51,963 nucleotides of DNA from Desulfobacterales bacterium RIFOXYA12_FULL_46_15. Its GTDB lineage: Bacteria; Desulfobacterota; Desulfobacteria; Desulfobacterales; Desulfobacteraceae. Position 1 is the first letter of the stretch; the number at the start of each line of letters is the position of its first letter. This document shows, one piece after another, positions 1 through 51,963 of this stretch. Made by a program: the position numbers and the translations under genes. The stretch lies in the NCBI GenBank assembly GCA_001799395.1, contig MGTJ01000061.1, forward strand, positions 1 through 51,963. The letters are read 5' to 3'. The notes beneath the pieces were generated by a model that saw only the letters and a program-made list of their open reading frames with translations, was not told the DNA's origin and searched no databases.

Positions 1-59
1 AAAGGAGGTATCTCAGCCCAGAGTCCTTTGGTAAATTCTTTTGCTAAGGATTGTGCCAT
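1..59 (-). CDS. rnfE: RnfE, N-terminal fragment (gene runs off the left edge)
   Basis: Only the first 19 codons are inside the window. The start is ATG at 59-57 on the minus strand, preceded by an AGGAG ribosome binding site at 70-74. The translated N-terminus has the pattern L-A-K-E-F-T-K-G-L-W-A-E-I-P-P, which matches the opening of RnfE/RsxE subunits (usually K-G-l-W-x-E-N-P). RnfE is an integral membrane subunit of the Rnf complex, which couples ferredoxin oxidation to NAD or cytochrome reduction and ion translocation. It lies 27 bases downstream of rnfG in the same direction, the usual C-D-G-E order. The call rests on this short stretch plus gene order; rnfA and rnfB would be expected further left, outside the window. 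Confidence 0.8.
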   Translation of the reverse strand, partial: MAQSLAKEFTKGLWAEIPP

Positions 60-86
60 ATTCTATATTCTCCTAAAAAATTCTCT

Positions 87-668
87 TTATTTCATCTGAT
101 TAACAATTTCAGGTTTGAGTTTCTGATAGAGTTCTTTTGCCTGGTTTGCAGCAAGACTTACGGCTTTTGATGTTACCGTTGCACCGGACATGGCATCAAT
201 GGCACCGCCGTCCGCTTTAACTGCAAAATTAGTGTCAAGGCTTTTTCCCAAAAACTGAGATACAAAGGAAAGATTATCCTTTGCTCTTGATCCGATACCC
301 GGAGTTTCTGAATGGGTTGTGACCCTTACACCGATAACGGTATCAGTGTCCAGGTTGATTCCCACCATGAGCCCGAGAGATCCTCCGAATCCAGTGCCTT
401 TTGTCTCAAAGGCAACTGCTTTTGAACCATCAGAAAGTTTGCCCGGGAAAACCTGCAATTCAGTGTTTTCACTTTTAACGTTGAATCTTTCAGCCAGAGG
501 ATCGTTGGTGACTTCCGGGAAAATACCCTTGATAGCCGGGGCTTTCTGGAATTTTAAAACCTGATTTTCGATCTGAACTTCGGTTTTAGATTTTACGGCT
601 GCAAGAAGCCCGCCTGAAAAGGTTGTCAAAAGAGTTAAAACAACAATCATATTAATCATTTCACGCAT
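87..668 (-). CDS. rnfG: RnfG, FMN-carrying subunit of the Rnf electron transport complex
   Basis: Predicted 193-residue protein with one N-terminal membrane segment (about residues 5-24) and a periplasmic FMN-binding domain. The flavinylation motif D-x-x-S-G-A-T is at residues 158-164 (D-A-M-S-G-A-T-V-T-S), the site where ApbE-type transferases attach FMN through phosphodiester linkage to threonine in this family. The start is placed at ATG 668-666, with AGGAGG at 675-680 and an 8-base overlap with the end of rnfD. A longer reading starting at 710 lies inside rnfD and adds a non-hydrophobic leader, so it is unlikely. RnfG passes electrons between RnfC/RnfD and the rest of the membrane complex. 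Confidence 0.93.
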   Translation of the reverse strand: MREMINMIVVLTLLTTFSGGLLAAVKSKTEVQIENQVLKFQKAPAIKGIFPEVTNDPLAERFNVKSENTELQVFPGKLSDGSKAVAFETKGTGFGGSLGLMVGINLDTDTVIGVRVTTHSETPGIGSRAKDNLSFVSQFLGKSLDTNFAVKADGGAIDAMSGATVTSKAVSLAANQAKELYQKLKPEIVNQMK

Positions 669-1629
669 TGCGAACCTCCTTTCCCAGGGCTTTGGGTCGA
701 ATGGTATCAATAAGAGGGTTTACAACATTCAATAACAGGATACCCAGAACCGTACCATCATCATAAGCACCGATATTTCTCATGAGGATAATCATCACTG
801 CGGCACAGAATCCAAAAATCAGCATGGGGATTCTGTTGACCGGTGAGGATGAATTTTCAGGAGCCAGAAAGAATGCTCCGAAAAGGGTATATCCTGAAAA
901 AAGATGAATCATGGGAGCTGCATATTTATCCGGGTTTGCCAGGTTAAAGCAAAAGGCTGTAAAAATGATTCCCGCAATGAATGAAACCGGGATTTCCCAC
1001 CGGACAAAACCTCGTAAAATAAGATACACTCCGCCGATAATCAGTCCGAGTCCAAAGGTGGTGCCGATGGCACCGACTTGTTTTCCCATGATAAGATCGC
1101 TTAACGGAAAAAGATCGGAGACGGCGAGTGCCCCTTTGGCTTTGACGGCTGCCAGGGGGGCAAGGGCTGTAAAGCTGAAATCATAGTTTATGTAAGCTGC
1201 ATCAAAATCAAGATGAGATGCCCACGAAAGTGTTAAAATGGCGATTCCAAGAAGGGCCGGATTAAACGGGTTGGCACCGATTCCGCCATAAATCATTTTG
1301 CCGAGTACCACGGCCAGAAATGTTCCAACGATGACCAGCCACCAGGGAGCTGTGGCCGGAAGCATCATCCCGAGAAAAAGGCCGATAACAGCAGAATCCA
1401 GATCATTGATAGAAGGTTTTTTCCCGGATAGGAGGGTTACGATGAATTCCCAGGCCATGGCACTTGAAAGAGACAGGGCAAGGACACCCAAAGCAGGTGC
1501 CCCAAACTGAACAAGACTGAAAATGACGGCCGGAAGAGAGGCAATCAGAAGGTTCAGGTTTGTATTAAAAAGACTGTCTCCATCATGCCAGAAAGGCGCA
1601 TGGGATACGATTAATTTATTGTTATTCAT
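661..1629 (-). CDS. rnfD: RnfD, integral membrane flavoprotein subunit of the Rnf complex
   Basis: Predicted 322-residue multi-pass membrane protein of the RnfD/NqrB family, with the typical G-x-x-L-G-M-M-L-P segment near residues 95-105 and the conserved patch G-G-I-G-A-N-P-F-N-P-A. Near residues 240-260 it has H-L-F-S-G-Y-T-L-F-G-A-F-F-L-A-P-E, corresponding to the S-G-A-T flavinylation region of RnfD; the alanine is replaced by tyrosine but the candidate acceptor threonine remains. The start ATG is at 1629, 14 bases after the rnfC stop, and the 3' end overlaps rnfG by 8 bases, so translational coupling is likely. In the complex this subunit carries covalent FMN and forms part of the membrane core. 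Confidence 0.93.
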   Translation of the reverse strand: MNNNKLIVSHAPFWHDGDSLFNTNLNLLIASLPAVIFSLVQFGAPALGVLALSLSSAMAWEFIVTLLSGKKPSINDLDSAVIGLFLGMMLPATAPWWLVIVGTFLAVVLGKMIYGGIGANPFNPALLGIAILTLSWASHLDFDAAYINYDFSFTALAPLAAVKAKGALAVSDLFPLSDLIMGKQVGAIGTTFGLGLIIGGVYLILRGFVRWEIPVSFIAGIIFTAFCFNLANPDKYAAPMIHLFSGYTLFGAFFLAPENSSSPVNRIPMLIFGFCAAVMIILMRNIGAYDDGTVLGILLLNVVNPLIDTIRPKALGKEVRNA

Positions 1630-1643
1630 TGGCAGTCTCCACT

Positions 1644-2915
1644 CTAAACATCTGCATTAAGTTTTAACAGTTCGTGTTTCCCAAGCCGTATATACTGATA
1701 GATGGGTATCCTTGCAGTACAGACATAGGCACAAAGACCACATTCAATACAGGATAAAAGATCATACCTGTCTGCCGCATCCTGATAATGACCGGCTTCC
1801 AGGTAACGAACCAGGATATTGACGGGCACATTAACCGGGCAGACACGAATGCATTTACCGCAATTCACACAGGGATTGTCGGATAATTCCGGGACGGTAC
1901 CTTTGTCCTGAATGATCACCGTATCCATATCCGGTTGAACCGGGTGATGAACCGTATAGGTCGCAAACCCTTTCATGGGACCGCCGATTACAATTCTATC
2001 CTTTTCATTAGCTTGAATGCTGAAAGCATTGAATATCCTGCGCAGCGGAGTTCCGATAGTTGCCGTAACCCGGTAGGGAGTTCCCTGTTTTCCGATCACG
2101 GTCAGGATTTTTTCATGGCCGGCAGTTTTTGTTTTATATGCACGCGCAAGAGAAACCACAGCTTCGGCCGTTATAAAACAGATGCCCAGGTCTTCGGGTT
2201 TTTTCCCTGCAGGAAGAACGATATTTAAATGGTCTTTCAGGACCATCTGGGGCAGGTTGGAAGGATAGGCCCCGGAAGTTCTGAACACTTCGACTGTATC
2301 AATATCTGCTTTGATGTTCAGGTTTTCCGGGATTGTGATACAGAATTTCGAAACAGGTGTAATCCGTCTTAAAACCTGAATCCCCTCTTTTATCTTATCC
2401 ATTAATGTCAAAGCAATATATTGCTGGGTGGTGGATAATAGATCCGAATCAGCACAGGTAATGACAATGGTCTTGATTTTTTTGTCAGGATCAGCCAGCG
2501 TCTTCAAGGGCGGAGCCCCCGGCAGCGTTCTTAAATATTCATCGGCTGAAGCGATAGTATCTTTCAGCTCATATTTTACAGTATCGGTCCCGGCTGTCCG
2601 GCCGGGGTCGGTATTGATGACAAGATAGGTGGAGGTATTGCCGAAATCATCTGAATATGTATCAATGATCTTTATGGTACCTGCCACAGGAGAAACGGTA
2701 TATTCCTTACTGTCTTTGTAAAGATAGAGTTTCCCCCCTTTTTCAACCTTGTCCCCTGTCTTTATGAGGGTTTCCCTGGCATCATCAATGGGATCATGCA
2801 ACAGCAGAATCAGATTGGAAGGCAAGGGCATGGATTTCGGCTCTTTCGGATCAGGCTCCGGAATATCATAGCCGAGCCTTGGCTTGGTTAATGCGAAAAA
2901 AGGTCGTTTAATCAT
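1644..2915 (-). CDS. rnfC: RnfC, soluble NADH/flavin and Fe-S subunit of the Rnf complex
   Basis: Predicted 423-residue protein. The N-terminal region (about 30-100) has the RnfC barrel-sandwich pattern including G-D-K-V-x-K-G and S-P-V-A-G-T. The middle part resembles the NuoF-like flavin/NADH domain with G-G-P-M-K-G-F-A near residue 315. Two ferredoxin-like [4Fe-4S] motifs are visible: cysteines 349, 352, 355, 359 and 389, 392, 395, 399. At 423 residues it is close to the short RnfC of anaerobes and lacks the long repetitive C-terminal tail of the enterobacterial protein. A weak AAGGA precedes ATG 2915. It lies between the tetraheme cytochrome and rnfD, on the same strand as both. Confidence 0.93.
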   Translation of the reverse strand: MIKRPFFALTKPRLGYDIPEPDPKEPKSMPLPSNLILLLHDPIDDARETLIKTGDKVEKGGKLYLYKDSKEYTVSPVAGTIKIIDTYSDDFGNTSTYLVINTDPGRTAGTDTVKYELKDTIASADEYLRTLPGAPPLKTLADPDKKIKTIVITCADSDLLSTTQQYIALTLMDKIKEGIQVLRRITPVSKFCITIPENLNIKADIDTVEVFRTSGAYPSNLPQMVLKDHLNIVLPAGKKPEDLGICFITAEAVVSLARAYKTKTAGHEKILTVIGKQGTPYRVTATIGTPLRRIFNAFSIQANEKDRIVIGGPMKGFATYTVHHPVQPDMDTVIIQDKGTVPELSDNPCVNCGKCIRVCPVNVPVNILVRYLEAGHYQDAADRYDLLSCIECGLCAYVCTARIPIYQYIRLGKHELLKLNADV

Positions 2916-2987
2916 AATGAAGTCCTTGTTTTGTAAAAAGCTTTGTTCATCTGATCATAGATAATAAGAGTCTTGAAAATTTACCAT

Positions 2988-3347
2988 CTATAATGAATGA
3001 CACGAATTACATTCTACCGGACCTGAACCACGCTCTTCATGGCAGCCCTTGCAATTAGAATGAAATGCATCAGCTCTTGACGGCATGTTTTCATCACCTG
3101 TTTCCTCATGGCATTGACTGCAGTTGTAGGTTCCATCATCGTTATGATGGCAGTCTATGCAATCCAGAGAATAATTTCCAATGTGTCCGGAATGGGTGAA
3201 TAAAACTTTTCCGCCTTTGTTCTGAAACATCAAACGTATCGGTTCTTCAGGTGCAGGGGGAGTAAAAGAAGCATAACAGATGATTCCGGTAACCAAAAAG
3301 ATGACCATCATCAGTATCGCTATTTTTAGGTCTCGTTGTGATGTCAT
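2988..3347 (-). CDS. Membrane-anchored tetraheme cytochrome c associated with Rnf
   Basis: Predicted 119-residue protein with an N-terminal uncleaved or signal-type hydrophobic segment (about 8-28) and four c-type heme motifs C-x-x-C-H: C63/C66/H67, C76/C79/H80, C99/C102/H103 and C113/C116/H117. Additional histidines (for example H52, H55, H68) could act as distal ligands, as in class III (c3/c7-like) cytochromes. The gene is immediately upstream of rnfC on the same strand (72-base gap). Multiheme cytochromes are known beside rnf operons in sulfate reducers and some methanogens, where they are thought to connect Rnf to the periplasmic cytochrome pool. That role is inferred from position here. 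Assignment as a c-type cytochrome is secure; the exact class is not. Confidence 0.9.
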   Translation of the reverse strand: MTSQRDLKIAILMMVIFLVTGIICYASFTPPAPEEPIRLMFQNKGGKVLFTHSGHIGNYSLDCIDCHHNDDGTYNCSQCHEETGDENMPSRADAFHSNCKGCHEERGSGPVECNSCHSL

Positions 3348-3453
3348 AATACTTCTCTCTTATCTAAAGGGTTAGAATTCACTCGACAAACCCACAACTA
3401 GGGTGCGTATATATTACATTGTAGCTATGTTGGCAAGGGGAAAAATAATATTT

Positions 3454-3918
3454 TCAGGAGATGGAACAACCATCTGGGATGATGGTTGTTTTTTTTCTGA
3501 CAAGGAAAGGTTTATAGGCTTCATTGGTTGAAAGGGCCCGGCTTTTTTTCCGGATAATGAAAAAAGCAGTGCAAAAGAATATGGTTCCTGTGACAAGGGA
3601 AAGAAAGGATGGATTCATATTAAAAGAAGGAGCAATGCTGTTGCCGATCAAGGCTCCCGCAATCAGGAGAATCACAGGAAATACATATAAAAGGAAAGTG
3701 ATGACCAGCAAAGGTCTTGTATCAAGCCCGATGACCACCTGGTCGCCTTTTTTAACATTCAGGGTGTTCTTGACTGTTACAGTCATTTCCTTTTTGCCGC
3801 TATGGGACGTTCCGCAATTATCTTTGGAAGAACAGGATTCGCAGGTACCGGATCTTATTGTCCTGACCCAGGCAAACGATGGATTTACGTCGGTTACAAT
3901 TCCATTTTCAGTGATCAT
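3454..3918 (-). CDS. RseC/MucC-family membrane protein (SoxR-reducing system type)
   Basis: Predicted 154-residue protein. The N-terminal cytoplasmic part (1-60) has the RseC hallmark: a G-x-V-x-x-V near the start, followed by cysteines at 26, 29 and 35 (C-E-S-C then K-D-N-C-G) and a G-D-x-V-x-I-G motif around 58-64. Two membrane segments follow (about 70-90 and 98-118), then a basic tail. In Escherichia coli, RseC works with the RsxABCDGE (Rnf-like) complex to reduce SoxR, and RseC-family genes are often linked to rnf. The linkage here, about 100 bases upstream of the cytochrome-rnf genes on the same strand, fits an accessory or assembly role in Rnf. The family call is by motif only. Confidence 0.8.
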   Translation of the reverse strand: MITENGIVTDVNPSFAWVRTIRSGTCESCSSKDNCGTSHSGKKEMTVTVKNTLNVKKGDQVVIGLDTRPLLVITFLLYVFPVILLIAGALIGNSIAPSFNMNPSFLSLVTGTIFFCTAFFIIRKKSRALSTNEAYKPFLVRKKTTIIPDGCSIS

Positions 3919-3937
3919 GAATAGATATGCTTTTTTA

Positions 3938-4237
3938 TCAGGCCACGATATTTACAATCTGGCTGGTTACATTTGCTTTTGCCGCGCCCGGGGTGCCCGG
4001 GTCAGCCGGTGGCCCAGGCTGGGTCTCAGACATCCCCGGGTTTGTTTCTGAAGCCATTTTATCCTGAGCTTCCTCAGTAATGGTCACTTTAAAAGCCTCT
4101 TGAGCGGCATTGACACTTTCTTTTGTCAGTTCGGTTCTGGAGGCTTCAATATTTTGATTTTGAAGCAGGGTTTGATCAACCGGCGGAGTCGGGGTATTGG
4201 CGTATGCTGAAATCCCTCTTAAGCTGTTAATATCCAT
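3938..4237 (-). CDS. Small hypothetical protein of 99 residues
   Basis: I do not recognise the family. The reading frame has a strong ribosome binding site (AAGGAGG, about 7 bases before ATG 4237), so it is probably translated. The product is soluble with no membrane segment or signal peptide. It starts M-D-I-N-S-L, has an acidic/amide-rich helical stretch (residues 30-60) with a V-T-I-T-E-E-A-Q-D-K-M patch, then a Pro/Gly-rich linker (about 68-85). The M-D-I-N-S start and the I-T-E-E-A pattern are faintly reminiscent of small motility-associated proteins, but this is too weak for a functional call. It is 19 bases upstream of the RseC-family gene in the same direction and may share its transcript. 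Confidence 0.65.
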   Translation of the reverse strand: MDINSLRGISAYANTPTPPVDQTLLQNQNIEASRTELTKESVNAAQEAFKVTITEEAQDKMASETNPGMSETQPGPPADPGTPGAAKANVTSQIVNIVA

Positions 4238-4323
4238 GATCTTTCCTCCTTGGCATCAATTTTGTTTGTGTTGTAAAGAATAAACCTGTTGAGGAGGGAT
4301 GTCAATTTTTTAATTATTTTTTC

Positions 4324-4350
4324 TTGACAAAAAAAAAGGACTGATATACT
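4324..4350 (+). promoter_or_regulatory. Probable sigma70-type promoter of tRNA-Asn
   Basis: A perfect -35 hexamer TTGACA (4324-4329) and a -10-like TATACT (4345-4350) lie 29 bases ahead of the tRNA. The 15-base spacer, mostly an A-run, is shorter than the optimal 17, so the exact -10 register is uncertain. No other gene on this strand follows, so tRNA expression is the natural role. Confidence 0.6.
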
Positions 4351-4378
4351 CTCACCTGGTCTTTCAAAAAGACGATGC

Positions 4379-4454
4379 TCCCCAGTAGCTCAGTTGGCAG
4401 AGCAATTGGCTGTTAACCAATGGGTCCGCGGTTCAAGTCCGTGCTGGGGAGCCA
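4379..4454 (+). tRNA. tRNA-Asn (anticodon GTT)
   Basis: A 76-base cloverleaf can be folded by eye. The acceptor stem TCCCCAG pairs with CTGGGGA, and a G discriminator and encoded CCA (4452-4454) follow. The D arm contains AGCTCAGTTGGCAGAGC. The anticodon stem ATTGG/CCAAT (4405-4409 and 4417-4421) encloses the loop CTGTTAA with anticodon GTT at 4412-4414. The T arm contains GGTTCAAGTCC. GTT reads AAC/AAU, giving asparagine. A promoter-like sequence lies just upstream and an intrinsic terminator 16 bases downstream, so it looks monocistronic. Confidence 0.98.
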
Positions 4455-4470
4455 ACCTAAATAAAGCATA

Positions 4471-4500
4471 TCCCGGTAAGGAAACTTACCGGGATTTTTT
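4471..4500 (+). terminator. Rho-independent terminator of tRNA-Asn
   Basis: A perfect 10-base-pair stem (TCCCGGTAAG / CTTACCGGGA) with a GAAA tetraloop is followed by six T residues. It ends the tRNA transcript. On the other strand the stem is not followed by a T-run, so it is a weaker terminator for the convergent AI-2E permease gene. Confidence 0.93.
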
Positions 4501-4526
4501 ATTGCCCTTTTATGAAATATCAAATT

Positions 4527-5717
4527 TTACCGTTGATCCTGTTCGGACAGAAAGGTTTTGAATTCAATGCTGTAAATATAAAGCAGCACCAGGGCAAGGC
4601 CAAACAAGAGAGGACCGTAAAGCAGTCCCAAGAGGCCGAAACTGTTGATTCCCCCCAGGATGGAAAAAAAGATCAAAAGGGTGTTCATTTCCGACCCGTT
4701 CTGCATGAAAAGAGGGCGCACAAAATTATCGATCCCGCCAACCACAATAGCACACCAAAGCACTAGGAAAAGAGATAGCCAGGGACTTTTTGAAACAACC
4801 AGGTAAAGGGCCGCAGGAATCCATATCAGAGCCGTACCCACGATGGGAATCAGGGATGCAAAGGCCATGACCATGCCCCAGAAAAGACCGGGAAGACCGC
4901 AAATATAAAAAGCGATTCCACCGGCAATGCCCTGGGCCAGGGCCGTGACAAAGGTTCCCAGCAGAGCGGATTTGGCGATTTCCTTGATTTTGCTGATAAT
5001 CTGTATTTCCTGGCTGTGGCTGAGGGGGGTCACATGTAAAATCCGGTTCCATATCCGGGCTTCATCCCTGATCAAAAAGAAAAAGGTGAAAATCATCAGG
5101 CAGAATTTACCGATCAGAGAACCGATATTCCCCATCAGATGACCGCCCTGGTTTAGAAGGGTTTTTCCCATGTCGGCCGTAGTATCCATAACCAGCTTAT
5201 CCACTTTAAGATTTGAAAGATTTAAATCCGGAAATACTTTTCTGATATCCGGAAGATATTGATTAAACCATTCATATAGCTTTACGGTAAGGGGATGTTC
5301 CATGATGACCCTGTATTTCCCGGCTGCTATCCAGTCATACATGGCATTAAATGAGGAAGCACCCTGCTGGATCAGCGAAAGCAGGAGGAATAACAGCGGG
5401 ATGACGACCACTGTGGTGAGCAGAAGGCAGGACACGAGAGCCGAGATATTTTTCCGGTTGCCCAGAAAGGTTTCGATTCGCCGGTGGGCAGGGCCTGCCA
5501 CAAAGGAAAGAATTGTGGCAAGCAGGATGGTATGGATGTAAGGCCGGATGATGGCGAAACATCCAATAAAAACAACGGCCATGAGAAAAAAAAGAAAATA
5601 TTGGGAATTTGGTTTAAAATGCGTATCATCCAAGGTTGCTGACCGGTTTGGTAATGGACTTGACGGGACGTTTTTTTTTTTAAAGTTTTGAGGATGGCGT
5701 TTTTTTGTTTGCGTCAT
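4527..5717 (-). CDS. AI-2E family transporter (PerM/YhhT-like permease)
   Basis: Predicted 396-residue integral membrane protein. After a polar N-terminus (1-38) come hydrophobic segments around 40-60, 63-83 and 95-118, a soluble loop (120-200), and a cluster of membrane helices to residue 385. The conserved C-terminal signature includes P-L-S-H-S-Q-E, A-L-L-G-T-F-V-T-A-L-A-Q-G-I, G-L-P-G-L-F-W-G and I-P-I-V-G-T-A-L-I-W-I-P. These are typical of the AI-2E transporter/PerM family (PF01594), whose members include the AI-2 exporter TqsA and Na+/H+ antiporters. The actual substrate cannot be told from sequence. It is a single gene converging on tRNA-Asn. Confidence 0.88.
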   Translation of the reverse strand: MTQTKKRHPQNFKKKNVPSSPLPNRSATLDDTHFKPNSQYFLFFLMAVVFIGCFAIIRPYIHTILLATILSFVAGPAHRRIETFLGNRKNISALVSCLLLTTVVVIPLLFLLLSLIQQGASSFNAMYDWIAAGKYRVIMEHPLTVKLYEWFNQYLPDIRKVFPDLNLSNLKVDKLVMDTTADMGKTLLNQGGHLMGNIGSLIGKFCLMIFTFFFLIRDEARIWNRILHVTPLSHSQEIQIISKIKEIAKSALLGTFVTALAQGIAGGIAFYICGLPGLFWGMVMAFASLIPIVGTALIWIPAALYLVVSKSPWLSLFLVLWCAIVVGGIDNFVRPLFMQNGSEMNTLLIFFSILGGINSFGLLGLLYGPLLFGLALVLLYIYSIEFKTFLSEQDQR

Positions 5718-5963
5718 GAGTTCCTGATCCGTTTATCATTGTTAACTCTTATCATCAGGATTAGAGTAGAAGCTTTTATATTGTCAATCAAAATTAAAAA
5801 AATTCATGATTTTTCACAAGTTTTTTTAAGATGTCCGGAAGATGTTCTTCGTATTGACAGTATTGAGGTTTGAATGGTACTGAATCCGAAAACGTATTGT
5901 TGTTCAAGCCTTTAAGATGAACGGCAATAACCTGGATTGACTACTAAAGGGAACATTTGATCC

Positions 5964-8174
5964 ATGACAATCAGAAAAAAAACACTGGGAGTTATTTTCT
6001 CGCTCTTTTTATTCATGGGCCTCGTTGTTTATATCATTATCCGTTTTGTACTGATAAACGGATATATTGAATTGGAGACAGAGGACATGATCAAGACCAC
6101 GGACCAGGTATCCAATCAGATGAAAGATGATTTGCTGAAGCTGAAAACCACAGTTGGAGACTGGGCGCCCTGGAATGACACCTATCAGTTTATCCAGGAA
6201 TTGAATGAATCTTATATTCAAAACAATCTGATGTATACAACCATTGCCAACCTCAATATCAATTTCATGCTGTTTATCGGTAATGACGGAAGATTAAAAT
6301 ACGTCAGGGGGATTGATACGGAGAATGAAACGGCAATACAGGAAAAGAATGATGCTTATCTCCCGCTTCTGGAAGAAAACCCTGTCCTGCAAAGAAGCGA
6401 GACACAAAATGAGATCGTCGCAGGATATGCCCGGTTCAATGATAAGATTGTGCGTCTCTCTTCAGCTCCGATTATGACCAGTCAATTTCAAGGCCCGGTC
6501 ATGGGAACGCTTGTCATCGGAAATTATATCAACAGCCGTGAAATAGATCACATTGAAGAAAAATTAAAGCTTCCCCTGGAGATAAAAAAGATCGATCCGG
6601 GCAAACCTGTTGAAGATTTTTCAATAAATAAGATCCTGCCCCAGGGCCATCGGTTTCTGATCAAACGGACGGACAGCTTGGCCATCACTTCATCCGTATT
6701 ATTTGAAAGTCTTTCGGGAAAACCGCTTTTTATTGTGGAAATGAAAAAAAGAAGAGATGTTTATATCCAAGGGGTGCATACGCTGAACTATCTTCTTCTG
6801 GCGCTTGGCATCGTCAGCCTGTTCTTTATGGCAATAATGTTGATCTACCTTGAAAAGAACGTTCTTTACAGGTTGCTCAGATTAAGCATGGATGTAAAAA
6901 AAATCACCCTGAGTGGTCATGGCAATAACCGGATCATGGTATCCGGAAGGGATGAAATATCTTCCTTGTCCCTTGATATCAACCAGATGCTGGAAAAATT
7001 GTGGGAAAATGAAAAGCGGTATCAAATCCTGTTCGAATCTGCCAGTGATGCCATCCTGTTGTTAAAGGGGGATAAGATTGTTGATTGTAATCTTAAGACC
7101 CTTGAACTCTTTGGTTGTGAGAAGAATCAGGCTATCGGAAAGAGCCCCTGCTTTTTTTCCCCGGAAATGCAACCGGACGGGCGGCTGTCCGACCGGAAAT
7201 TCAGGGATATTATCGAAACTTCTTTTTCAAAAGATTCTCTTCTTTTTGAATGGCTTTATTTAAATAAAGATAAAACAGTCTTTGAAACTGAAATGAATCT
7301 GACCTGTATCAGTCTTCCGTCAGGTGACCATATCCAGGCGATTATCCGGGATATAACCGAACGGAAACAGTCTCAGAGGATCATCATGCAGACGGAAAAA
7401 ATGCTTTCATTGGGAGGGCTGGCTGCTGGAATGGCCCATGAAATCAATAATCCTCTGTCAGGAATGATGCAGAATGCCCAGTTGATAGAGAACCGGCTAT
7501 CGAGAAACCTGCCGGTTAATGTTAAGGCAGCAGAGGAGGCAGGTACGACACTTTCTTCGATTAACGCATATATGGAAAACAGGAATATTCTAAAGCTGTT
7601 GCGATCCATTAACAATTCCGGAATCCAGGCTGCAAAAATTGTGGCAAACATGTTGCGGTTTGCCCGCAAAGATAATTCTGAAAAACTGTCCGATAATATC
7701 GTGGCCCTTCTGGACAATACCATTGAGCTATCTCAGAGTGATTACAGCCTGAAATCAAATTATGATTTTAAAAAAATTAAAATTACACGGGAATATGAAT
7801 CCGACCTGTTGTTCATATCCTGTCACAGCAGTAGTTTGCAGCAGGTTTTCTTTAATATTATAAAAAATGCAGCAGAGGCTATTTTCAATTCCCCTGGGAA
7901 AGATAAAGCTCCTGAACTGATTTTCAGGATAATGAAGAATGATGCAATGGCCCGGGTTGAAATTGAAGACAATGGCCCTGGAATTGAAGAAAAAGTGCAG
8001 AAGAGCATATTTGAGCCCTTTTTTACGACAAAGGGACCAAAAGAAGGCACAGGGCTTGGCCTTTCGGTTTCCTATTTTATTATTGTCACTGATCACGGCG
8101 GAAAGATCACTGTAGAATCAGCCATGGGAAAGGGCACAAAATTCATTATTGAACTCCCCCTCATGACCTCGTAA
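5964..8174 (+). CDS. Sensor histidine kinase: CHASE4-HAMP-PAS-HisKA-HATPase
   Basis: Predicted 736-residue membrane kinase. A membrane segment lies at about 8-30. A periplasmic region (35-270) begins with the CHASE4-like pattern D-W-A-P-W-N-D-T-Y. The second membrane segment is at about 274-297, followed by HAMP (to 350), a PAS domain (351-470) and HisKA with phospho-acceptor H492 in G-M-A-H-E-I-N-N-P. A long helical insertion follows the H-box before the HATPase domain (618-733), which has D-N-G-P-G-I and G-T-G-L-G-L-S. The ligand is unknown; CHASE4 is a predicted small-molecule sensor. No response regulator is next to it: the downstream genes are convergent. It is an orphan kinase whose partner may be one of the stand-alone regulators nearby. 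Confidence 0.9.
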   Translation: MTIRKKTLGVIFSLFLFMGLVVYIIIRFVLINGYIELETEDMIKTTDQVSNQMKDDLLKLKTTVGDWAPWNDTYQFIQELNESYIQNNLMYTTIANLNINFMLFIGNDGRLKYVRGIDTENETAIQEKNDAYLPLLEENPVLQRSETQNEIVAGYARFNDKIVRLSSAPIMTSQFQGPVMGTLVIGNYINSREIDHIEEKLKLPLEIKKIDPGKPVEDFSINKILPQGHRFLIKRTDSLAITSSVLFESLSGKPLFIVEMKKRRDVYIQGVHTLNYLLLALGIVSLFFMAIMLIYLEKNVLYRLLRLSMDVKKITLSGHGNNRIMVSGRDEISSLSLDINQMLEKLWENEKRYQILFESASDAILLLKGDKIVDCNLKTLELFGCEKNQAIGKSPCFFSPEMQPDGRLSDRKFRDIIETSFSKDSLLFEWLYLNKDKTVFETEMNLTCISLPSGDHIQAIIRDITERKQSQRIIMQTEKMLSLGGLAAGMAHEINNPLSGMMQNAQLIENRLSRNLPVNVKAAEEAGTTLSSINAYMENRNILKLLRSINNSGIQAAKIVANMLRFARKDNSEKLSDNIVALLDNTIELSQSDYSLKSNYDFKKIKITREYESDLLFISCHSSSLQQVFFNIIKNAAEAIFNSPGKDKAPELIFRIMKNDAMARVEIEDNGPGIEEKVQKSIFEPFFTTKGPKEGTGLGLSVSYFIIVTDHGGKITVESAMGKGTKFIIELPLMTS

Positions 8175-8206
8175 CGTTCCTGCCTATAGGGGGGATATCC
8201 GGCTGA

Positions 8207-9049
8207 TCAGTTTTTTATCCATTTGTGAAACATGAGCAGCATCAGGTAAGTCGTCCCGCTTAAGATAATTATGGCAGGGCCGCTGGAAAGACTGAACGTA
8301 TAGCTCAACAAGAGACCGGCAGATGTAAAAAAAGAGCACAGCAGGATGGAAAAAAACATCATCTGCCACAGCCTTTTAGCAAAAAAGGAAGCAATGGCCG
8401 GGGGGATGGTCAAAAGTGCGATGACCAGTACAATCCCAACGATCCTGACCAGCAGGACCACGGTCAGAGAGGTTAGAATCAAAAGCAGAAGATAGAAAAA
8501 AGTCGTATTGATTCCCCTCAAAGACATGAATTCGCTGTCAAAGCAGACACTGAAAAACCGGTTGAAAAAAAGAATACTGGTACCGAGAACCAGGGCATCC
8601 AGGCTTCCTACAAAAACAAGGTCTTTTTTTGAAATCAGCAGGATATCACCGAAGAGATAGGATGAAAGGTTGAAATAACCGGCCGTCCTGTCGATGAAAA
8701 GGATACCGGCAGCCATGCCCACGGCCCAGAGTGTTCCTATGATGGTATCTTCTCTTTCTTTTGCATGAAGACTGACAAGTCCTATGATGACTGCGGATAT
8801 GACTGCTGCAAGCGTTGCGCCGAGGATGGGGTCAAACCAGGCAAGCCCGGCATTGACCTGAAGAAAAAGGGCCAGGCCGATACCGCCGAACACGGAATGA
8901 GAAATGGCGCCGGCAAGGTATCCGATTCTTTTAATGGTCACAAAAGTGCCGATGATGCCAAAGGAAACAGAGGCAAGACAGCCCATGATCAAGGCATATC
9001 TTAAAAACAAATTGTCCGGGTCAAGGAGGGCATAAATGGCGTCAATCAT
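8207..9049 (-). CDS. ABC-3 family metal-ion permease (ZnuB/MntB-like)
   Basis: Predicted 280-residue membrane protein with 8-9 hydrophobic helices. Family signatures include G-x-I-G-T-F-V-T-I-K-R, A-G-A-I-S-H-S-V-F-G-G-I-G-L-A-L and L-T-I-P-P-A-I-A-S, which mark the ABC-3 (Zn/Mn/Fe) permease family. The start is placed at ATG 9049, overlapping the ATPase gene by 8 bases. An in-frame ATG at 9082 would add 11 residues and is possible, since neither start has a strong ribosome binding site. It pairs with the ATPase upstream to form the membrane part of a metal importer. No periplasmic metal-binding protein gene is present here. Confidence 0.9.
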   Translation of the reverse strand: MIDAIYALLDPDNLFLRYALIMGCLASVSFGIIGTFVTIKRIGYLAGAISHSVFGGIGLALFLQVNAGLAWFDPILGATLAAVISAVIIGLVSLHAKEREDTIIGTLWAVGMAAGILFIDRTAGYFNLSSYLFGDILLISKKDLVFVGSLDALVLGTSILFFNRFFSVCFDSEFMSLRGINTTFFYLLLLILTSLTVVLLVRIVGIVLVIALLTIPPAIASFFAKRLWQMMFFSILLCSFFTSAGLLLSYTFSLSSGPAIIILSGTTYLMLLMFHKWIKN

Positions 9050-9803
9050 GGCAGTGGCCTTCTTCGCTGCACCTGTGATCATGACGAACCATCTTCAGGT
9101 CTCCATGATAAATGTCCTTTATCAGCATTCCGTTCATCAGGGTGGTGGGATGGATCACTACTTTCTTATTTACGCAGATAACACTTTTGACATATTTTGA
9201 AACAAATCCGATGTCATGGGAAACAACAAGTATGGTCATTTTATCGTTCAAAGTCCGGAGAATGGAAAAAAGGTTTACTTCCGTCTCATGATCCACATTG
9301 GCTGTGGGTTCATCCAGCAAAAGGATATCCGGCCGGCTGCATAGTGCCCTGGCAATGAGGATGCGCTGTTTCTGGCCCCCGGAAAGCTTATTGAATCCTG
9401 TCTTTTCATATCTGCTCATTCCGACTTCATCAATGGCGGTCAATGCCTCAGCCCGGTCTTTTTTTGAAAACCAGAGAGATGTTCCGGTAAGCCTTCCCAT
9501 CAGTACCACATCCATGACAGTGGCTGGAAAGTCCATATCCAGATGGGCATACTGAGGCATATAGCCTATTTGCCGTCTTGCTTCTTCGGGCGGTTTTCCA
9601 AAAATGCTGATTTTTCCTTTATCCGGTTTGAGCAGGCCTAAGATGAGTTTTAAAAGAGTAGTTTTGCCGCCGCCGTTAGGGCCTACAATGCTTGCAAATT
9701 CACAGTTGTGAATCAAAAGGGTCACATCTTCCAGGATAGGGGCCTGTTTATAAGCAAAAGAGACGTTTTTCAGTATGATGTCGTGATTGCTTTTCACATC
9801 CAT
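9042..9803 (-). CDS. Metal-ion ABC transporter ATPase (ZnuC-like) with His/Cys-rich tail
   Basis: Predicted 253-residue ATPase with Walker A G-P-N-G-G-G-K-T-T (41-49), Q-loop around P-Q-Y-A, signature L-S-G-G-Q-K-Q-R, Walker B L-L-L-L-D-E-P-T and H-loop histidine in V-S-H-D. The pattern is that of ZnuC/MntA-type subunits partnered with ABC-3 permeases. The last dozen residues are unusually rich in potential metal ligands (H-D-H-R-C-S-E-E-G-H-C-H-D) and could bind zinc. It overlaps the permease gene, indicating co-translation. The upstream region (9804-9986) shows no binding-protein gene. Zn is the favoured substrate because of the His-rich tail, but Mn or Fe cannot be excluded. Confidence 0.9.
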   Translation of the reverse strand: MDVKSNHDIILKNVSFAYKQAPILEDVTLLIHNCEFASIVGPNGGGKTTLLKLILGLLKPDKGKISIFGKPPEEARRQIGYMPQYAHLDMDFPATVMDVVLMGRLTGTSLWFSKKDRAEALTAIDEVGMSRYEKTGFNKLSGGQKQRILIARALCSRPDILLLDEPTANVDHETEVNLFSILRTLNDKMTILVVSHDIGFVSKYVKSVICVNKKVVIHPTTLMNGMLIKDIYHGDLKMVRHDHRCSEEGHCHD

Positions 9804-9986
9804 AATTTTTAAAATTTTCCCACTGTTTTGGTAATGGTTTTTATTTTTTGTAATTTAGCTTGTTGACGGATACCCTGATTGAAAACATGCGCAACCCATA
9901 AGCGCGGCTACTGGATACTATATTCCGGCCTGCCGTGTCAATGAAGAAAGCCTTTGGGGGGTTCAAGAAGGACGGGTCGAAAAGTT

Positions 9987-10352
9987 TCAAAACAACAGTT
10001 CTTTGATTGCGGAAATAAGCCTGGTGTTGCTGACCGGTTTGCTGAAAACCTTTGAAGCTCCCAATTTTAAAGCAAGATCCAGATATACTTCAGGCCCGGT
10101 GATCCCGCCGCCGGATATGGCAATGATTTTAACATCCGGGTCTAGTTTTTTTAATTCTCTTATTGTTTCGATACCCTCTTTTTCAGGCATGATAAGATCG
10201 GAAATGACAAGATCAGGCTTATTTTCTTTAAATATTTGAATTCCCTGTTTCCCGTTAACGGCTTCTATACAGGCATAACTGTTTTTTTCCAACAGTTTTC
10301 CCAGCATTTTCCTGACAGAGGGCTCATCATCTATAATCAATATGGTTTTCAT
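9987..10352 (-). CDS. Single-domain response regulator (CheY/Spo0F-like receiver)
   Basis: Predicted 121-residue protein made only of a receiver domain: acidic pair in I-I-D-D-E, phospho-acceptor aspartate in D-L-V-I-S-D-L-I-M-P, a threonine/serine switch position in I-A-I-S-G-G-G and the conserved lysine in F-S-K-P-V. It has no output domain, so it is either a phosphorelay intermediate or acts by protein binding. A ribosome binding site (AGAGG) precedes ATG 10352. It is 11 bases downstream of the hybrid kinase, in one operon with that kinase and the solute-binding lipoprotein. Confidence 0.93.
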   Translation of the reverse strand: MKTILIIDDEPSVRKMLGKLLEKNSYACIEAVNGKQGIQIFKENKPDLVISDLIMPEKEGIETIRELKKLDPDVKIIAISGGGITGPEVYLDLALKLGASKVFSKPVSNTRLISAIKELLF

Positions 10353-10363
10353 TTTTTACCTCT

Positions 10364-13114
10364 TTATACTGCATCAAGGATTTCCCTTATTTTTGCCGAC
10401 AATTCACTCATCAGAACCGGTTTATTGATATAACCCTTAATCCCAAGGGCTTTTGCTGTTTCTTCATCCACCTGTTCGCTGAATCCGGTGCAGATAAGAA
10501 TGGGGATATCTTTACGGACAGTCATTATTTTTTCTGCCAGATCCGTTCCTGTCATCATCGGCATGGTCATATCCGTAATCACAAGATCAAAACCGTCAGG
10601 GTTTGATCTGAACAACTCAAAAGCCTCAACACTATTTGTTTTTCCAGTGACCACATAACCGGACCGGCTGAGCATCCTGAGTCCTAATTTGACTATGGAG
10701 TCTTCATCGTCAACAAAAAGAATCCTTTCATTACCTGATAATCCGGACGCTGGATCATTGATCCGGTCTAAAGCCGGATACCTTAAGACTGTTAAAGGTA
10801 AAAAAACCTTTACAAGGGTACCCTTACCCGGCTTGCTTTGTATTTCAATACCACCCTGATAGCCCTTTACAATCCCGTGGATAACGGACAGGCCCAGCCC
10901 CGACCCCTTACCCGGTTCTTTTGTGGTAAAATAAGGATCAAAGATTCTGCCCATGATTTCGTTCGGAATACCAATGCCTGTATCACCGACACTCAGGCAG
11001 CAGTAATTTCCGGGAGGCAATTCCAATTCTGGGCCGGGCCGGTTCTCATTCAGATCCACTTTCAAAATCCCGCCTTTTCCTTCCATGGCATGGTAGGCAT
11101 TGGTACAAAGGTTCATGATGATTTCATGGATTTCAGTCGTATTCGCATATATACGGATATCCTTATCAGGAAAACTATGCCGGATTTCTATATTTGAGGG
11201 AATAATCGACCGTAAAAGGGAAAGGGATTCTTCGATTACCGGTTGGAGAGCCATGGGCTTTTGTTCAAAATCTCTCTGTTTGCTGAAGGAAAGGATTCGC
11301 CTGACCAGATTGCGGGCTCTTTTTGCACCTTTTAAAATATCCTCAAGATTTTCTCTGACAGGGTGATCTTCCGGCAAATCATCCAGGGACATCTCTGCAA
11401 AACCGATGATCGGATACAGGATATTATTAAAATCATGGGCAATCCCTCCGGCCAGAACCCCGATGGCCTCGATTTTCTGAGATTGCTGAAGACGCCTTTC
11501 AAGCATTTTTTTTTCCAGCTCTGCCTGCCTGCGCTCACTGATATCTCTGATAATAAGGGTGAGGTTTGAAATCAGGGCCTCTTTTTTATACAATGTCACA
11601 GTGATTTCAGCAGGAAAAATCACCCCGCTTTTTTTTCTTAACAATTGTTCGGTGTGCAGGATGTCTTTTTCTTCTGCCAGCGCCTTTTGGAGCTGATTGT
11701 CAAAACCGTTGAAACTGCCTTGATCCGGATAGAGGAATTCAAGGGTTCTGCCTGCATATTCATCAGGGTCATACCCGATGATCCCATAAGAGTCATTTAC
11801 CCACTCAATACTGTTTTCAGGCATTTTAACCGAAAAAACAGCATCCCACATGGAATCGGTTAATTTTTCAAGATAGTCCCGGCTTGCCTTCAGGAATTCT
11901 TCTGTTTTTTTATGCTCCAGGATTTCTCGTTTCAGTTGCTCATTAGCCTGGTCCAGACTCTGGGTCCGGTCAATGATCATCTGCTCAAGATTGTTGACCA
12001 GAGCCTTTATGCGGCTCGTCATACTGTTCAGGCTGTCGGCCAGGTTTCCGAGTTCGTCCCTGCTCTGAATGTGAATTTGCGTGTCCAGGTTTCCGTTTTT
12101 TACCTGGTCTGCTGCATCGCATAATCTGATGATATTGTCTGTGATGCTGTTTCCCATCAATCTTGCCACAGCCAGGATAAACCCAAGCGAGATTATGGTT
12201 GCCGCCACCATGAATCCCTGGATCAGAAAATTCAGGCGGTCGGCTTTTTTCCGGAAAAGTTCCGTTTCCCGGTTTGTAAAAAGAATCATGTTTTCCGTTA
12301 TTTCATTCATGGTATTTTCCTGCAGCTTGAATTCCGCCGTTTTCCTGCTGAGGGCCATATCGATGTCAACGATCTTTTGGCCCAAGGATAAATAATTGTC
12401 AAGATGTGTCATGAACTCTGATTTCTGGGAGTCTGTCAGAAAGGCTGTCCGGCCGAGAGTGTCCCTTAATTTCACGGCCACGTTGAATGAAGCCTGCATT
12501 AAGGGCCGGCTTCGTTTTAGCAGATAATCATTGCTCAATGTCTGTAATTGATGAAACAGATCCATCAGCTCTGAATCACCGTCCAAAAGAAGTATGTTGC
12601 CCAATGATGCTATGTTTTTTGATAAACCCGGCTCAACACCGGTTTTGGGTTTTATCAGCTCCGATACTAGATCCGTGGCTTCATTCAGGGTCTTTGTATG
12701 ACGATCCTGTGCCATGAGCAGCAGTTTCAGGTTAATGTTTTTTTCCGGCCTGACCCGGCTTTCTGCCAGAAGCCGCTCCAGTTCGGCGGTGATGGACTCG
12801 ATCTGCCGGATCAGATCATGGGATGGTTTTACACAGGTATTATAAGCCTGAATATAACCTGTTTTCGGATATTGAATAAAAAAGTCTTTTTCAAAACCCC
12901 GGGATGCTTCCAGTTTCCAGTTCAGGCTAAGTATCAAACGGTTTATTTGCTGAATATAAAAAAAATCCTGCTCTTTTTCTTTTAAAGCATAGTGCAGCAG
13001 AAATATGCTTAAAGAAAAAATAATCAATATCGATGCCATAAGGGAGCTGAAAGCAAGGGTAAGCTTATGTGTAATGCTAAGATCTCTCCAGAATACCTGA
13101 ATTTTTTTTGGCAT
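10364..13114 (-). CDS. Hybrid sensor histidine kinase: periplasmic sensor-HAMP-PAS-HisKA-HATPase-receiver
   Basis: Predicted 916-residue membrane protein. A membrane segment at about 18-42 and a second at about 303-325 enclose a long, mostly helical periplasmic domain (45-300). HAMP (325-380), a coiled coil and a PAS domain (about 425-535) follow. H-box H560 lies in G-G-I-A-H-D-F-N-N-I-L, then HATPase with D-T-G-I-G-I and G-S-G-L-G-L-S. A C-terminal receiver (about 795-912) has its aspartate in D-L-V-I-T-D-M-T-M-P. The helical periplasmic domain resembles four-helix-bundle or TorS-like sensor modules that read a periplasmic binding protein. The upstream lipoprotein gene fits that model, though this is inference. 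AAGGAC precedes ATG 13114. Confidence 0.9.
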   Translation of the reverse strand: MPKKIQVFWRDLSITHKLTLAFSSLMASILIIFSLSIFLLHYALKEKEQDFFYIQQINRLILSLNWKLEASRGFEKDFFIQYPKTGYIQAYNTCVKPSHDLIRQIESITAELERLLAESRVRPEKNINLKLLLMAQDRHTKTLNEATDLVSELIKPKTGVEPGLSKNIASLGNILLLDGDSELMDLFHQLQTLSNDYLLKRSRPLMQASFNVAVKLRDTLGRTAFLTDSQKSEFMTHLDNYLSLGQKIVDIDMALSRKTAEFKLQENTMNEITENMILFTNRETELFRKKADRLNFLIQGFMVAATIISLGFILAVARLMGNSITDNIIRLCDAADQVKNGNLDTQIHIQSRDELGNLADSLNSMTSRIKALVNNLEQMIIDRTQSLDQANEQLKREILEHKKTEEFLKASRDYLEKLTDSMWDAVFSVKMPENSIEWVNDSYGIIGYDPDEYAGRTLEFLYPDQGSFNGFDNQLQKALAEEKDILHTEQLLRKKSGVIFPAEITVTLYKKEALISNLTLIIRDISERRQAELEKKMLERRLQQSQKIEAIGVLAGGIAHDFNNILYPIIGFAEMSLDDLPEDHPVRENLEDILKGAKRARNLVRRILSFSKQRDFEQKPMALQPVIEESLSLLRSIIPSNIEIRHSFPDKDIRIYANTTEIHEIIMNLCTNAYHAMEGKGGILKVDLNENRPGPELELPPGNYCCLSVGDTGIGIPNEIMGRIFDPYFTTKEPGKGSGLGLSVIHGIVKGYQGGIEIQSKPGKGTLVKVFLPLTVLRYPALDRINDPASGLSGNERILFVDDEDSIVKLGLRMLSRSGYVVTGKTNSVEAFELFRSNPDGFDLVITDMTMPMMTGTDLAEKIMTVRKDIPILICTGFSEQVDEETAKALGIKGYINKPVLMSELSAKIREILDAV

Positions 13115-13162
13115 GATGTCCTTATATCATTATAAGTTCATGTATATAATGGGTAATATTTT

Positions 13163-14413
13163 TTATCGATACCGGTACACTACATTGTCTTCAAGTTTTT
13201 CCAATCCGCCGGATAAATCATCAAGCCGGATAATGCAACATGATCCGCCGAACATGTCGCCAAATGGATCACAGGTCAGGCTTCCGGTTATGCCTTTATA
13301 ATCCTTTGTTCCATACAGGGCTTTGCGCAATGCATCCCGTCCGATATGAAGCATGCCTCTATCGTCTTTGACTGCAACGGATTCTATGGCAGATAGAAGG
13401 AGGGAGGCTGCATCATATACATGGGGAAGGCTGAAATGAATCGGCTTTTCACCATACCTGGCTTCATAATCTTGAAGGAGATCATGATATTCTTTACCTG
13501 ACAGTTTATCCGGTGCCGATAGATGGAGCCCTATCCCGGCTTCGCCTACAGCTTTGAGAAAAGTCCCGGAACTTGCCCCGATTTCCCCTATCAATACTAT
13601 TTTTTCAAGACCGGGGGTGCCTCTTGCCTGTACGATGACAGATACGGCTTCAGGCTGAAAAAGGGGAAAATAAAGAACATCGGGTTTTGAATAAGCGACG
13701 GCTTCCAATGCAGGCCCCATGTCTTTATCCCCTCTGTTGATGCCCATTGACTGAACGGTTATCCCGCCCAGATCTGTAAATTTGCGTTCAAATTCCTTTG
13801 TCAGTTCAACTGTAAAACTATCCCCGCTGTTAATGGTTGCCGCCCTTTTCAGTCCAAGTTTCTCATGGGCAAAGACAGCCGCCGTCTCAGCCATTTTTTT
13901 ACCATTATACATGGTACGGAAATACCCGGGGTAGTTGTTGACGCCTTTTTTCCCGGCAAAGGAAGTCAGGGACGGGGCGCTGTTGGTGCCGGATATCATC
14001 ACCATCCCGGCTTTAGATACAAGCGGAATCGAGGCTATGGCGGAACTTGAGCAATAGGTGCCGATAATACCCACAATCCCCGGGTTTGTGGTCAATGACA
14101 AGGCTGCATTGATCCCGGCTTCTTCCGAACATCCCGAATCGGTAACATGCAGTTGAACCGGGTGACCCAGTATCTGGTTGCCATGTTTCTGCAGGCACAT
14201 TTCAATACCGCGGACATGCATTAACCCCTGGGCTTTGAGTCCACCGCTTAATACCTGCATGACGCCTATTTCTACGGCTTCTCCCGGTTTGAGGGTTACA
14301 CAGCCTATGGGATCAGTGCAATGAAAAGGAGTGGAATTATTGCACCCGTTAAAAATGAGGATGGCTGCGGAAAACATCCATAATGCCCATGGGCGGATCA
14401 GCCGGTTAATCAT
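13163..14413 (-). CDS. Periplasmic solute-binding lipoprotein of the LivJ/amide family, probable kinase partner
   Basis: Predicted 416-residue protein. The signal peptide ends in a lipobox-like I-F-N-G-C (cysteine at about 24), so it is probably a lipoprotein. The mature part has the Peripla_BP_6 (branched-chain amino acid/amide binding) pattern: I-G-V-M-Q-V-L-S-G-G near 50-58, G-I-I-G-T-Y-C-S-S-S near 115-124, S-G-T-N-S-A-P and Y-F-R-T-M-Y near 165. No transporter permease or ATPase is adjacent. The next gene in the operon (48-base gap) is the hybrid kinase, then a receiver protein, so this protein more likely delivers a ligand signal to the kinase than feeds a transporter. That role is inferred from the neighbourhood. 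Confidence 0.85.
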   Translation of the reverse strand: MINRLIRPWALWMFSAAILIFNGCNNSTPFHCTDPIGCVTLKPGEAVEIGVMQVLSGGLKAQGLMHVRGIEMCLQKHGNQILGHPVQLHVTDSGCSEEAGINAALSLTTNPGIVGIIGTYCSSSAIASIPLVSKAGMVMISGTNSAPSLTSFAGKKGVNNYPGYFRTMYNGKKMAETAAVFAHEKLGLKRAATINSGDSFTVELTKEFERKFTDLGGITVQSMGINRGDKDMGPALEAVAYSKPDVLYFPLFQPEAVSVIVQARGTPGLEKIVLIGEIGASSGTFLKAVGEAGIGLHLSAPDKLSGKEYHDLLQDYEARYGEKPIHFSLPHVYDAASLLLSAIESVAVKDDRGMLHIGRDALRKALYGTKDYKGITGSLTCDPFGDMFGGSCCIIRLDDLSGGLEKLEDNVVYRYR

Positions 14414-14632
14414 GATCTGCTCCCGAGATTAAATTATTATTTATTGAATATACGGTTAATGTGTATGCCAGCATAACAAAAATATCACGCTTCCATCAAG
14501 AAATATTATCCAGGGCCGGTCTATTAATACTTGACAGACAATCCCTTACAAGAATAATGTTTCACATTAAAGATATTTGCAAAAACCAAGACAACCGCAT
14601 TGTCTTGGCAACCTTGGGTCATATCTCACAGG

Positions 14633-16636
14633 ATGATTGATTTGGAAGAGAACAGCAAATACAAGATTCTGACCATTGATGATGAATCCTATATCCGCCA
14701 GAGCATCCGGACCTATCTCGAAGATTATGGATTTACGGTTTTTGAAGCGGAAAACGGAAAGAAAGGAATTGAAGTTTTTGACCGGGAACACCCGGACCTG
14801 GTCCTGCTTGATTTAAGAATGCCGGAGATGGGCGGGCTCCAGGTTCTGGAAGTGTTACGGGACAAAGCTCCGGAAACCCCGCTGGTGGTGGCATCTGGAA
14901 CCGGGAATATTTCCTCTGTGGTTGAAGCGCTCCATCTGGGGGCCTGGGATTATATTCTTAAACCCATTGAAGACCTGAATGTTTTATACCATTCCGTGCA
15001 AAAATGGTTAAGAGAAAGCAGGCTCAAAAAAGAGAACCGGCAGTACCAGGAACGGCTTGAAGAGCTGGTCATTGAAAGGACACTGGAACTTCAGAAGAGT
15101 GAAGAACGTTATAAGGCTGTTTTTGAGTATACCGGTACTGCCGCTGTTATCATTGAACCGGATGATACTATTTCCATGGTGAATTCAAAATTTGCCGAAC
15201 TTGCCGGCATGGCCCGCCAGGATATTGTGGACAAAAGAAAATGGTATGATTTTGTTGCCCCGGACGATATTGACGTGATGCGGAATTATTTTAAAGCACG
15301 GGTGACGCTTAAAACAGAGAATTATGCCCCCATGCAGTATGAAATCAAATTTACCGGTAATGACGGAGAAGAAAAATATGTCTATGTCAGCCTGGGAGTT
15401 ATTCCCGGAACTGATAAAGCCGTTATTTCGCTCCTGGATGTGACGGAAAAGAAAAAAGCCGATCAGCGGTGGCGGAGCCTTGAGAATCAGCTTAGAAAGG
15501 CTCAGAAAATGGAAGCCATCGGAACATTGGCCGGAGGGATCGCCCATGATTTGAACAATATTCTGAGCCCGGTTTTAGGGTATGCCGATATGATCATGCG
15601 GTCTTCCGATCCGTCCACAAACGTATATCAGCGCAGTGAGAAAATCCAGAAGGCAGCCTTGAGGGCAGCCGATCTGGTGAGCCAGGTACTTGCCTTCAAC
15701 CGGAGGAATGAAGAAGAAAAGCGAATCATCCGGATTCATCCGGTAGCAAAAGAGGTCGTCAAACTCCTGAGAGGCTCCATTCCTTCGACCATCACCATTG
15801 TTGACAACATCGACAGAAATTGCGGATCAGCGGAAGCAGACCCGACACAGATCCACCAGGTCATCATGAACCTTTGTACGAACGCCTATCATGCAATGGA
15901 GGAAAAAGGCGGCACCCTTACCGTAAGTCTGGCTGAAATGACGCTTACCGCTTCCGATATTGCGGAATATGCAAGCCCTGAGTGCAGCGCAGGGCTTTAT
16001 CTTGCACTTGAAGTCTCGGATACGGGCTGCGGCATGACCGAAGATGTCCTGGAAAGGATGTTCGACCCTTATTTTTCCACCAAAGAAGAAGGAAAGGGAA
16101 CCGGCCTCGGCCTTGCAATGGTTTACGGTATTGTCAAATCATATAAAGGGGTTATCCGGGTAAAAAGCGAAATAAACAGAGGGACTGCTTTTACCGTCCT
16201 GCTGCCGGTTGTCTGCATGGAAAACGATGCCGACAACATGGAAACCGTTAGGCAGGTGCAGAAAACAGGCTCTGGGGAAAGACTCCTGGTGGTGGATGAT
16301 GACAAAGATATCGCCATCATGTGCAAGGAAGGGTTAGAAGCCCTGGGATATAAGGTGGACATGTTTTTTTCAAGCATGGAAGCCTTTGATTTTTTTAAAA
16401 AGGAATATAATGGTATCGATCTTGTCGTAACGGATCAGACCATGCCGGGGAAAACCGGGTTTGATCTTGCAAAAGAGATGCTGGCAATAAAAAAGGATAT
16501 CCCGATTATCCTATGCTCAGGATATACGGGTGCTGTCAGCAAAGCAAAGATTGAAGAGGCAGGAATAAAAAGTTTTATCATGAAACCTGTGACAGTGGAG
16601 GATCTTTCAAAAAAGATCCAACAGTTTTTGAAATAA
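14633..16636 (+). CDS. Hybrid kinase: receiver-PAS-HisKA-HATPase-receiver (soluble)
   Basis: Predicted 667-residue cytoplasmic protein without membrane segments. Receiver 1 (about 10-125) has acceptor D60 in L-L-D-L-R-M-P-E. A coiled coil and a PAS domain (about 160-275) follow, then HisKA with H305 in G-G-I-A-H-D-L-N-N, HATPase (D-T-G-C-G-M, G-T-G-L-G-L-A) and receiver 2 (about 545-665; V-V-T-D-Q-T-M-P-G). The start is set at ATG 14633. A TTG 33 bases earlier would add 11 residues outside the receiver fold. The domain set suggests a phosphorelay hub that receives and passes on phosphate. It opens a five-gene signalling run on the plus strand, and its first receiver is close in sequence to that of the gene at 17072. 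Confidence 0.9.
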   Translation: MIDLEENSKYKILTIDDESYIRQSIRTYLEDYGFTVFEAENGKKGIEVFDREHPDLVLLDLRMPEMGGLQVLEVLRDKAPETPLVVASGTGNISSVVEALHLGAWDYILKPIEDLNVLYHSVQKWLRESRLKKENRQYQERLEELVIERTLELQKSEERYKAVFEYTGTAAVIIEPDDTISMVNSKFAELAGMARQDIVDKRKWYDFVAPDDIDVMRNYFKARVTLKTENYAPMQYEIKFTGNDGEEKYVYVSLGVIPGTDKAVISLLDVTEKKKADQRWRSLENQLRKAQKMEAIGTLAGGIAHDLNNILSPVLGYADMIMRSSDPSTNVYQRSEKIQKAALRAADLVSQVLAFNRRNEEEKRIIRIHPVAKEVVKLLRGSIPSTITIVDNIDRNCGSAEADPTQIHQVIMNLCTNAYHAMEEKGGTLTVSLAEMTLTASDIAEYASPECSAGLYLALEVSDTGCGMTEDVLERMFDPYFSTKEEGKGTGLGLAMVYGIVKSYKGVIRVKSEINRGTAFTVLLPVVCMENDADNMETVRQVQKTGSGERLLVVDDDKDIAIMCKEGLEALGYKVDMFFSSMEAFDFFKKEYNGIDLVVTDQTMPGKTGFDLAKEMLAIKKDIPIILCSGYTGAVSKAKIEEAGIKSFIMKPVTVEDLSKKIQQFLK

Positions 16637-16679
16637 GGTAATACAAACTCGTGGCTTTTTTTTTATGAGGAAGGACTGA

Positions 16680-17075
16680 ATGACGGCCGGACCCAGACAT
16701 TTTTTAATCCTTGATGATGAAGAAAGCATTCGACAAAGCATAGCCGCTTATATGGAAGATGAGGGATATGTTGTTTTCCAGGCAACAAGCGGTGAACAGG
16801 CTCTTGAAATCGTTCGGAACCATAAAATTGACGATGTGGTTGTGGACATCCGGCTTCCGGGAATGGACGGCAATAGATTTATGATTGAGGCCAGGAAAAT
16901 CCTCCCGGGAATAAAATTTGTGGTTCATACCGGATCGGCGGATTATACGCCGCCTGATGCGGTCAAGGCTCTGGGGATCACGTCTTCCAGGATTATGATC
17001 AAGCCGGCCGGAGATTTGAAGATCCTGAGGGATGCATTAAAAGATCAATATCAAGATACGGGAAATCCATCATGA
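16680..17075 (+). CDS. Single-domain response regulator
   Basis: Predicted 131-residue stand-alone receiver: acidic residues in L-I-L-D-D-E-E, acceptor aspartate in D-D-V-V-V-D-I-R-L-P-G, switch threonine in V-V-H-T-G-S and the conserved lysine in I-M-I-K-P-A. No output domain is present. It overlaps the next gene by 4 bases (ATGA), so the two are translationally coupled; it sits 43 bases after the hybrid kinase. It is a likely phosphate shuttle between the two receiver-containing kinases around it. Confidence 0.92.
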   Translation: MTAGPRHFLILDDEESIRQSIAAYMEDEGYVVFQATSGEQALEIVRNHKIDDVVVDIRLPGMDGNRFMIEARKILPGIKFVVHTGSADYTPPDAVKALGITSSRIMIKPAGDLKILRDALKDQYQDTGNPS

Positions 17076-18301
17076 CCGTCCATATGCCAAAAAAAATCCT
17101 GGTGATTGATGATGAGGTATATATCCGGGACAGCGTCATAGGCTTTCTTGAGGATTTCGGGTTTCAAGTTGCAGATGCGGAAAACGGAAAAATAGGGCTT
17201 GAATTATTTGAAACCCAAAACCCGGATCTGGTGCTCTGCGATCTTCGTATGCCGGAAATGGACGGGCTTGAAGTCCTGGCCAGGGTCAGGCTGAAAAATC
17301 CGAAAATCCCGATCATTATCGTTTCCGGTGCAGGCAATATTTCCGATACGGTTGAGGCCTTAAGACTGGGTGCCTGGGATTATATAATCAAGCCCATCCA
17401 GGATATGAATGTCTTGTACCATGCCGTGAACAAAGCTTTTGAGAGAGCAGACCTGATCCTGGCAAAACACAGGTATGAAGAAGATCTTGAAACCGCTAAC
17501 AGGGAATTGAGGCTGTCCCTTGAAACCCTTGAAAGGACAAGGGACCAACTGGTTCAGTCCGAAAAGATGGCGGCCCTGGGGGAACTCGTGGCAGGAGTTG
17601 CCCATGAAATCAATACCCCGGTTGGGGTCGGCGTCACTGCAGCCTCATTTTTAGATGCCAAGACAACTGAGTTTAAAAAGATTTATGCTGCCGGCGAGTT
17701 AAAGAGAAGTGAATTTGAAAATTATCTTCAGACTGTTGAAGAAGTATCCAATTCCATTCTCATTAACATGGAAAGAGCGGCTGAACTGATTTCAAGCTTT
17801 AAACAGGTGGCGGTGGACCAATCCAGCGAAAGCAGGCGGCAGTTCAATCTTAAGGAATATATCAATGAAATCCTCTTAAGCCTGCGGCCGAGATATAAGA
17901 AAACCGAGCATACCATTGAAATAGACTGTGAACCGGATATCGAACTCAATTCTTTCCCAGGTGCCTTTTCCCAGATCCTCAACAACCTGATCATGAATTC
18001 TCTCATCCACGGATTCCAGGGGATTCAGAAAGGTCACATCACGGTAACCATTTCACGCCAGGGGAAAGATATCCTGTTTGTTTATCAGGATAATGGAAGG
18101 GGGATGAACAAAGAGGAAAAGGAAAAAGTGTTTGACCCGTTCTATACAACCATGCGGGGAAAAGGCGGTACCGGGCTTGGTATGTCCATTGTCTTTAATC
18201 TGATTACCCAGACCCTGAAGGGCAGTATTGAATGTGAAAGCTCACCGGGCAGGGGTGTTGTATTTACCCTGAAATTTCCTGAGCACTGGGAAAATGGCTG
18301 A
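17072..18301 (+). CDS. Receiver-histidine kinase fusion (soluble)
   Basis: Predicted 409-residue cytoplasmic protein. The receiver domain (about 7-125) has its aspartate in D-L-V-L-C-D-L-R-M-P-E. A coiled coil (130-165) leads to HisKA with H178 in G-V-A-H-E-I-N-T-P-V-G, then HATPase with D-N-G-R-G-M and G-G-T-G-L-G-M-S. Input comes through the receiver, not a membrane sensor, so the protein should take its signal from an upstream kinase. Its receiver resembles that of the gene at 14633 over most of its length (shared G-N-I-S, V-E-A-L, L-G-A-W-D-Y-I and L-Y-H patches), which points to local duplication. The GTG/ATG choice is not an issue: ATG at 17072 overlaps the previous stop. Confidence 0.92.
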   Translation: MTVHMPKKILVIDDEVYIRDSVIGFLEDFGFQVADAENGKIGLELFETQNPDLVLCDLRMPEMDGLEVLARVRLKNPKIPIIIVSGAGNISDTVEALRLGAWDYIIKPIQDMNVLYHAVNKAFERADLILAKHRYEEDLETANRELRLSLETLERTRDQLVQSEKMAALGELVAGVAHEINTPVGVGVTAASFLDAKTTEFKKIYAAGELKRSEFENYLQTVEEVSNSILINMERAAELISSFKQVAVDQSSESRRQFNLKEYINEILLSLRPRYKKTEHTIEIDCEPDIELNSFPGAFSQILNNLIMNSLIHGFQGIQKGHITVTISRQGKDILFVYQDNGRGMNKEEKEKVFDPFYTTMRGKGGTGLGMSIVFNLITQTLKGSIECESSPGRGVVFTLKFPEHWENG

Positions 18302-18303
18302 GT

Positions 18304-19320
18304 ATGCAGATATTAAATCCATCCCGCTGGTATCTTCACCCTGTTTTTGTTTTTGCCTGTTCCATTTTTGCCCTGACCACTTTTCTTGTGATGACCGTGA
18401 GCTGGTATATGGAGATCACAAGAGCCCTTGAACTTGTGATTTTAAAATTCAATATTGATCCTACATCCATTTTCCCTTCAAAAACAGGTATGACCATCCT
18501 TATCCTGATCGCCCTGATCGCTGTGGTACTGGCCGGTATTCTTCTTGCCTTTATCTATTACCAGAAGACCGTGAACCTTTTCAGGCTGCAGCATAATTTT
18601 ATCTATAATTTTACCCATGAACTGAAAACCCCGGTAACATCTTTGAGGATCTATCTTGAAACCTTTATCCGCCACCCGCTGGAGCCCTGGGAAATCAAAA
18701 AATACAGTGAAAATATGCTTCAGGACATCAACCGCCTGACCGACAATATCAACAGTATCCTGAATCTTGCCAGGATCGAAAGCCAGAATTTCGGCTCAGA
18801 GGTCACAAAGGACAGTCTTGTAGCACTTGTTGAAAATTTCTGTCATAAGAATGCCTCCCTTTTCCGGAATCTTGAGATCCGGGTTGAAAACCAATCCGGC
18901 AATCCTCTAGTTTACCCGGTAAATCTGTTCCTGTTTGAAATGCTCCTTATGAATATTGTTTCCAATGCCATCAAATATAATGAATCTGAACACCCTAAAC
19001 TGATTATTCGCTTTAAAAGTTTTATTCAGAAAATAACCATTGAATTTATAGACAATGGAATCGGTGTGGACAAAAAAGAGCAGAAACAGATTTTCAAGAA
19101 ATTCTACCAGGCCCAGGGGAAACATACAAAAGACGTATCAGGGTCAGGCCTGGGGCTTTATCTTGTTTCCAGCATTGCCATGATTCACGGGTGGAAAACA
19201 TCTGTAGCCAGTGAGGGAAAATCAAAAGGGGCCACTTTTATCGTTACCATTCCAACGACCGGTATGGGAGACATCAGGGAGAAGCATTTATGGAAGCGGC
19301 TGAAAAAAAGCGTATCCTGA
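18304..19320 (+). CDS. Membrane sensor histidine kinase with two transmembrane segments
   Basis: Predicted 338-residue kinase. Membrane segments at about 12-34 and 60-84 enclose only a short periplasmic loop (about 25 residues), so it may sense membrane state, a partner protein or a small ligand. HisKA has H105 in F-T-H-E-L-K-T-P-V-T-S-L-R. HATPase shows N-I-V-S-N-A-I-K-Y-N, D-N-G-I-G-V and G-S-G-L-G-L-Y. This is a classic OmpR-partner kinase. It starts 2 bases after the preceding stop and its last 31 bases overlap the start of an OmpR-type regulator, so kinase and regulator are almost certainly a cognate pair. Confidence 0.93.
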   Translation: MQILNPSRWYLHPVFVFACSIFALTTFLVMTVSWYMEITRALELVILKFNIDPTSIFPSKTGMTILILIALIAVVLAGILLAFIYYQKTVNLFRLQHNFIYNFTHELKTPVTSLRIYLETFIRHPLEPWEIKKYSENMLQDINRLTDNINSILNLARIESQNFGSEVTKDSLVALVENFCHKNASLFRNLEIRVENQSGNPLVYPVNLFLFEMLLMNIVSNAIKYNESEHPKLIIRFKSFIQKITIEFIDNGIGVDKKEQKQIFKKFYQAQGKHTKDVSGSGLGLYLVSSIAMIHGWKTSVASEGKSKGATFIVTIPTTGMGDIREKHLWKRLKKSVS

Positions 19321-20027
19321 TCATAGAAGATGAAGTCCATATCGCAGACGGGATAAAATTGAATCTAAACCTCCAGGGTTATGAAACAAGAGTTTCGGCT
19401 GACGGGATTGACGGGCTCGGCCAGTGGCGGTCCTGGAATCCGGATCTGATTATCCTTGATATCATGCTGCCCATGATTGACGGGTTTTCCATTTTGAAAA
19501 CCATCCGCAACGAAGATGAAAAAATCCCGGTTCTCATCCTTTCGGCCAGGGGGGATACCAAAGATAAGGTCAAGGGACTCAGATACGGGGTGGACGACTA
19601 TTTGTCAAAGCCTTTTGATCTGGAAGAGTTTCTCTTAAGGGTGGAAGGACTGCTGCGAAAAAAGGCCTGGTACGACCATGAAAAGAAAGAATCCAAAGCC
19701 AAGCTTTTTAACGGGAACTGGTATGAATTCGGCGGGAACCGTATTGATTTTATAACATACAAAGCCCATTGCAGGGCAGGCGATATTGTTTTAACGGAAC
19801 AGGAAATCGTTCTTCTCAAGCTTTTTATTGCCAATGCAGGCAAACCCCTGTCAAGGGAAATGCTTCTCAATTCCGGGTGGGGGTATTCAAAGGATACAAC
19901 CACCAGAACCGTGGATAATTTTATTGTCCGGTTCAGGAAATATTTTGAAAAAAACCCGAAAAATCCAGTCTATTTTCTCAGCAGACGGTCTGTCGGTTAT
20001 GTGTTTGATCCGGAGAACAGCCTATGA
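19290..20027 (+). CDS. OmpR/PhoB-family response regulator
   Basis: Predicted 245-residue regulator. The N-terminal receiver (5-122) has aspartate in D-L-I-I-L-D-I-M-L-P and lysine in Y-L-S-K-P-F-D. The C-terminal winged helix (about 145-242) shows L-T-E-Q-E-I-V-L-L-K-L-F, the R-T-V-D-N-F-I-V-R-F-R-K recognition helix and R-S-V-G-Y-V-F. It should bind DNA as a dimer and control transcription. It overlaps the kinase gene by 31 bases, and its 3' end overlaps the convergent phosphopantetheinyl transferase by 6 bases. It is the only DNA-binding output in the 14.6-20 kb run, so the signalling genes before it may converge on it. Confidence 0.95.
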   Translation: MEAAEKKRILIIEDEVHIADGIKLNLNLQGYETRVSADGIDGLGQWRSWNPDLIILDIMLPMIDGFSILKTIRNEDEKIPVLILSARGDTKDKVKGLRYGVDDYLSKPFDLEEFLLRVEGLLRKKAWYDHEKKESKAKLFNGNWYEFGGNRIDFITYKAHCRAGDIVLTEQEIVLLKLFIANAGKPLSREMLLNSGWGYSKDTTTRTVDNFIVRFRKYFEKNPKNPVYFLSRRSVGYVFDPENSL

Positions 20028-20753
20028 CCGGCCACAGACAAGGGAGAGAATATATCCTGAATCAATGGTGTGGGAAAAGATATCCACATCGGCTTTGATA
20101 CGATGGTGAAAGATCTCGCCATGGATGACTTCAACCTTGTGAAGACTTTCGTTAAACCCTTTTTTTATATATTTAAGAAAGGCTTCCTTGATGGTCCAGT
20201 TTTTAAAAACACAAGGGGCATTCCTTTCAAGGAGAAGCAGTTCATTTTGAGTAAAGGCAGTATTTAGAAAAGGAAGGTCAGGCATCCGGGCAATGATTTC
20301 AATATCAATGCCGATGGGATGGACTGTGCTGAAATTGCAGGCCACAGCCGTATATTCATTGCTGTGGGATAAAGACAAGGGAATATGGGGATGGCCGGAC
20401 ACAAAAGGAGCCCCCTCATCAAGATAGGAAAGGGTGATCGTGTCAAGGGGGGTATCAGTCAAAAAAAAATGGGCTGCCATTTTTTTTATCATATACCGGC
20501 CGCTTATCCATTCCACCTGTTTTTTAAGGGCTTTGAATCCGTTGACGACATCAAGTTCGGTTTCACTGAGAAAGGATTGAGTAAAATCATTTTTTTTAAA
20601 TATTTCATTTACCATGGGTTTGAAATTGTGATAGTTACCATTACGTAAAATGAGAGCAATAATATCCGGTATCCTGGAATACCAGATAACGATTCCCGGT
20701 TTTGGAGACAGGGTGTTGATAAAAAAATCATCTTGGATCAGTAGTGAGGCCAT
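20022..20753 (-). CDS. 4'-phosphopantetheinyl transferase, Sfp type
   Basis: Predicted 243-residue enzyme that would transfer the phosphopantetheine arm of CoA to a serine on acyl- or peptidyl-carrier proteins. Visible signatures: P-L-S-L-S-H-S near residues 125-131, the Mg-binding I-G-I-D-I-E at 147-152 (D150, E152) and W-T-I-K-E-A-F-L-K at 186-194 (E190). These are the three classical Sfp-type motifs. The length fits Sfp/EntD-like proteins rather than short AcpS. No carrier-protein or synthase genes lie nearby, so the target is unknown. It is a single minus-strand gene divergent from the chemoreceptor at 20807 and convergent with the OmpR-type regulator. Confidence 0.9.
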   Translation of the reverse strand: MASLLIQDDFFINTLSPKPGIVIWYSRIPDIIALILRNGNYHNFKPMVNEIFKKNDFTQSFLSETELDVVNGFKALKKQVEWISGRYMIKKMAAHFFLTDTPLDTITLSYLDEGAPFVSGHPHIPLSLSHSNEYTAVACNFSTVHPIGIDIEIIARMPDLPFLNTAFTQNELLLLERNAPCVFKNWTIKEAFLKYIKKGFNESLHKVEVIHGEIFHHRIKADVDIFSHTIDSGYILSLVCGRS

Positions 20754-20806
20754 TTTGGGATATATACATCAAGCGTCCTGGTTTTACAATCTTTTAAGGG
20801 GGGGAT

Positions 20807-22606
20807 ATGGGCCTGTCCGATTATGTTGATAAGCACAGATGGATTCAGTCGGCCGGTATGGTTTCAATGGTTGTGCTGTGTATTCTTGTTGCCGTGATCC
20901 TGATTGAATACTCTTTTCAGAGCAACATGAATGAAAAAAACATGGAAAACAGATGCAATGAAATATCTGCCTCAATTGTCGGAAGTATGACCAAGGCGCT
21001 CTCCACCGGGGATAATGATATTGTCAGGGACCAGTTTAGTAAACTTCACGAGGTCCTGCCGGAAATAGAGGTTTTTGTCTATGATTTTCAGGCAAAAATC
21101 AGTTTTTCAACTGAGTCTGAATTGATCGGGAAATCATTTAATGATTTTCTCGGGGACAGCGCCCATGTCGAGAAGAACCAGACCCTGCTGAAAACCGGGA
21201 CCAGCGGCGGCCTGATCAAAAAAAGAGTCAATGATAAATTATACTACGGTTCCCTCATGCCGAGCCGGAATGAGAAATCCTGTCATCATTGCCACGGCAG
21301 TTCACGGCTGATTCTCGGTGGTGTCGCTGTTCTGGTGGACACGTCCGACAGTTTGAAATCCATGGGAAAGGCCCGGTATATCAGTATCCTGGTGGGTGTC
21401 CTGGGCATGGTCACAGTGGTTTTTCTGATCTGGCTCATTTTTTCCAGGATGGCTTCAAAGCTGAATGCAGCCATGGATAAGATCAGAAATACAAGTGATT
21501 CAGTGGCCGGCTTTTCCCAGGAGGTCCGTGAGATTTCAAACCGGATTGATATCAGTGCCGGCCAGGGGAGCAGAATGGCCCATGAGGCATCTTCTGCTGC
21601 ATCGGAAATTTCAAATTGTATCACCGGCATTGCCTCTGCCGCAGAAGAGGTGAGTTCACAGATCACTGATGTCAACAGGAATTCAGACACTGTAACGGCT
21701 GAGATAAAAAATTCAAACCTGAATCTTTCCGAAGCTTCAGCCAATATCGGGTCGGTTGCGGCTGCTGCGGAACAGATGTCTTATTCCGTCAATACCGTGG
21801 CAACAGCCATGGAACAGATGTATGCAAGCCAGAGTGAAATCACCAAAAGCTCGGCCCGATGTGCGGCTATTACCAATAGTGCGTCCAAAGAGGCGGCAAG
21901 GACCTTTGATGTAGTCAAAAAGCTGGAGAATGCCGCATCCCAGATCGGTGATATCATCGACCTCATCACTGGAATTGCCGGGAAAACCAATCTTCTGGCC
22001 CTGAACGCCGCCATCGAGGCTGCGGGTGCCGGGGAAGCCGGAAAAGGCTTTGCCGTGGTTGCCAATGAAGTCAAAGAGCTTGCAAAGCAGACTGCCGGAG
22101 CCACCCAGGATATCAGGAAAAAGATACAGGGGATGCAGAACAATACGGAAGAGGCCATAGAAGCGATCCAGGCCATTACAAAGGTGATCACCGAGGTGGA
22201 TACGATCATGGGGGCCATTGCCTCCTCTGTTGAAGAGCAGACGGCCACCACCAATGAAGTGACAAGAAATATTTCAGAATCGGCTGACTCGGCTGATTCT
22301 GTTGCAAAGAATATCAACCTTGCGGCAGACAAGACCGAAGAAGTGGCAGAGAGTATGAAACAAGTCCAAAGCCTGGAACAGGCTGTTTCTGAAAACCTGT
22401 CCCAGACCGCGGTTGCTGTAAAAGAGATTGCAAAAGATGTCACCCTTTCTTCCCAGAGGGCAAAAATGGTTTCAGAACATTCGGAACGGCTTTCCGGAAT
22501 GGTGAATGAGATACTGGCGCATTCCCTGTCCCAGAAGGAACAAACAGACCGGCTCGCTGAGATTGCAAAGGAACTCAAACAACTGACAACAACATTCAGG
22601 ATATGA
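20807..22606 (+). CDS. Methyl-accepting chemotaxis protein with a c-type heme motif in its sensor domain
   Basis: Predicted 599-residue chemoreceptor. A membrane segment lies at about 15-37, a periplasmic domain at 38-193, and the second membrane segment at about 195-217. The periplasmic domain holds one C-x-x-C-H heme-attachment motif (C159, C162, H163), which predicts covalent heme c and a redox, O2, NO or similar gas input. Heme c sensor domains are known in Geobacter chemoreceptors and in DcrA of Desulfovibrio. The cytoplasmic part (260-590) is a long coiled coil, with the signalling tip at about 385-415 ([12 protein letters not shown], then [15 protein letters not shown]). A canonical HAMP domain is not obvious. 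AAGGGGGG lies before ATG 20807. It opens the chemotaxis operon. Confidence 0.95.
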
Positions 22607-22635
22607 TGGGCGGGGTTGAACCGATATAAACACAG

Positions 22636-23103
22636 ATGAAACCGGAACGAAATAATAATTTCCAATATATCACCTTCAGACTGGCCCGGAACCTTATGGG
22701 GGTGGATATCCTGGATATCCGGGAAATCATCCCCTGCACCCGGGTTACGAGGATTCACCTTGCTCCCGGGTTTGTGATGGGGCTTATGAACCTTCGGGGC
22801 CGGATACTGACTATCCTTGATATAGCCGTTCTGATGGGGCTTGAGAAACAGGGCAAAAATTCTCACAGTCATATCATTGTATTTAAGAATACCAATGTCG
22901 GGTTTGCCGTCGATCAGATCGGGGATCTGTTTGATACCGGCAGGGAAAAGATTGAATCCATCCCGGTCAATATCGATCCCAGGATTCAAAAATATTCAGA
23001 CACTATCATCAATCTTCCGGATGGTGTCATCATGATATTGAATGCCGGGAAAATCATTGCCTGCATCCGGACCGAAGCCAGGGCTTTAAAGGAAGACCTA
23101 TGA
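22636..23103 (+). CDS. cheW: CheW-type coupling protein
   Basis: Predicted 155-residue protein that is a single CheW domain. It should link the chemoreceptor to CheA. The family pattern is visible: V-D-I-L-D-I-R-E-I-I near 23-32, a conserved A-P-G-F-V-M-G-L-M-N-L-R-G-R-I-L-T-I-L-D stretch at about 43-62 and G-F-A-V-D-Q-I-G-D-L near 88-97. The gene lies 29 bases after the receptor stop and overlaps cheA by 4 bases (ATGA), so it is in the same operon. Length is normal for the family. Confidence 0.95.
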   Translation: MKPERNNNFQYITFRLARNLMGVDILDIREIIPCTRVTRIHLAPGFVMGLMNLRGRILTILDIAVLMGLEKQGKNSHSHIIVFKNTNVGFAVDQIGDLFDTGREKIESIPVNIDPRIQKYSDTIINLPDGVIMILNAGKIIACIRTEARALKEDL

Positions 23104-25955
23104 ACAGGGACGGACATGATCCCCTGGATGCAATGTCATCGGAATTCATTGCAGAGATAAAAGATGATCTTGCAAGCCTTGAGCCGGCGCTCCTGGCAAT
23201 GGAGAAAAAAGGCGCCGGCACGGATGATGACCTTATCAATCATGCGTTTCGTTCGATTCACAGTATTAAGGGCGGGGCCGGTTTTATCAATTTCAAAGAG
23301 CTTTCCAACCTGAGTCATGCAATGGAAAATGTATTGATGCGGGTCAGGGAGAAAACCCTTGCCATTAATTCGGATATTGTGGATGCACTTCTCACCGGGT
23401 TTGACAAAATGAAGCTCATGGTGGAGCAGATAGGAAAAGGTGAAACCTGCGACTATGAAAAAGAAAAGACAGCCCTTCAGAAGATACTGAATCCTGACAC
23501 GGGAATTTCTAAACCCGGGAAACATGCCGGTTTGACGGAAAAACAGGGCAAAAAACCAGGGGAAAGCGCAAAGCCTGTGAATTCAAGGCAGAAGAAAAAA
23601 AGCCGGCCCATTTCAAAGGAAATTTGGGATGATCCGGTTGAGGTTGTCAAACCGCTTGGCATAAGTCCTGTTTTTCAAGGGAAAGAGTTCATGGTGGATA
23701 AAAAAAGGCTTGATCATGCCCTTTCCAGCCAGAAATTTATTTATGCCGTATATATCCGGTTTGAGGCCGATCTCAGGGCCAAAAACAAAGATAAAGAATC
23801 CATTGTCGATGATATTAAAAGCATTGGAGATATTTTATTTTCAGATCTTGAACAGAGCCGGGGCCAAAAGGAAAGAGACGGGTTTTTCTGTGTAATTTCA
23901 ACTATTCTTGATTTGCCGCTGTTGTCCCAGGTGCTGGAGATTGCTAAAACCCAGATGACACTGGTAGACCGTCAGTTTACCGACTATGAAACTCTTATGA
24001 AAGGGGTTGCATCACGGGCTGCCAAGGATAAGCCGGAACCTGTGCCAAAGCCTGTGAAAACATCCATAACCGAACCTGATGATACCCTGGTGCGGGGGAC
24101 ATCGGAATTCAGTCCTGACTCCTTTTCAAGCACGCATACCCTGAGAATTAATGTCGATCTTATCTCAAGACTCATGAACCGGGCAGGCGAACTTGTCCTG
24201 GCCAGGAATCAATTGAGGCCGTTTCTCACATCAAATGCAAAGGAAAACAGCCTTGCATCCGGAATCATGCAGAATCTCGATATGGTGACGACCGATATCC
24301 AGCAGGCCATCATGCAGATGAGAATGCAGCCTGTTATTGATCTTTTGGGAAAATACAAACGGGTGGTGAGGGATATTGCCAGAAGGATCTCGAAAAAAGT
24401 GGATTTTATCCTTGAAGGAGCGGATGTGGAATTGGATCGAACCATTCTGGAAAAACTTGCCAATCCTGTGACCCATCTTATCCGGAACTGTATTGACCAT
24501 GGAATAGAATCCCCGGAAGAACGTGTACGAAAATCCAAACCCGAGACCGGGACCATCCGGATCAAAGCCTCCCATCAGGGCGGGCAGGTTCATATCACCC
24601 TTTCAGATGACGGAGCAGGCATCGATCCCCAGCTTATCCTGTCAAAAGCCTTTGAAAAAGGTCTTGTTTCAGAAGACCGGCTTGACAAGATGACGGATAA
24701 ACAGAAAATCGACCTGATCTTTCTTCCCGGGTTTACCACCTCTGAAGAAATCACGGACATTTCCGGCCGCGGGGTCGGTATGGATGTCGTAAAAACCAAT
24801 ATCGAGAGTCTGAGGGGCCGCATCGAGATTGATTCGGTAAAAGGAGAAGGCACAACAGTCCATCTGATTATTCCTTTAACGCTTGCCATTGTCCCTTCCC
24901 TCATTGTCAGCACAGGCGAATTCAAATTTGCCATTCCCCAGGTGAGTATCAAGGAAGTCCTTTATCTTGAAAAGGGAGCGGTTCGGAACCAGGTGGAAAA
25001 TATTGCCGGTTTTGAGGTTCTGAAACTGAGGGGACACATTTATCCCATCGTCCGGCTTCGCAATGTTTTAGGAATTAAAACCTATATTAAAAGGCCTGTG
25101 ACAGGAGAAAAAGAAGAAGAGAAAAGGAAAGCCATTGCAGACCGCCGTCAGCAAGCCGATGCTGACAGTGATTTAAGTGAAAGATGGCAGGAAAAAGACC
25201 GCCGGACGCACCACTGGGACACAACCTATGTCATTATCCTGAAACATGGGGAAAACCTTTTCGGGCTTTGTACGGATGAACTGTATGATATTGAAGAAAT
25301 CGTAGTCGAACCCTTGTCCGAATATATCCGCCATTTGGAATGCTTTGCCGGAACCACCATACTGGGGAACGGGGGCGTCATTACGGTTCTTGACATCCAG
25401 GGGATTGCCGCTTTGGCCTCCCTGAAATTCGATTCCATCAGAAGCGAGGATGCAAAGCGAAATCTGCTGAAAGAAAAAGAGGAACGGTTAAAAGGGGAAA
25501 AAAGAAACCTGATCATTTTCACCAGCGGCAGAAGAGAATATTTTGCCATGGAATTGAAAAATATTTCCAGGCTTGAACCTGTAAATCCCAAAGACATACA
25601 TTATACCGGTCATTTGAAACATATCGAATATAAGGGCCACGCAGTCCTTTTGTTTTCAATAGATGAATTTCTGCCGGCTGTTGAATGTGATTTCACGGTT
25701 AAGGAGATTTTTGCCGTTTTCCCAAAGCATTTGTCTGCAAGGGTGGGAATTCTCACATCCGGCATTATTGATACCATTGAGACAGACATGTTCATAGACG
25801 AGGATGAGTCATGCCCTGAACCGATCCTGGGGAAATTGTTTATCGGCGATATGATGGTACAGGTGATAGATCATGAAAGATTTGCAGATCTGATTGAACA
25901 AAAACTGATGATGACAAAAGGAGCCCGCGCCTCTCGTGAAAATACTGATTGTTGA
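23100..25955 (+). CDS. cheA: CheA-type chemotaxis histidine kinase with a second C-terminal CheW-like domain
   Basis: Predicted 951-residue kinase. The Hpt domain (1-110) has phospho-acceptor H54 in H-S-I-K-G-G-A-G. A linker and a region at about 195-315 with no clear P2 motif follow. The dimerisation domain (345-410) precedes HATPase (about 452-593) with N-C-I-D-H-G-I-E, D-D-G-A-G-I and G-R-G-V-G-M-D-V-V. The first CheW-like domain (593-775) is interrupted by a highly charged insert of about 40 residues (near 665-705). A second CheW-like module (about 797-940) ends the protein. Most CheA proteins have a single such domain, so this one is longer than the usual 650-750 residues. It should phosphorylate the adjacent CheY and CheB. 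Confidence 0.93.
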   Translation: MNRDGHDPLDAMSSEFIAEIKDDLASLEPALLAMEKKGAGTDDDLINHAFRSIHSIKGGAGFINFKELSNLSHAMENVLMRVREKTLAINSDIVDALLTGFDKMKLMVEQIGKGETCDYEKEKTALQKILNPDTGISKPGKHAGLTEKQGKKPGESAKPVNSRQKKKSRPISKEIWDDPVEVVKPLGISPVFQGKEFMVDKKRLDHALSSQKFIYAVYIRFEADLRAKNKDKESIVDDIKSIGDILFSDLEQSRGQKERDGFFCVISTILDLPLLSQVLEIAKTQMTLVDRQFTDYETLMKGVASRAAKDKPEPVPKPVKTSITEPDDTLVRGTSEFSPDSFSSTHTLRINVDLISRLMNRAGELVLARNQLRPFLTSNAKENSLASGIMQNLDMVTTDIQQAIMQMRMQPVIDLLGKYKRVVRDIARRISKKVDFILEGADVELDRTILEKLANPVTHLIRNCIDHGIESPEERVRKSKPETGTIRIKASHQGGQVHITLSDDGAGIDPQLILSKAFEKGLVSEDRLDKMTDKQKIDLIFLPGFTTSEEITDISGRGVGMDVVKTNIESLRGRIEIDSVKGEGTTVHLIIPLTLAIVPSLIVSTGEFKFAIPQVSIKEVLYLEKGAVRNQVENIAGFEVLKLRGHIYPIVRLRNVLGIKTYIKRPVTGEKEEEKRKAIADRRQQADADSDLSERWQEKDRRTHHWDTTYVIILKHGENLFGLCTDELYDIEEIVVEPLSEYIRHLECFAGTTILGNGGVITVLDIQGIAALASLKFDSIRSEDAKRNLLKEKEERLKGEKRNLIIFTSGRREYFAMELKNISRLEPVNPKDIHYTGHLKHIEYKGHAVLLFSIDEFLPAVECDFTVKEIFAVFPKHLSARVGILTSGIIDTIETDMFIDEDESCPEPILGKLFIGDMMVQVIDHERFADLIEQKLMMTKGARASRENTDC

Positions 25956-26301
25956 TGATAAGGCCTCTGTCAGGACTGCAATGAAAACCATACTGGTGAA
26001 CCTGGGGTTTTTTGATATAACCGAAGCACTTGACGGAGAAGATGCCTGGTACAGGGTTAATGATGAGGCGTTTGACCTGATTGTATCGGATATGGAAATG
26101 CCGGGGATGACCGGTCTAGAACTCCTGAGAGCCGTCAGGACCAGCCCGGAACTCGAACATACGCCTTTTATCATGGCCACAACCGTGACCAAAAAACAGA
26201 TTATCCTGGAAACCATGCGTCTGGGTATCCAGGCCTATATTATCAAACCCTTTGATGCAGAAATGGTGGAACTCAAATTAAAACAGGCAGGAATTTTATA
26301 G
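25936..26301 (+). CDS. cheY: CheY-type response regulator
   Basis: Predicted 121-residue receiver. It starts with GTG at 25936, inside the last 20 bases of cheA, and the product begins M-K-I-L-I-V-D-D. The acceptor aspartate lies in D-L-I-V-S-D-M-E-M-P-G-M-T-G; the switch threonine is in M-A-T-T-V and the lysine in I-I-K-P-F. No output domain. It would take phosphate from CheA and act on a motor or another target. The overlap suggests tight co-expression with CheA. Confidence 0.93.
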   Translation: MKILIVDDKASVRTAMKTILVNLGFFDITEALDGEDAWYRVNDEAFDLIVSDMEMPGMTGLELLRAVRTSPELEHTPFIMATTVTKKQIILETMRLGIQAYIIKPFDAEMVELKLKQAGIL

Positions 26302-26314
26302 AAAGCAGCGCTGA

Positions 26315-27397
26315 ATGGCTGATATGCTGAATGTACTTATTGCGGATGAAGACCCATGCCCGGCAAACCTTTTAAAAGAGGTGTGCGCCCTGATCGGCGG
26401 CATTCGCATCCTTGGGGTCGCCCGGTCCAGGGATATGCTGATTGCCAAGATCAACAGTGCGACTCCGGATCTCATACTCATAGATCCGACGTCCGGCCTG
26501 GGGGGGATCAAAACCATTGATTCCATAAAAAAAACAGATCCTGATCTGAATATCATTATCACCTATCATCCGGATCACCATGATTCGGATATCCTGATCA
26601 ATGCCCTTGAAATGGGGGTTTATGAATGCATTGAAAAGCCCCTGGATATAAAATCCAGGCAGTGTAATGAATTCAGGATACATCTTCTGACCATCACAGG
26701 GCTTTTGCTGAGCAGAAAAAGATTTTCAAACAAATCTTTGGCCCAAGGCTACAATAACAGATTCTTCATGCCTGGAAAGAACCCTGAGCCTGTAATAAAA
26801 AAAGCCTTATTCTCTTCAGACAAAGCCGAAATCGTGGTCATCGCATCCTCGACCGGCGGCCCTGAAATCCTGAGCCGGATTTTTTCCATTTTACCTGGCA
26901 CCCTTCAGGTTCCCATACTTCTGGTCCAGCATATCCCGGCAACCATGACCCGGTATTTTGCAAAAAGCCTGAACCAAAAATCGGAATTGAATATTTTTGA
27001 AGCAGCCCACGGGGATGAAATTCTTCCGGGAAAAGTGTATATTGCACCCGGCGGACAGCATATGACTGTATCAAAACCCGATGATAAGGGCAGGCGAATC
27101 ATCCGGTTAAACAGCACCCCTCCTGTGAACAGTGTCAGGCCTTCTGCCGATATCCTGTTTGAATCCATTGCCGAATCCTATAAAGGCCGGGTCCTTGCCG
27201 TTATCCTGACCGGCATGGGCGAGGACGGTAAAAAAGGCGTAGCTGCGATGAAATCAAAAAAATGCACTTGTATTTCCCAGACCCCGGAAACCTGTGTCGT
27301 GTACGGGATGCCCAGGGCTGTGGATGAAGCCGGTCTGTCCGATGAAAGTCTTGACCCCCTGGACATTACCCAGAAGATCGTTTTGATGGCGCAGTAA
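26315..27397 (+). CDS. cheB: CheB-type receptor methylesterase/deamidase
   Basis: Predicted 360-residue protein. The N-terminal receiver (5-125) has acidic residues D11/D13 and acceptor D57 in L-I-L-I-D-P-T-S-G-L-G-G, where the usual M-P is replaced by P-T-S. After a linker, the methylesterase domain (about 170-355) shows the catalytic triad: S179 in A-S-S-T-G-G, H206 in V-Q-H-I-P and D304 in G-M-G-E-D-G. The enzyme would remove methyl groups from the chemoreceptor under control of CheA phosphorylation. No cheR methyltransferase is present in the window, which is unusual for a cluster with cheB. The next gene begins only 4 bases after its stop. Confidence 0.94.
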   Translation: MADMLNVLIADEDPCPANLLKEVCALIGGIRILGVARSRDMLIAKINSATPDLILIDPTSGLGGIKTIDSIKKTDPDLNIIITYHPDHHDSDILINALEMGVYECIEKPLDIKSRQCNEFRIHLLTITGLLLSRKRFSNKSLAQGYNNRFFMPGKNPEPVIKKALFSSDKAEIVVIASSTGGPEILSRIFSILPGTLQVPILLVQHIPATMTRYFAKSLNQKSELNIFEAAHGDEILPGKVYIAPGGQHMTVSKPDDKGRRIIRLNSTPPVNSVRPSADILFESIAESYKGRVLAVILTGMGEDGKKGVAAMKSKKCTCISQTPETCVVYGMPRAVDEAGLSDESLDPLDITQKIVLMAQ

Positions 27398-27401
27398 ACC
27401 G

Positions 27402-29624
27402 ATGAGAACACCTATAGAAATTTTCCAGGCCCTGCCCATCCGCTTCAAGATGTTCTATACATATTCCGTGCTGTTTTCTGTCATGATCCTTTTTGGGGGC
27501 TTAAGCGTTTTTCTCAGCGTGGGCAACACCCTGGAACAGAAAATTGAAAGCGAATTGAGCAATGCCACGGAACGTATCCTCAACATGGTGAGAACAACAG
27601 CAAACGCTTCTGTAAAAAACTATCTGAGAGCAGTTGCCGAGAAAAATTATGAGATTGTTTCTCTTTATCACAAAGCCGTCCTTGATGGAGATTTCACTCA
27701 GGAAGAGGCCCAGTCAAAACTCAGGAAAATCCTGTCTGGCCAGAAAATAGGCAGGACAGGATATATCTATTGTCTGGATTCAAACGGAACTGCTGTAGTA
27801 CATCCCAACTCCAGTGTTGCAGGCCATAGTTTCACCCAGTTTGAATTCATCAGGGAACAGATGCAAAGAAAAGACGGATACCTTGAATATGAATGGAAAA
27901 ATCCGGAAGAAGATAATTCCCGGCCAAAAGCCCTTTATATGACCTATTTCGAGCCCTGGGACTGGATCATTTCCGTTTCCTCCTACAGGGAGGAATTCAG
28001 TGAGTTGATCAATATCTCCAATTTTAAAGACAGCATCATGTCTCTTAAATTCGGCAGATCCGGGTACTCCTATGTGATAGACAGCACTGGCCAGGTGATT
28101 GTCCATCCTTTCCTTTCGGGCAACCTGTATGACGCAAGGGATGCTGACGGCCAGTATCTGGTGCGGCACCAGTGCGAAACAAAGAACGGCAAGCTGATCT
28201 ATTCCTGGCGGAACCCAGGGGAGAAAATCCATAGGAAAAAGATAGTCATCTATAATTATATTCCTGAGTACGACTGGATCGTTGCATCCTCAGGATACCT
28301 TGAAGAGCTTTATGAGCCCCTGAAATCAGTGCGCAATATTTTTTTATTAATGTTTTTTGTCATCCTCATCCTGGTTATCCCTGCCACCCTGTTTATTGCA
28401 GGCGGGATTACAGGCTCCCTGAAACAATTGGAAAAACAGTTGATCCAAGGGGCGGACGGCGATTTTACAGGACGGATGTCGACCAGTGAAAGGGATTCAA
28501 ACGGAGCTGGAGATGAAATCAGGAAACTGGCAGTCTATTACAATAGTTTTATGGACCGCCTGGAGCAATATAAAAGAAAAATTGAGGCTGAGGCCAGTGA
28601 AAGGAAAATAGCAGCAGAATCTCTTAAAAAAAGCGAGGAAAAATACCGTACTATCCTGGAAAACATTGAGGATGGTTATTTTGAAATTGATAACCAGGAT
28701 AGGTTTGTTTTTTTCAATAGTTCCATGATGCGCATTACAGGCTTTTCAGATGAAGATCTTAAAACTCTCACGAGGGAAGGTATTTCCGCTCCAAAAGGAG
28801 CAGACCGCATCAGAAAAGTTTTTTTACGTTTATGGGAGACTACCGAAGCATGCAGGGCAATGGAATGGACAATACTGAAAAATGACGGAACCTTCTGCCA
28901 CACCGAAACATCCTTGTCCGTCATACCTGATTCCCAGGGCAGGATTGTCGGTATCAGAGGAGTTATGCGGGATGTGACGGAAAAACACGAAGCCAAGCGA
29001 CTGGAACAGGAAATCATTGATATCAGCGAGCGTGAGCGGATGCAGATAGGCCAGTACCTTCATGATGATCTTTCCTCACACCTTCTGGGAATCGAAGTCA
29101 TGCATTCACTTCTGGAAAAGAAATTGACCAGGCTCGGGTATGCAGAGCTTGTTTCCGTGGGAAAGATACGCGGGCTCGTCTTGGAAGCCATTGACAAGAT
29201 TGGCCGTATTTCAAGAGGGTTGTGCCCGGTCAACATAGTCGAACAGGGGCTGGAATTCGCTTTGCGTGAGCTCTGCTATGACATAGAGAAGATCTATAAT
29301 GTGGCCTGCATCCTGAACAGCGGCGGCTACCAGTTCCGGAAGGATGACAGGGCTGCCGTGCATATATATTATATCGCAAGGGAGGCTGCGTTCAACGCAG
29401 TTAAACACGGCCTGGCTGATACAATAAGGCTGAACCTGGAAAAGCGTGGTAACAGGACAAGGCTTGAAATCAGGGACAATGGCAGCGGCCTGCCTGAGAA
29501 CATAGTGCCAAAGGGTATGGGGCTTCGCATCATGCAGTACAGGGCAAGGAGAATAGGCGCGATTCTTGAAGCCAGGGGGTCAAAGGATTCCGGGTCTGTT
29601 ATTTCGTTAACCTTTAATGATTAA
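27402..29624 (+). CDS. Sensor histidine kinase: double Cache-HAMP-PAS-HisKA_3-HATPase
   Basis: Predicted 740-residue membrane kinase. A membrane segment lies at about 18-40. Two tandem Cache modules share internal similarity: residues 112-195 with G-R-T-G-Y-I-Y and 217-300 with G-R-S-G-Y-S-Y-V, each followed by a D-W-I-(I/V)-(S/A)-(V/S)-S motif. The second membrane segment (about 313-335) leads to HAMP, PAS (413-530), a NarL-type HisKA_3 with H554 in Y-L-H-D-D-L-S-S-H-L, and HATPase (647-738). Cache domains usually bind small metabolites such as carboxylates or amino acids. The gene starts 4 bases after cheB and is followed within 11 bases by a LuxR-type regulator, its likely partner. Confidence 0.93.
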   Translation: MRTPIEIFQALPIRFKMFYTYSVLFSVMILFGGLSVFLSVGNTLEQKIESELSNATERILNMVRTTANASVKNYLRAVAEKNYEIVSLYHKAVLDGDFTQEEAQSKLRKILSGQKIGRTGYIYCLDSNGTAVVHPNSSVAGHSFTQFEFIREQMQRKDGYLEYEWKNPEEDNSRPKALYMTYFEPWDWIISVSSYREEFSELINISNFKDSIMSLKFGRSGYSYVIDSTGQVIVHPFLSGNLYDARDADGQYLVRHQCETKNGKLIYSWRNPGEKIHRKKIVIYNYIPEYDWIVASSGYLEELYEPLKSVRNIFLLMFFVILILVIPATLFIAGGITGSLKQLEKQLIQGADGDFTGRMSTSERDSNGAGDEIRKLAVYYNSFMDRLEQYKRKIEAEASERKIAAESLKKSEEKYRTILENIEDGYFEIDNQDRFVFFNSSMMRITGFSDEDLKTLTREGISAPKGADRIRKVFLRLWETTEACRAMEWTILKNDGTFCHTETSLSVIPDSQGRIVGIRGVMRDVTEKHEAKRLEQEIIDISERERMQIGQYLHDDLSSHLLGIEVMHSLLEKKLTRLGYAELVSVGKIRGLVLEAIDKIGRISRGLCPVNIVEQGLEFALRELCYDIEKIYNVACILNSGGYQFRKDDRAAVHIYYIAREAAFNAVKHGLADTIRLNLEKRGNRTRLEIRDNGSGLPENIVPKGMGLRIMQYRARRIGAILEARGSKDSGSVISLTFND

Positions 29625-29635
29625 AGGAATGGCAT

Positions 29636-30319
29636 ATGTATCACTCGACAGGGAAAATAAAAAAAACCAGCAAGATACTCATTGTTGAGGACCACCCCAT
29701 ATTCCGCATGGGGCTTGCCGACCTTATCAATGACGAGGAAGACCTGGAAGTCTGCGGTACGGCAGAAGATGTGGACAGCGCAGTCCGGGCTGTCGAAACC
29801 CTCTTGCCTGACATGGTTGTGATTGATCTTTCCCTGAAGAAGAGCAACGGGTTTGATCTGCTCAGGCTCCTCGCCAGGCAAAACAGAGCCTTGCCCTTGC
29901 TGGTGCTTTCCATGCATGACGAAGAGGTCCATGCCGAACGCTGCCTTCATGAAGGGGCCAGGGGCTATATCAACAAGAAAGAGGCTTCAGGCTCAGTGAT
30001 CAAGGCCATCCGCCATATACTCAAGGGGAATATCTTCCTCAGCCGTTCCATGACTGAATCCGTCCTTAACAAGTTCAGGCTCGAGCCGGATCTTCCCTAT
30101 GCATCACCAGTGCAGAAGCTCAGCCACCGTGAACTCCAGGTATTTTATTCCATAGGCAAGGGAAAAAGCTCCAGAGCAATTGCCAGGGAATTGAATGTCA
30201 GTACAAAAACCATAGGCACCCACAAAGAAAGGATAAAGGAAAAACTTCTTTTGGGGAGTGCAGCTGAGCTGGTACGCTTTGCCATTCTCTGGGTCGAAAA
30301 AGAGGGCCAGATGGAATAA
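29636..30319 (+). CDS. NarL/LuxR-family response regulator
   Basis: Predicted 227-residue regulator. The receiver (13-130) has acidic residues in V-E-D-H-P, acceptor aspartate in D-M-V-V-I-D-L-S-L-K and lysine in Y-I-N-K-K-E. The C-terminal LuxR-type helix-turn-helix (about 160-222) has L-S-H-R-E-L-Q-V, R-A-I-A-R-E-L-N-V-S-T-K-T-I-G-T-H and A-E-L-V-R-F-A. Together with the preceding HisKA_3 kinase it forms a standard NarL-type pair. The next gene, after a 238-base gap, is a permease followed by an acyl-CoA synthetase; these are candidate targets. An inverted repeat in that gap (30410-30430) is a possible binding site. Confidence 0.94.
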   Translation: MYHSTGKIKKTSKILIVEDHPIFRMGLADLINDEEDLEVCGTAEDVDSAVRAVETLLPDMVVIDLSLKKSNGFDLLRLLARQNRALPLLVLSMHDEEVHAERCLHEGARGYINKKEASGSVIKAIRHILKGNIFLSRSMTESVLNKFRLEPDLPYASPVQKLSHRELQVFYSIGKGKSSRAIARELNVSTKTIGTHKERIKEKLLLGSAAELVRFAILWVEKEGQME

Positions 30320-30409
30320 AGAGGTATTTCACCTATAGGCTGTCCGGGTTTTTCCCCTTTGTTTTTTTCATCCTTTTACATTCTTTAAAATCAGTTGAGT
30401 GAGTATTTA

Positions 30410-30430
30410 CACATAGAAAGATTATATGTG
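30410..30430. promoter_or_regulatory. Inverted repeat upstream of the permease gene, possible operator
   Basis: The arms CACATA (30410-30415) and TATGTG (30425-30430) are perfect inverted repeats separated by 9 bases, giving a 21-base dyad about 130 bases before the permease start. LuxR/NarL-type regulators commonly bind such short dyads. It lies just after the NarL-type regulator gene. No strong -35/-10 pair could be fixed. It is short enough to arise by chance. Confidence 0.3.
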
Positions 30431-30557
30431 AATATCCGAATTGAAAAGCCAAAGCTGCATACCCTTTTCTCCTGATGTTCATGGACGGGGGGCTTAATTT
30501 AAAATGCATACAGGCTTTTAGGCAGCTTTATTACACTCAATTAAAAGGAGGAATAGC

Positions 30558-31925
30558 ATGGCAATTAATCGTGATCCAGGCCAGGTTCAACCCGGGATAA
30601 AATGGTGGCGTTTTACCGCACGCATCCCAGGGGTACATATTGGGTTTTCCTGGCCGGAAATCATCCAGGGCGGACTTTTAACCACGGCAACAGCCGGGGT
30701 AGTGGCAGGTCTTTGCATGAAATATTTCAATGTCCCTTTTGAAGTGGCCTGGTCGGTAATGTTTGTACAGTTGCTATGGCTTGTGGCTCAGCCTCTTCTT
30801 TTCGGAGAGCCCTACGCACCTGGCTGGATTACACCGGCCCTTCCTCTTGTCATGGGTTTTCTTGCTCAATTCACTGCCGGCCCTGCTGCTGTTCAGGCAA
30901 TGACAGCGGTCACCATATGGGTGTCTGCTATATTCTTGTTTTTTGCCGTCACAGGCCTTGGCTCCCGCTTTTTTAAATGGGTTCCTGTGGAGCTGAGGGC
31001 CGCGATTATTTTTGGAGGTGCGATTTCCGCATTTAATACTGAATTTGCAAGGCTTGAAAAAATGCCCTACACCCTTCCCATTGTCTGGGGTGTGGTCTTT
31101 TTATTGATGTTTTCCGTTTGGTTTTCCAAAGCCAAGGACAAGATCAGGCTGTTCAAGTTGATGGCAAGCATGGCCATGCTGGTGGGATTTCTTACAGCAG
31201 CGGTAGTCGGCCCCTTATTTGGAGAGCTTTCTTTTGATATCAAGATGGGTTTCTACCTTCCTGAGTTTGGGGCTTATTTTTCGGCTGTTTCCCCGTTCTG
31301 TGTAGGCTGGCCTAGCCTTGACATGTATATCAAGGCATTTCCCCTGGCCATCATGGTTTATATTTTCGTTTTCGGAGACATAGTGCTTGCCAATACTCTT
31401 ATCGAGCAGGCAGGAGAAGTCCGCAAGGATGAGAAAATTGAAATCGACAATACAAGGACACACTTTACCCTGTTTTTTAAGAATATAGGCCATCTGCTCC
31501 TGGCAGGCCCCTTTATCCCGCTGCACGGGCCCATGTGGACAGGTGTCCATGTCTTCCTGGTCGAACGTTACAAATCCGGCCGTAAAAATATGGATTCCAT
31601 ATTCACAGGGATTTTCAACTGGTACTGGCCTGCCTTTCTGCTCGCTCTTCTGGTTCCTGTGGTTACATTCATGAAGCCTCTTTTGCCTGTAGCCCTCTCC
31701 ATCACATTGATCCTCACCGGATTTGCCTGCGCCTACGTCGCAATTTCCCTTGTCAAAACACCTGCAAGCCAGGGATATGCATTTTTTGTGGGCATGGCTA
31801 TAGCCAAGTTCGGACCGGCCTGGGGCTTAGGTATAGGAATAGGACTCTATCTTCTTCTTCTGCTCAAGGAATTTCCGCCTTTTGGCGCGAAACAGGCTGA
31901 GGTGCAAGGGAATTCAGAAGCTTGA
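30558..31925 (+). CDS. Multi-pass membrane transporter, NCS2/SulP-like fold suspected
   Basis: Predicted 455-residue protein with about 12-13 hydrophobic helices and short polar ends. The N-terminal segment (W-W-R-F-T-A-R-I-P-G) is followed by helices with small residues and prolines. A patch near residues 270-290 (V-F-G-D-I-V-L-A-N-T-L-I-E) recalls the substrate-site helix of NCS2 (xanthine/uracil) permeases. I cannot name the family with confidence. A perfect AAAGGAGG precedes ATG 30558. The downstream gene (acyl-CoA synthetase) lies 36 bases on and the upstream pair is a Cache kinase with a LuxR regulator. This setting suggests uptake of a carboxylic acid that is then activated with CoA; that function is inferred. 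Confidence 0.75.
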   Translation: MAINRDPGQVQPGIKWWRFTARIPGVHIGFSWPEIIQGGLLTTATAGVVAGLCMKYFNVPFEVAWSVMFVQLLWLVAQPLLFGEPYAPGWITPALPLVMGFLAQFTAGPAAVQAMTAVTIWVSAIFLFFAVTGLGSRFFKWVPVELRAAIIFGGAISAFNTEFARLEKMPYTLPIVWGVVFLLMFSVWFSKAKDKIRLFKLMASMAMLVGFLTAAVVGPLFGELSFDIKMGFYLPEFGAYFSAVSPFCVGWPSLDMYIKAFPLAIMVYIFVFGDIVLANTLIEQAGEVRKDEKIEIDNTRTHFTLFFKNIGHLLLAGPFIPLHGPMWTGVHVFLVERYKSGRKNMDSIFTGIFNWYWPAFLLALLVPVVTFMKPLLPVALSITLILTGFACAYVAISLVKTPASQGYAFFVGMAIAKFGPAWGLGIGIGLYLLLLLKEFPPFGAKQAEVQGNSEA

Positions 31926-31961
31926 AAATTTATGGCAATTGCTAAACAAGGAGTGAGAAAG

Positions 31962-33560
31962 ATGAACTTTTCTTCAGTAAATTTTGAAAATTTGACCCCT
32001 GTCAACTTCGTCAAGAGGAGCGCGGCAGTTTATCCGGACAAAGCTGCTGTTGTAAACGGTTCGAAGATATACAGCTACAGGATGTTTTTTTTGCGTATCA
32101 ACAGGCTGGCAAGCGCATTGAAAAAGATCGGTATCGGCAAAGGCGACAAAGTGGCTTTTATTGCACCCAATATTCCTCCCATGCTTGAGGCCCATTTTGC
32201 TGTACCCATGATAGGTGCTGTCCTCGTGACTATCAATATCAGGCTCTCTCCCGGCGAGGTAGCTTTTATACTTAAACATTCGGATGCCAGGGTCTGTTTT
32301 GTGGATAATGAATTCGCAGGGCTTGTCAAGCCTGTCCTGTCAGATCTGCCGGATGTCAGGAAATTCATCAATATTTGTGATGTGGACGATGGCCGGCCCC
32401 TCGAGGGCCAGGACTATGAATCCTTTCTTGAAACAGGCTCGCCGGCCGAGATGGACATTGATATTGACAGTGAGCTTGATGTTGCGGCAATCAACTACAC
32501 CAGCGGTACCACAGGAGAGCCCAAGGGCGTGATGTACCACCACAGGGGAGCTTATCTGAACAGCCTGGGGGACTGCCTGGAAATGAAGCTTTCCAGCGAT
32601 TCGGTATACTTGTGGACCCTTCCCATGTTTCATTGCAACGGATGGTGTTTTCCCTGGGCTGTCACTGCTGCCGGAGGAGTGCACGTCTGTTTGAGAAAAG
32701 TGGAGCCCGGCGAGATATTCGCCCTGATAGAAAGGGAAAATGTCTCCCACATGTGTGCCGCACCCGTTGTCCTTATTGCCATGGCCAACCATCCGGGGGC
32801 AAAGGAGATCAAGCTGAAGCGCACACTCGAAATAGCTACGGGCGGAGCGCCTCCGTCACCCACTATCCTGGGGCAGATGGAGGCTATGGGCGCAAATGTC
32901 ACTCATGTCTACGGTCTGACTGAAGTTTACGGGCCTTATACCATATGTGCCTGGCAAAAGGAGTGGAACAGTCTTCCTTCTGAAAAACGGGCAGTTCTCA
33001 AGTCCAGGCAGGGGGTTGCCTATACTGTTTGCCAGTTCCTTGATGTAAAGGACACAAACACCATGGAATCCGTGCCAAGGGATGGCAGGACCATAGGTGA
33101 GGTGGTGATGCGCGGCAACGTCGTGATGCAGGGCTATTACAAGGACCGGGCAGCAACGTCCAGAGCCTTTGACAACGGCTGGTTCCATTCAGGGGATCTT
33201 GCTGTCGTACACCCTGATAATTACATACAGATCATGGACAGGCAGAAGGATATCATCATCTCTGGGGGTGAAAACATCTCCACAGTAGAGATAGAAAATG
33301 TCCTTTACCGCCATCCTGATGTGATGGAGGTGGCAGTTGTGTCCATGCCTCATGAAAAATGGGGGGAAGTGCCCAAGGCTTTTATAACGCCTATGCCGGG
33401 TACCAGTCCTGATGCAGAAGAAATCATAGCCTTTTGCAGGGAAAATCTGGCCAGGTTCAAGGCTCCCAAGGCAGTGGAGTTTATAACCCTCCCGAAGACG
33501 TCCACAGGGAAAATCCAGAAATATATTCTCAGGAAAAGAGCATGGAACCAGGAAAGCTGA
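31962..33560 (+). CDS. AMP-forming acyl-CoA synthetase (fatty/aryl acid CoA ligase)
   Basis: Predicted 532-residue adenylate-forming ligase that would convert a carboxylic acid, ATP and CoA to acyl-CoA, AMP and PPi. Motifs in order: P-loop-like Y-T-S-G-T-T-G-E-P-K-G, then L-P-M-F-H-C-N-G-W, G-G-A-P-P-S and Y-G-L-T-E-V-Y-G, then W-F-H-S-G-D-L and D-R-Q-K-D-I-I-I-S-G-G-E-N-I-S. The C-terminal catalytic lysine lies in P-K-T-S-T-G-K-I-Q-K. The sequence feel is that of the AlkK/DmdB-like group of medium-chain or methylmercaptopropionate-type ligases. The start is ATG 31962 with AAGGAG at 31948-31953; ATG 31932 lacks a ribosome binding site. The substrate is not decided by sequence. Confidence 0.9.
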   Translation: MNFSSVNFENLTPVNFVKRSAAVYPDKAAVVNGSKIYSYRMFFLRINRLASALKKIGIGKGDKVAFIAPNIPPMLEAHFAVPMIGAVLVTINIRLSPGEVAFILKHSDARVCFVDNEFAGLVKPVLSDLPDVRKFINICDVDDGRPLEGQDYESFLETGSPAEMDIDIDSELDVAAINYTSGTTGEPKGVMYHHRGAYLNSLGDCLEMKLSSDSVYLWTLPMFHCNGWCFPWAVTAAGGVHVCLRKVEPGEIFALIERENVSHMCAAPVVLIAMANHPGAKEIKLKRTLEIATGGAPPSPTILGQMEAMGANVTHVYGLTEVYGPYTICAWQKEWNSLPSEKRAVLKSRQGVAYTVCQFLDVKDTNTMESVPRDGRTIGEVVMRGNVVMQGYYKDRAATSRAFDNGWFHSGDLAVVHPDNYIQIMDRQKDIIISGGENISTVEIENVLYRHPDVMEVAVVSMPHEKWGEVPKAFITPMPGTSPDAEEIIAFCRENLARFKAPKAVEFITLPKTSTGKIQKYILRKRAWNQES

Positions 33561-33579
33561 GGAGAGCAGAAACCAGATA

Positions 33580-35319
33580 TTATCTTTTTTTTAAAAGAAA
33601 ATGGGGAATGAATCTTGGGTCTGTCTTGCCGGGATCAACCCTGCTGTATTCGGTTTCAAGCTCTTTTATGAGATCACTTAAAATTCCTTTGAATTCTTTT
33701 CCCATATCTGCCTCATTCATCCCGGTTGTCTCGGTGATCCAGATGAGAAGATCATTTAATTGAATCCGGCCTGGTTTTTCAGAATCAGGTGTTGAAAAAA
33801 GGGCGGCAAAAAATTTTTTAAATACCCGGGTGTCGATAGGTCTCAGATCCGGCAAAAGTTTCAGGCGGCTCTTGGCCCACAGGGTCAGGATCAGGGTTTT
33901 ATAGGTGAGGATGCCTTCTTCAAAGGAGGAGGCATCAACATTAAATTTTGCCAGAACCGTATCCAGAGCAATGATTTCATCCAGGAGCCGGCCGGTCCGG
34001 GTGATATCCGGGATGGTTTTGAAATTTCTGTAGAGTTGCCCTGTCGCATAATTGTCATGAAAGAGGGGCCGGTCCAGAAAGAGGCCGCCCACAACCCCGA
34101 GATAGATCTCTCCAAGAAAACTCAAGGGAAGGTTTTTCTCTCTGATAAAGCTTTGTTGAAACCATTTGGCGGCTTTTGTTTTCAGAACAATGCAGGCCCT
34201 TGAACCAGTTCTGAAGATATCTTCAAGATAATATTCCAGGATGATATCCCTTGCCGGTTCAGGTTTCAGATTGCCCTTAAGGATCACTTCAAGCCCGAGG
34301 TTGATAAAATCCCGGGCTTTTAATACTGCTTTTTCAAGGTCTTCTTTTTCCCTGAGTCTGATCCTGTCCGCAGAAATGATTTTATTGATCAGGGCTGCAA
34401 GTTCCGATTCCAATTGAAGGGAAAATTCCGGCTCCATGAGTTTCATGGCAGCGACAAACAGGTCGTCTCCTTCAATAAAAGTTGAAAAATATTGGGGCGG
34501 AAAAGGAATTTCCGGATCAAAGGAGTAGTGTTTAAGGGATGGGGCCTTAGGACGTTTACGAAGCGCAGATAATTTTGTCGGCTGGTAAATACCGATGGCC
34601 TCATGGGGGGGTAAAACTCCTTTTTCCGCAAGCCTCAGATTTTTCAGGCGATACTCTTCTTCTTCGGCTTCAGCCGTTAAAAAGGCACTGGTTTCCAGCA
34701 AAAGCCCGTGGAATACGGATAAATCCATTTCCGCCAGTTTCCTGAGCATTTTTTCAATCAGTTCTTTTGCTTCTTCATCGGTTTCGGGAAAAAGGGGCTC
34801 ATCCTGGAGAAAGATTTTTGCCCGGTCCGGGAACCTGAAATAGAATTTGTCATCCAGGGTGATATAATCGTCAAAATCTTCCGGCGGCACCTCATCATGT
34901 TCCCGGATGAAAATCTCCATGTATTTGAAAAGATAAAATTCGAAAAATTCAGGTTTTTCCTTTATAACCCAGCGCAAAAGCCTTTCAGGGTCAGCCTGGA
35001 ACAATACATCAAAGGTTTTGGTCATCATGGCAGTGCTCATCCGGTCATTGTCCCAGACTTCCACATCCAGGATATATTCCCACTGGTCTGACCGGGCCAT
35101 GGACAGGACCGGGATAAAATCATAGGGCCCGATTTTGTGCATGAGATAATAGAGATCCTGGTCCGGGAAAGACTGGATCAGGGTGGCGGGTGACGGTGCC
35201 GAAAGGATCATGTCCAGAGCTTTCTCAGGGTCGCTGGTGAGGATGCCGTGACGCTGGGTCCTAAGTTTTAATTCTCTTTTCTGAATATTGGCCAGTTGAT
35301 AATCCGTGGTTTGATCCAT
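33580..35319 (-). CDS. DUF6178-like conserved protein
   Basis: Predicted 579-residue soluble protein, with no signal or membrane segment, rich in Phe, Leu and charged residues. It shows features I associate with DUF6178, a family found mainly in deltaproteobacteria: an early L-I-x-S-F-P-D-Q-D-L-Y-Y-L segment, I-G-P-Y-D-F-I-P-V-L-S, then W-E-Y-I-L-D-V-E-V-W-D-x-D-R-M. Function is unknown. It is followed 9 bases downstream by the radical SAM gene's upstream end only in the genomic sense: on the minus strand the radical SAM gene (35329-37026) comes first and this gene second, so they probably share a transcript. It converges with the acyl-CoA synthetase (19-base gap). Confidence 0.7.
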   Translation of the reverse strand: MDQTTDYQLANIQKRELKLRTQRHGILTSDPEKALDMILSAPSPATLIQSFPDQDLYYLMHKIGPYDFIPVLSMARSDQWEYILDVEVWDNDRMSTAMMTKTFDVLFQADPERLLRWVIKEKPEFFEFYLFKYMEIFIREHDEVPPEDFDDYITLDDKFYFRFPDRAKIFLQDEPLFPETDEEAKELIEKMLRKLAEMDLSVFHGLLLETSAFLTAEAEEEEYRLKNLRLAEKGVLPPHEAIGIYQPTKLSALRKRPKAPSLKHYSFDPEIPFPPQYFSTFIEGDDLFVAAMKLMEPEFSLQLESELAALINKIISADRIRLREKEDLEKAVLKARDFINLGLEVILKGNLKPEPARDIILEYYLEDIFRTGSRACIVLKTKAAKWFQQSFIREKNLPLSFLGEIYLGVVGGLFLDRPLFHDNYATGQLYRNFKTIPDITRTGRLLDEIIALDTVLAKFNVDASSFEEGILTYKTLILTLWAKSRLKLLPDLRPIDTRVFKKFFAALFSTPDSEKPGRIQLNDLLIWITETTGMNEADMGKEFKGILSDLIKELETEYSRVDPGKTDPRFIPHFLLKKR

Positions 35320-35328
35320 TTTATGTCC

Positions 35329-37026
35329 TTAGCTTTTTTTTTGGCAGATTTGAATATAATGCCGGATATCCGGAAAGTCTTTAAAGGGTTTAAAAAATGT
35401 CAGGGCGGTTTTGAACCGGCCCTTGTTCATGAGACAGATCCCCATGCACAGGTTCAGGTCCTTATGGGCAGGGAAATCAATCATCGCTTTTTCAAGGATG
35501 GCCATGGCCCCGTCAAAGTCCCTTATTTTCTGCTTTTGCATGGCAAGCCCCAGGAAAGCCCTTGTATCCGGGGCATAGGAAAGTGCCTGTTCAAAAAGCC
35601 GGGCAGCGGTGTCGCTCTGGTTCTTGACCCGCGGGTCAGCCGCATATTCGCCATGGGAAAAGGTCATGGCAAGCCGGGACAGAAAATCTGCATGAAAGGC
35701 ATATAATTCTTTTTTATCCACAAGATCAAGATTTTGTGAAAAAAGGTCCAGGTTATTGTAAAAGGCTGTTCTTAAGGCGTCTCCAAAGGCTTTGACCTTT
35801 TTAAAATCAAGGGTGTTATCGATTTCAAACCAGGGCACATCTTCAATTCTCTGATGCCAGAAATCGTCAGACACAAGTTTTTTTTCTTTTGCCGATTGAT
35901 AGAGAAAAGTACCGGGAAATATGACCAGCATATAGAAAATAGCGCTTAAGGGCCGGATGATCCGGATCAGGTCAATGCTTTCCTGAATGGTGTCTTTTGT
36001 TTCTCCGGGTGAGCCGTAGATAAAATAGGCCCGGGCAAGAATGCCGCAGGCCCTGGTCATGGAAAAGGCAGCAATGATCTTTTCCCGGTCAATGGGTTTG
36101 CCAAGGGTTTTCCTGATTTTTTCAGACCCTGATTCAACCCCGTAGCTGATCTGGATACAGCCGGCCGTTCTCATTGCCAGAAGAATGTCTGCGTCTACAT
36201 AATCCACCCTTGAAATCGCATTCCAGGTGACATTCATGCCTTTCTCCGTGATCAGGCGGCAGAATTCCAGAACCCGCGGCTTATCCATGGTAAAGGTGTC
36301 ATCGGAAATATAAAAATGGGTGACTCCCTTTTTTGCAAGGGCTTCCATTTCATGGGCAAACCATTCTGCTGAATGAAACCTGACCTTCCGGTTTCCCCAG
36401 AATTTCGGCGACCCGCAAAAAGTGCAGTATCCAGGACACCCCCGGCTCATGGCCAGGTGCTGAAATTTGAAATATTTGGAGGGATGCACCAGGGTATCAA
36501 GGTCCTCAATGGGCGTTCCAAGAGAGGTTTCGACAATGGTGCCGTCCTTTTTTTGCACAAGACTTGGGATTTCTTCAAAGGAGTCCCGTGTTCCGGTTTC
36601 AAGTCTGTTCAAAAGCTCAAGAAAACCGGTCTCACCTTCTCCTTTTATAATAAAATCAATTTCAGGGCAGGCTGAAAAAAGATGTTTAAAAAGAAAGGTG
36701 GGGGCTGGCCCGCCAAATACAATGACGATATCCGGGTTGATTTTTTTTGCAGCCTTTGCACAGTCAATGGCATTCCAGCGGTTGGGGTTCATCACGGAAA
36801 AACCGATGACATCCGGCATCCGGGCCTCAACTGCTTTTGAAAAAACATTGACCGGGTCTTCTTCTGTGTCTGCAAGGTTGAGGATAGCCGCCTCAAACCC
36901 GTTCTCCAAAAGCTGTGCCCCGATATAAAAAAGGCCCATGGGCACGATCCGGGCATCTTCCCCTGAAATCCGCCTGTCAAGGCAGGCAGGGTTGACCAGG
37001 AGTATTTTCTGCCGTTTTTTTGTCAT
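35329..37026 (-). CDS. B12-binding radical SAM protein with C-terminal TPR-like repeats
   Basis: Predicted 565-residue enzyme. The N-terminal cobalamin-binding Rossmann-like domain (about 7-150) has V-N-P-A, P-M-G-L-x-Y-I-G-A-Q-L and G-F-S-V-M-N. The radical SAM core (about 185-400) has the [4Fe-4S] motif C197-x3-C201-x2-C204 (R-G-C-P-G-Y-C-T-F-C-G-S). The last 120 residues resemble two to three TPR-like helical repeats (A-x-x-L-F-E-Q-A-L-S-Y-A-P, then A-M-A-I-L-E-K-A). The reaction is unknown; family members include methyltransferases, ring-forming enzymes and BchE-like cyclases. The TPR part may recruit a partner or peptide substrate. ATG 37026 begins the gene 11 bases after the nitroreductase stop. 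Confidence 0.88.
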   Translation of the reverse strand: MTKKRQKILLVNPACLDRRISGEDARIVPMGLFYIGAQLLENGFEAAILNLADTEEDPVNVFSKAVEARMPDVIGFSVMNPNRWNAIDCAKAAKKINPDIVIVFGGPAPTFLFKHLFSACPEIDFIIKGEGETGFLELLNRLETGTRDSFEEIPSLVQKKDGTIVETSLGTPIEDLDTLVHPSKYFKFQHLAMSRGCPGYCTFCGSPKFWGNRKVRFHSAEWFAHEMEALAKKGVTHFYISDDTFTMDKPRVLEFCRLITEKGMNVTWNAISRVDYVDADILLAMRTAGCIQISYGVESGSEKIRKTLGKPIDREKIIAAFSMTRACGILARAYFIYGSPGETKDTIQESIDLIRIIRPLSAIFYMLVIFPGTFLYQSAKEKKLVSDDFWHQRIEDVPWFEIDNTLDFKKVKAFGDALRTAFYNNLDLFSQNLDLVDKKELYAFHADFLSRLAMTFSHGEYAADPRVKNQSDTAARLFEQALSYAPDTRAFLGLAMQKQKIRDFDGAMAILEKAMIDFPAHKDLNLCMGICLMNKGRFKTALTFFKPFKDFPDIRHYIQICQKKS

Positions 37027-37037
37027 AATCCGCTGTA

Positions 37038-37625
37038 TTAAAAGGAGCCAAAAATCAGATCGTTAAGCTTTCGTTTCGGGACATGGTGGACTTTGTTTTC
37101 ATCCCGCCAGTATTTGATATCCCCATCTTCCCCGACTTCATCAATCCGGATCTCTTCCACCGGCTTTCCCAGGGCCACCACCAGCTTTACCTCCAGGTGG
37201 TCGGGAATATTCAGATGGTTTTTCAGCTTTTTGATATTAATGGCCCCGAACATTAACCCGCCGAGCCCCATGGTCCTGGCACCCAGAAGAATAGTCTGGG
37301 CCGCGATGCCGTGATCGCACCAGAAATTATCTGAAATGGTATGGTCGCCCATGATGACGATATAGGCAGACGGCTGTTCCGCTTTTTCCGGGCCGGGCCA
37401 GTCTTTTAGATAGGCGGCCCAGCCAAGACAGGCATAAATCTCGCTATTTTTTTGTTCATCCCGGCAGATGATGAATTTCAAGGGCTGCTTATTGGCAGCC
37501 GATGCACAGTTCCGGGCAAGCCCGACAAGGGCCTTGAGTGTATCCGTATCAATCTTGCAGTTGTTGTCAAATCTCCGGCAGGACCGGTTGTCTTTTACAA
37601 GCTGTTTGAATTGTTCGGTATTCAT
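37038..37625 (-). CDS. Nitroreductase-family FMN oxidoreductase
   Basis: Predicted 195-residue protein of the nitroreductase fold, normally a homodimer that binds FMN and uses NAD(P)H. Visible pattern: R-S-C-R-R-F-D (FMN-phosphate region, residues 14-20), A-R-N-C-A-S-A-A-N-K-Q-P-L near 40-52, D-H-G-I-A-A-Q-T-I-L-L-G-A near 110-122 and G-L-G-G-L-M-F-G. The natural substrate is unknown. The start is ATG 37625, overlapping the stop of rdgB by 4 bases, with GGGGGA ahead of it; ATG 37643 lies inside rdgB. It is part of the operon rdgB - nitroreductase - radical SAM - DUF6178. Confidence 0.9.
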   Translation of the reverse strand: MNTEQFKQLVKDNRSCRRFDNNCKIDTDTLKALVGLARNCASAANKQPLKFIICRDEQKNSEIYACLGWAAYLKDWPGPEKAEQPSAYIVIMGDHTISDNFWCDHGIAAQTILLGARTMGLGGLMFGAINIKKLKNHLNIPDHLEVKLVVALGKPVEEIRIDEVGEDGDIKYWRDENKVHHVPKRKLNDLIFGSF

Positions 37626-38272
37626 GATTTTTCCCCCTGGCATCCCACGCGTTCAATATCCGGCGTGTTGAATTCGATCCATTTTATGATCTTGTCCATT
37701 TCCCTTGCCACTTCCTTAAGGGCCTTTCCCCGGTGGCTGACCCGGCCTTTTTCTTCAACGGTCAACTGGGCAAAGGTCTTATTCAGCTCCGGGTAAAAAA
37801 AGACAGGGTCATATCCAAATCCGTTATTGCCTGCAGGTTCATCAATGATAAGGCCTTTGCATTCCCCTTCATAGGTCAAGGCCACTCCTTGCGGAATTGC
37901 AATGGAAATCACGCATTTAAACGCGGCATTCCGGTTTTTTTCCCCTTTGACGGCTGCCAGCATTTTTTTTACATTTTCCGCATCCGAGGCATTTTCCCCG
38001 GCATACCGGGCCGAATACACTCCCGGCTCCCCGTCCAGGGCATCCACACACAGGCCTGAATCATCGGCCATGGCCGGGTATCCCAGGATTCGGGCGGTGA
38101 AAGCCGCTTTTTTATAGGCATTGTCGTCAAAGGTGACGCCGTCTTCAATGACTTCCGGGATGGGTCCGAAATCATCCAGGTTCCGGATCTCAACGGACGG
38201 GTGATTTAATAATTCTGCAAACTCCCTTGTTTTCCCCTTGTTCCGGGTTGCGAGCACAATGATCTGTTTCAA
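37622..38272 (-). CDS. rdgB: RdgB/HAM1-type XTP/dITP pyrophosphatase
   Basis: Predicted 216-residue housekeeping enzyme that hydrolyses non-canonical purine nucleoside triphosphates (dITP, XTP) to the monophosphate, keeping them out of DNA and RNA. Signature elements: L-A-T-R-N-K-G-K near the start (7-14), D-D-S-G-L-C-V-D-A-L near 70-79, P-G-V-Y-S-A-R-Y-A-G and G-N-N-G-F-G-Y-D-P-V-F near 145-155, and S-H-R-G-K-A near 190. Length is normal. It begins the minus-strand operon and overlaps the nitroreductase start. Confidence 0.96.
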   Translation of the reverse strand: MKQIIVLATRNKGKTREFAELLNHPSVEIRNLDDFGPIPEVIEDGVTFDDNAYKKAAFTARILGYPAMADDSGLCVDALDGEPGVYSARYAGENASDAENVKKMLAAVKGEKNRNAAFKCVISIAIPQGVALTYEGECKGLIIDEPAGNNGFGYDPVFFYPELNKTFAQLTVEEKGRVSHRGKALKEVAREMDKIIKWIEFNTPDIERVGCQGEKS

Positions 38273-38386
38273 TGGGGTTCTCCTAAATCTTTCGGGTTGA
38301 TTTTTGTCCCGATAGTATAAGGCTCTAACCCTGGTTTGTAAACCCCGCCATGTTTCAGAATCAACAAGCCCTTTAACTGCGGGCCT

Positions 38387-38596
38387 ATGGAATTTCTGAA
38401 TCAGGAACTATTAGAGTTCGCTTATATCTTTCAATGTGAAGGGGTGTCTGCCAGGTCATTTCAGGATATCTTAGGGTGCAGCGGCAAGACAGCCAAAGAT
38501 CTTCAAATGGAAATAGCACGACTGGAGCCCTGGCAAATGATCAGCAGAAGTTCAGTTAAGACAGAAGAGTTTGCTAAATTCACAGTGGAAGCTTAG
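38387..38596 (+). CDS. Possible small protein of 69 residues
   Basis: A short reading frame with ATG at 38387, no good ribosome binding site, and a helical, mildly amphipathic product (starts M-E-F-L-N-Q-E-L-L-E-F-A). The region G-V-S-A-R-S-F-Q-D-I-L-G-C-S-G-K-T-A-K-D-L looks helix-turn-helix-like. Its last 4 bases overlap the 3' end of the convergent LuxR-type gene. No family is recognised. It may be real or a chance open frame. Confidence 0.35.
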   Translation: MEFLNQELLEFAYIFQCEGVSARSFQDILGCSGKTAKDLQMEIARLEPWQMISRSSVKTEEFAKFTVEA

Positions 38597-39486
38597 AGAA
38601 TATTATTCTGTGTGGCCAGCACCGCGGCCTGGGTTCTGTCGTTTACGCCTAATTTATTAAAAATATTGATCATATGGCTTTTGACGGTATGGGGACTGAT
38701 AAATAACATACCGGATATTTCATTATTGGTATATCCTTGTGCGATCAGTTTGAGCACTTCGATTTCTCTGTTTGTGAGCCCAAAATCGGTCTTTTGGGGC
38801 GGGCGCTGTGAATCCGCGGCCTTTTCATTTTGCTGATCCGTCCTGAGGGCTGCTTCCAGCCTGAGGATTTGTTCATGCTGGGCCTGGATTTGATTTTTCA
38901 GCCTTGATGTATTGATCTGCAAAGAAACCGAATTCACAAGCTTGCCTGTGTCGTCAAAAACAGGATAGACGGCATTCTCACTGATAGGCAAAGCCAGGTC
39001 AGGGCATTTGTCCGTTCCCTCCTTCCCTTTCATGATGGCAGCGGCAAATGCCATGCAGGTCAGATAACCGCATTTCCGGCAATTTGTTTTTGGCAGGATT
39101 TTTAATATATCTATTATGGGTATGGGTTTGATCTGATCATAATTCGGTCTGATGTTTTTCTTTTGATCTTCCACATCATTCAGAAAATCGATAAAACCGG
39201 CAATAAAATCCTTGGCTGCTGCTTGGCTCTCAAAAAAATGCACGGCAGCCGAATAAGGGTATAAAAAGCAGCGATATCCGTTCAATAAAAATCTGACATG
39301 GGCCGGTTTCTCATAATATAATGCTTCGTCCAATGTTGCGTTGATATATGGAAACAGATGGCTCACATCCTGATCCAGCCTGAATGATGCAGACCAGATC
39401 TTTGAGTTCGGATTTTTTTCATCTGGTAACGGGTTCATGAACCAAGGAAGAATACATACAAATTCAGAATAGTCTTTTACAGGCAT
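38593..39486 (-). CDS. LuxR-type transcriptional regulator with an integral Fe-S (CFeSP/RnfB-like) domain
   Basis: Predicted 297-residue protein. The N-terminal domain (1-120) is unassigned. A putative [4Fe-4S] domain at about 128-165 has the pattern L-P-K-T-N-C-R-K-C-G-Y-L-T-C-M-A-F-A with cysteines 136, 139, 144 and 161 (K-C-P), the four-cysteine signature of the Fe-S domain also found in RnfB and the corrinoid Fe-S protein. A coiled coil (195-215) leads to a LuxR helix-turn-helix (235-295: L-T-N-R-E-I-E-V-L-K-L-I-A-Q-G and S-P-H-T-V-K-S-H). This is a plausible one-component redox or iron sensor. It is divergent from a DUF3786 gene, a family usually found with the same Fe-S domain. ATG 39486; the 3' end overlaps a small plus-strand frame. 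Confidence 0.88.
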   Translation of the reverse strand: MPVKDYSEFVCILPWFMNPLPDEKNPNSKIWSASFRLDQDVSHLFPYINATLDEALYYEKPAHVRFLLNGYRCFLYPYSAAVHFFESQAAAKDFIAGFIDFLNDVEDQKKNIRPNYDQIKPIPIIDILKILPKTNCRKCGYLTCMAFAAAIMKGKEGTDKCPDLALPISENAVYPVFDDTGKLVNSVSLQINTSRLKNQIQAQHEQILRLEAALRTDQQNEKAADSQRPPQKTDFGLTNREIEVLKLIAQGYTNNEISGMLFISPHTVKSHMINIFNKLGVNDRTQAAVLATQNNIL

Positions 39487-39610
39487 GGAACACCTTTATG
39501 TTATCGTTATAAGGGGTTCATTATTCATTGGGCAAAGAAAATACAAGAAAAATATTAAAACCCCCCGGATGGGTGATGGAAAAATGATTGAAGGATTGAT
39601 AAAAATATCT

Positions 39611-39623
39611 CCATGATGCATGG
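39611..39623. promoter_or_regulatory. Short dyad in the divergent LuxR/DUF3786 promoter region
   Basis: CCATG-ATG-CATGG is a perfect 5-base inverted repeat with a 3-base centre, 38 bases before the DUF3786 start, in the 174-base gap between two divergent genes. It could be an operator for the LuxR-type regulator. The dyad is short and may be chance. Confidence 0.25.
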
Positions 39624-39660
39624 TTAAATCACAAAGACAAAAAAAAGGAAGATTGAAAAT

Positions 39661-40275
39661 ATGAAAGCCACTATTTTTGAAACCCACTATAAAGAGTATT
39701 GCCGTCAAATCGCCGGGCTTGATTTTTCATCCATAAAAGACACACTTGGGATAGAATTAAGGGGCCATGAGGCTGTTATCCCCTTTTTTGGTGAGAACTA
39801 TATCGTTTCAGATACAGGAATTGCAGACGAGTCCGGTAACCGGCCGAGTTACATGGTTTGCGTGATACTCTCCAAATACCTGCTGCTATGTCCCGGTACT
39901 CCTGTTGTGAACAAAGAGTGGTCAGCACTCAAGGATTTTCATAAAATGTCTCAATTTACAAACCTTAATTTTTTTACCAGTGATACGGAACAGCCCATTG
40001 TCAAAATATTTTCAGGCCGGATCAGTGCATTATCGGAGGCATCCCGGAAATTAGGCGGTAAACCCTGCAAATTGGGTGTATCCTATGATTTTGCCATGGA
40101 ATTCAGGGTTTTGCCGAAAATCGAGATATTGCTGATTTTTAATGACCGCGATGATGAATTCCCTGCTACATGCTCTGTGCTGTTTCAAAAACAGGCCGAG
40201 GACTATCTTGATCCTGAATCACTTATCATGGCCGGTACGGCTTTCAGACAGCGGTTGCAAAAACTGTCTGAATGA
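39661..40275 (+). CDS. DUF3786-domain protein
   Basis: Predicted 204-residue soluble protein matching what I know of DUF3786: F-E-T-H-Y-K-E-Y near the start, then F-F-G-E-N-Y-I-V-S near residues 42-50, L-S-K-Y-L-L near 71-76 and C-S-V-L-F-Q-K-Q-A-E-D-Y-L near 170-182. The family is found in anaerobes, often fused to or beside a four-cysteine Fe-S domain and linked to corrinoid or one-carbon metabolism; no biochemical function is known to me. Here the Fe-S domain is instead in the divergent LuxR-type regulator, so this may be its target or partner. AGGAAG is the ribosome binding site. Confidence 0.78.
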   Translation: MKATIFETHYKEYCRQIAGLDFSSIKDTLGIELRGHEAVIPFFGENYIVSDTGIADESGNRPSYMVCVILSKYLLLCPGTPVVNKEWSALKDFHKMSQFTNLNFFTSDTEQPIVKIFSGRISALSEASRKLGGKPCKLGVSYDFAMEFRVLPKIEILLIFNDRDDEFPATCSVLFQKQAEDYLDPESLIMAGTAFRQRLQKLSE

Positions 40276-40433
40276 ATACAAAAAAATGTGTCACAAGCAG
40301 GTTGGATACCATAACATTTCACAGGATATACATTAATTTTCCATAATGAGGAGCAGTATAGTCTCAAATGAAGCAGGACGAGGTGTTCGGATGAAAAACT
40401 TGACTGCTGACAAAGAATAAGGCTTTGAACAAG

Positions 40434-40940
40434 ATGATAAACGAAATACAGCCTGCAACCCGGTCCGGACTGTTGCGGCAATGCCTGCTGCAATGGGTGT
40501 TCCCTCTGGCCGTGACCTGGCTGCTTTTTTTAGTGTTAGTATTTGAAACCAAAGGCCTGTCAGGGTTGAATCCATTTGCAGAAGGCAGAGTGCTGCACCA
40601 GTTATTCGAAGATGGGATGCTTCCGCTGACAGCAGCAGGTATTCTCACGGTGGCCCTCTTGTTGCAACATCGATTGCTGCGCAGCTGGCCTGCTTTTTTG
40701 CAATTGCCTGAGTCAGCTCCGTTGTATGCCACAGTACTCCGCCTCCTTGCACATGGCGCCGGTCTGTTTTTGGTCATTATCGCCGGTACCGTACTGATCT
40801 TCTATGGCTTTTACGATCCGGCAAAAGACCCCCAGGGCCAGTTTCATATCTGGGTATGGGGAGGCGGTTTCCTGTATGCACTGGGGCTTACCCCAACTGC
40901 AGCTCTTTTCACTGTCTGGTGGGCTGTTTGGAGATGGTGA
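40434..40940 (+). CDS. Small four-helix membrane protein of unknown function
   Basis: Predicted 168-residue protein with about four membrane segments (roughly residues 20-40, 58-80, 100-125 and 140-165), rich in Leu, Ala and Trp, with a short cytoplasmic or periplasmic loop G-F-Y-D-P-A-K-D-P-Q. No family signature is recognised. The start is ATG 40434 with AAGG at 40419-40422; a TTG 9 bases earlier is less likely. It stands alone between DUF3786 (158 bases upstream) and the convergent hydrolase gene (8-base gap). Confidence 0.7.
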   Translation: MINEIQPATRSGLLRQCLLQWVFPLAVTWLLFLVLVFETKGLSGLNPFAEGRVLHQLFEDGMLPLTAAGILTVALLLQHRLLRSWPAFLQLPESAPLYATVLRLLAHGAGLFLVIIAGTVLIFYGFYDPAKDPQGQFHIWVWGGGFLYALGLTPTAALFTVWWAVWRW

Positions 40941-40948
40941 ACCGACGG

Positions 40949-41785
40949 TCATGTGAGAAAATCCAGGACCGGATCCTGATGATGCTTCAGGTGAAGACCT
41001 GGAGCATGGCCGCAGTCAGGGATGGTGACAAGTTTCATCTCAGGATGGACCGACACCATCCGTTCAACAATATCTGCCGTAAGCACGTCGGATAATAGCC
41101 CGTGCAGCAGTAAAACCTGGCATTCCACCTGTCTGAACATTTCCCAGAGATCCATGGCCGGAACGGTTTCATCGGAAATCTGGATAATGTCAGGATCAAA
41201 ATGAACCGTGAAACAGCCATTGTCTTTTCTGCGCAGGGACCGGCAGGTCATCTCAAACCATTCTTCCTTTGTCCTCTCGCCCATGATCAGGTATAATTCT
41301 TTTAAATAATTTTCATATCCTGAAAAAGTATCAAATTCAGGCTGGACACCGGAAACATAATTGATAATTCTCTGAAGGGCGGGTGCCGGGATTTCAGGCC
41401 CGATATCGTTGATGACCAGGCGCTGAATTTTTTCCTTAAAGGGGCCGCTTGAAAGGATGATGCCTATAATCCCGCCCATGGAGGTGCCGATCCAGTCCAT
41501 TTTTTCGACATTGAAATACGCGCAGATTTCCTGTGCGATCCTGACATAATTGGGATAGGTATATTCTTTTGACGGAGTCTTTGCCCACTGGGACAGGCCC
41601 CGCCCCAGGGTGTCCGGGCACAGGACCCGGTACTCACGGGACAGAAGGGTTGCAACAGCTTCAAAATCAAAACCGTTCCGTGCCAGCCCGTGCCAGCAGA
41701 CAATGGTTTTTTTCATGTCAGGGTTATACACCCGGACATGGATACTGCGGTCATTGATGGTTAAAAATTCCGAATGTATTTTCAT
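40949..41785 (-). CDS. Alpha/beta-hydrolase, last gene of the liv operon
   Basis: Predicted 278-residue hydrolase. The oxyanion region H-G-L-A-R-N (about 32-37), the nucleophile elbow G-T-S-M-G-G (100-105, S102) and the late catalytic histidine in C-G-H-A-P (H260) are visible; an acid between is likely. The fold is common to esterases, amidases, C-C hydrolases and dehalogenases, so the substrate cannot be told. It directly follows livM (18-base gap) on the same strand. A hydrolase at the end of a high-affinity importer operon suggests that it processes the imported compound, such as an amide or ester. Confidence 0.85.
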   Translation of the reverse strand: MKIHSEFLTINDRSIHVRVYNPDMKKTIVCWHGLARNGFDFEAVATLLSREYRVLCPDTLGRGLSQWAKTPSKEYTYPNYVRIAQEICAYFNVEKMDWIGTSMGGIIGIILSSGPFKEKIQRLVINDIGPEIPAPALQRIINYVSGVQPEFDTFSGYENYLKELYLIMGERTKEEWFEMTCRSLRRKDNGCFTVHFDPDIIQISDETVPAMDLWEMFRQVECQVLLLHGLLSDVLTADIVERMVSVHPEMKLVTIPDCGHAPGLHLKHHQDPVLDFLT

Positions 41786-41803
41786 CCTGTCTCCTTAAAA
41801 TGG

Positions 41804-42901
41804 TTAAGGCTGTTTTGCCTGCCGGTTTAAATTCATTTGGGAACGGATGGTTCCGATCACCCCTTTGGGGAAAAAAAGGACCACCAGGATAAAGAGAATG
41901 CCGAAATACAACTGCCACCTGTCTGCCAGGTTATTGACCAGGGTGCTTTCCGGAGCAAATGCCGCCATATGCTTTAACAGCCCCGGCAGCCAGTTTTCGG
42001 TGACAATGAGAAACGAGGCCCCGATCATGGCGCCGTAAAGGGTTCCCATCCCGCCGATCAATACCATGAGAAGGATGTTCACCATAATCGCGGTGTGAAA
42101 CACCGACCCCGGGTTTACATAGCAGAGCCACATGGAAAACAGGATACCCCCGAGGGATGCCGTACATGAACTAAAGACAATTGAGTATAATTTATACCCG
42201 AATGTCTTATAGCCAAGGGCCGTAGTTCTCTGCTCATTGTCACGGACGGCTTTTAAAACCCGTCCCAGGGGGGACCGGATAAATCTTAAAAGTCCTGCAA
42301 ACAATGCGATGGTGCTTGCAAGGATGAGGTAATAGACAAGGAGACGCCCGTTAATCTCTGTATGGAACAGGGTTCCAAGGCTATGGTTAAAATTGAAGAC
42401 AGACGGCAGGGTAAAGGATATCCCGTCCTCACCACCGGTCAGGCCGGACCACTGAACCCCGAGGATATGGGCAAACTCGGCCAGGGAAAGTGTGAGCATG
42501 GCAAAGAAGATTGCCTTTACCCGAAGGGAGAAAAAAGAAATGATCACGGATAATCCAATACTTACCAGAAGAGAAACCACGATGCTGAGAGGGATGTGAA
42601 CCCATGACGGATTTGGAGCAAAAAAAAGGATCAGGGCAATGGAATATGCACCGATCCCGAAAAACATGCCGTGGGCAAAGGAGAGAATACCGGTGTATCC
42701 CAAAAGCAGATCAAATGAGGCTGTCACAATGGTGAAAATCATGATTTTTGCCACCACATCCATGACCCTGAAGGAGGGAAACAAAAAAGGGATCAATGCA
42801 ATAAAAATGACAAGACCTGCCTGATAATACATCACTGGTATCGTCTTATTTGTCCTTTCAGGGCATATGCCGGTTTCCGGAGCGCTTATCTTTTTTGTCA
42901 T
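41804..42901 (-). CDS. livM: Branched-chain/amide-type ABC transporter permease, LivM-like
   Basis: Predicted 365-residue permease with 8-9 membrane helices after a polar N-terminus. The family pattern includes L-L-G-Y-T-G-I-L-S-F-A-H-G-M-F-F-G-I-G-A-Y, G-x-S-V-I-I-S-F-F-S-L-R-V-K-A-I-F-F-A, G-R-V-L-K-A-V-R-D-N-E, A-L-G-Y-K-T-F-G-Y-K-L and the G-G-M-G-T-L-Y-G-A-M-I-G loop near 290. It forms the heterodimeric membrane core with LivH. The start is ATG 42901, 8 bases after the livH stop. Substrate class (branched-chain amino acid, amide, urea or aromatic) is not settled by sequence. Confidence 0.92.
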   Translation of the reverse strand: MTKKISAPETGICPERTNKTIPVMYYQAGLVIFIALIPFLFPSFRVMDVVAKIMIFTIVTASFDLLLGYTGILSFAHGMFFGIGAYSIALILFFAPNPSWVHIPLSIVVSLLVSIGLSVIISFFSLRVKAIFFAMLTLSLAEFAHILGVQWSGLTGGEDGISFTLPSVFNFNHSLGTLFHTEINGRLLVYYLILASTIALFAGLLRFIRSPLGRVLKAVRDNEQRTTALGYKTFGYKLYSIVFSSCTASLGGILFSMWLCYVNPGSVFHTAIMVNILLMVLIGGMGTLYGAMIGASFLIVTENWLPGLLKHMAAFAPESTLVNNLADRWQLYFGILFILVVLFFPKGVIGTIRSQMNLNRQAKQP

Positions 42902-42909
42902 GACATTCC

Positions 42910-43920
42910 CTATTCTTTTCCAAAAAGCCCTTTGGGGCGGATTAAAAGTATGACTGCCATAATCATGAAATTGACCCCCAGGGCCATTTTGGGAATGAGG
43001 TAAGCCACATAATTAAACGACAGCCCCACCATGACGGCGCCGATAAAACTGCCGGTAACCGACCCCATCCCGCCGATAATCACTACAATCAGGGCAAAAA
43101 TCAAGAACTGGTCTCCCATTCCCGGGTCAACCGCCTGGTTGAAAACGGCCATCATGATGCCGCCGGTTGCGGCAAGGGCAGCCCCTGCCGCAAAGATCAG
43201 GGTAAAAATGCGGCTGATATTGTATCCGGTTGTTTTCACGATTTCCCTGTTTTCAACCCCTGCCCGGACAATGATCCCGATTTTGGTTTTTTTAAGGACA
43301 AACTGGAGCCCGGCAAACACGCCAATGCCGAGGACAATGGCCACCACCCGGAAATACTCAATAAACACACCCCAAAGGATGAAACTGTCCTGAAACCCCA
43401 TGGGCACAGGCACCACTTCATTATTGACTCCCCAGACAATCTTGAGGATTTCCACGATGACAAAGGAAACCCCCACCGTTACCAGGAGCTGCATGAGGTG
43501 ATCCCCGTATACTTTCCGGATCACCAGCGTTTCCGTGGCAATACCCAGCACGGCCCCGGTAAGGCCGGCTGCCAGAAGGGCTGATACAAGATACAAAAGG
43601 CTCTCAGGAAGAGATGCGGTGGAAATCCACCCCAAAGAATCAAATCCGTTTAAAACAGCGGCCCCGGCATATGCGCCAAATGCAAAAAATGCTGCATGGG
43701 CCAGGTTGAGCACATCCATGAGACCGAAAATAAGGGTTAAGCCGGATGCGATGAGAAAAATCAGCATGCCGAGCGAAATGCCTGCCACCGTCAGGGTGAA
43801 ATAGGTGGTCGTATCCATCCATATCAGGGGCAGGAGGAATATCCCCATGCCCATTCCCATATTGATCCGGGTTTTGATTCTTTCCCGGCTTTTTTCAACC
43901 CCCAGTGTCTGTGTTGTCAT
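42910..43920 (-). CDS. livH: Branched-chain/amide-type ABC transporter permease, LivH-like
   Basis: Predicted 336-residue permease with about 8 membrane segments. Signatures include A-S-G-L-T-L-I-F-G-L-M-D-V-L-N-L-A-H-A-A-F-F-A-F-G-A-Y, G-I-I-V-R-A-G-V-E-N-R and G-G-M-G-S-V-T-G-S-F-I-G-A. The start is set at ATG 43920, preceded by GGGGG (spacing about 5). A TTG at 43950, which overlaps livF by 8 bases, would add 10 residues and is an alternative. It partners LivM. Confidence 0.92.
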   Translation of the reverse strand: MTTQTLGVEKSRERIKTRINMGMGMGIFLLPLIWMDTTTYFTLTVAGISLGMLIFLIASGLTLIFGLMDVLNLAHAAFFAFGAYAGAAVLNGFDSLGWISTASLPESLLYLVSALLAAGLTGAVLGIATETLVIRKVYGDHLMQLLVTVGVSFVIVEILKIVWGVNNEVVPVPMGFQDSFILWGVFIEYFRVVAIVLGIGVFAGLQFVLKKTKIGIIVRAGVENREIVKTTGYNISRIFTLIFAAGAALAATGGIMMAVFNQAVDPGMGDQFLIFALIVVIIGGMGSVTGSFIGAVMVGLSFNYVAYLIPKMALGVNFMIMAVILLIRPKGLFGKE

Positions 43921-43942
43921 GATACCCCCGGTTTCCATTTGT

Positions 43943-44653
43943 TTATCCAATCCCGAGATATTTTTTCATCAGGGCTTTATCTTCTGCCAGATCCTGGATC
44001 AGCCCGTGGTGGACCACCCGGCCGTCATCCAGGATAAAGCAGTCCGACCCCACCTGCCGGGCCAGGTTGAAATTCTGCTCCACAAGAATCACCTTGGTTT
44101 TATCCTTGATCCGCAAAAGCGATTCTCCCAGCTGATCCACGATAATCGGGGCCAGCCCCTTTGACGGCTCGTCAATGAGCAGGAGGGAATGGTCACACAC
44201 AAAAACCCTTGCAATGGCCAGCATCTGTTTCTGCCCGCCGGATAAGAGTCCGGCCCTGGTTTTCCAGAATTTTTTCAATGCAGGGAAAAGTTCCAGGACT
44301 TCATTCAGGCGTTCATGGGTCTTCTCATTTTCAACTATCATGGACAGGCAAAAATTTTCCTCCACTGTAAGGTTAAACAGGACCGCCCGGTCTTCAGGGA
44401 CATAGCCCATGCCCATGCGGGCAATTTCATGGGTTTTTTTTCTTTCAACGGCCTGGCCCTTGAAGACTATTTTGCCGCCGGATGCCGGAAAAAGCCCCAT
44501 AATGGTCTTTAAAACAGTGGATTTGCCAGCCCCGTTCCGGCCCAGGAGGATGGTGGCCCCCCCGGATGCGACAGAAAATGAAACCCCCTGGAGGATGTGG
44601 TGCCGGCCAATGTGGGTGTGGACTGCGTCAAGGGACAGGATCGGATCACTCAT
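43943..44653 (-). CDS. livF: ABC transporter ATPase, LivF-like
   Basis: Predicted 236-residue ATPase with Walker A G-R-N-G-A-G-K-S-T near 39-47, Q-loop region G-Y-V-P-E-D, signature L-S-G-G-Q-K-Q-M, Walker B L-L-L-I-D-E-P-S and a late L-V-E-Q-N switch motif. The S-K-G-L-A-P-I-I pattern after Walker B is typical of LivF. It overlaps the livG stop by 8 bases. Two non-identical ATPases (LivG and LivF) power the importer. Confidence 0.94.
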   Translation of the reverse strand: MSDPILSLDAVHTHIGRHHILQGVSFSVASGGATILLGRNGAGKSTVLKTIMGLFPASGGKIVFKGQAVERKKTHEIARMGMGYVPEDRAVLFNLTVEENFCLSMIVENEKTHERLNEVLELFPALKKFWKTRAGLLSGGQKQMLAIARVFVCDHSLLLIDEPSKGLAPIIVDQLGESLLRIKDKTKVILVEQNFNLARQVGSDCFILDDGRVVHHGLIQDLAEDKALMKKYLGIG

Positions 44654-45413
44654 GTTTCACCCCCCCGCCAAGATAGGCGCAAAGCACCTGTTCATTGTTG
44701 GAAACCGCTTCCGGCGTATCATCGCAGATAATCCTTCCTTCCTGGAGGACTGCAATGGAATCGGACAGGGCCATGACCATATCGAATTTATGCTCCACCA
44801 GGAGAATGGTCCTGTTTCTTTTGAATTTGATTTCCCGGATGATGTCAAGAATAGCCGGTACATCTTCAAGGCTCATACCGGCTGTGGGTTCATCAAGGAG
44901 GAGAACTTTCGGATCCAGGGCCAGGAGGATGGCGATTTCAAGTTTTCTCTGCTCCCCGTGGGTGAGCAGACAGGCATCGGCCCGGTACCGGTTATCCAGC
45001 ATTACCTGTCTGAGAAAATCATAGGCTTTTTCTTCAAGTTCGGGATAGGCTTTATAATGTTTCCAGAACACCCTGCCTATATTTTCTTTTGCCTGGAGCG
45101 CCAGCCGGACGTTTTCCAGTACCGTGAGGCTTGGGAAAATATTGGTCAGCTGGAAGGATCTGCCTATACCTGCCCTGGTCCTCTTTGCCACACCCTGGTT
45201 TGTGATATCATGGCCGTTGAAAAAAATCTGGCCGGAACTGGGGGCATATTGGCCGGAAATCAGGTTGAACAATGTGGTTTTCCCGGCCCCGTTGGGCCCG
45301 ATAATGGATTTCAGGACAAAGGGCGCAACCGACAGGTTCAGTCCGTCGACAGCCACATGCCCGCCAAAGCGGATAGACAGATCCCGGGTTTCGATAATCG
45401 GTTCAGGCCTCAT
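44646..45413 (-). CDS. livG: ABC transporter ATPase, LivG-like
   Basis: Predicted 255-residue ATPase with Walker A G-P-N-G-A-G-K-T-T near 39-47, Q-loop F-Q-L-T-N, a variant signature L-T-H-G-E-Q-R-K-L-E (as usual for LivG), Walker B V-L-L-L-D-E-P-T-A-G-M and the H-loop H in L-V-E-H-K-F-D-M-V. Typical LivG length. It follows livK by 3 bases and overlaps livF by 8 bases. Confidence 0.94.
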   Translation of the reverse strand: MRPEPIIETRDLSIRFGGHVAVDGLNLSVAPFVLKSIIGPNGAGKTTLFNLISGQYAPSSGQIFFNGHDITNQGVAKRTRAGIGRSFQLTNIFPSLTVLENVRLALQAKENIGRVFWKHYKAYPELEEKAYDFLRQVMLDNRYRADACLLTHGEQRKLEIAILLALDPKVLLLDEPTAGMSLEDVPAILDIIREIKFKRNRTILLVEHKFDMVMALSDSIAVLQEGRIICDDTPEAVSNNEQVLCAYLGGGVKHE

Positions 45414-45416
45414 ACA

Positions 45417-46619
45417 TCAATTGCCCGTATTTCTGATGGGGATATTCATGTCCTTGAATGAGATCACCTTTGTGACCTCGGGAATGCCCCAGTCGATTCC
45501 TTCCCGTGTCGTGATCTTAAAGGCATACATATCCTGTAATGCCTGGTGATCCTCTTTTCTGAAGACCATTTCTCCTTTGGGTGTCATAAAATGCATGCCT
45601 TCCATGGTCTTGATCAGGGCCTCGGTATCGGTTGTGCCGGCCTCGTTGAGTGCCTTGACCACGGCCATGGCTGCGGTCATGCCGCCGCAGGTAAAAAAAT
45701 CAGGAGGTGAATTAAACCGTTTGAAATGCTCTTTGACCAGCCAGTCATTGATTTCATTTTTCGGGCTCTCATAATAATAATAATTACCCCCTTCTGCACC
45801 AGCGAGGGTTTTATAGGTCTTGAGCACATCAATGATATTTCCCCCCACAGCCAGGCTGATATTATACCGCGCGTCCAGCTTCATGGCATTGAGTTTTGCC
45901 GTGGGATCATTTTTCCCGGCCCAGTAGACGGCCAGGTATTTTTTGCCTTCGACCTTGCTCATGGCATTGATGATTCTTTGGGCCGGTGCTGTAAAATCAA
46001 CCGTGTCCAGGGGCATATATTCTTCGTGAATCACCTTTGCCCCTGTGGCGGCAAGGGCTTCTTTCGCGGTTGCCACACCATCCCGGCCAAAGGTATAGTC
46101 CTGTGCAATATAGGCCACATTCACGTCTTGTCCGCCAATGGCCATGGCGCCTGCAATCGCGTCCTGGGAAGAGTTCCTGCCTGTTCTGAAGATATAGCGG
46201 TTCCAGGCTTTTCCGGTTATGGAGTCAGCCACTGCCGGTTCGACAATCAGGATTTTTTTAAATTCTTCCGCCACTGGAAGGCAGGCCATGGCCACGGCCG
46301 ACGATACCGGCCCCACGGCAAGATCTGCCTTGTCGTCCTTGAATGCAGCGGTCAGCACCTGTTTTCCCATATCCGGTTTCATCTGGGTGTCTTTGACAAT
46401 GACTTCAATGGGTCTTCCAAGCACTTTAAAGGTTCCCTGGGTGGCATACTCAAGCCCGAGTTTGAATCCTTCAACCGATTGCCGGGCATAGGCTTCATAG
46501 GCGCCGGTCAGACAGACAAGCTGGGCCACTTTAATGGGCTCCTCGGCCTTGAGAGGGGAAACCAGGGTCAGGATAACTAAAAACAGACCTGCAATTTTTA
46601 AAAATTGTCTTTTCTCCAT
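45417..46619 (-). CDS. livK: Periplasmic branched-chain amino acid/amide-binding protein, LivK-like
   Basis: Predicted 400-residue secreted protein. Signal peptide: basic start (M-E-K-R), hydrophobic core 7-20 and likely cleavage near P-L-K-A at about 25. The mature domain has the Peripla_BP_6 pattern: V-A-Q-L-V-C-L-T-G-A-Y near 30-40, G-F-K-L-G-L-E-Y-A, a G-P-V-S-S-A-V-A-M-A-C-L-P-V patch and I-F-R-T-G-R-N-S-S-Q-D-A. ATG 46619 has a perfect AGGAGG-type ribosome binding site 7 bases upstream; a longer reading from 46694 is not needed. First gene of livKGFHM-hydrolase. Confidence 0.94.
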   Translation of the reverse strand: MEKRQFLKIAGLFLVILTLVSPLKAEEPIKVAQLVCLTGAYEAYARQSVEGFKLGLEYATQGTFKVLGRPIEVIVKDTQMKPDMGKQVLTAAFKDDKADLAVGPVSSAVAMACLPVAEEFKKILIVEPAVADSITGKAWNRYIFRTGRNSSQDAIAGAMAIGGQDVNVAYIAQDYTFGRDGVATAKEALAATGAKVIHEEYMPLDTVDFTAPAQRIINAMSKVEGKKYLAVYWAGKNDPTAKLNAMKLDARYNISLAVGGNIIDVLKTYKTLAGAEGGNYYYYESPKNEINDWLVKEHFKRFNSPPDFFTCGGMTAAMAVVKALNEAGTTDTEALIKTMEGMHFMTPKGEMVFRKEDHQALQDMYAFKITTREGIDWGIPEVTKVISFKDMNIPIRNTGN

Positions 46620-46987
46620 TTTGTTCCTCCTTGAATATTTAAAAATACATATAACCGCTATTGATGCGGGGATATCCATACCCATGGTCACCAACCGGCT
46701 TTTTTATGCTGTAACGGATGTTCCGGCCATGGACTTTTTGTTTCTTTTGTCCCATATGAGCAAGTTTCGCGCCAGGCATTTTCTCCTTAAGGCCTATGTT
46801 GTTTTAGAATCATTTTAAATCAAGGCTTTCAAGTGTTTTTTTTATTTCCCCGGCAATTGCCCCGGGTTGTTTTACAGGCTGATTGAGTGTAGTTTGATTT
46901 CTACATGTAGTTTTCCTGATACACAAGATCAAGATCTTTGTATGAAAATATTGTTTTTAGCAGAAAAGGCTGGTAGATTCGGCGGCT
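46620..46987. other. Intergenic region between livK and the MFS gene
   Basis: The 368-base gap separates two divergent genes and should contain both promoters. I see no convincing gene. The clearest element is the palindrome CTACATGTAG at 46901-46910. A T-run and A-rich stretches occur around 46820-46850. No confident -35/-10 pair could be assigned on either strand. Confidence 0.6.
46901..46910. promoter_or_regulatory. Perfect 10-base palindrome, possible operator
   Basis: CTACATGTAG is its own reverse complement, 78 bases before the MFS start and in the divergent livK/MFS gap. A dimeric repressor could bind it. Short perfect palindromes of this size also occur by chance. Confidence 0.25.
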
Positions 46988-48286
46988 ATGGAAAAAATAA
47001 AACACATGGAGTTTGAAATCAAAAGATGGTCCATCTTTCTGATTCTGATGCTGACGTATATTCTGGTGTATTTTCATCGCATGGCGCCGGGCGTTGTGTC
47101 TAAATTTTTAATGGCGGATTTTAATATTTCAGGTACAGGGCTCGGAACACTGGCTGCGATCTATTTTTTTGTCTATGCCGTGATGCAGATTCCTTCAGGG
47201 GTCATGGCCGATATCCTTGGAACCCGGACCGCCATTGTGGCGGGCAATATTACCGCAGGCCTGGGATCGATCCTGTTCGGCATGGCCGCTGATTTTGAAA
47301 CAGCCTGTGCCGGGCGGCTTTTTGTGGGACTGGGCGTCTCCGTTGTTTTTGTGGGCATCATGAAAAACAATTCAGTATGGTTTAGTGAGCGGGTTTTCGG
47401 GATAATGAGCGGGTTGACGCTCCTGGTGGGCAACCTGGGCTCCATCTTTGCCGCCGGGCCGCTTTCTGCGCTCCTGGATGTGTTTGACTGGCGCATGGTG
47501 TTTGACGGGATCGGGGCCATGTCATTGATCCTGGCTGCGGCAGGATTTTTAATGGTCCAAAACAGGCCTGAAGATGCAGGGTTTCCCAGCCTGGTCAAGG
47601 ACGGCAGGCTCCCTGTCTCCCGGAAGCAAAATCTGTCCTGGCTGAAAAGCCTGGCCAATGTCATCCGGGTCAGGAAAGCCAGGCCCGGTTTTTTTGTTCA
47701 ATTCGGCATGGTGGGCGGACTCTATGCTTTCATGGGGTTATGGGGCATTCCCTATTTAAGGGATGTGTTTGGCATATCCAGGGCATTTGCCGCCAACCAC
47801 ATTACCGTGATGCTGGTTTTTTTTGCCGGAGGTTCTTTTTTCTTTGGGTGGGTTTCGGACAGGCTCGGAAAAAGAAAGCCGGTGATGCTAAGTGCTTCGC
47901 TCATGTATGCAGGATCATGGATGATGCTGATATTCCTGCCCTGGTCTCCGGGGATTTCCGGGATGACGCTGTTCGGCCTCATGGGATTTGCCGGTTCAGG
48001 GTTTGTGCTGACCTTTGCCTGTGCCAAGGAAGTGATCAACCCTGATTTTTCCGGTATGGCCGTCAGCGTTGTCAATACCGGCTGCTTTACCGGCACTGCA
48101 GTGATGCAGCCGCTCTTCGGCAGGGTGATGGATCTGACCTGGTCCGGCGCCATGGACGGCAGTGCCCGCATTTATTGCGCCACTGACTATCAAAACGGGT
48201 TTTATATGATGCTTGCTTTTGCAGTGGCCGGGGTTATGGGTGCGCTTAAAATACATGAAACAAATTGCAGGAATATTTCCGTATAA
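46988..48286 (+). CDS. Major facilitator superfamily (MFS) transporter
   Basis: Predicted 432-residue protein with 12 membrane helices and the MFS motif A-like loops: between helices 2 and 3, G-V-M-A-D-I-L-G-T-R-T, and between helices 8 and 9, G-W-V-S-D-R-L-G-K-R-K-P. The start Y-F-H-R-M-A-P-G-V and F-N-I-S-G-T-G-L-G-T-L are typical of the nitrate/sugar-phosphate-like and oxalate/formate-like MFS groups; the substrate is unknown. A second ATG, six codons in, is an alternative. No adjacent gene on the same strand clearly belongs with it. Confidence 0.88.
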   Translation: MEKIKHMEFEIKRWSIFLILMLTYILVYFHRMAPGVVSKFLMADFNISGTGLGTLAAIYFFVYAVMQIPSGVMADILGTRTAIVAGNITAGLGSILFGMAADFETACAGRLFVGLGVSVVFVGIMKNNSVWFSERVFGIMSGLTLLVGNLGSIFAAGPLSALLDVFDWRMVFDGIGAMSLILAAAGFLMVQNRPEDAGFPSLVKDGRLPVSRKQNLSWLKSLANVIRVRKARPGFFVQFGMVGGLYAFMGLWGIPYLRDVFGISRAFAANHITVMLVFFAGGSFFFGWVSDRLGKRKPVMLSASLMYAGSWMMLIFLPWSPGISGMTLFGLMGFAGSGFVLTFACAKEVINPDFSGMAVSVVNTGCFTGTAVMQPLFGRVMDLTWSGAMDGSARIYCATDYQNGFYMMLAFAVAGVMGALKIHETNCRNISV

Positions 48287-48344
48287 ACAATCTGAGGTGT
48301 CTGCCCATACCTGAACTTCCCAGGATTTATAGGTTGCTTCGAAC

Positions 48345-48374
48345 CCGGATGGGATAAGGATTACGGGCATCCGG
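48345..48374. repeat. Inverted repeat after the MFS gene
   Basis: Perfect 7-base arms CCGGATG (48345-48351) and CATCCGG (48368-48374) flank 16 bases. It lies 59 bases after the MFS stop and 199 bases before the restriction-modification locus. It may form a weak hairpin, but no T-run follows, so I do not call it a terminator. Confidence 0.35.
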
Positions 48375-48500
48375 AATATAACACCCCTAATTCTTTTACC
48401 CCTGAGCCGCGGTTTTGTCGGATTCGTTAAAGAAGGCCGAATAAATACCTTGCTCAATATTGCATTCTTTACTAAATAACTGTTTGAAAACAGGATATTT

Positions 48501-48506
48501 TATAAT
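48501..48506 (+). promoter_or_regulatory. Possible -10 element upstream of the R-M locus
   Basis: A perfect TATAAT lies 67 bases before the ATG of the modification gene in an AT-rich stretch. The expected -35 position (about 48478-48483) reads AACTGT, which is a poor match, so promoter strength is uncertain. Confidence 0.35.
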
Positions 48507-48572
48507 ATGATCGGATGAAAAAAATCATACCGGTTGCGAATTGGACCAAACCCGAACGGAAACAGGCAGAAA

Positions 48573-50858
48573 ATGGATACACGGGAAATAATCGATAAGA
48601 TTTTCAAAGATCCGAAGACAAAATATTTCATGAAAAGCTTTGTCCCGTTTGCCTCGGGTAAAGAAGAAATACAGGTCTTTGCCGAAAACGGGAAATCATC
48701 ACCTGAGGAGATTGTCCGGCAGCTATGGGTGTATAAACTGATCCATACCTATGGATATCAGGCTGATGAAATCGAATTGGAAAAAAGCGTCTATTTCGGT
48801 TCAAAAGAAGGTACAAAAGCAGCGGATATCATCGTCTACACCGACAATTCAAAACAAACCCCGAAAATTATCATTGAGGTAAAGAAACCAAAACGGAAAG
48901 ACGGGATTGAACAACTCAAAAGCTATCTGAATGCTGAAGGTTCTCCTGTGGGCCTCTGGTCCAACGGCAGTGAGCGTATTATCCTGTATCGTCCCTATCC
49001 CAAAGATTTTGAAGACACTTTGTATGAACTGCCCAAACGGGGCCAGGAACCCAAAGATGTTCTGGAAGCAAGAAAAACCCTGGGACATTTAAAACGAAAT
49101 TTTAATTTTAAAAAGATTATTCAGGATATTGAAGAGCTTGTTCTGGCAGACAGTGGGAAAGACGAATTCAATGAAATTTTTAAACTGATATTTGCCAAAA
49201 TCTGGGATGAAAAAGAAGCAGACGAAAAACGGAAAGACAAAACCGTTGAATTCAGCAAGGCCCTGGACCCGGAAATCACCTATGACCGCATCAACAATCT
49301 CTTTCAGAAAGCATGCAAAGAATGGCCCGGTATTTTCCGCGACGGCGAGAATATAGAACTGACAAAGCGGCATTTGCAAATCTGTATCGGCCCCATTGAA
49401 GGCATCCGGCTCATGGGTTCAAACCTGAGAATCATGGAATTCTGCTATCCGGCTGCCGACAATGCAAGCCGTGAACTTCGGATGCACAAATATGCATCCA
49501 AATACCTGTGGGGCATTGATTTTGAGGAACGGGCCGCCAAAACCTCACGGGCGTTGATGCTCATAGCCGGTGACGGGCACACCAATATTTTCGGTCCAGA
49601 TGTTTCCAGCCTGGACCCTAAAACCTGGCATGAAACCCTGTCCGGTCAAACCCTGATGCAGGAGCTGATTAAGGCCAAACTTCTGATTCGCAAAATTGCC
49701 AGGGAAGATGAAGGGAATATCCTCAGGGATGAAGATCTGTCCTGGAAATATTTTGATGAACTGGCCTTTGATGTTGTCCTGCCCCAGGGCAAATTCAACA
49801 ATTCTTCCCTTGCCTTTATCCGGGAATGTATATTGAGAAAAGCAAGGCTTCTGGCAGTGGTCGGGCTTCATCCCAATACCTTCAAACCCCACACCGGAAC
49901 AAAAACTTCAGTGCTTTTTGTACAAAAATATACCGAAGGCCAGTTGGCTAATATTGAAAACGTAAAAAACAGTGTGGCCGCATCCTGCCCGGATTACAGA
50001 GAACAGATCGCGGTACTGCTGCGAAATAATATCTATGAAACCGATATTCCGGAACAGGAAATTCCTGAGGTGATCCTGGAAATCATCCTGGAAAATTTCT
50101 CAGAACCGGACCCGGATATGGCAGACTCCGGTGAAGATTCATCAGATTTCGGCATGGCCGCAGAAGGTGCCCCCTCCCTTGAAGATCAGATTGAACAGGC
50201 CAATGAAAAGATTGCAGACCTGCACAAAGAGCTTTTGGCGGCCAAAACCCGGCAGATGGATTTTGACAGTGATCTTGAGGCGTTAAAAGGAAAAACGGAT
50301 CAGGAGATAAAGCTGATATCCGATTCCTGGAACGAGACAACGGCTGCTTTGAACAAAATCCTTAAGCCCATAAAAGACCGGTTAAAATCCGAGACAAAAG
50401 CCTTAAAGGAAAGCCAGAAAGAACCCAGAAAAAAAACTGCTGCCTTGATCCATTCCCTTGAAACCGCTCTGGCCCAGGCAGAATATGAAAAAAAGCTGCT
50501 CTCCTTTAAGGGGAAACTGTCACTGATTCTGGAAGATGACGATATGATCGGAACCTTAAAGGAGCGCTGGATAGATGCAGAGGTGGCGAGACAACTGGAT
50601 TATCCTATTTTCATGGCCGTCAGCGAACGGGGCGGGAAAAACAATTCAGGGGATTATGAATACCGGGTGGATGAAAACGGCAACCTCCTGGAAGATGAGT
50701 CCGGCCAGTTCGTCATTGACCAGGATCTGGTCAACTATGCCCTGAAATCTGAGGACCTTGCAGATGCCGAATCTCTGCCCGAGGACCGGCTTTGTGTGGC
50801 CGAAGCCTTTGTCAGGTTTGCCCGGAAACATGGCCTTGAGTTCTGGAGGGCTGATTGA
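48573..50858 (+). CDS. Type I/IIG-like DNA modification protein lacking methyltransferase motifs I and IV
   Basis: Predicted 761-residue protein. The N-terminal HSDR_N-like nuclease region has D85 in A-A-D-I-I-V-Y and E102-V-K104 in I-I-I-E-V-K-K, a PD-(D/E)xK-type pattern. Residues about 185-288 match the segment just before the catalytic domain of N6-adenine methylases. The text then jumps from S-N-L-R-I-M (to 288) to E-F-C-Y-P-A-A-D-N-A-S, so Q-F-F-T-P-R and motif I (D-P-A-C-G-S-G-G-F) are absent. A second jump, F-D-V-V to L-P-Q-G-K-F (near 401), removes motif IV (N-P-P-F). The C-terminus has coiled coils (about 535-680). ATG 48573; the stop overlaps the S-subunit start by one base. Either natural in-frame loss or an assembly artefact is possible. 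Confidence 0.8.
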   Translation: MDTREIIDKIFKDPKTKYFMKSFVPFASGKEEIQVFAENGKSSPEEIVRQLWVYKLIHTYGYQADEIELEKSVYFGSKEGTKAADIIVYTDNSKQTPKIIIEVKKPKRKDGIEQLKSYLNAEGSPVGLWSNGSERIILYRPYPKDFEDTLYELPKRGQEPKDVLEARKTLGHLKRNFNFKKIIQDIEELVLADSGKDEFNEIFKLIFAKIWDEKEADEKRKDKTVEFSKALDPEITYDRINNLFQKACKEWPGIFRDGENIELTKRHLQICIGPIEGIRLMGSNLRIMEFCYPAADNASRELRMHKYASKYLWGIDFEERAAKTSRALMLIAGDGHTNIFGPDVSSLDPKTWHETLSGQTLMQELIKAKLLIRKIAREDEGNILRDEDLSWKYFDELAFDVVLPQGKFNNSSLAFIRECILRKARLLAVVGLHPNTFKPHTGTKTSVLFVQKYTEGQLANIENVKNSVAASCPDYREQIAVLLRNNIYETDIPEQEIPEVILEIILENFSEPDPDMADSGEDSSDFGMAAEGAPSLEDQIEQANEKIADLHKELLAAKTRQMDFDSDLEALKGKTDQEIKLISDSWNETTAALNKILKPIKDRLKSETKALKESQKEPRKKTAALIHSLETALAQAEYEKKLLSFKGKLSLILEDDDMIGTLKERWIDAEVARQLDYPIFMAVSERGGKNNSGDYEYRVDENGNLLEDESGQFVIDQDLVNYALKSEDLADAESLPEDRLCVAEAFVRFARKHGLEFWRAD

Positions 50859-51963
50859 TGGCGGTTTGGAGTGAAACAAATATTATTGAAACAATGCGAA
50901 ATAAACGAATAGATAGTGAATTTTTTCATCCGCAATATATAGCTTTTGAGAGTGTTGTTGAAAAAATACAAAATGCACGGCTTGGAATGCTTGGACAATT
51001 CGTCATTGGACCATTTGGTTCAGCCTTTCATGTAAATAATTATGATTCGAATTCACCCTTTCGGTATATCCGAGGAAAAGATGTGAAACCTTTTCGATTA
51101 TTGGAGGATGATAACGTCTATATGCCTGAAAAAGATTATTTTAGACTTCATAAGTATGCAATCTGCCAGGATGATTTAATCATATCTGTTGTCGGGACGT
51201 TAGGCAATGTTGCTATCATTCCAGAAGATGAAAAAGGAATTTTTAGCTGTAAAAGCACTTTATTTCGTAACCCAAAGATTGATGCACATTATTTATTGGC
51301 ATACCTGAATTCCAAATATGGTAATAGTTGTTTATTGAGAAGGCAACGTGGAGCGGTTCAAACCGGATTAAACAAAGAAGATTTAAAAACAGTTCCGGTT
51401 GCTCTTGCGTCTCAAAAAAAACAAGAAATGATAAGCAGCTTGGTAAAAAACGCATTGAAATGTTCAAAAACAAGTAAATCTCTCTACACTGAAGCCCAAA
51501 AGCTTCTTGAACTGGAATTTGGGCTTGATAAAGTGAAAGTTAAAAAGACCACGGGATATATCGGAAGTTTTAGTAAGGTTGTCCTTTCTTCAAGAACAGA
51601 TGCAGAATTTTTCTATCCTGAGTTTGACATTCTTTCCAGCAATTTGCCTAAACATATTAATTTCAGTTCGTTATCCAAAGCCCTATCTTTCTGTCAGCGA
51701 GGAAAGCAGCCTGTTTATAGTGATGCAGGACTTACTGTAATTAATTCCAAGAACGTTTTGGCCAATAAAATTAATATTGAAAATACCCGATTCGCCCAGC
51801 CACCTATATTCCCTGAATTGAAAATCCAATATGGAGATGTTCTAATAAATGGAACCGGTCGAGGAACAATTGGGCGCGCGGCACCGTATCTTGAAAATGC
51901 AGAAGCTTTGCCTGACAATCATGTGACAATTTTGAGAACGCCGGGAATCGACCCTGTATTTTT
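50858..51963 (+). CDS. hsdS: Type I-like restriction specificity subunit (HsdS), partial
   Basis: A frame open from ATG 50858 to the right edge (368 codons, no stop), so the gene is truncated by the window. Its ATG shares one base with the upstream stop. The product has the two-target-recognition-domain layout of S subunits: domain 1 begins with L-G-Q-F-V-I-G-P-F-G-S-A-F and ends before a helical conserved region at about 185-215 (A-Q-K-L-L-E-L-E-F-G-L). Domain 2 begins near 220, with L-I-N-G-T-G-R-G-T-I-G-R-A late in the visible part. It would choose the DNA sequence bound by the complex. It is visibly more AT-rich than the preceding gene, which is common for exchanged specificity genes. No hsdR is in the window. 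Confidence 0.9.
   Translation, partial: MAVWSETNIIETMRNKRIDSEFFHPQYIAFESVVEKIQNARLGMLGQFVIGPFGSAFHVNNYDSNSPFRYIRGKDVKPFRLLEDDNVYMPEKDYFRLHKYAICQDDLIISVVGTLGNVAIIPEDEKGIFSCKSTLFRNPKIDAHYLLAYLNSKYGNSCLLRRQRGAVQTGLNKEDLKTVPVALASQKKQEMISSLVKNALKCSKTSKSLYTEAQKLLELEFGLDKVKVKKTTGYIGSFSKVVLSSRTDAEFFYPEFDILSSNLPKHINFSSLSKALSFCQRGKQPVYSDAGLTVINSKNVLANKINIENTRFAQPPIFPELKIQYGDVLINGTGRGTIGRAAPYLENAEALPDNHVTILRTPGIDPVF

Follow-up and report, generated by a model that had tools for sequence, protein, structure and literature searches.

A methylase gene without motifs I and IV: probable part of an eroding BsaXI-like defence island

An open reading frame (ORF) that has lost both catalytic blocks of a methylase and still reads through may encode a protein selected for another role, or it may be what is left of a gene that is being lost. 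This question was raised by the ORF at 48573-50858 of the window, the whole 51,963-nt stretch of DNA that was analysed. The window is the complete contig C61 of a Desulfobacterales draft genome of 250 contigs (estimated 96.4% complete and 4.8% contaminated); the gene stands near the end of this contig, which ends inside the neighbouring hsdS. The reading that we prefer, with a rough probability of 0.72, is that the gene is part of an eroding defence island, composed of a BsaXI-like restriction-modification (RM) protein, a specificity (S) subunit, a DndD-like ATPase and a DndE-HerA fusion, and lost by deletion. The features concerned are as follows.

38401..38592, + strand: what remains of a second DndE-HerA gene (a C-terminal relic with 90% identity to the copy on contig C153)
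46988..48286, + strand: MFS transporter flanking the island, the empty-site neighbour in the same-genus genomes G017 and G013
48573..50858, + strand: RM-fusion remnant (HSDR_N_2-like nuclease domain, N6 adenine methylase and C-terminal part), 761 aa compared with 914 aa in the intact G342 copy
48613..48626, + strand: joint 1, 102 bp (34 aa) lost in frame after FKDP, from the alignment to intact homologues
48825..48884, + strand: nuclease-like residues D85 and E102-x-K104, kept; they align with BsaXI D90, E105 and K107 in a weak 7-bit stretch
49433..49440, + strand: joint 2, 168 bp (56 aa) lost in frame after NLRI, from the alignment; the block with QFFTPR and DPACGS (motif X/I)
49770..49778, + strand: joint 3, 177 bp (59 aa) lost in frame after FDV, from the alignment; the NPPF (motif IV) block and the residues following it
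50855..51963, + strand: hsdS-like specificity subunit, 369 codons open, then the contig end

Gaps in the RM-fusion protein

The protein passes directly from NLRIM to EFCYPAADN at 49434-49440 and from FDVV to LPQGKF at about 49770-49778. Gap sizes were taken from an alignment with five intact homologues (G342, G026, G044, G127 and G054), in which all three gaps of the window copy were filled (5/5). The two in-frame gaps that the initial annotation had described at motifs I and IV are both present and measure 56 and 59 residues; its count was incomplete, having missed the third gap of 34 aa at joint 1. Joint 1 sits within a TKY-like repeat seen in relatives, and CATGGA was found at both ends of joint 2 in the four intact relatives placed by the script. 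Over the first ~280 residues, the copies of the same family in G026, G044 and G054 were 75-83% identical to the window copy.

The closest intact copy, 914 aa long, was found in the 3-contig genome G342. Pfam assigned HSDR_N_2, N6_Mtase (124 bits) and Eco57I to it; in the window protein, HSDR_N_2 was the only domain above the cut-off, and no N6_Mtase match was reported. The Pfam domains of the G342 copy and its match to RM.BsaXI indicate that the window gene goes back to a nuclease-methylase fusion. By the features of a type IIB enzyme, the window copy lacks the SAM-binding motif I block (168 bp missing) and the catalytic motif IV NPPF (177 bp missing), and its chain still carries the nuclease residues (D, E-x-K). 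With the motif X/I block and the motif IV block wholly gone, the product cannot act as a methyltransferase, in line with the methyltransferase-dead protein proposed at the outset. As had been noted, the protein keeps D85, E102 and K104 of its nuclease-like part, and the claim that the S subunit is kept holds for its first 369 codons, which are open; beyond them the contig ends.

Motifs I and IV were sought elsewhere in the protein and in a close second copy in the genome, and both were ruled out by the alignment and the own-genome search. No close second copy of the missing blocks was present on other contigs of the genome bin, and the other own-genome matches to these blocks were methylases on contigs C37, C159 and C193 at 31-44% identity. 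A contig search gave one 28% match, and viral contigs gave no confirmed relative.

Island layout and damage to the partner genes

The intact order in G342 is RM fusion, S, a DUF1016/YhcG nuclease, a 204-aa gene, the DndD-like ATPase and the DndE-HerA fusion (L077:4510-14024, G342:C2). The own-genome matches to DUF1016, DndD and DndE-HerA were located on contig C153, which carries ABC exporter genes at 4390-8233. The site is empty in G017 and G013, where 528 and 516 bp, respectively, lie between the MFS end and the ABC exporter genes. The empty site therefore suggests that the C61 end and the C153 start are the two sides of one island, which would be joined in the cell. The island of G044 holds a DarT/DarG pair between S and the DndD-like gene (L024:6723-8434).

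Lesions on C153 were measured against G342. A 716-bp loss has joined the beginning of the small gene to DndD; within DndD, a loss of 145 bp is followed by the loss of 1 bp in an A-run (a frameshift) and then by one of 130 bp. A 260-bp loss takes in the end of DndD and the DndE domain, and a further loss of 145 bp covers the HerA block holding VIDEAHN, which we take to be Walker B. Four of the five large losses and the 1-bp loss recurred at the same places in comparisons with G026 and/or G044, where the 260-bp loss measured 261 and 263 bp and the 716-bp loss was not resolved. The DndD-like ATPase and the DndE-HerA fusion of this genome are thus both broken on C153. The DUF1016 gene is open over its 339 visible codons and, at one place, 36 bp (12 codons) shorter than in G342; the C153 tail after 3951 contains y195, which had no match, and the RadC-like z220, which matches in two frames. 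With this 36-bp difference and the unaligned tail left out, C61 and C153 together hold eight large deletions of 102-716 bp, seven of them between 102 and 260 bp. Two of the eight span gene boundaries, and three are multiples of three (2.7 expected).

Damage limited to the methylase gene was ruled out, since the partner genes are broken too, and disabling lesions of the kind counted for pseudogenes are spread over several island genes. Random decay had been judged hard to believe for the two methylase gaps. The partners speak against that judgement, with five more large deletions and a frameshift in the DndD-like gene, the DndE-HerA gene and the small gene. The clean in-frame gaps looked designed, and a word of caution is due: the partner genes on the other contig show like loss, mostly out of frame.

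In its intact form, such an island would rely on S to guide the RM protein to a split site, self DNA would be methylated and non-self DNA cut by that protein, and the ATPase pair would scan or pump DNA. The island appears to be patchily distributed among genomes. In the window's genome, deletions of 102-716 bp would have cut out the core of the methylase, large parts of the DndD-like protein, the DndE domain and, in HerA, the Walker B block. All three deletions within the methylase gene have lengths divisible by three, which leaves its ORF open. At the relic of the second DndE-HerA gene (192 bp at 38401-38592), G017 and G013 carry other short sequence. The window also contains a gene block at 27402-33560 with no syntenic match in G017 or G013, and the flanks of this block (window 27400 and 33577) are adjacent in these two genomes.

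Homologues, rates and rival explanations

Close homologues were counted at ~65% identity or more (n = 11 besides the window copy), from overlapping searches that sampled part of each group. Six were full length (G026, G342, G127, G044, G054 and G765), and five were broken or rearranged (G183, G210, G140, G101 and G265). The gaps of the window copy were seen in 0/11, and the orthologues sharing both gaps, proposed as a check by the initial annotation, were therefore not found among these homologues. G210 (L080:1410-3548) has an in-frame loss of its own, 176 aa long, which differs from the window's in that motif IV is gone and motif I is kept. G101 is truncated, and G140 carries a frameshift that could be a sequencing error. 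G183 and G265 are M-S fusions (L079:12804-15032 and L083:7955-8821), in which the methylase reading frame continues into the latter half of an S gene; G183, with the motif I and IV blocks kept, may function as a single-chain enzyme. Two Trichormus plasmid records contain a copy of full length, at 66%. The DndD gene was found as remnants in G054 and with one stop in G026, and just its last 127 residues were matched in G186. Because 5/11 homologues are damaged or rearranged, DndD remnants occur in relatives and a second DndE-HerA relic is present, loss is frequent in BsaXI-like RM/DndD/DndE-HerA islands.

The rate test on the methylase gene (M) used six of the eight alignment rows and left out the rearranged G183 and G210, whose rows start at an internal Met chosen by the script, so that their missing N-termini are no lesion. 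This test found no faster evolution of the M remnant compared with the intact copies. Sites invariant in the others were changed at 15/386 positions in the window copy, 16/387 in G342, 12/383 in G026 and 46/417 in G054, and the 15 changes of the window copy include the loss of two tryptophans (W>F and W>C). The dN/dS ratio was ~0.08, at a dS near or above 1.8 that is close to saturation, so the power is low. No stop codon was present in the nine aligned C153 stretches, and the stops that were flagged lie in frame-shifted ends; the remnants thus had neither a relaxed rate nor nonsense codons. Short indels (<10 bp) and premature stops are two of the commonest pseudogene lesions in the available part of PMC2916853, and the island differs from the pseudogenes described there in that large deletions dominate. 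Many large deletions without point decay therefore point either to recent, deletion-rich loss or to an assembly that dropped pieces. A limited literature search on MADS or deletion decay of RM genes found nothing.

In the second case, pieces would have been joined via short overlaps in a low-coverage or strain-variable island, with 100-700 bp dropped each time, and the real genome may hold an intact operon. The source is a 250-contig draft with the island split over two contigs, and seven of the eight lesions measure 102-260 bp, with flanks that evolve normally and contain no nonsense codons, all of which would fit such an artefact. So would the shared runs of 5-6 bp at two joints, one of 6 bp at M joint 2 (p 0.03-0.06 in four relatives) and one of 5 bp at the DndEH joint (p 0-0.06 in four relatives). 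Microhomology at the joints is weak overall; it was not significant at joint 3 or at the other C153 joints, and the script could not place joint 1. As a control, 26 non-island ORFs from 17072 on were taken, 21 with same-genus matches of at least 60% identity and five without. The largest window-specific loss within an aligned stretch of these 21 was 7 aa, and no loss of at least 10 residues was found within their aligned stretches against syntenic relatives, which is not what dropped pieces would lead one to expect. An artefact also sits poorly with the single loss of 716 bp, with the recurrence of losses of other kinds in the separate assemblies of relatives, and with the fact that no other contig of the genome bin carries the missing blocks. 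We regard it as unlikely. What favours real loss is that the control region is clean, that one deletion measures 716 bp, that the window contains a second relic and that relatives have suffered losses of their own. We infer that the lesions belong to the genome rather than to the assembly, and that the product is without function.

A selected, methylase-dead protein would instead bind DNA together with S and would work as an effector with nuclease activity only, as a regulator or by blocking sites in a dominant-negative manner. The frame was kept in 3/3 M deletions, for which the chance is 1/27, the residues D85, E102 and K104 are kept, and the remainder is under constraint. The M deletions also lie in blocks more conserved than random (74% invariant compared with 55% expected, p 0.05). 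When three M deletions were placed at random, both motifs were touched in 2.6% of cases and one or both in 35%. For M, DndD and DndEH jointly, the deleted blocks were 70% invariant compared with 61% expected (p 0.07), and no conservation bias was found for DndD alone or DndEH alone (p 0.52 and 0.41). A preference of the deletions for conserved blocks is thus not clearly shown, and the M statistics deviate mildly, in a gene chosen for this very appearance.

A precedent for an inactive methylase domain comes from DndH, whose DAM domain is without catalytic activity and has both motifs eroded, as the available part of PMC10853773 describes. By analogy, a thrice-shortened, nuclease-bearing partner of S might have been selected in frame, as a domesticated leftover like that domain, and would block or cut unmodified sites; we give this version hardly any credence. 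In the window protein the loss goes beyond single residues, with whole blocks of the methylase fold missing, and an active nuclease that had lost its methylase would attack the host's own DNA unless a different methylase protects those sites. Damage has also reached the partner genes, and the gaps recur in none of the 11 other close homologues. A selected methylase-dead protein is therefore very improbable, and the purposeful nuclease-only module or regulator that had been suggested for this gene finds little positive support beyond the open frame.

Comparison with known systems

Among solved structures, the best match of the intact G342 homologue was RM.BsaXI (type IIB, PDB 8w0p; E 2.6e-27), with which it shares an N-terminal nuclease domain, a methylase, a C-terminal part and a separate S subunit. 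BsaXI forms an (RM)2S complex with the nuclease residues E73, D90, E105 and K107, according to the available part of PMC11997821; D90, E105 and K107 align with D85, E102 and K104 of the window protein, in a stretch that scores just 7 bits alone. The window copy differs from RM.BsaXI in lacking motif X/I, motif IV and an N-terminal block, and the island operon differs in adding DndD-like and DndE-HerA genes.

The methylase core and the S partner also resemble type I HsdM/HsdS (EcoKI M, 2y7c), and the PADLOC model MTase_I (PDLC03034) matched M of G026 at 4.5e-154 and M of the window at 3.6e-102. The fusion of a nuclease domain to M sets the island protein apart from type I, and the ten G342 proteins scanned with Pfam included no HsdR-type motor protein. 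To MADS there is a likeness in three components, as the intact M, S and DndEH of G342 matched PADLOC mad2, mad5 and mad8 (1.9e-32, 8.8e-28 and 1e-21), the only members of the mad1-mad8 set among the matches listed for the ten G342 proteins.

The ATPase pair resembles a DndD/CxC ABC ATPase (DndD match 2e-134) and a DndE-HerA fusion (clade-3 HerA/FtsK), in which a DndE domain is joined to a HerA/DndH-like C-terminus. Neither DndA nor DndC of DndABCDE phosphorothioation turned up in the Pfam scan of ten proteins from the region of the intact operon in G342, or among the PADLOC matches listed for that operon. A gene pair of a DndD-like protein and a DndE-fused clade-3 HerA/FtsK is described in PMC10853773 (section 22). 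In the available part of that source it goes with cytosine methylases and phosphorothioation, whereas the island pairs it with an N6 adenine RM protein and S, and in the genome of the window both DndD and DndE-HerA are broken. A BsaXI-like RM protein and S paired with DndD-like and DndE-HerA proteins was not found in a limited literature search that included the same part of PMC10853773. The more useful by-product of the analysis is the operon of the intact relative, in which a BsaXI-like RM protein and S stand together with a DndD-like ATPase and DndE-HerA, a combination worth a functional test.
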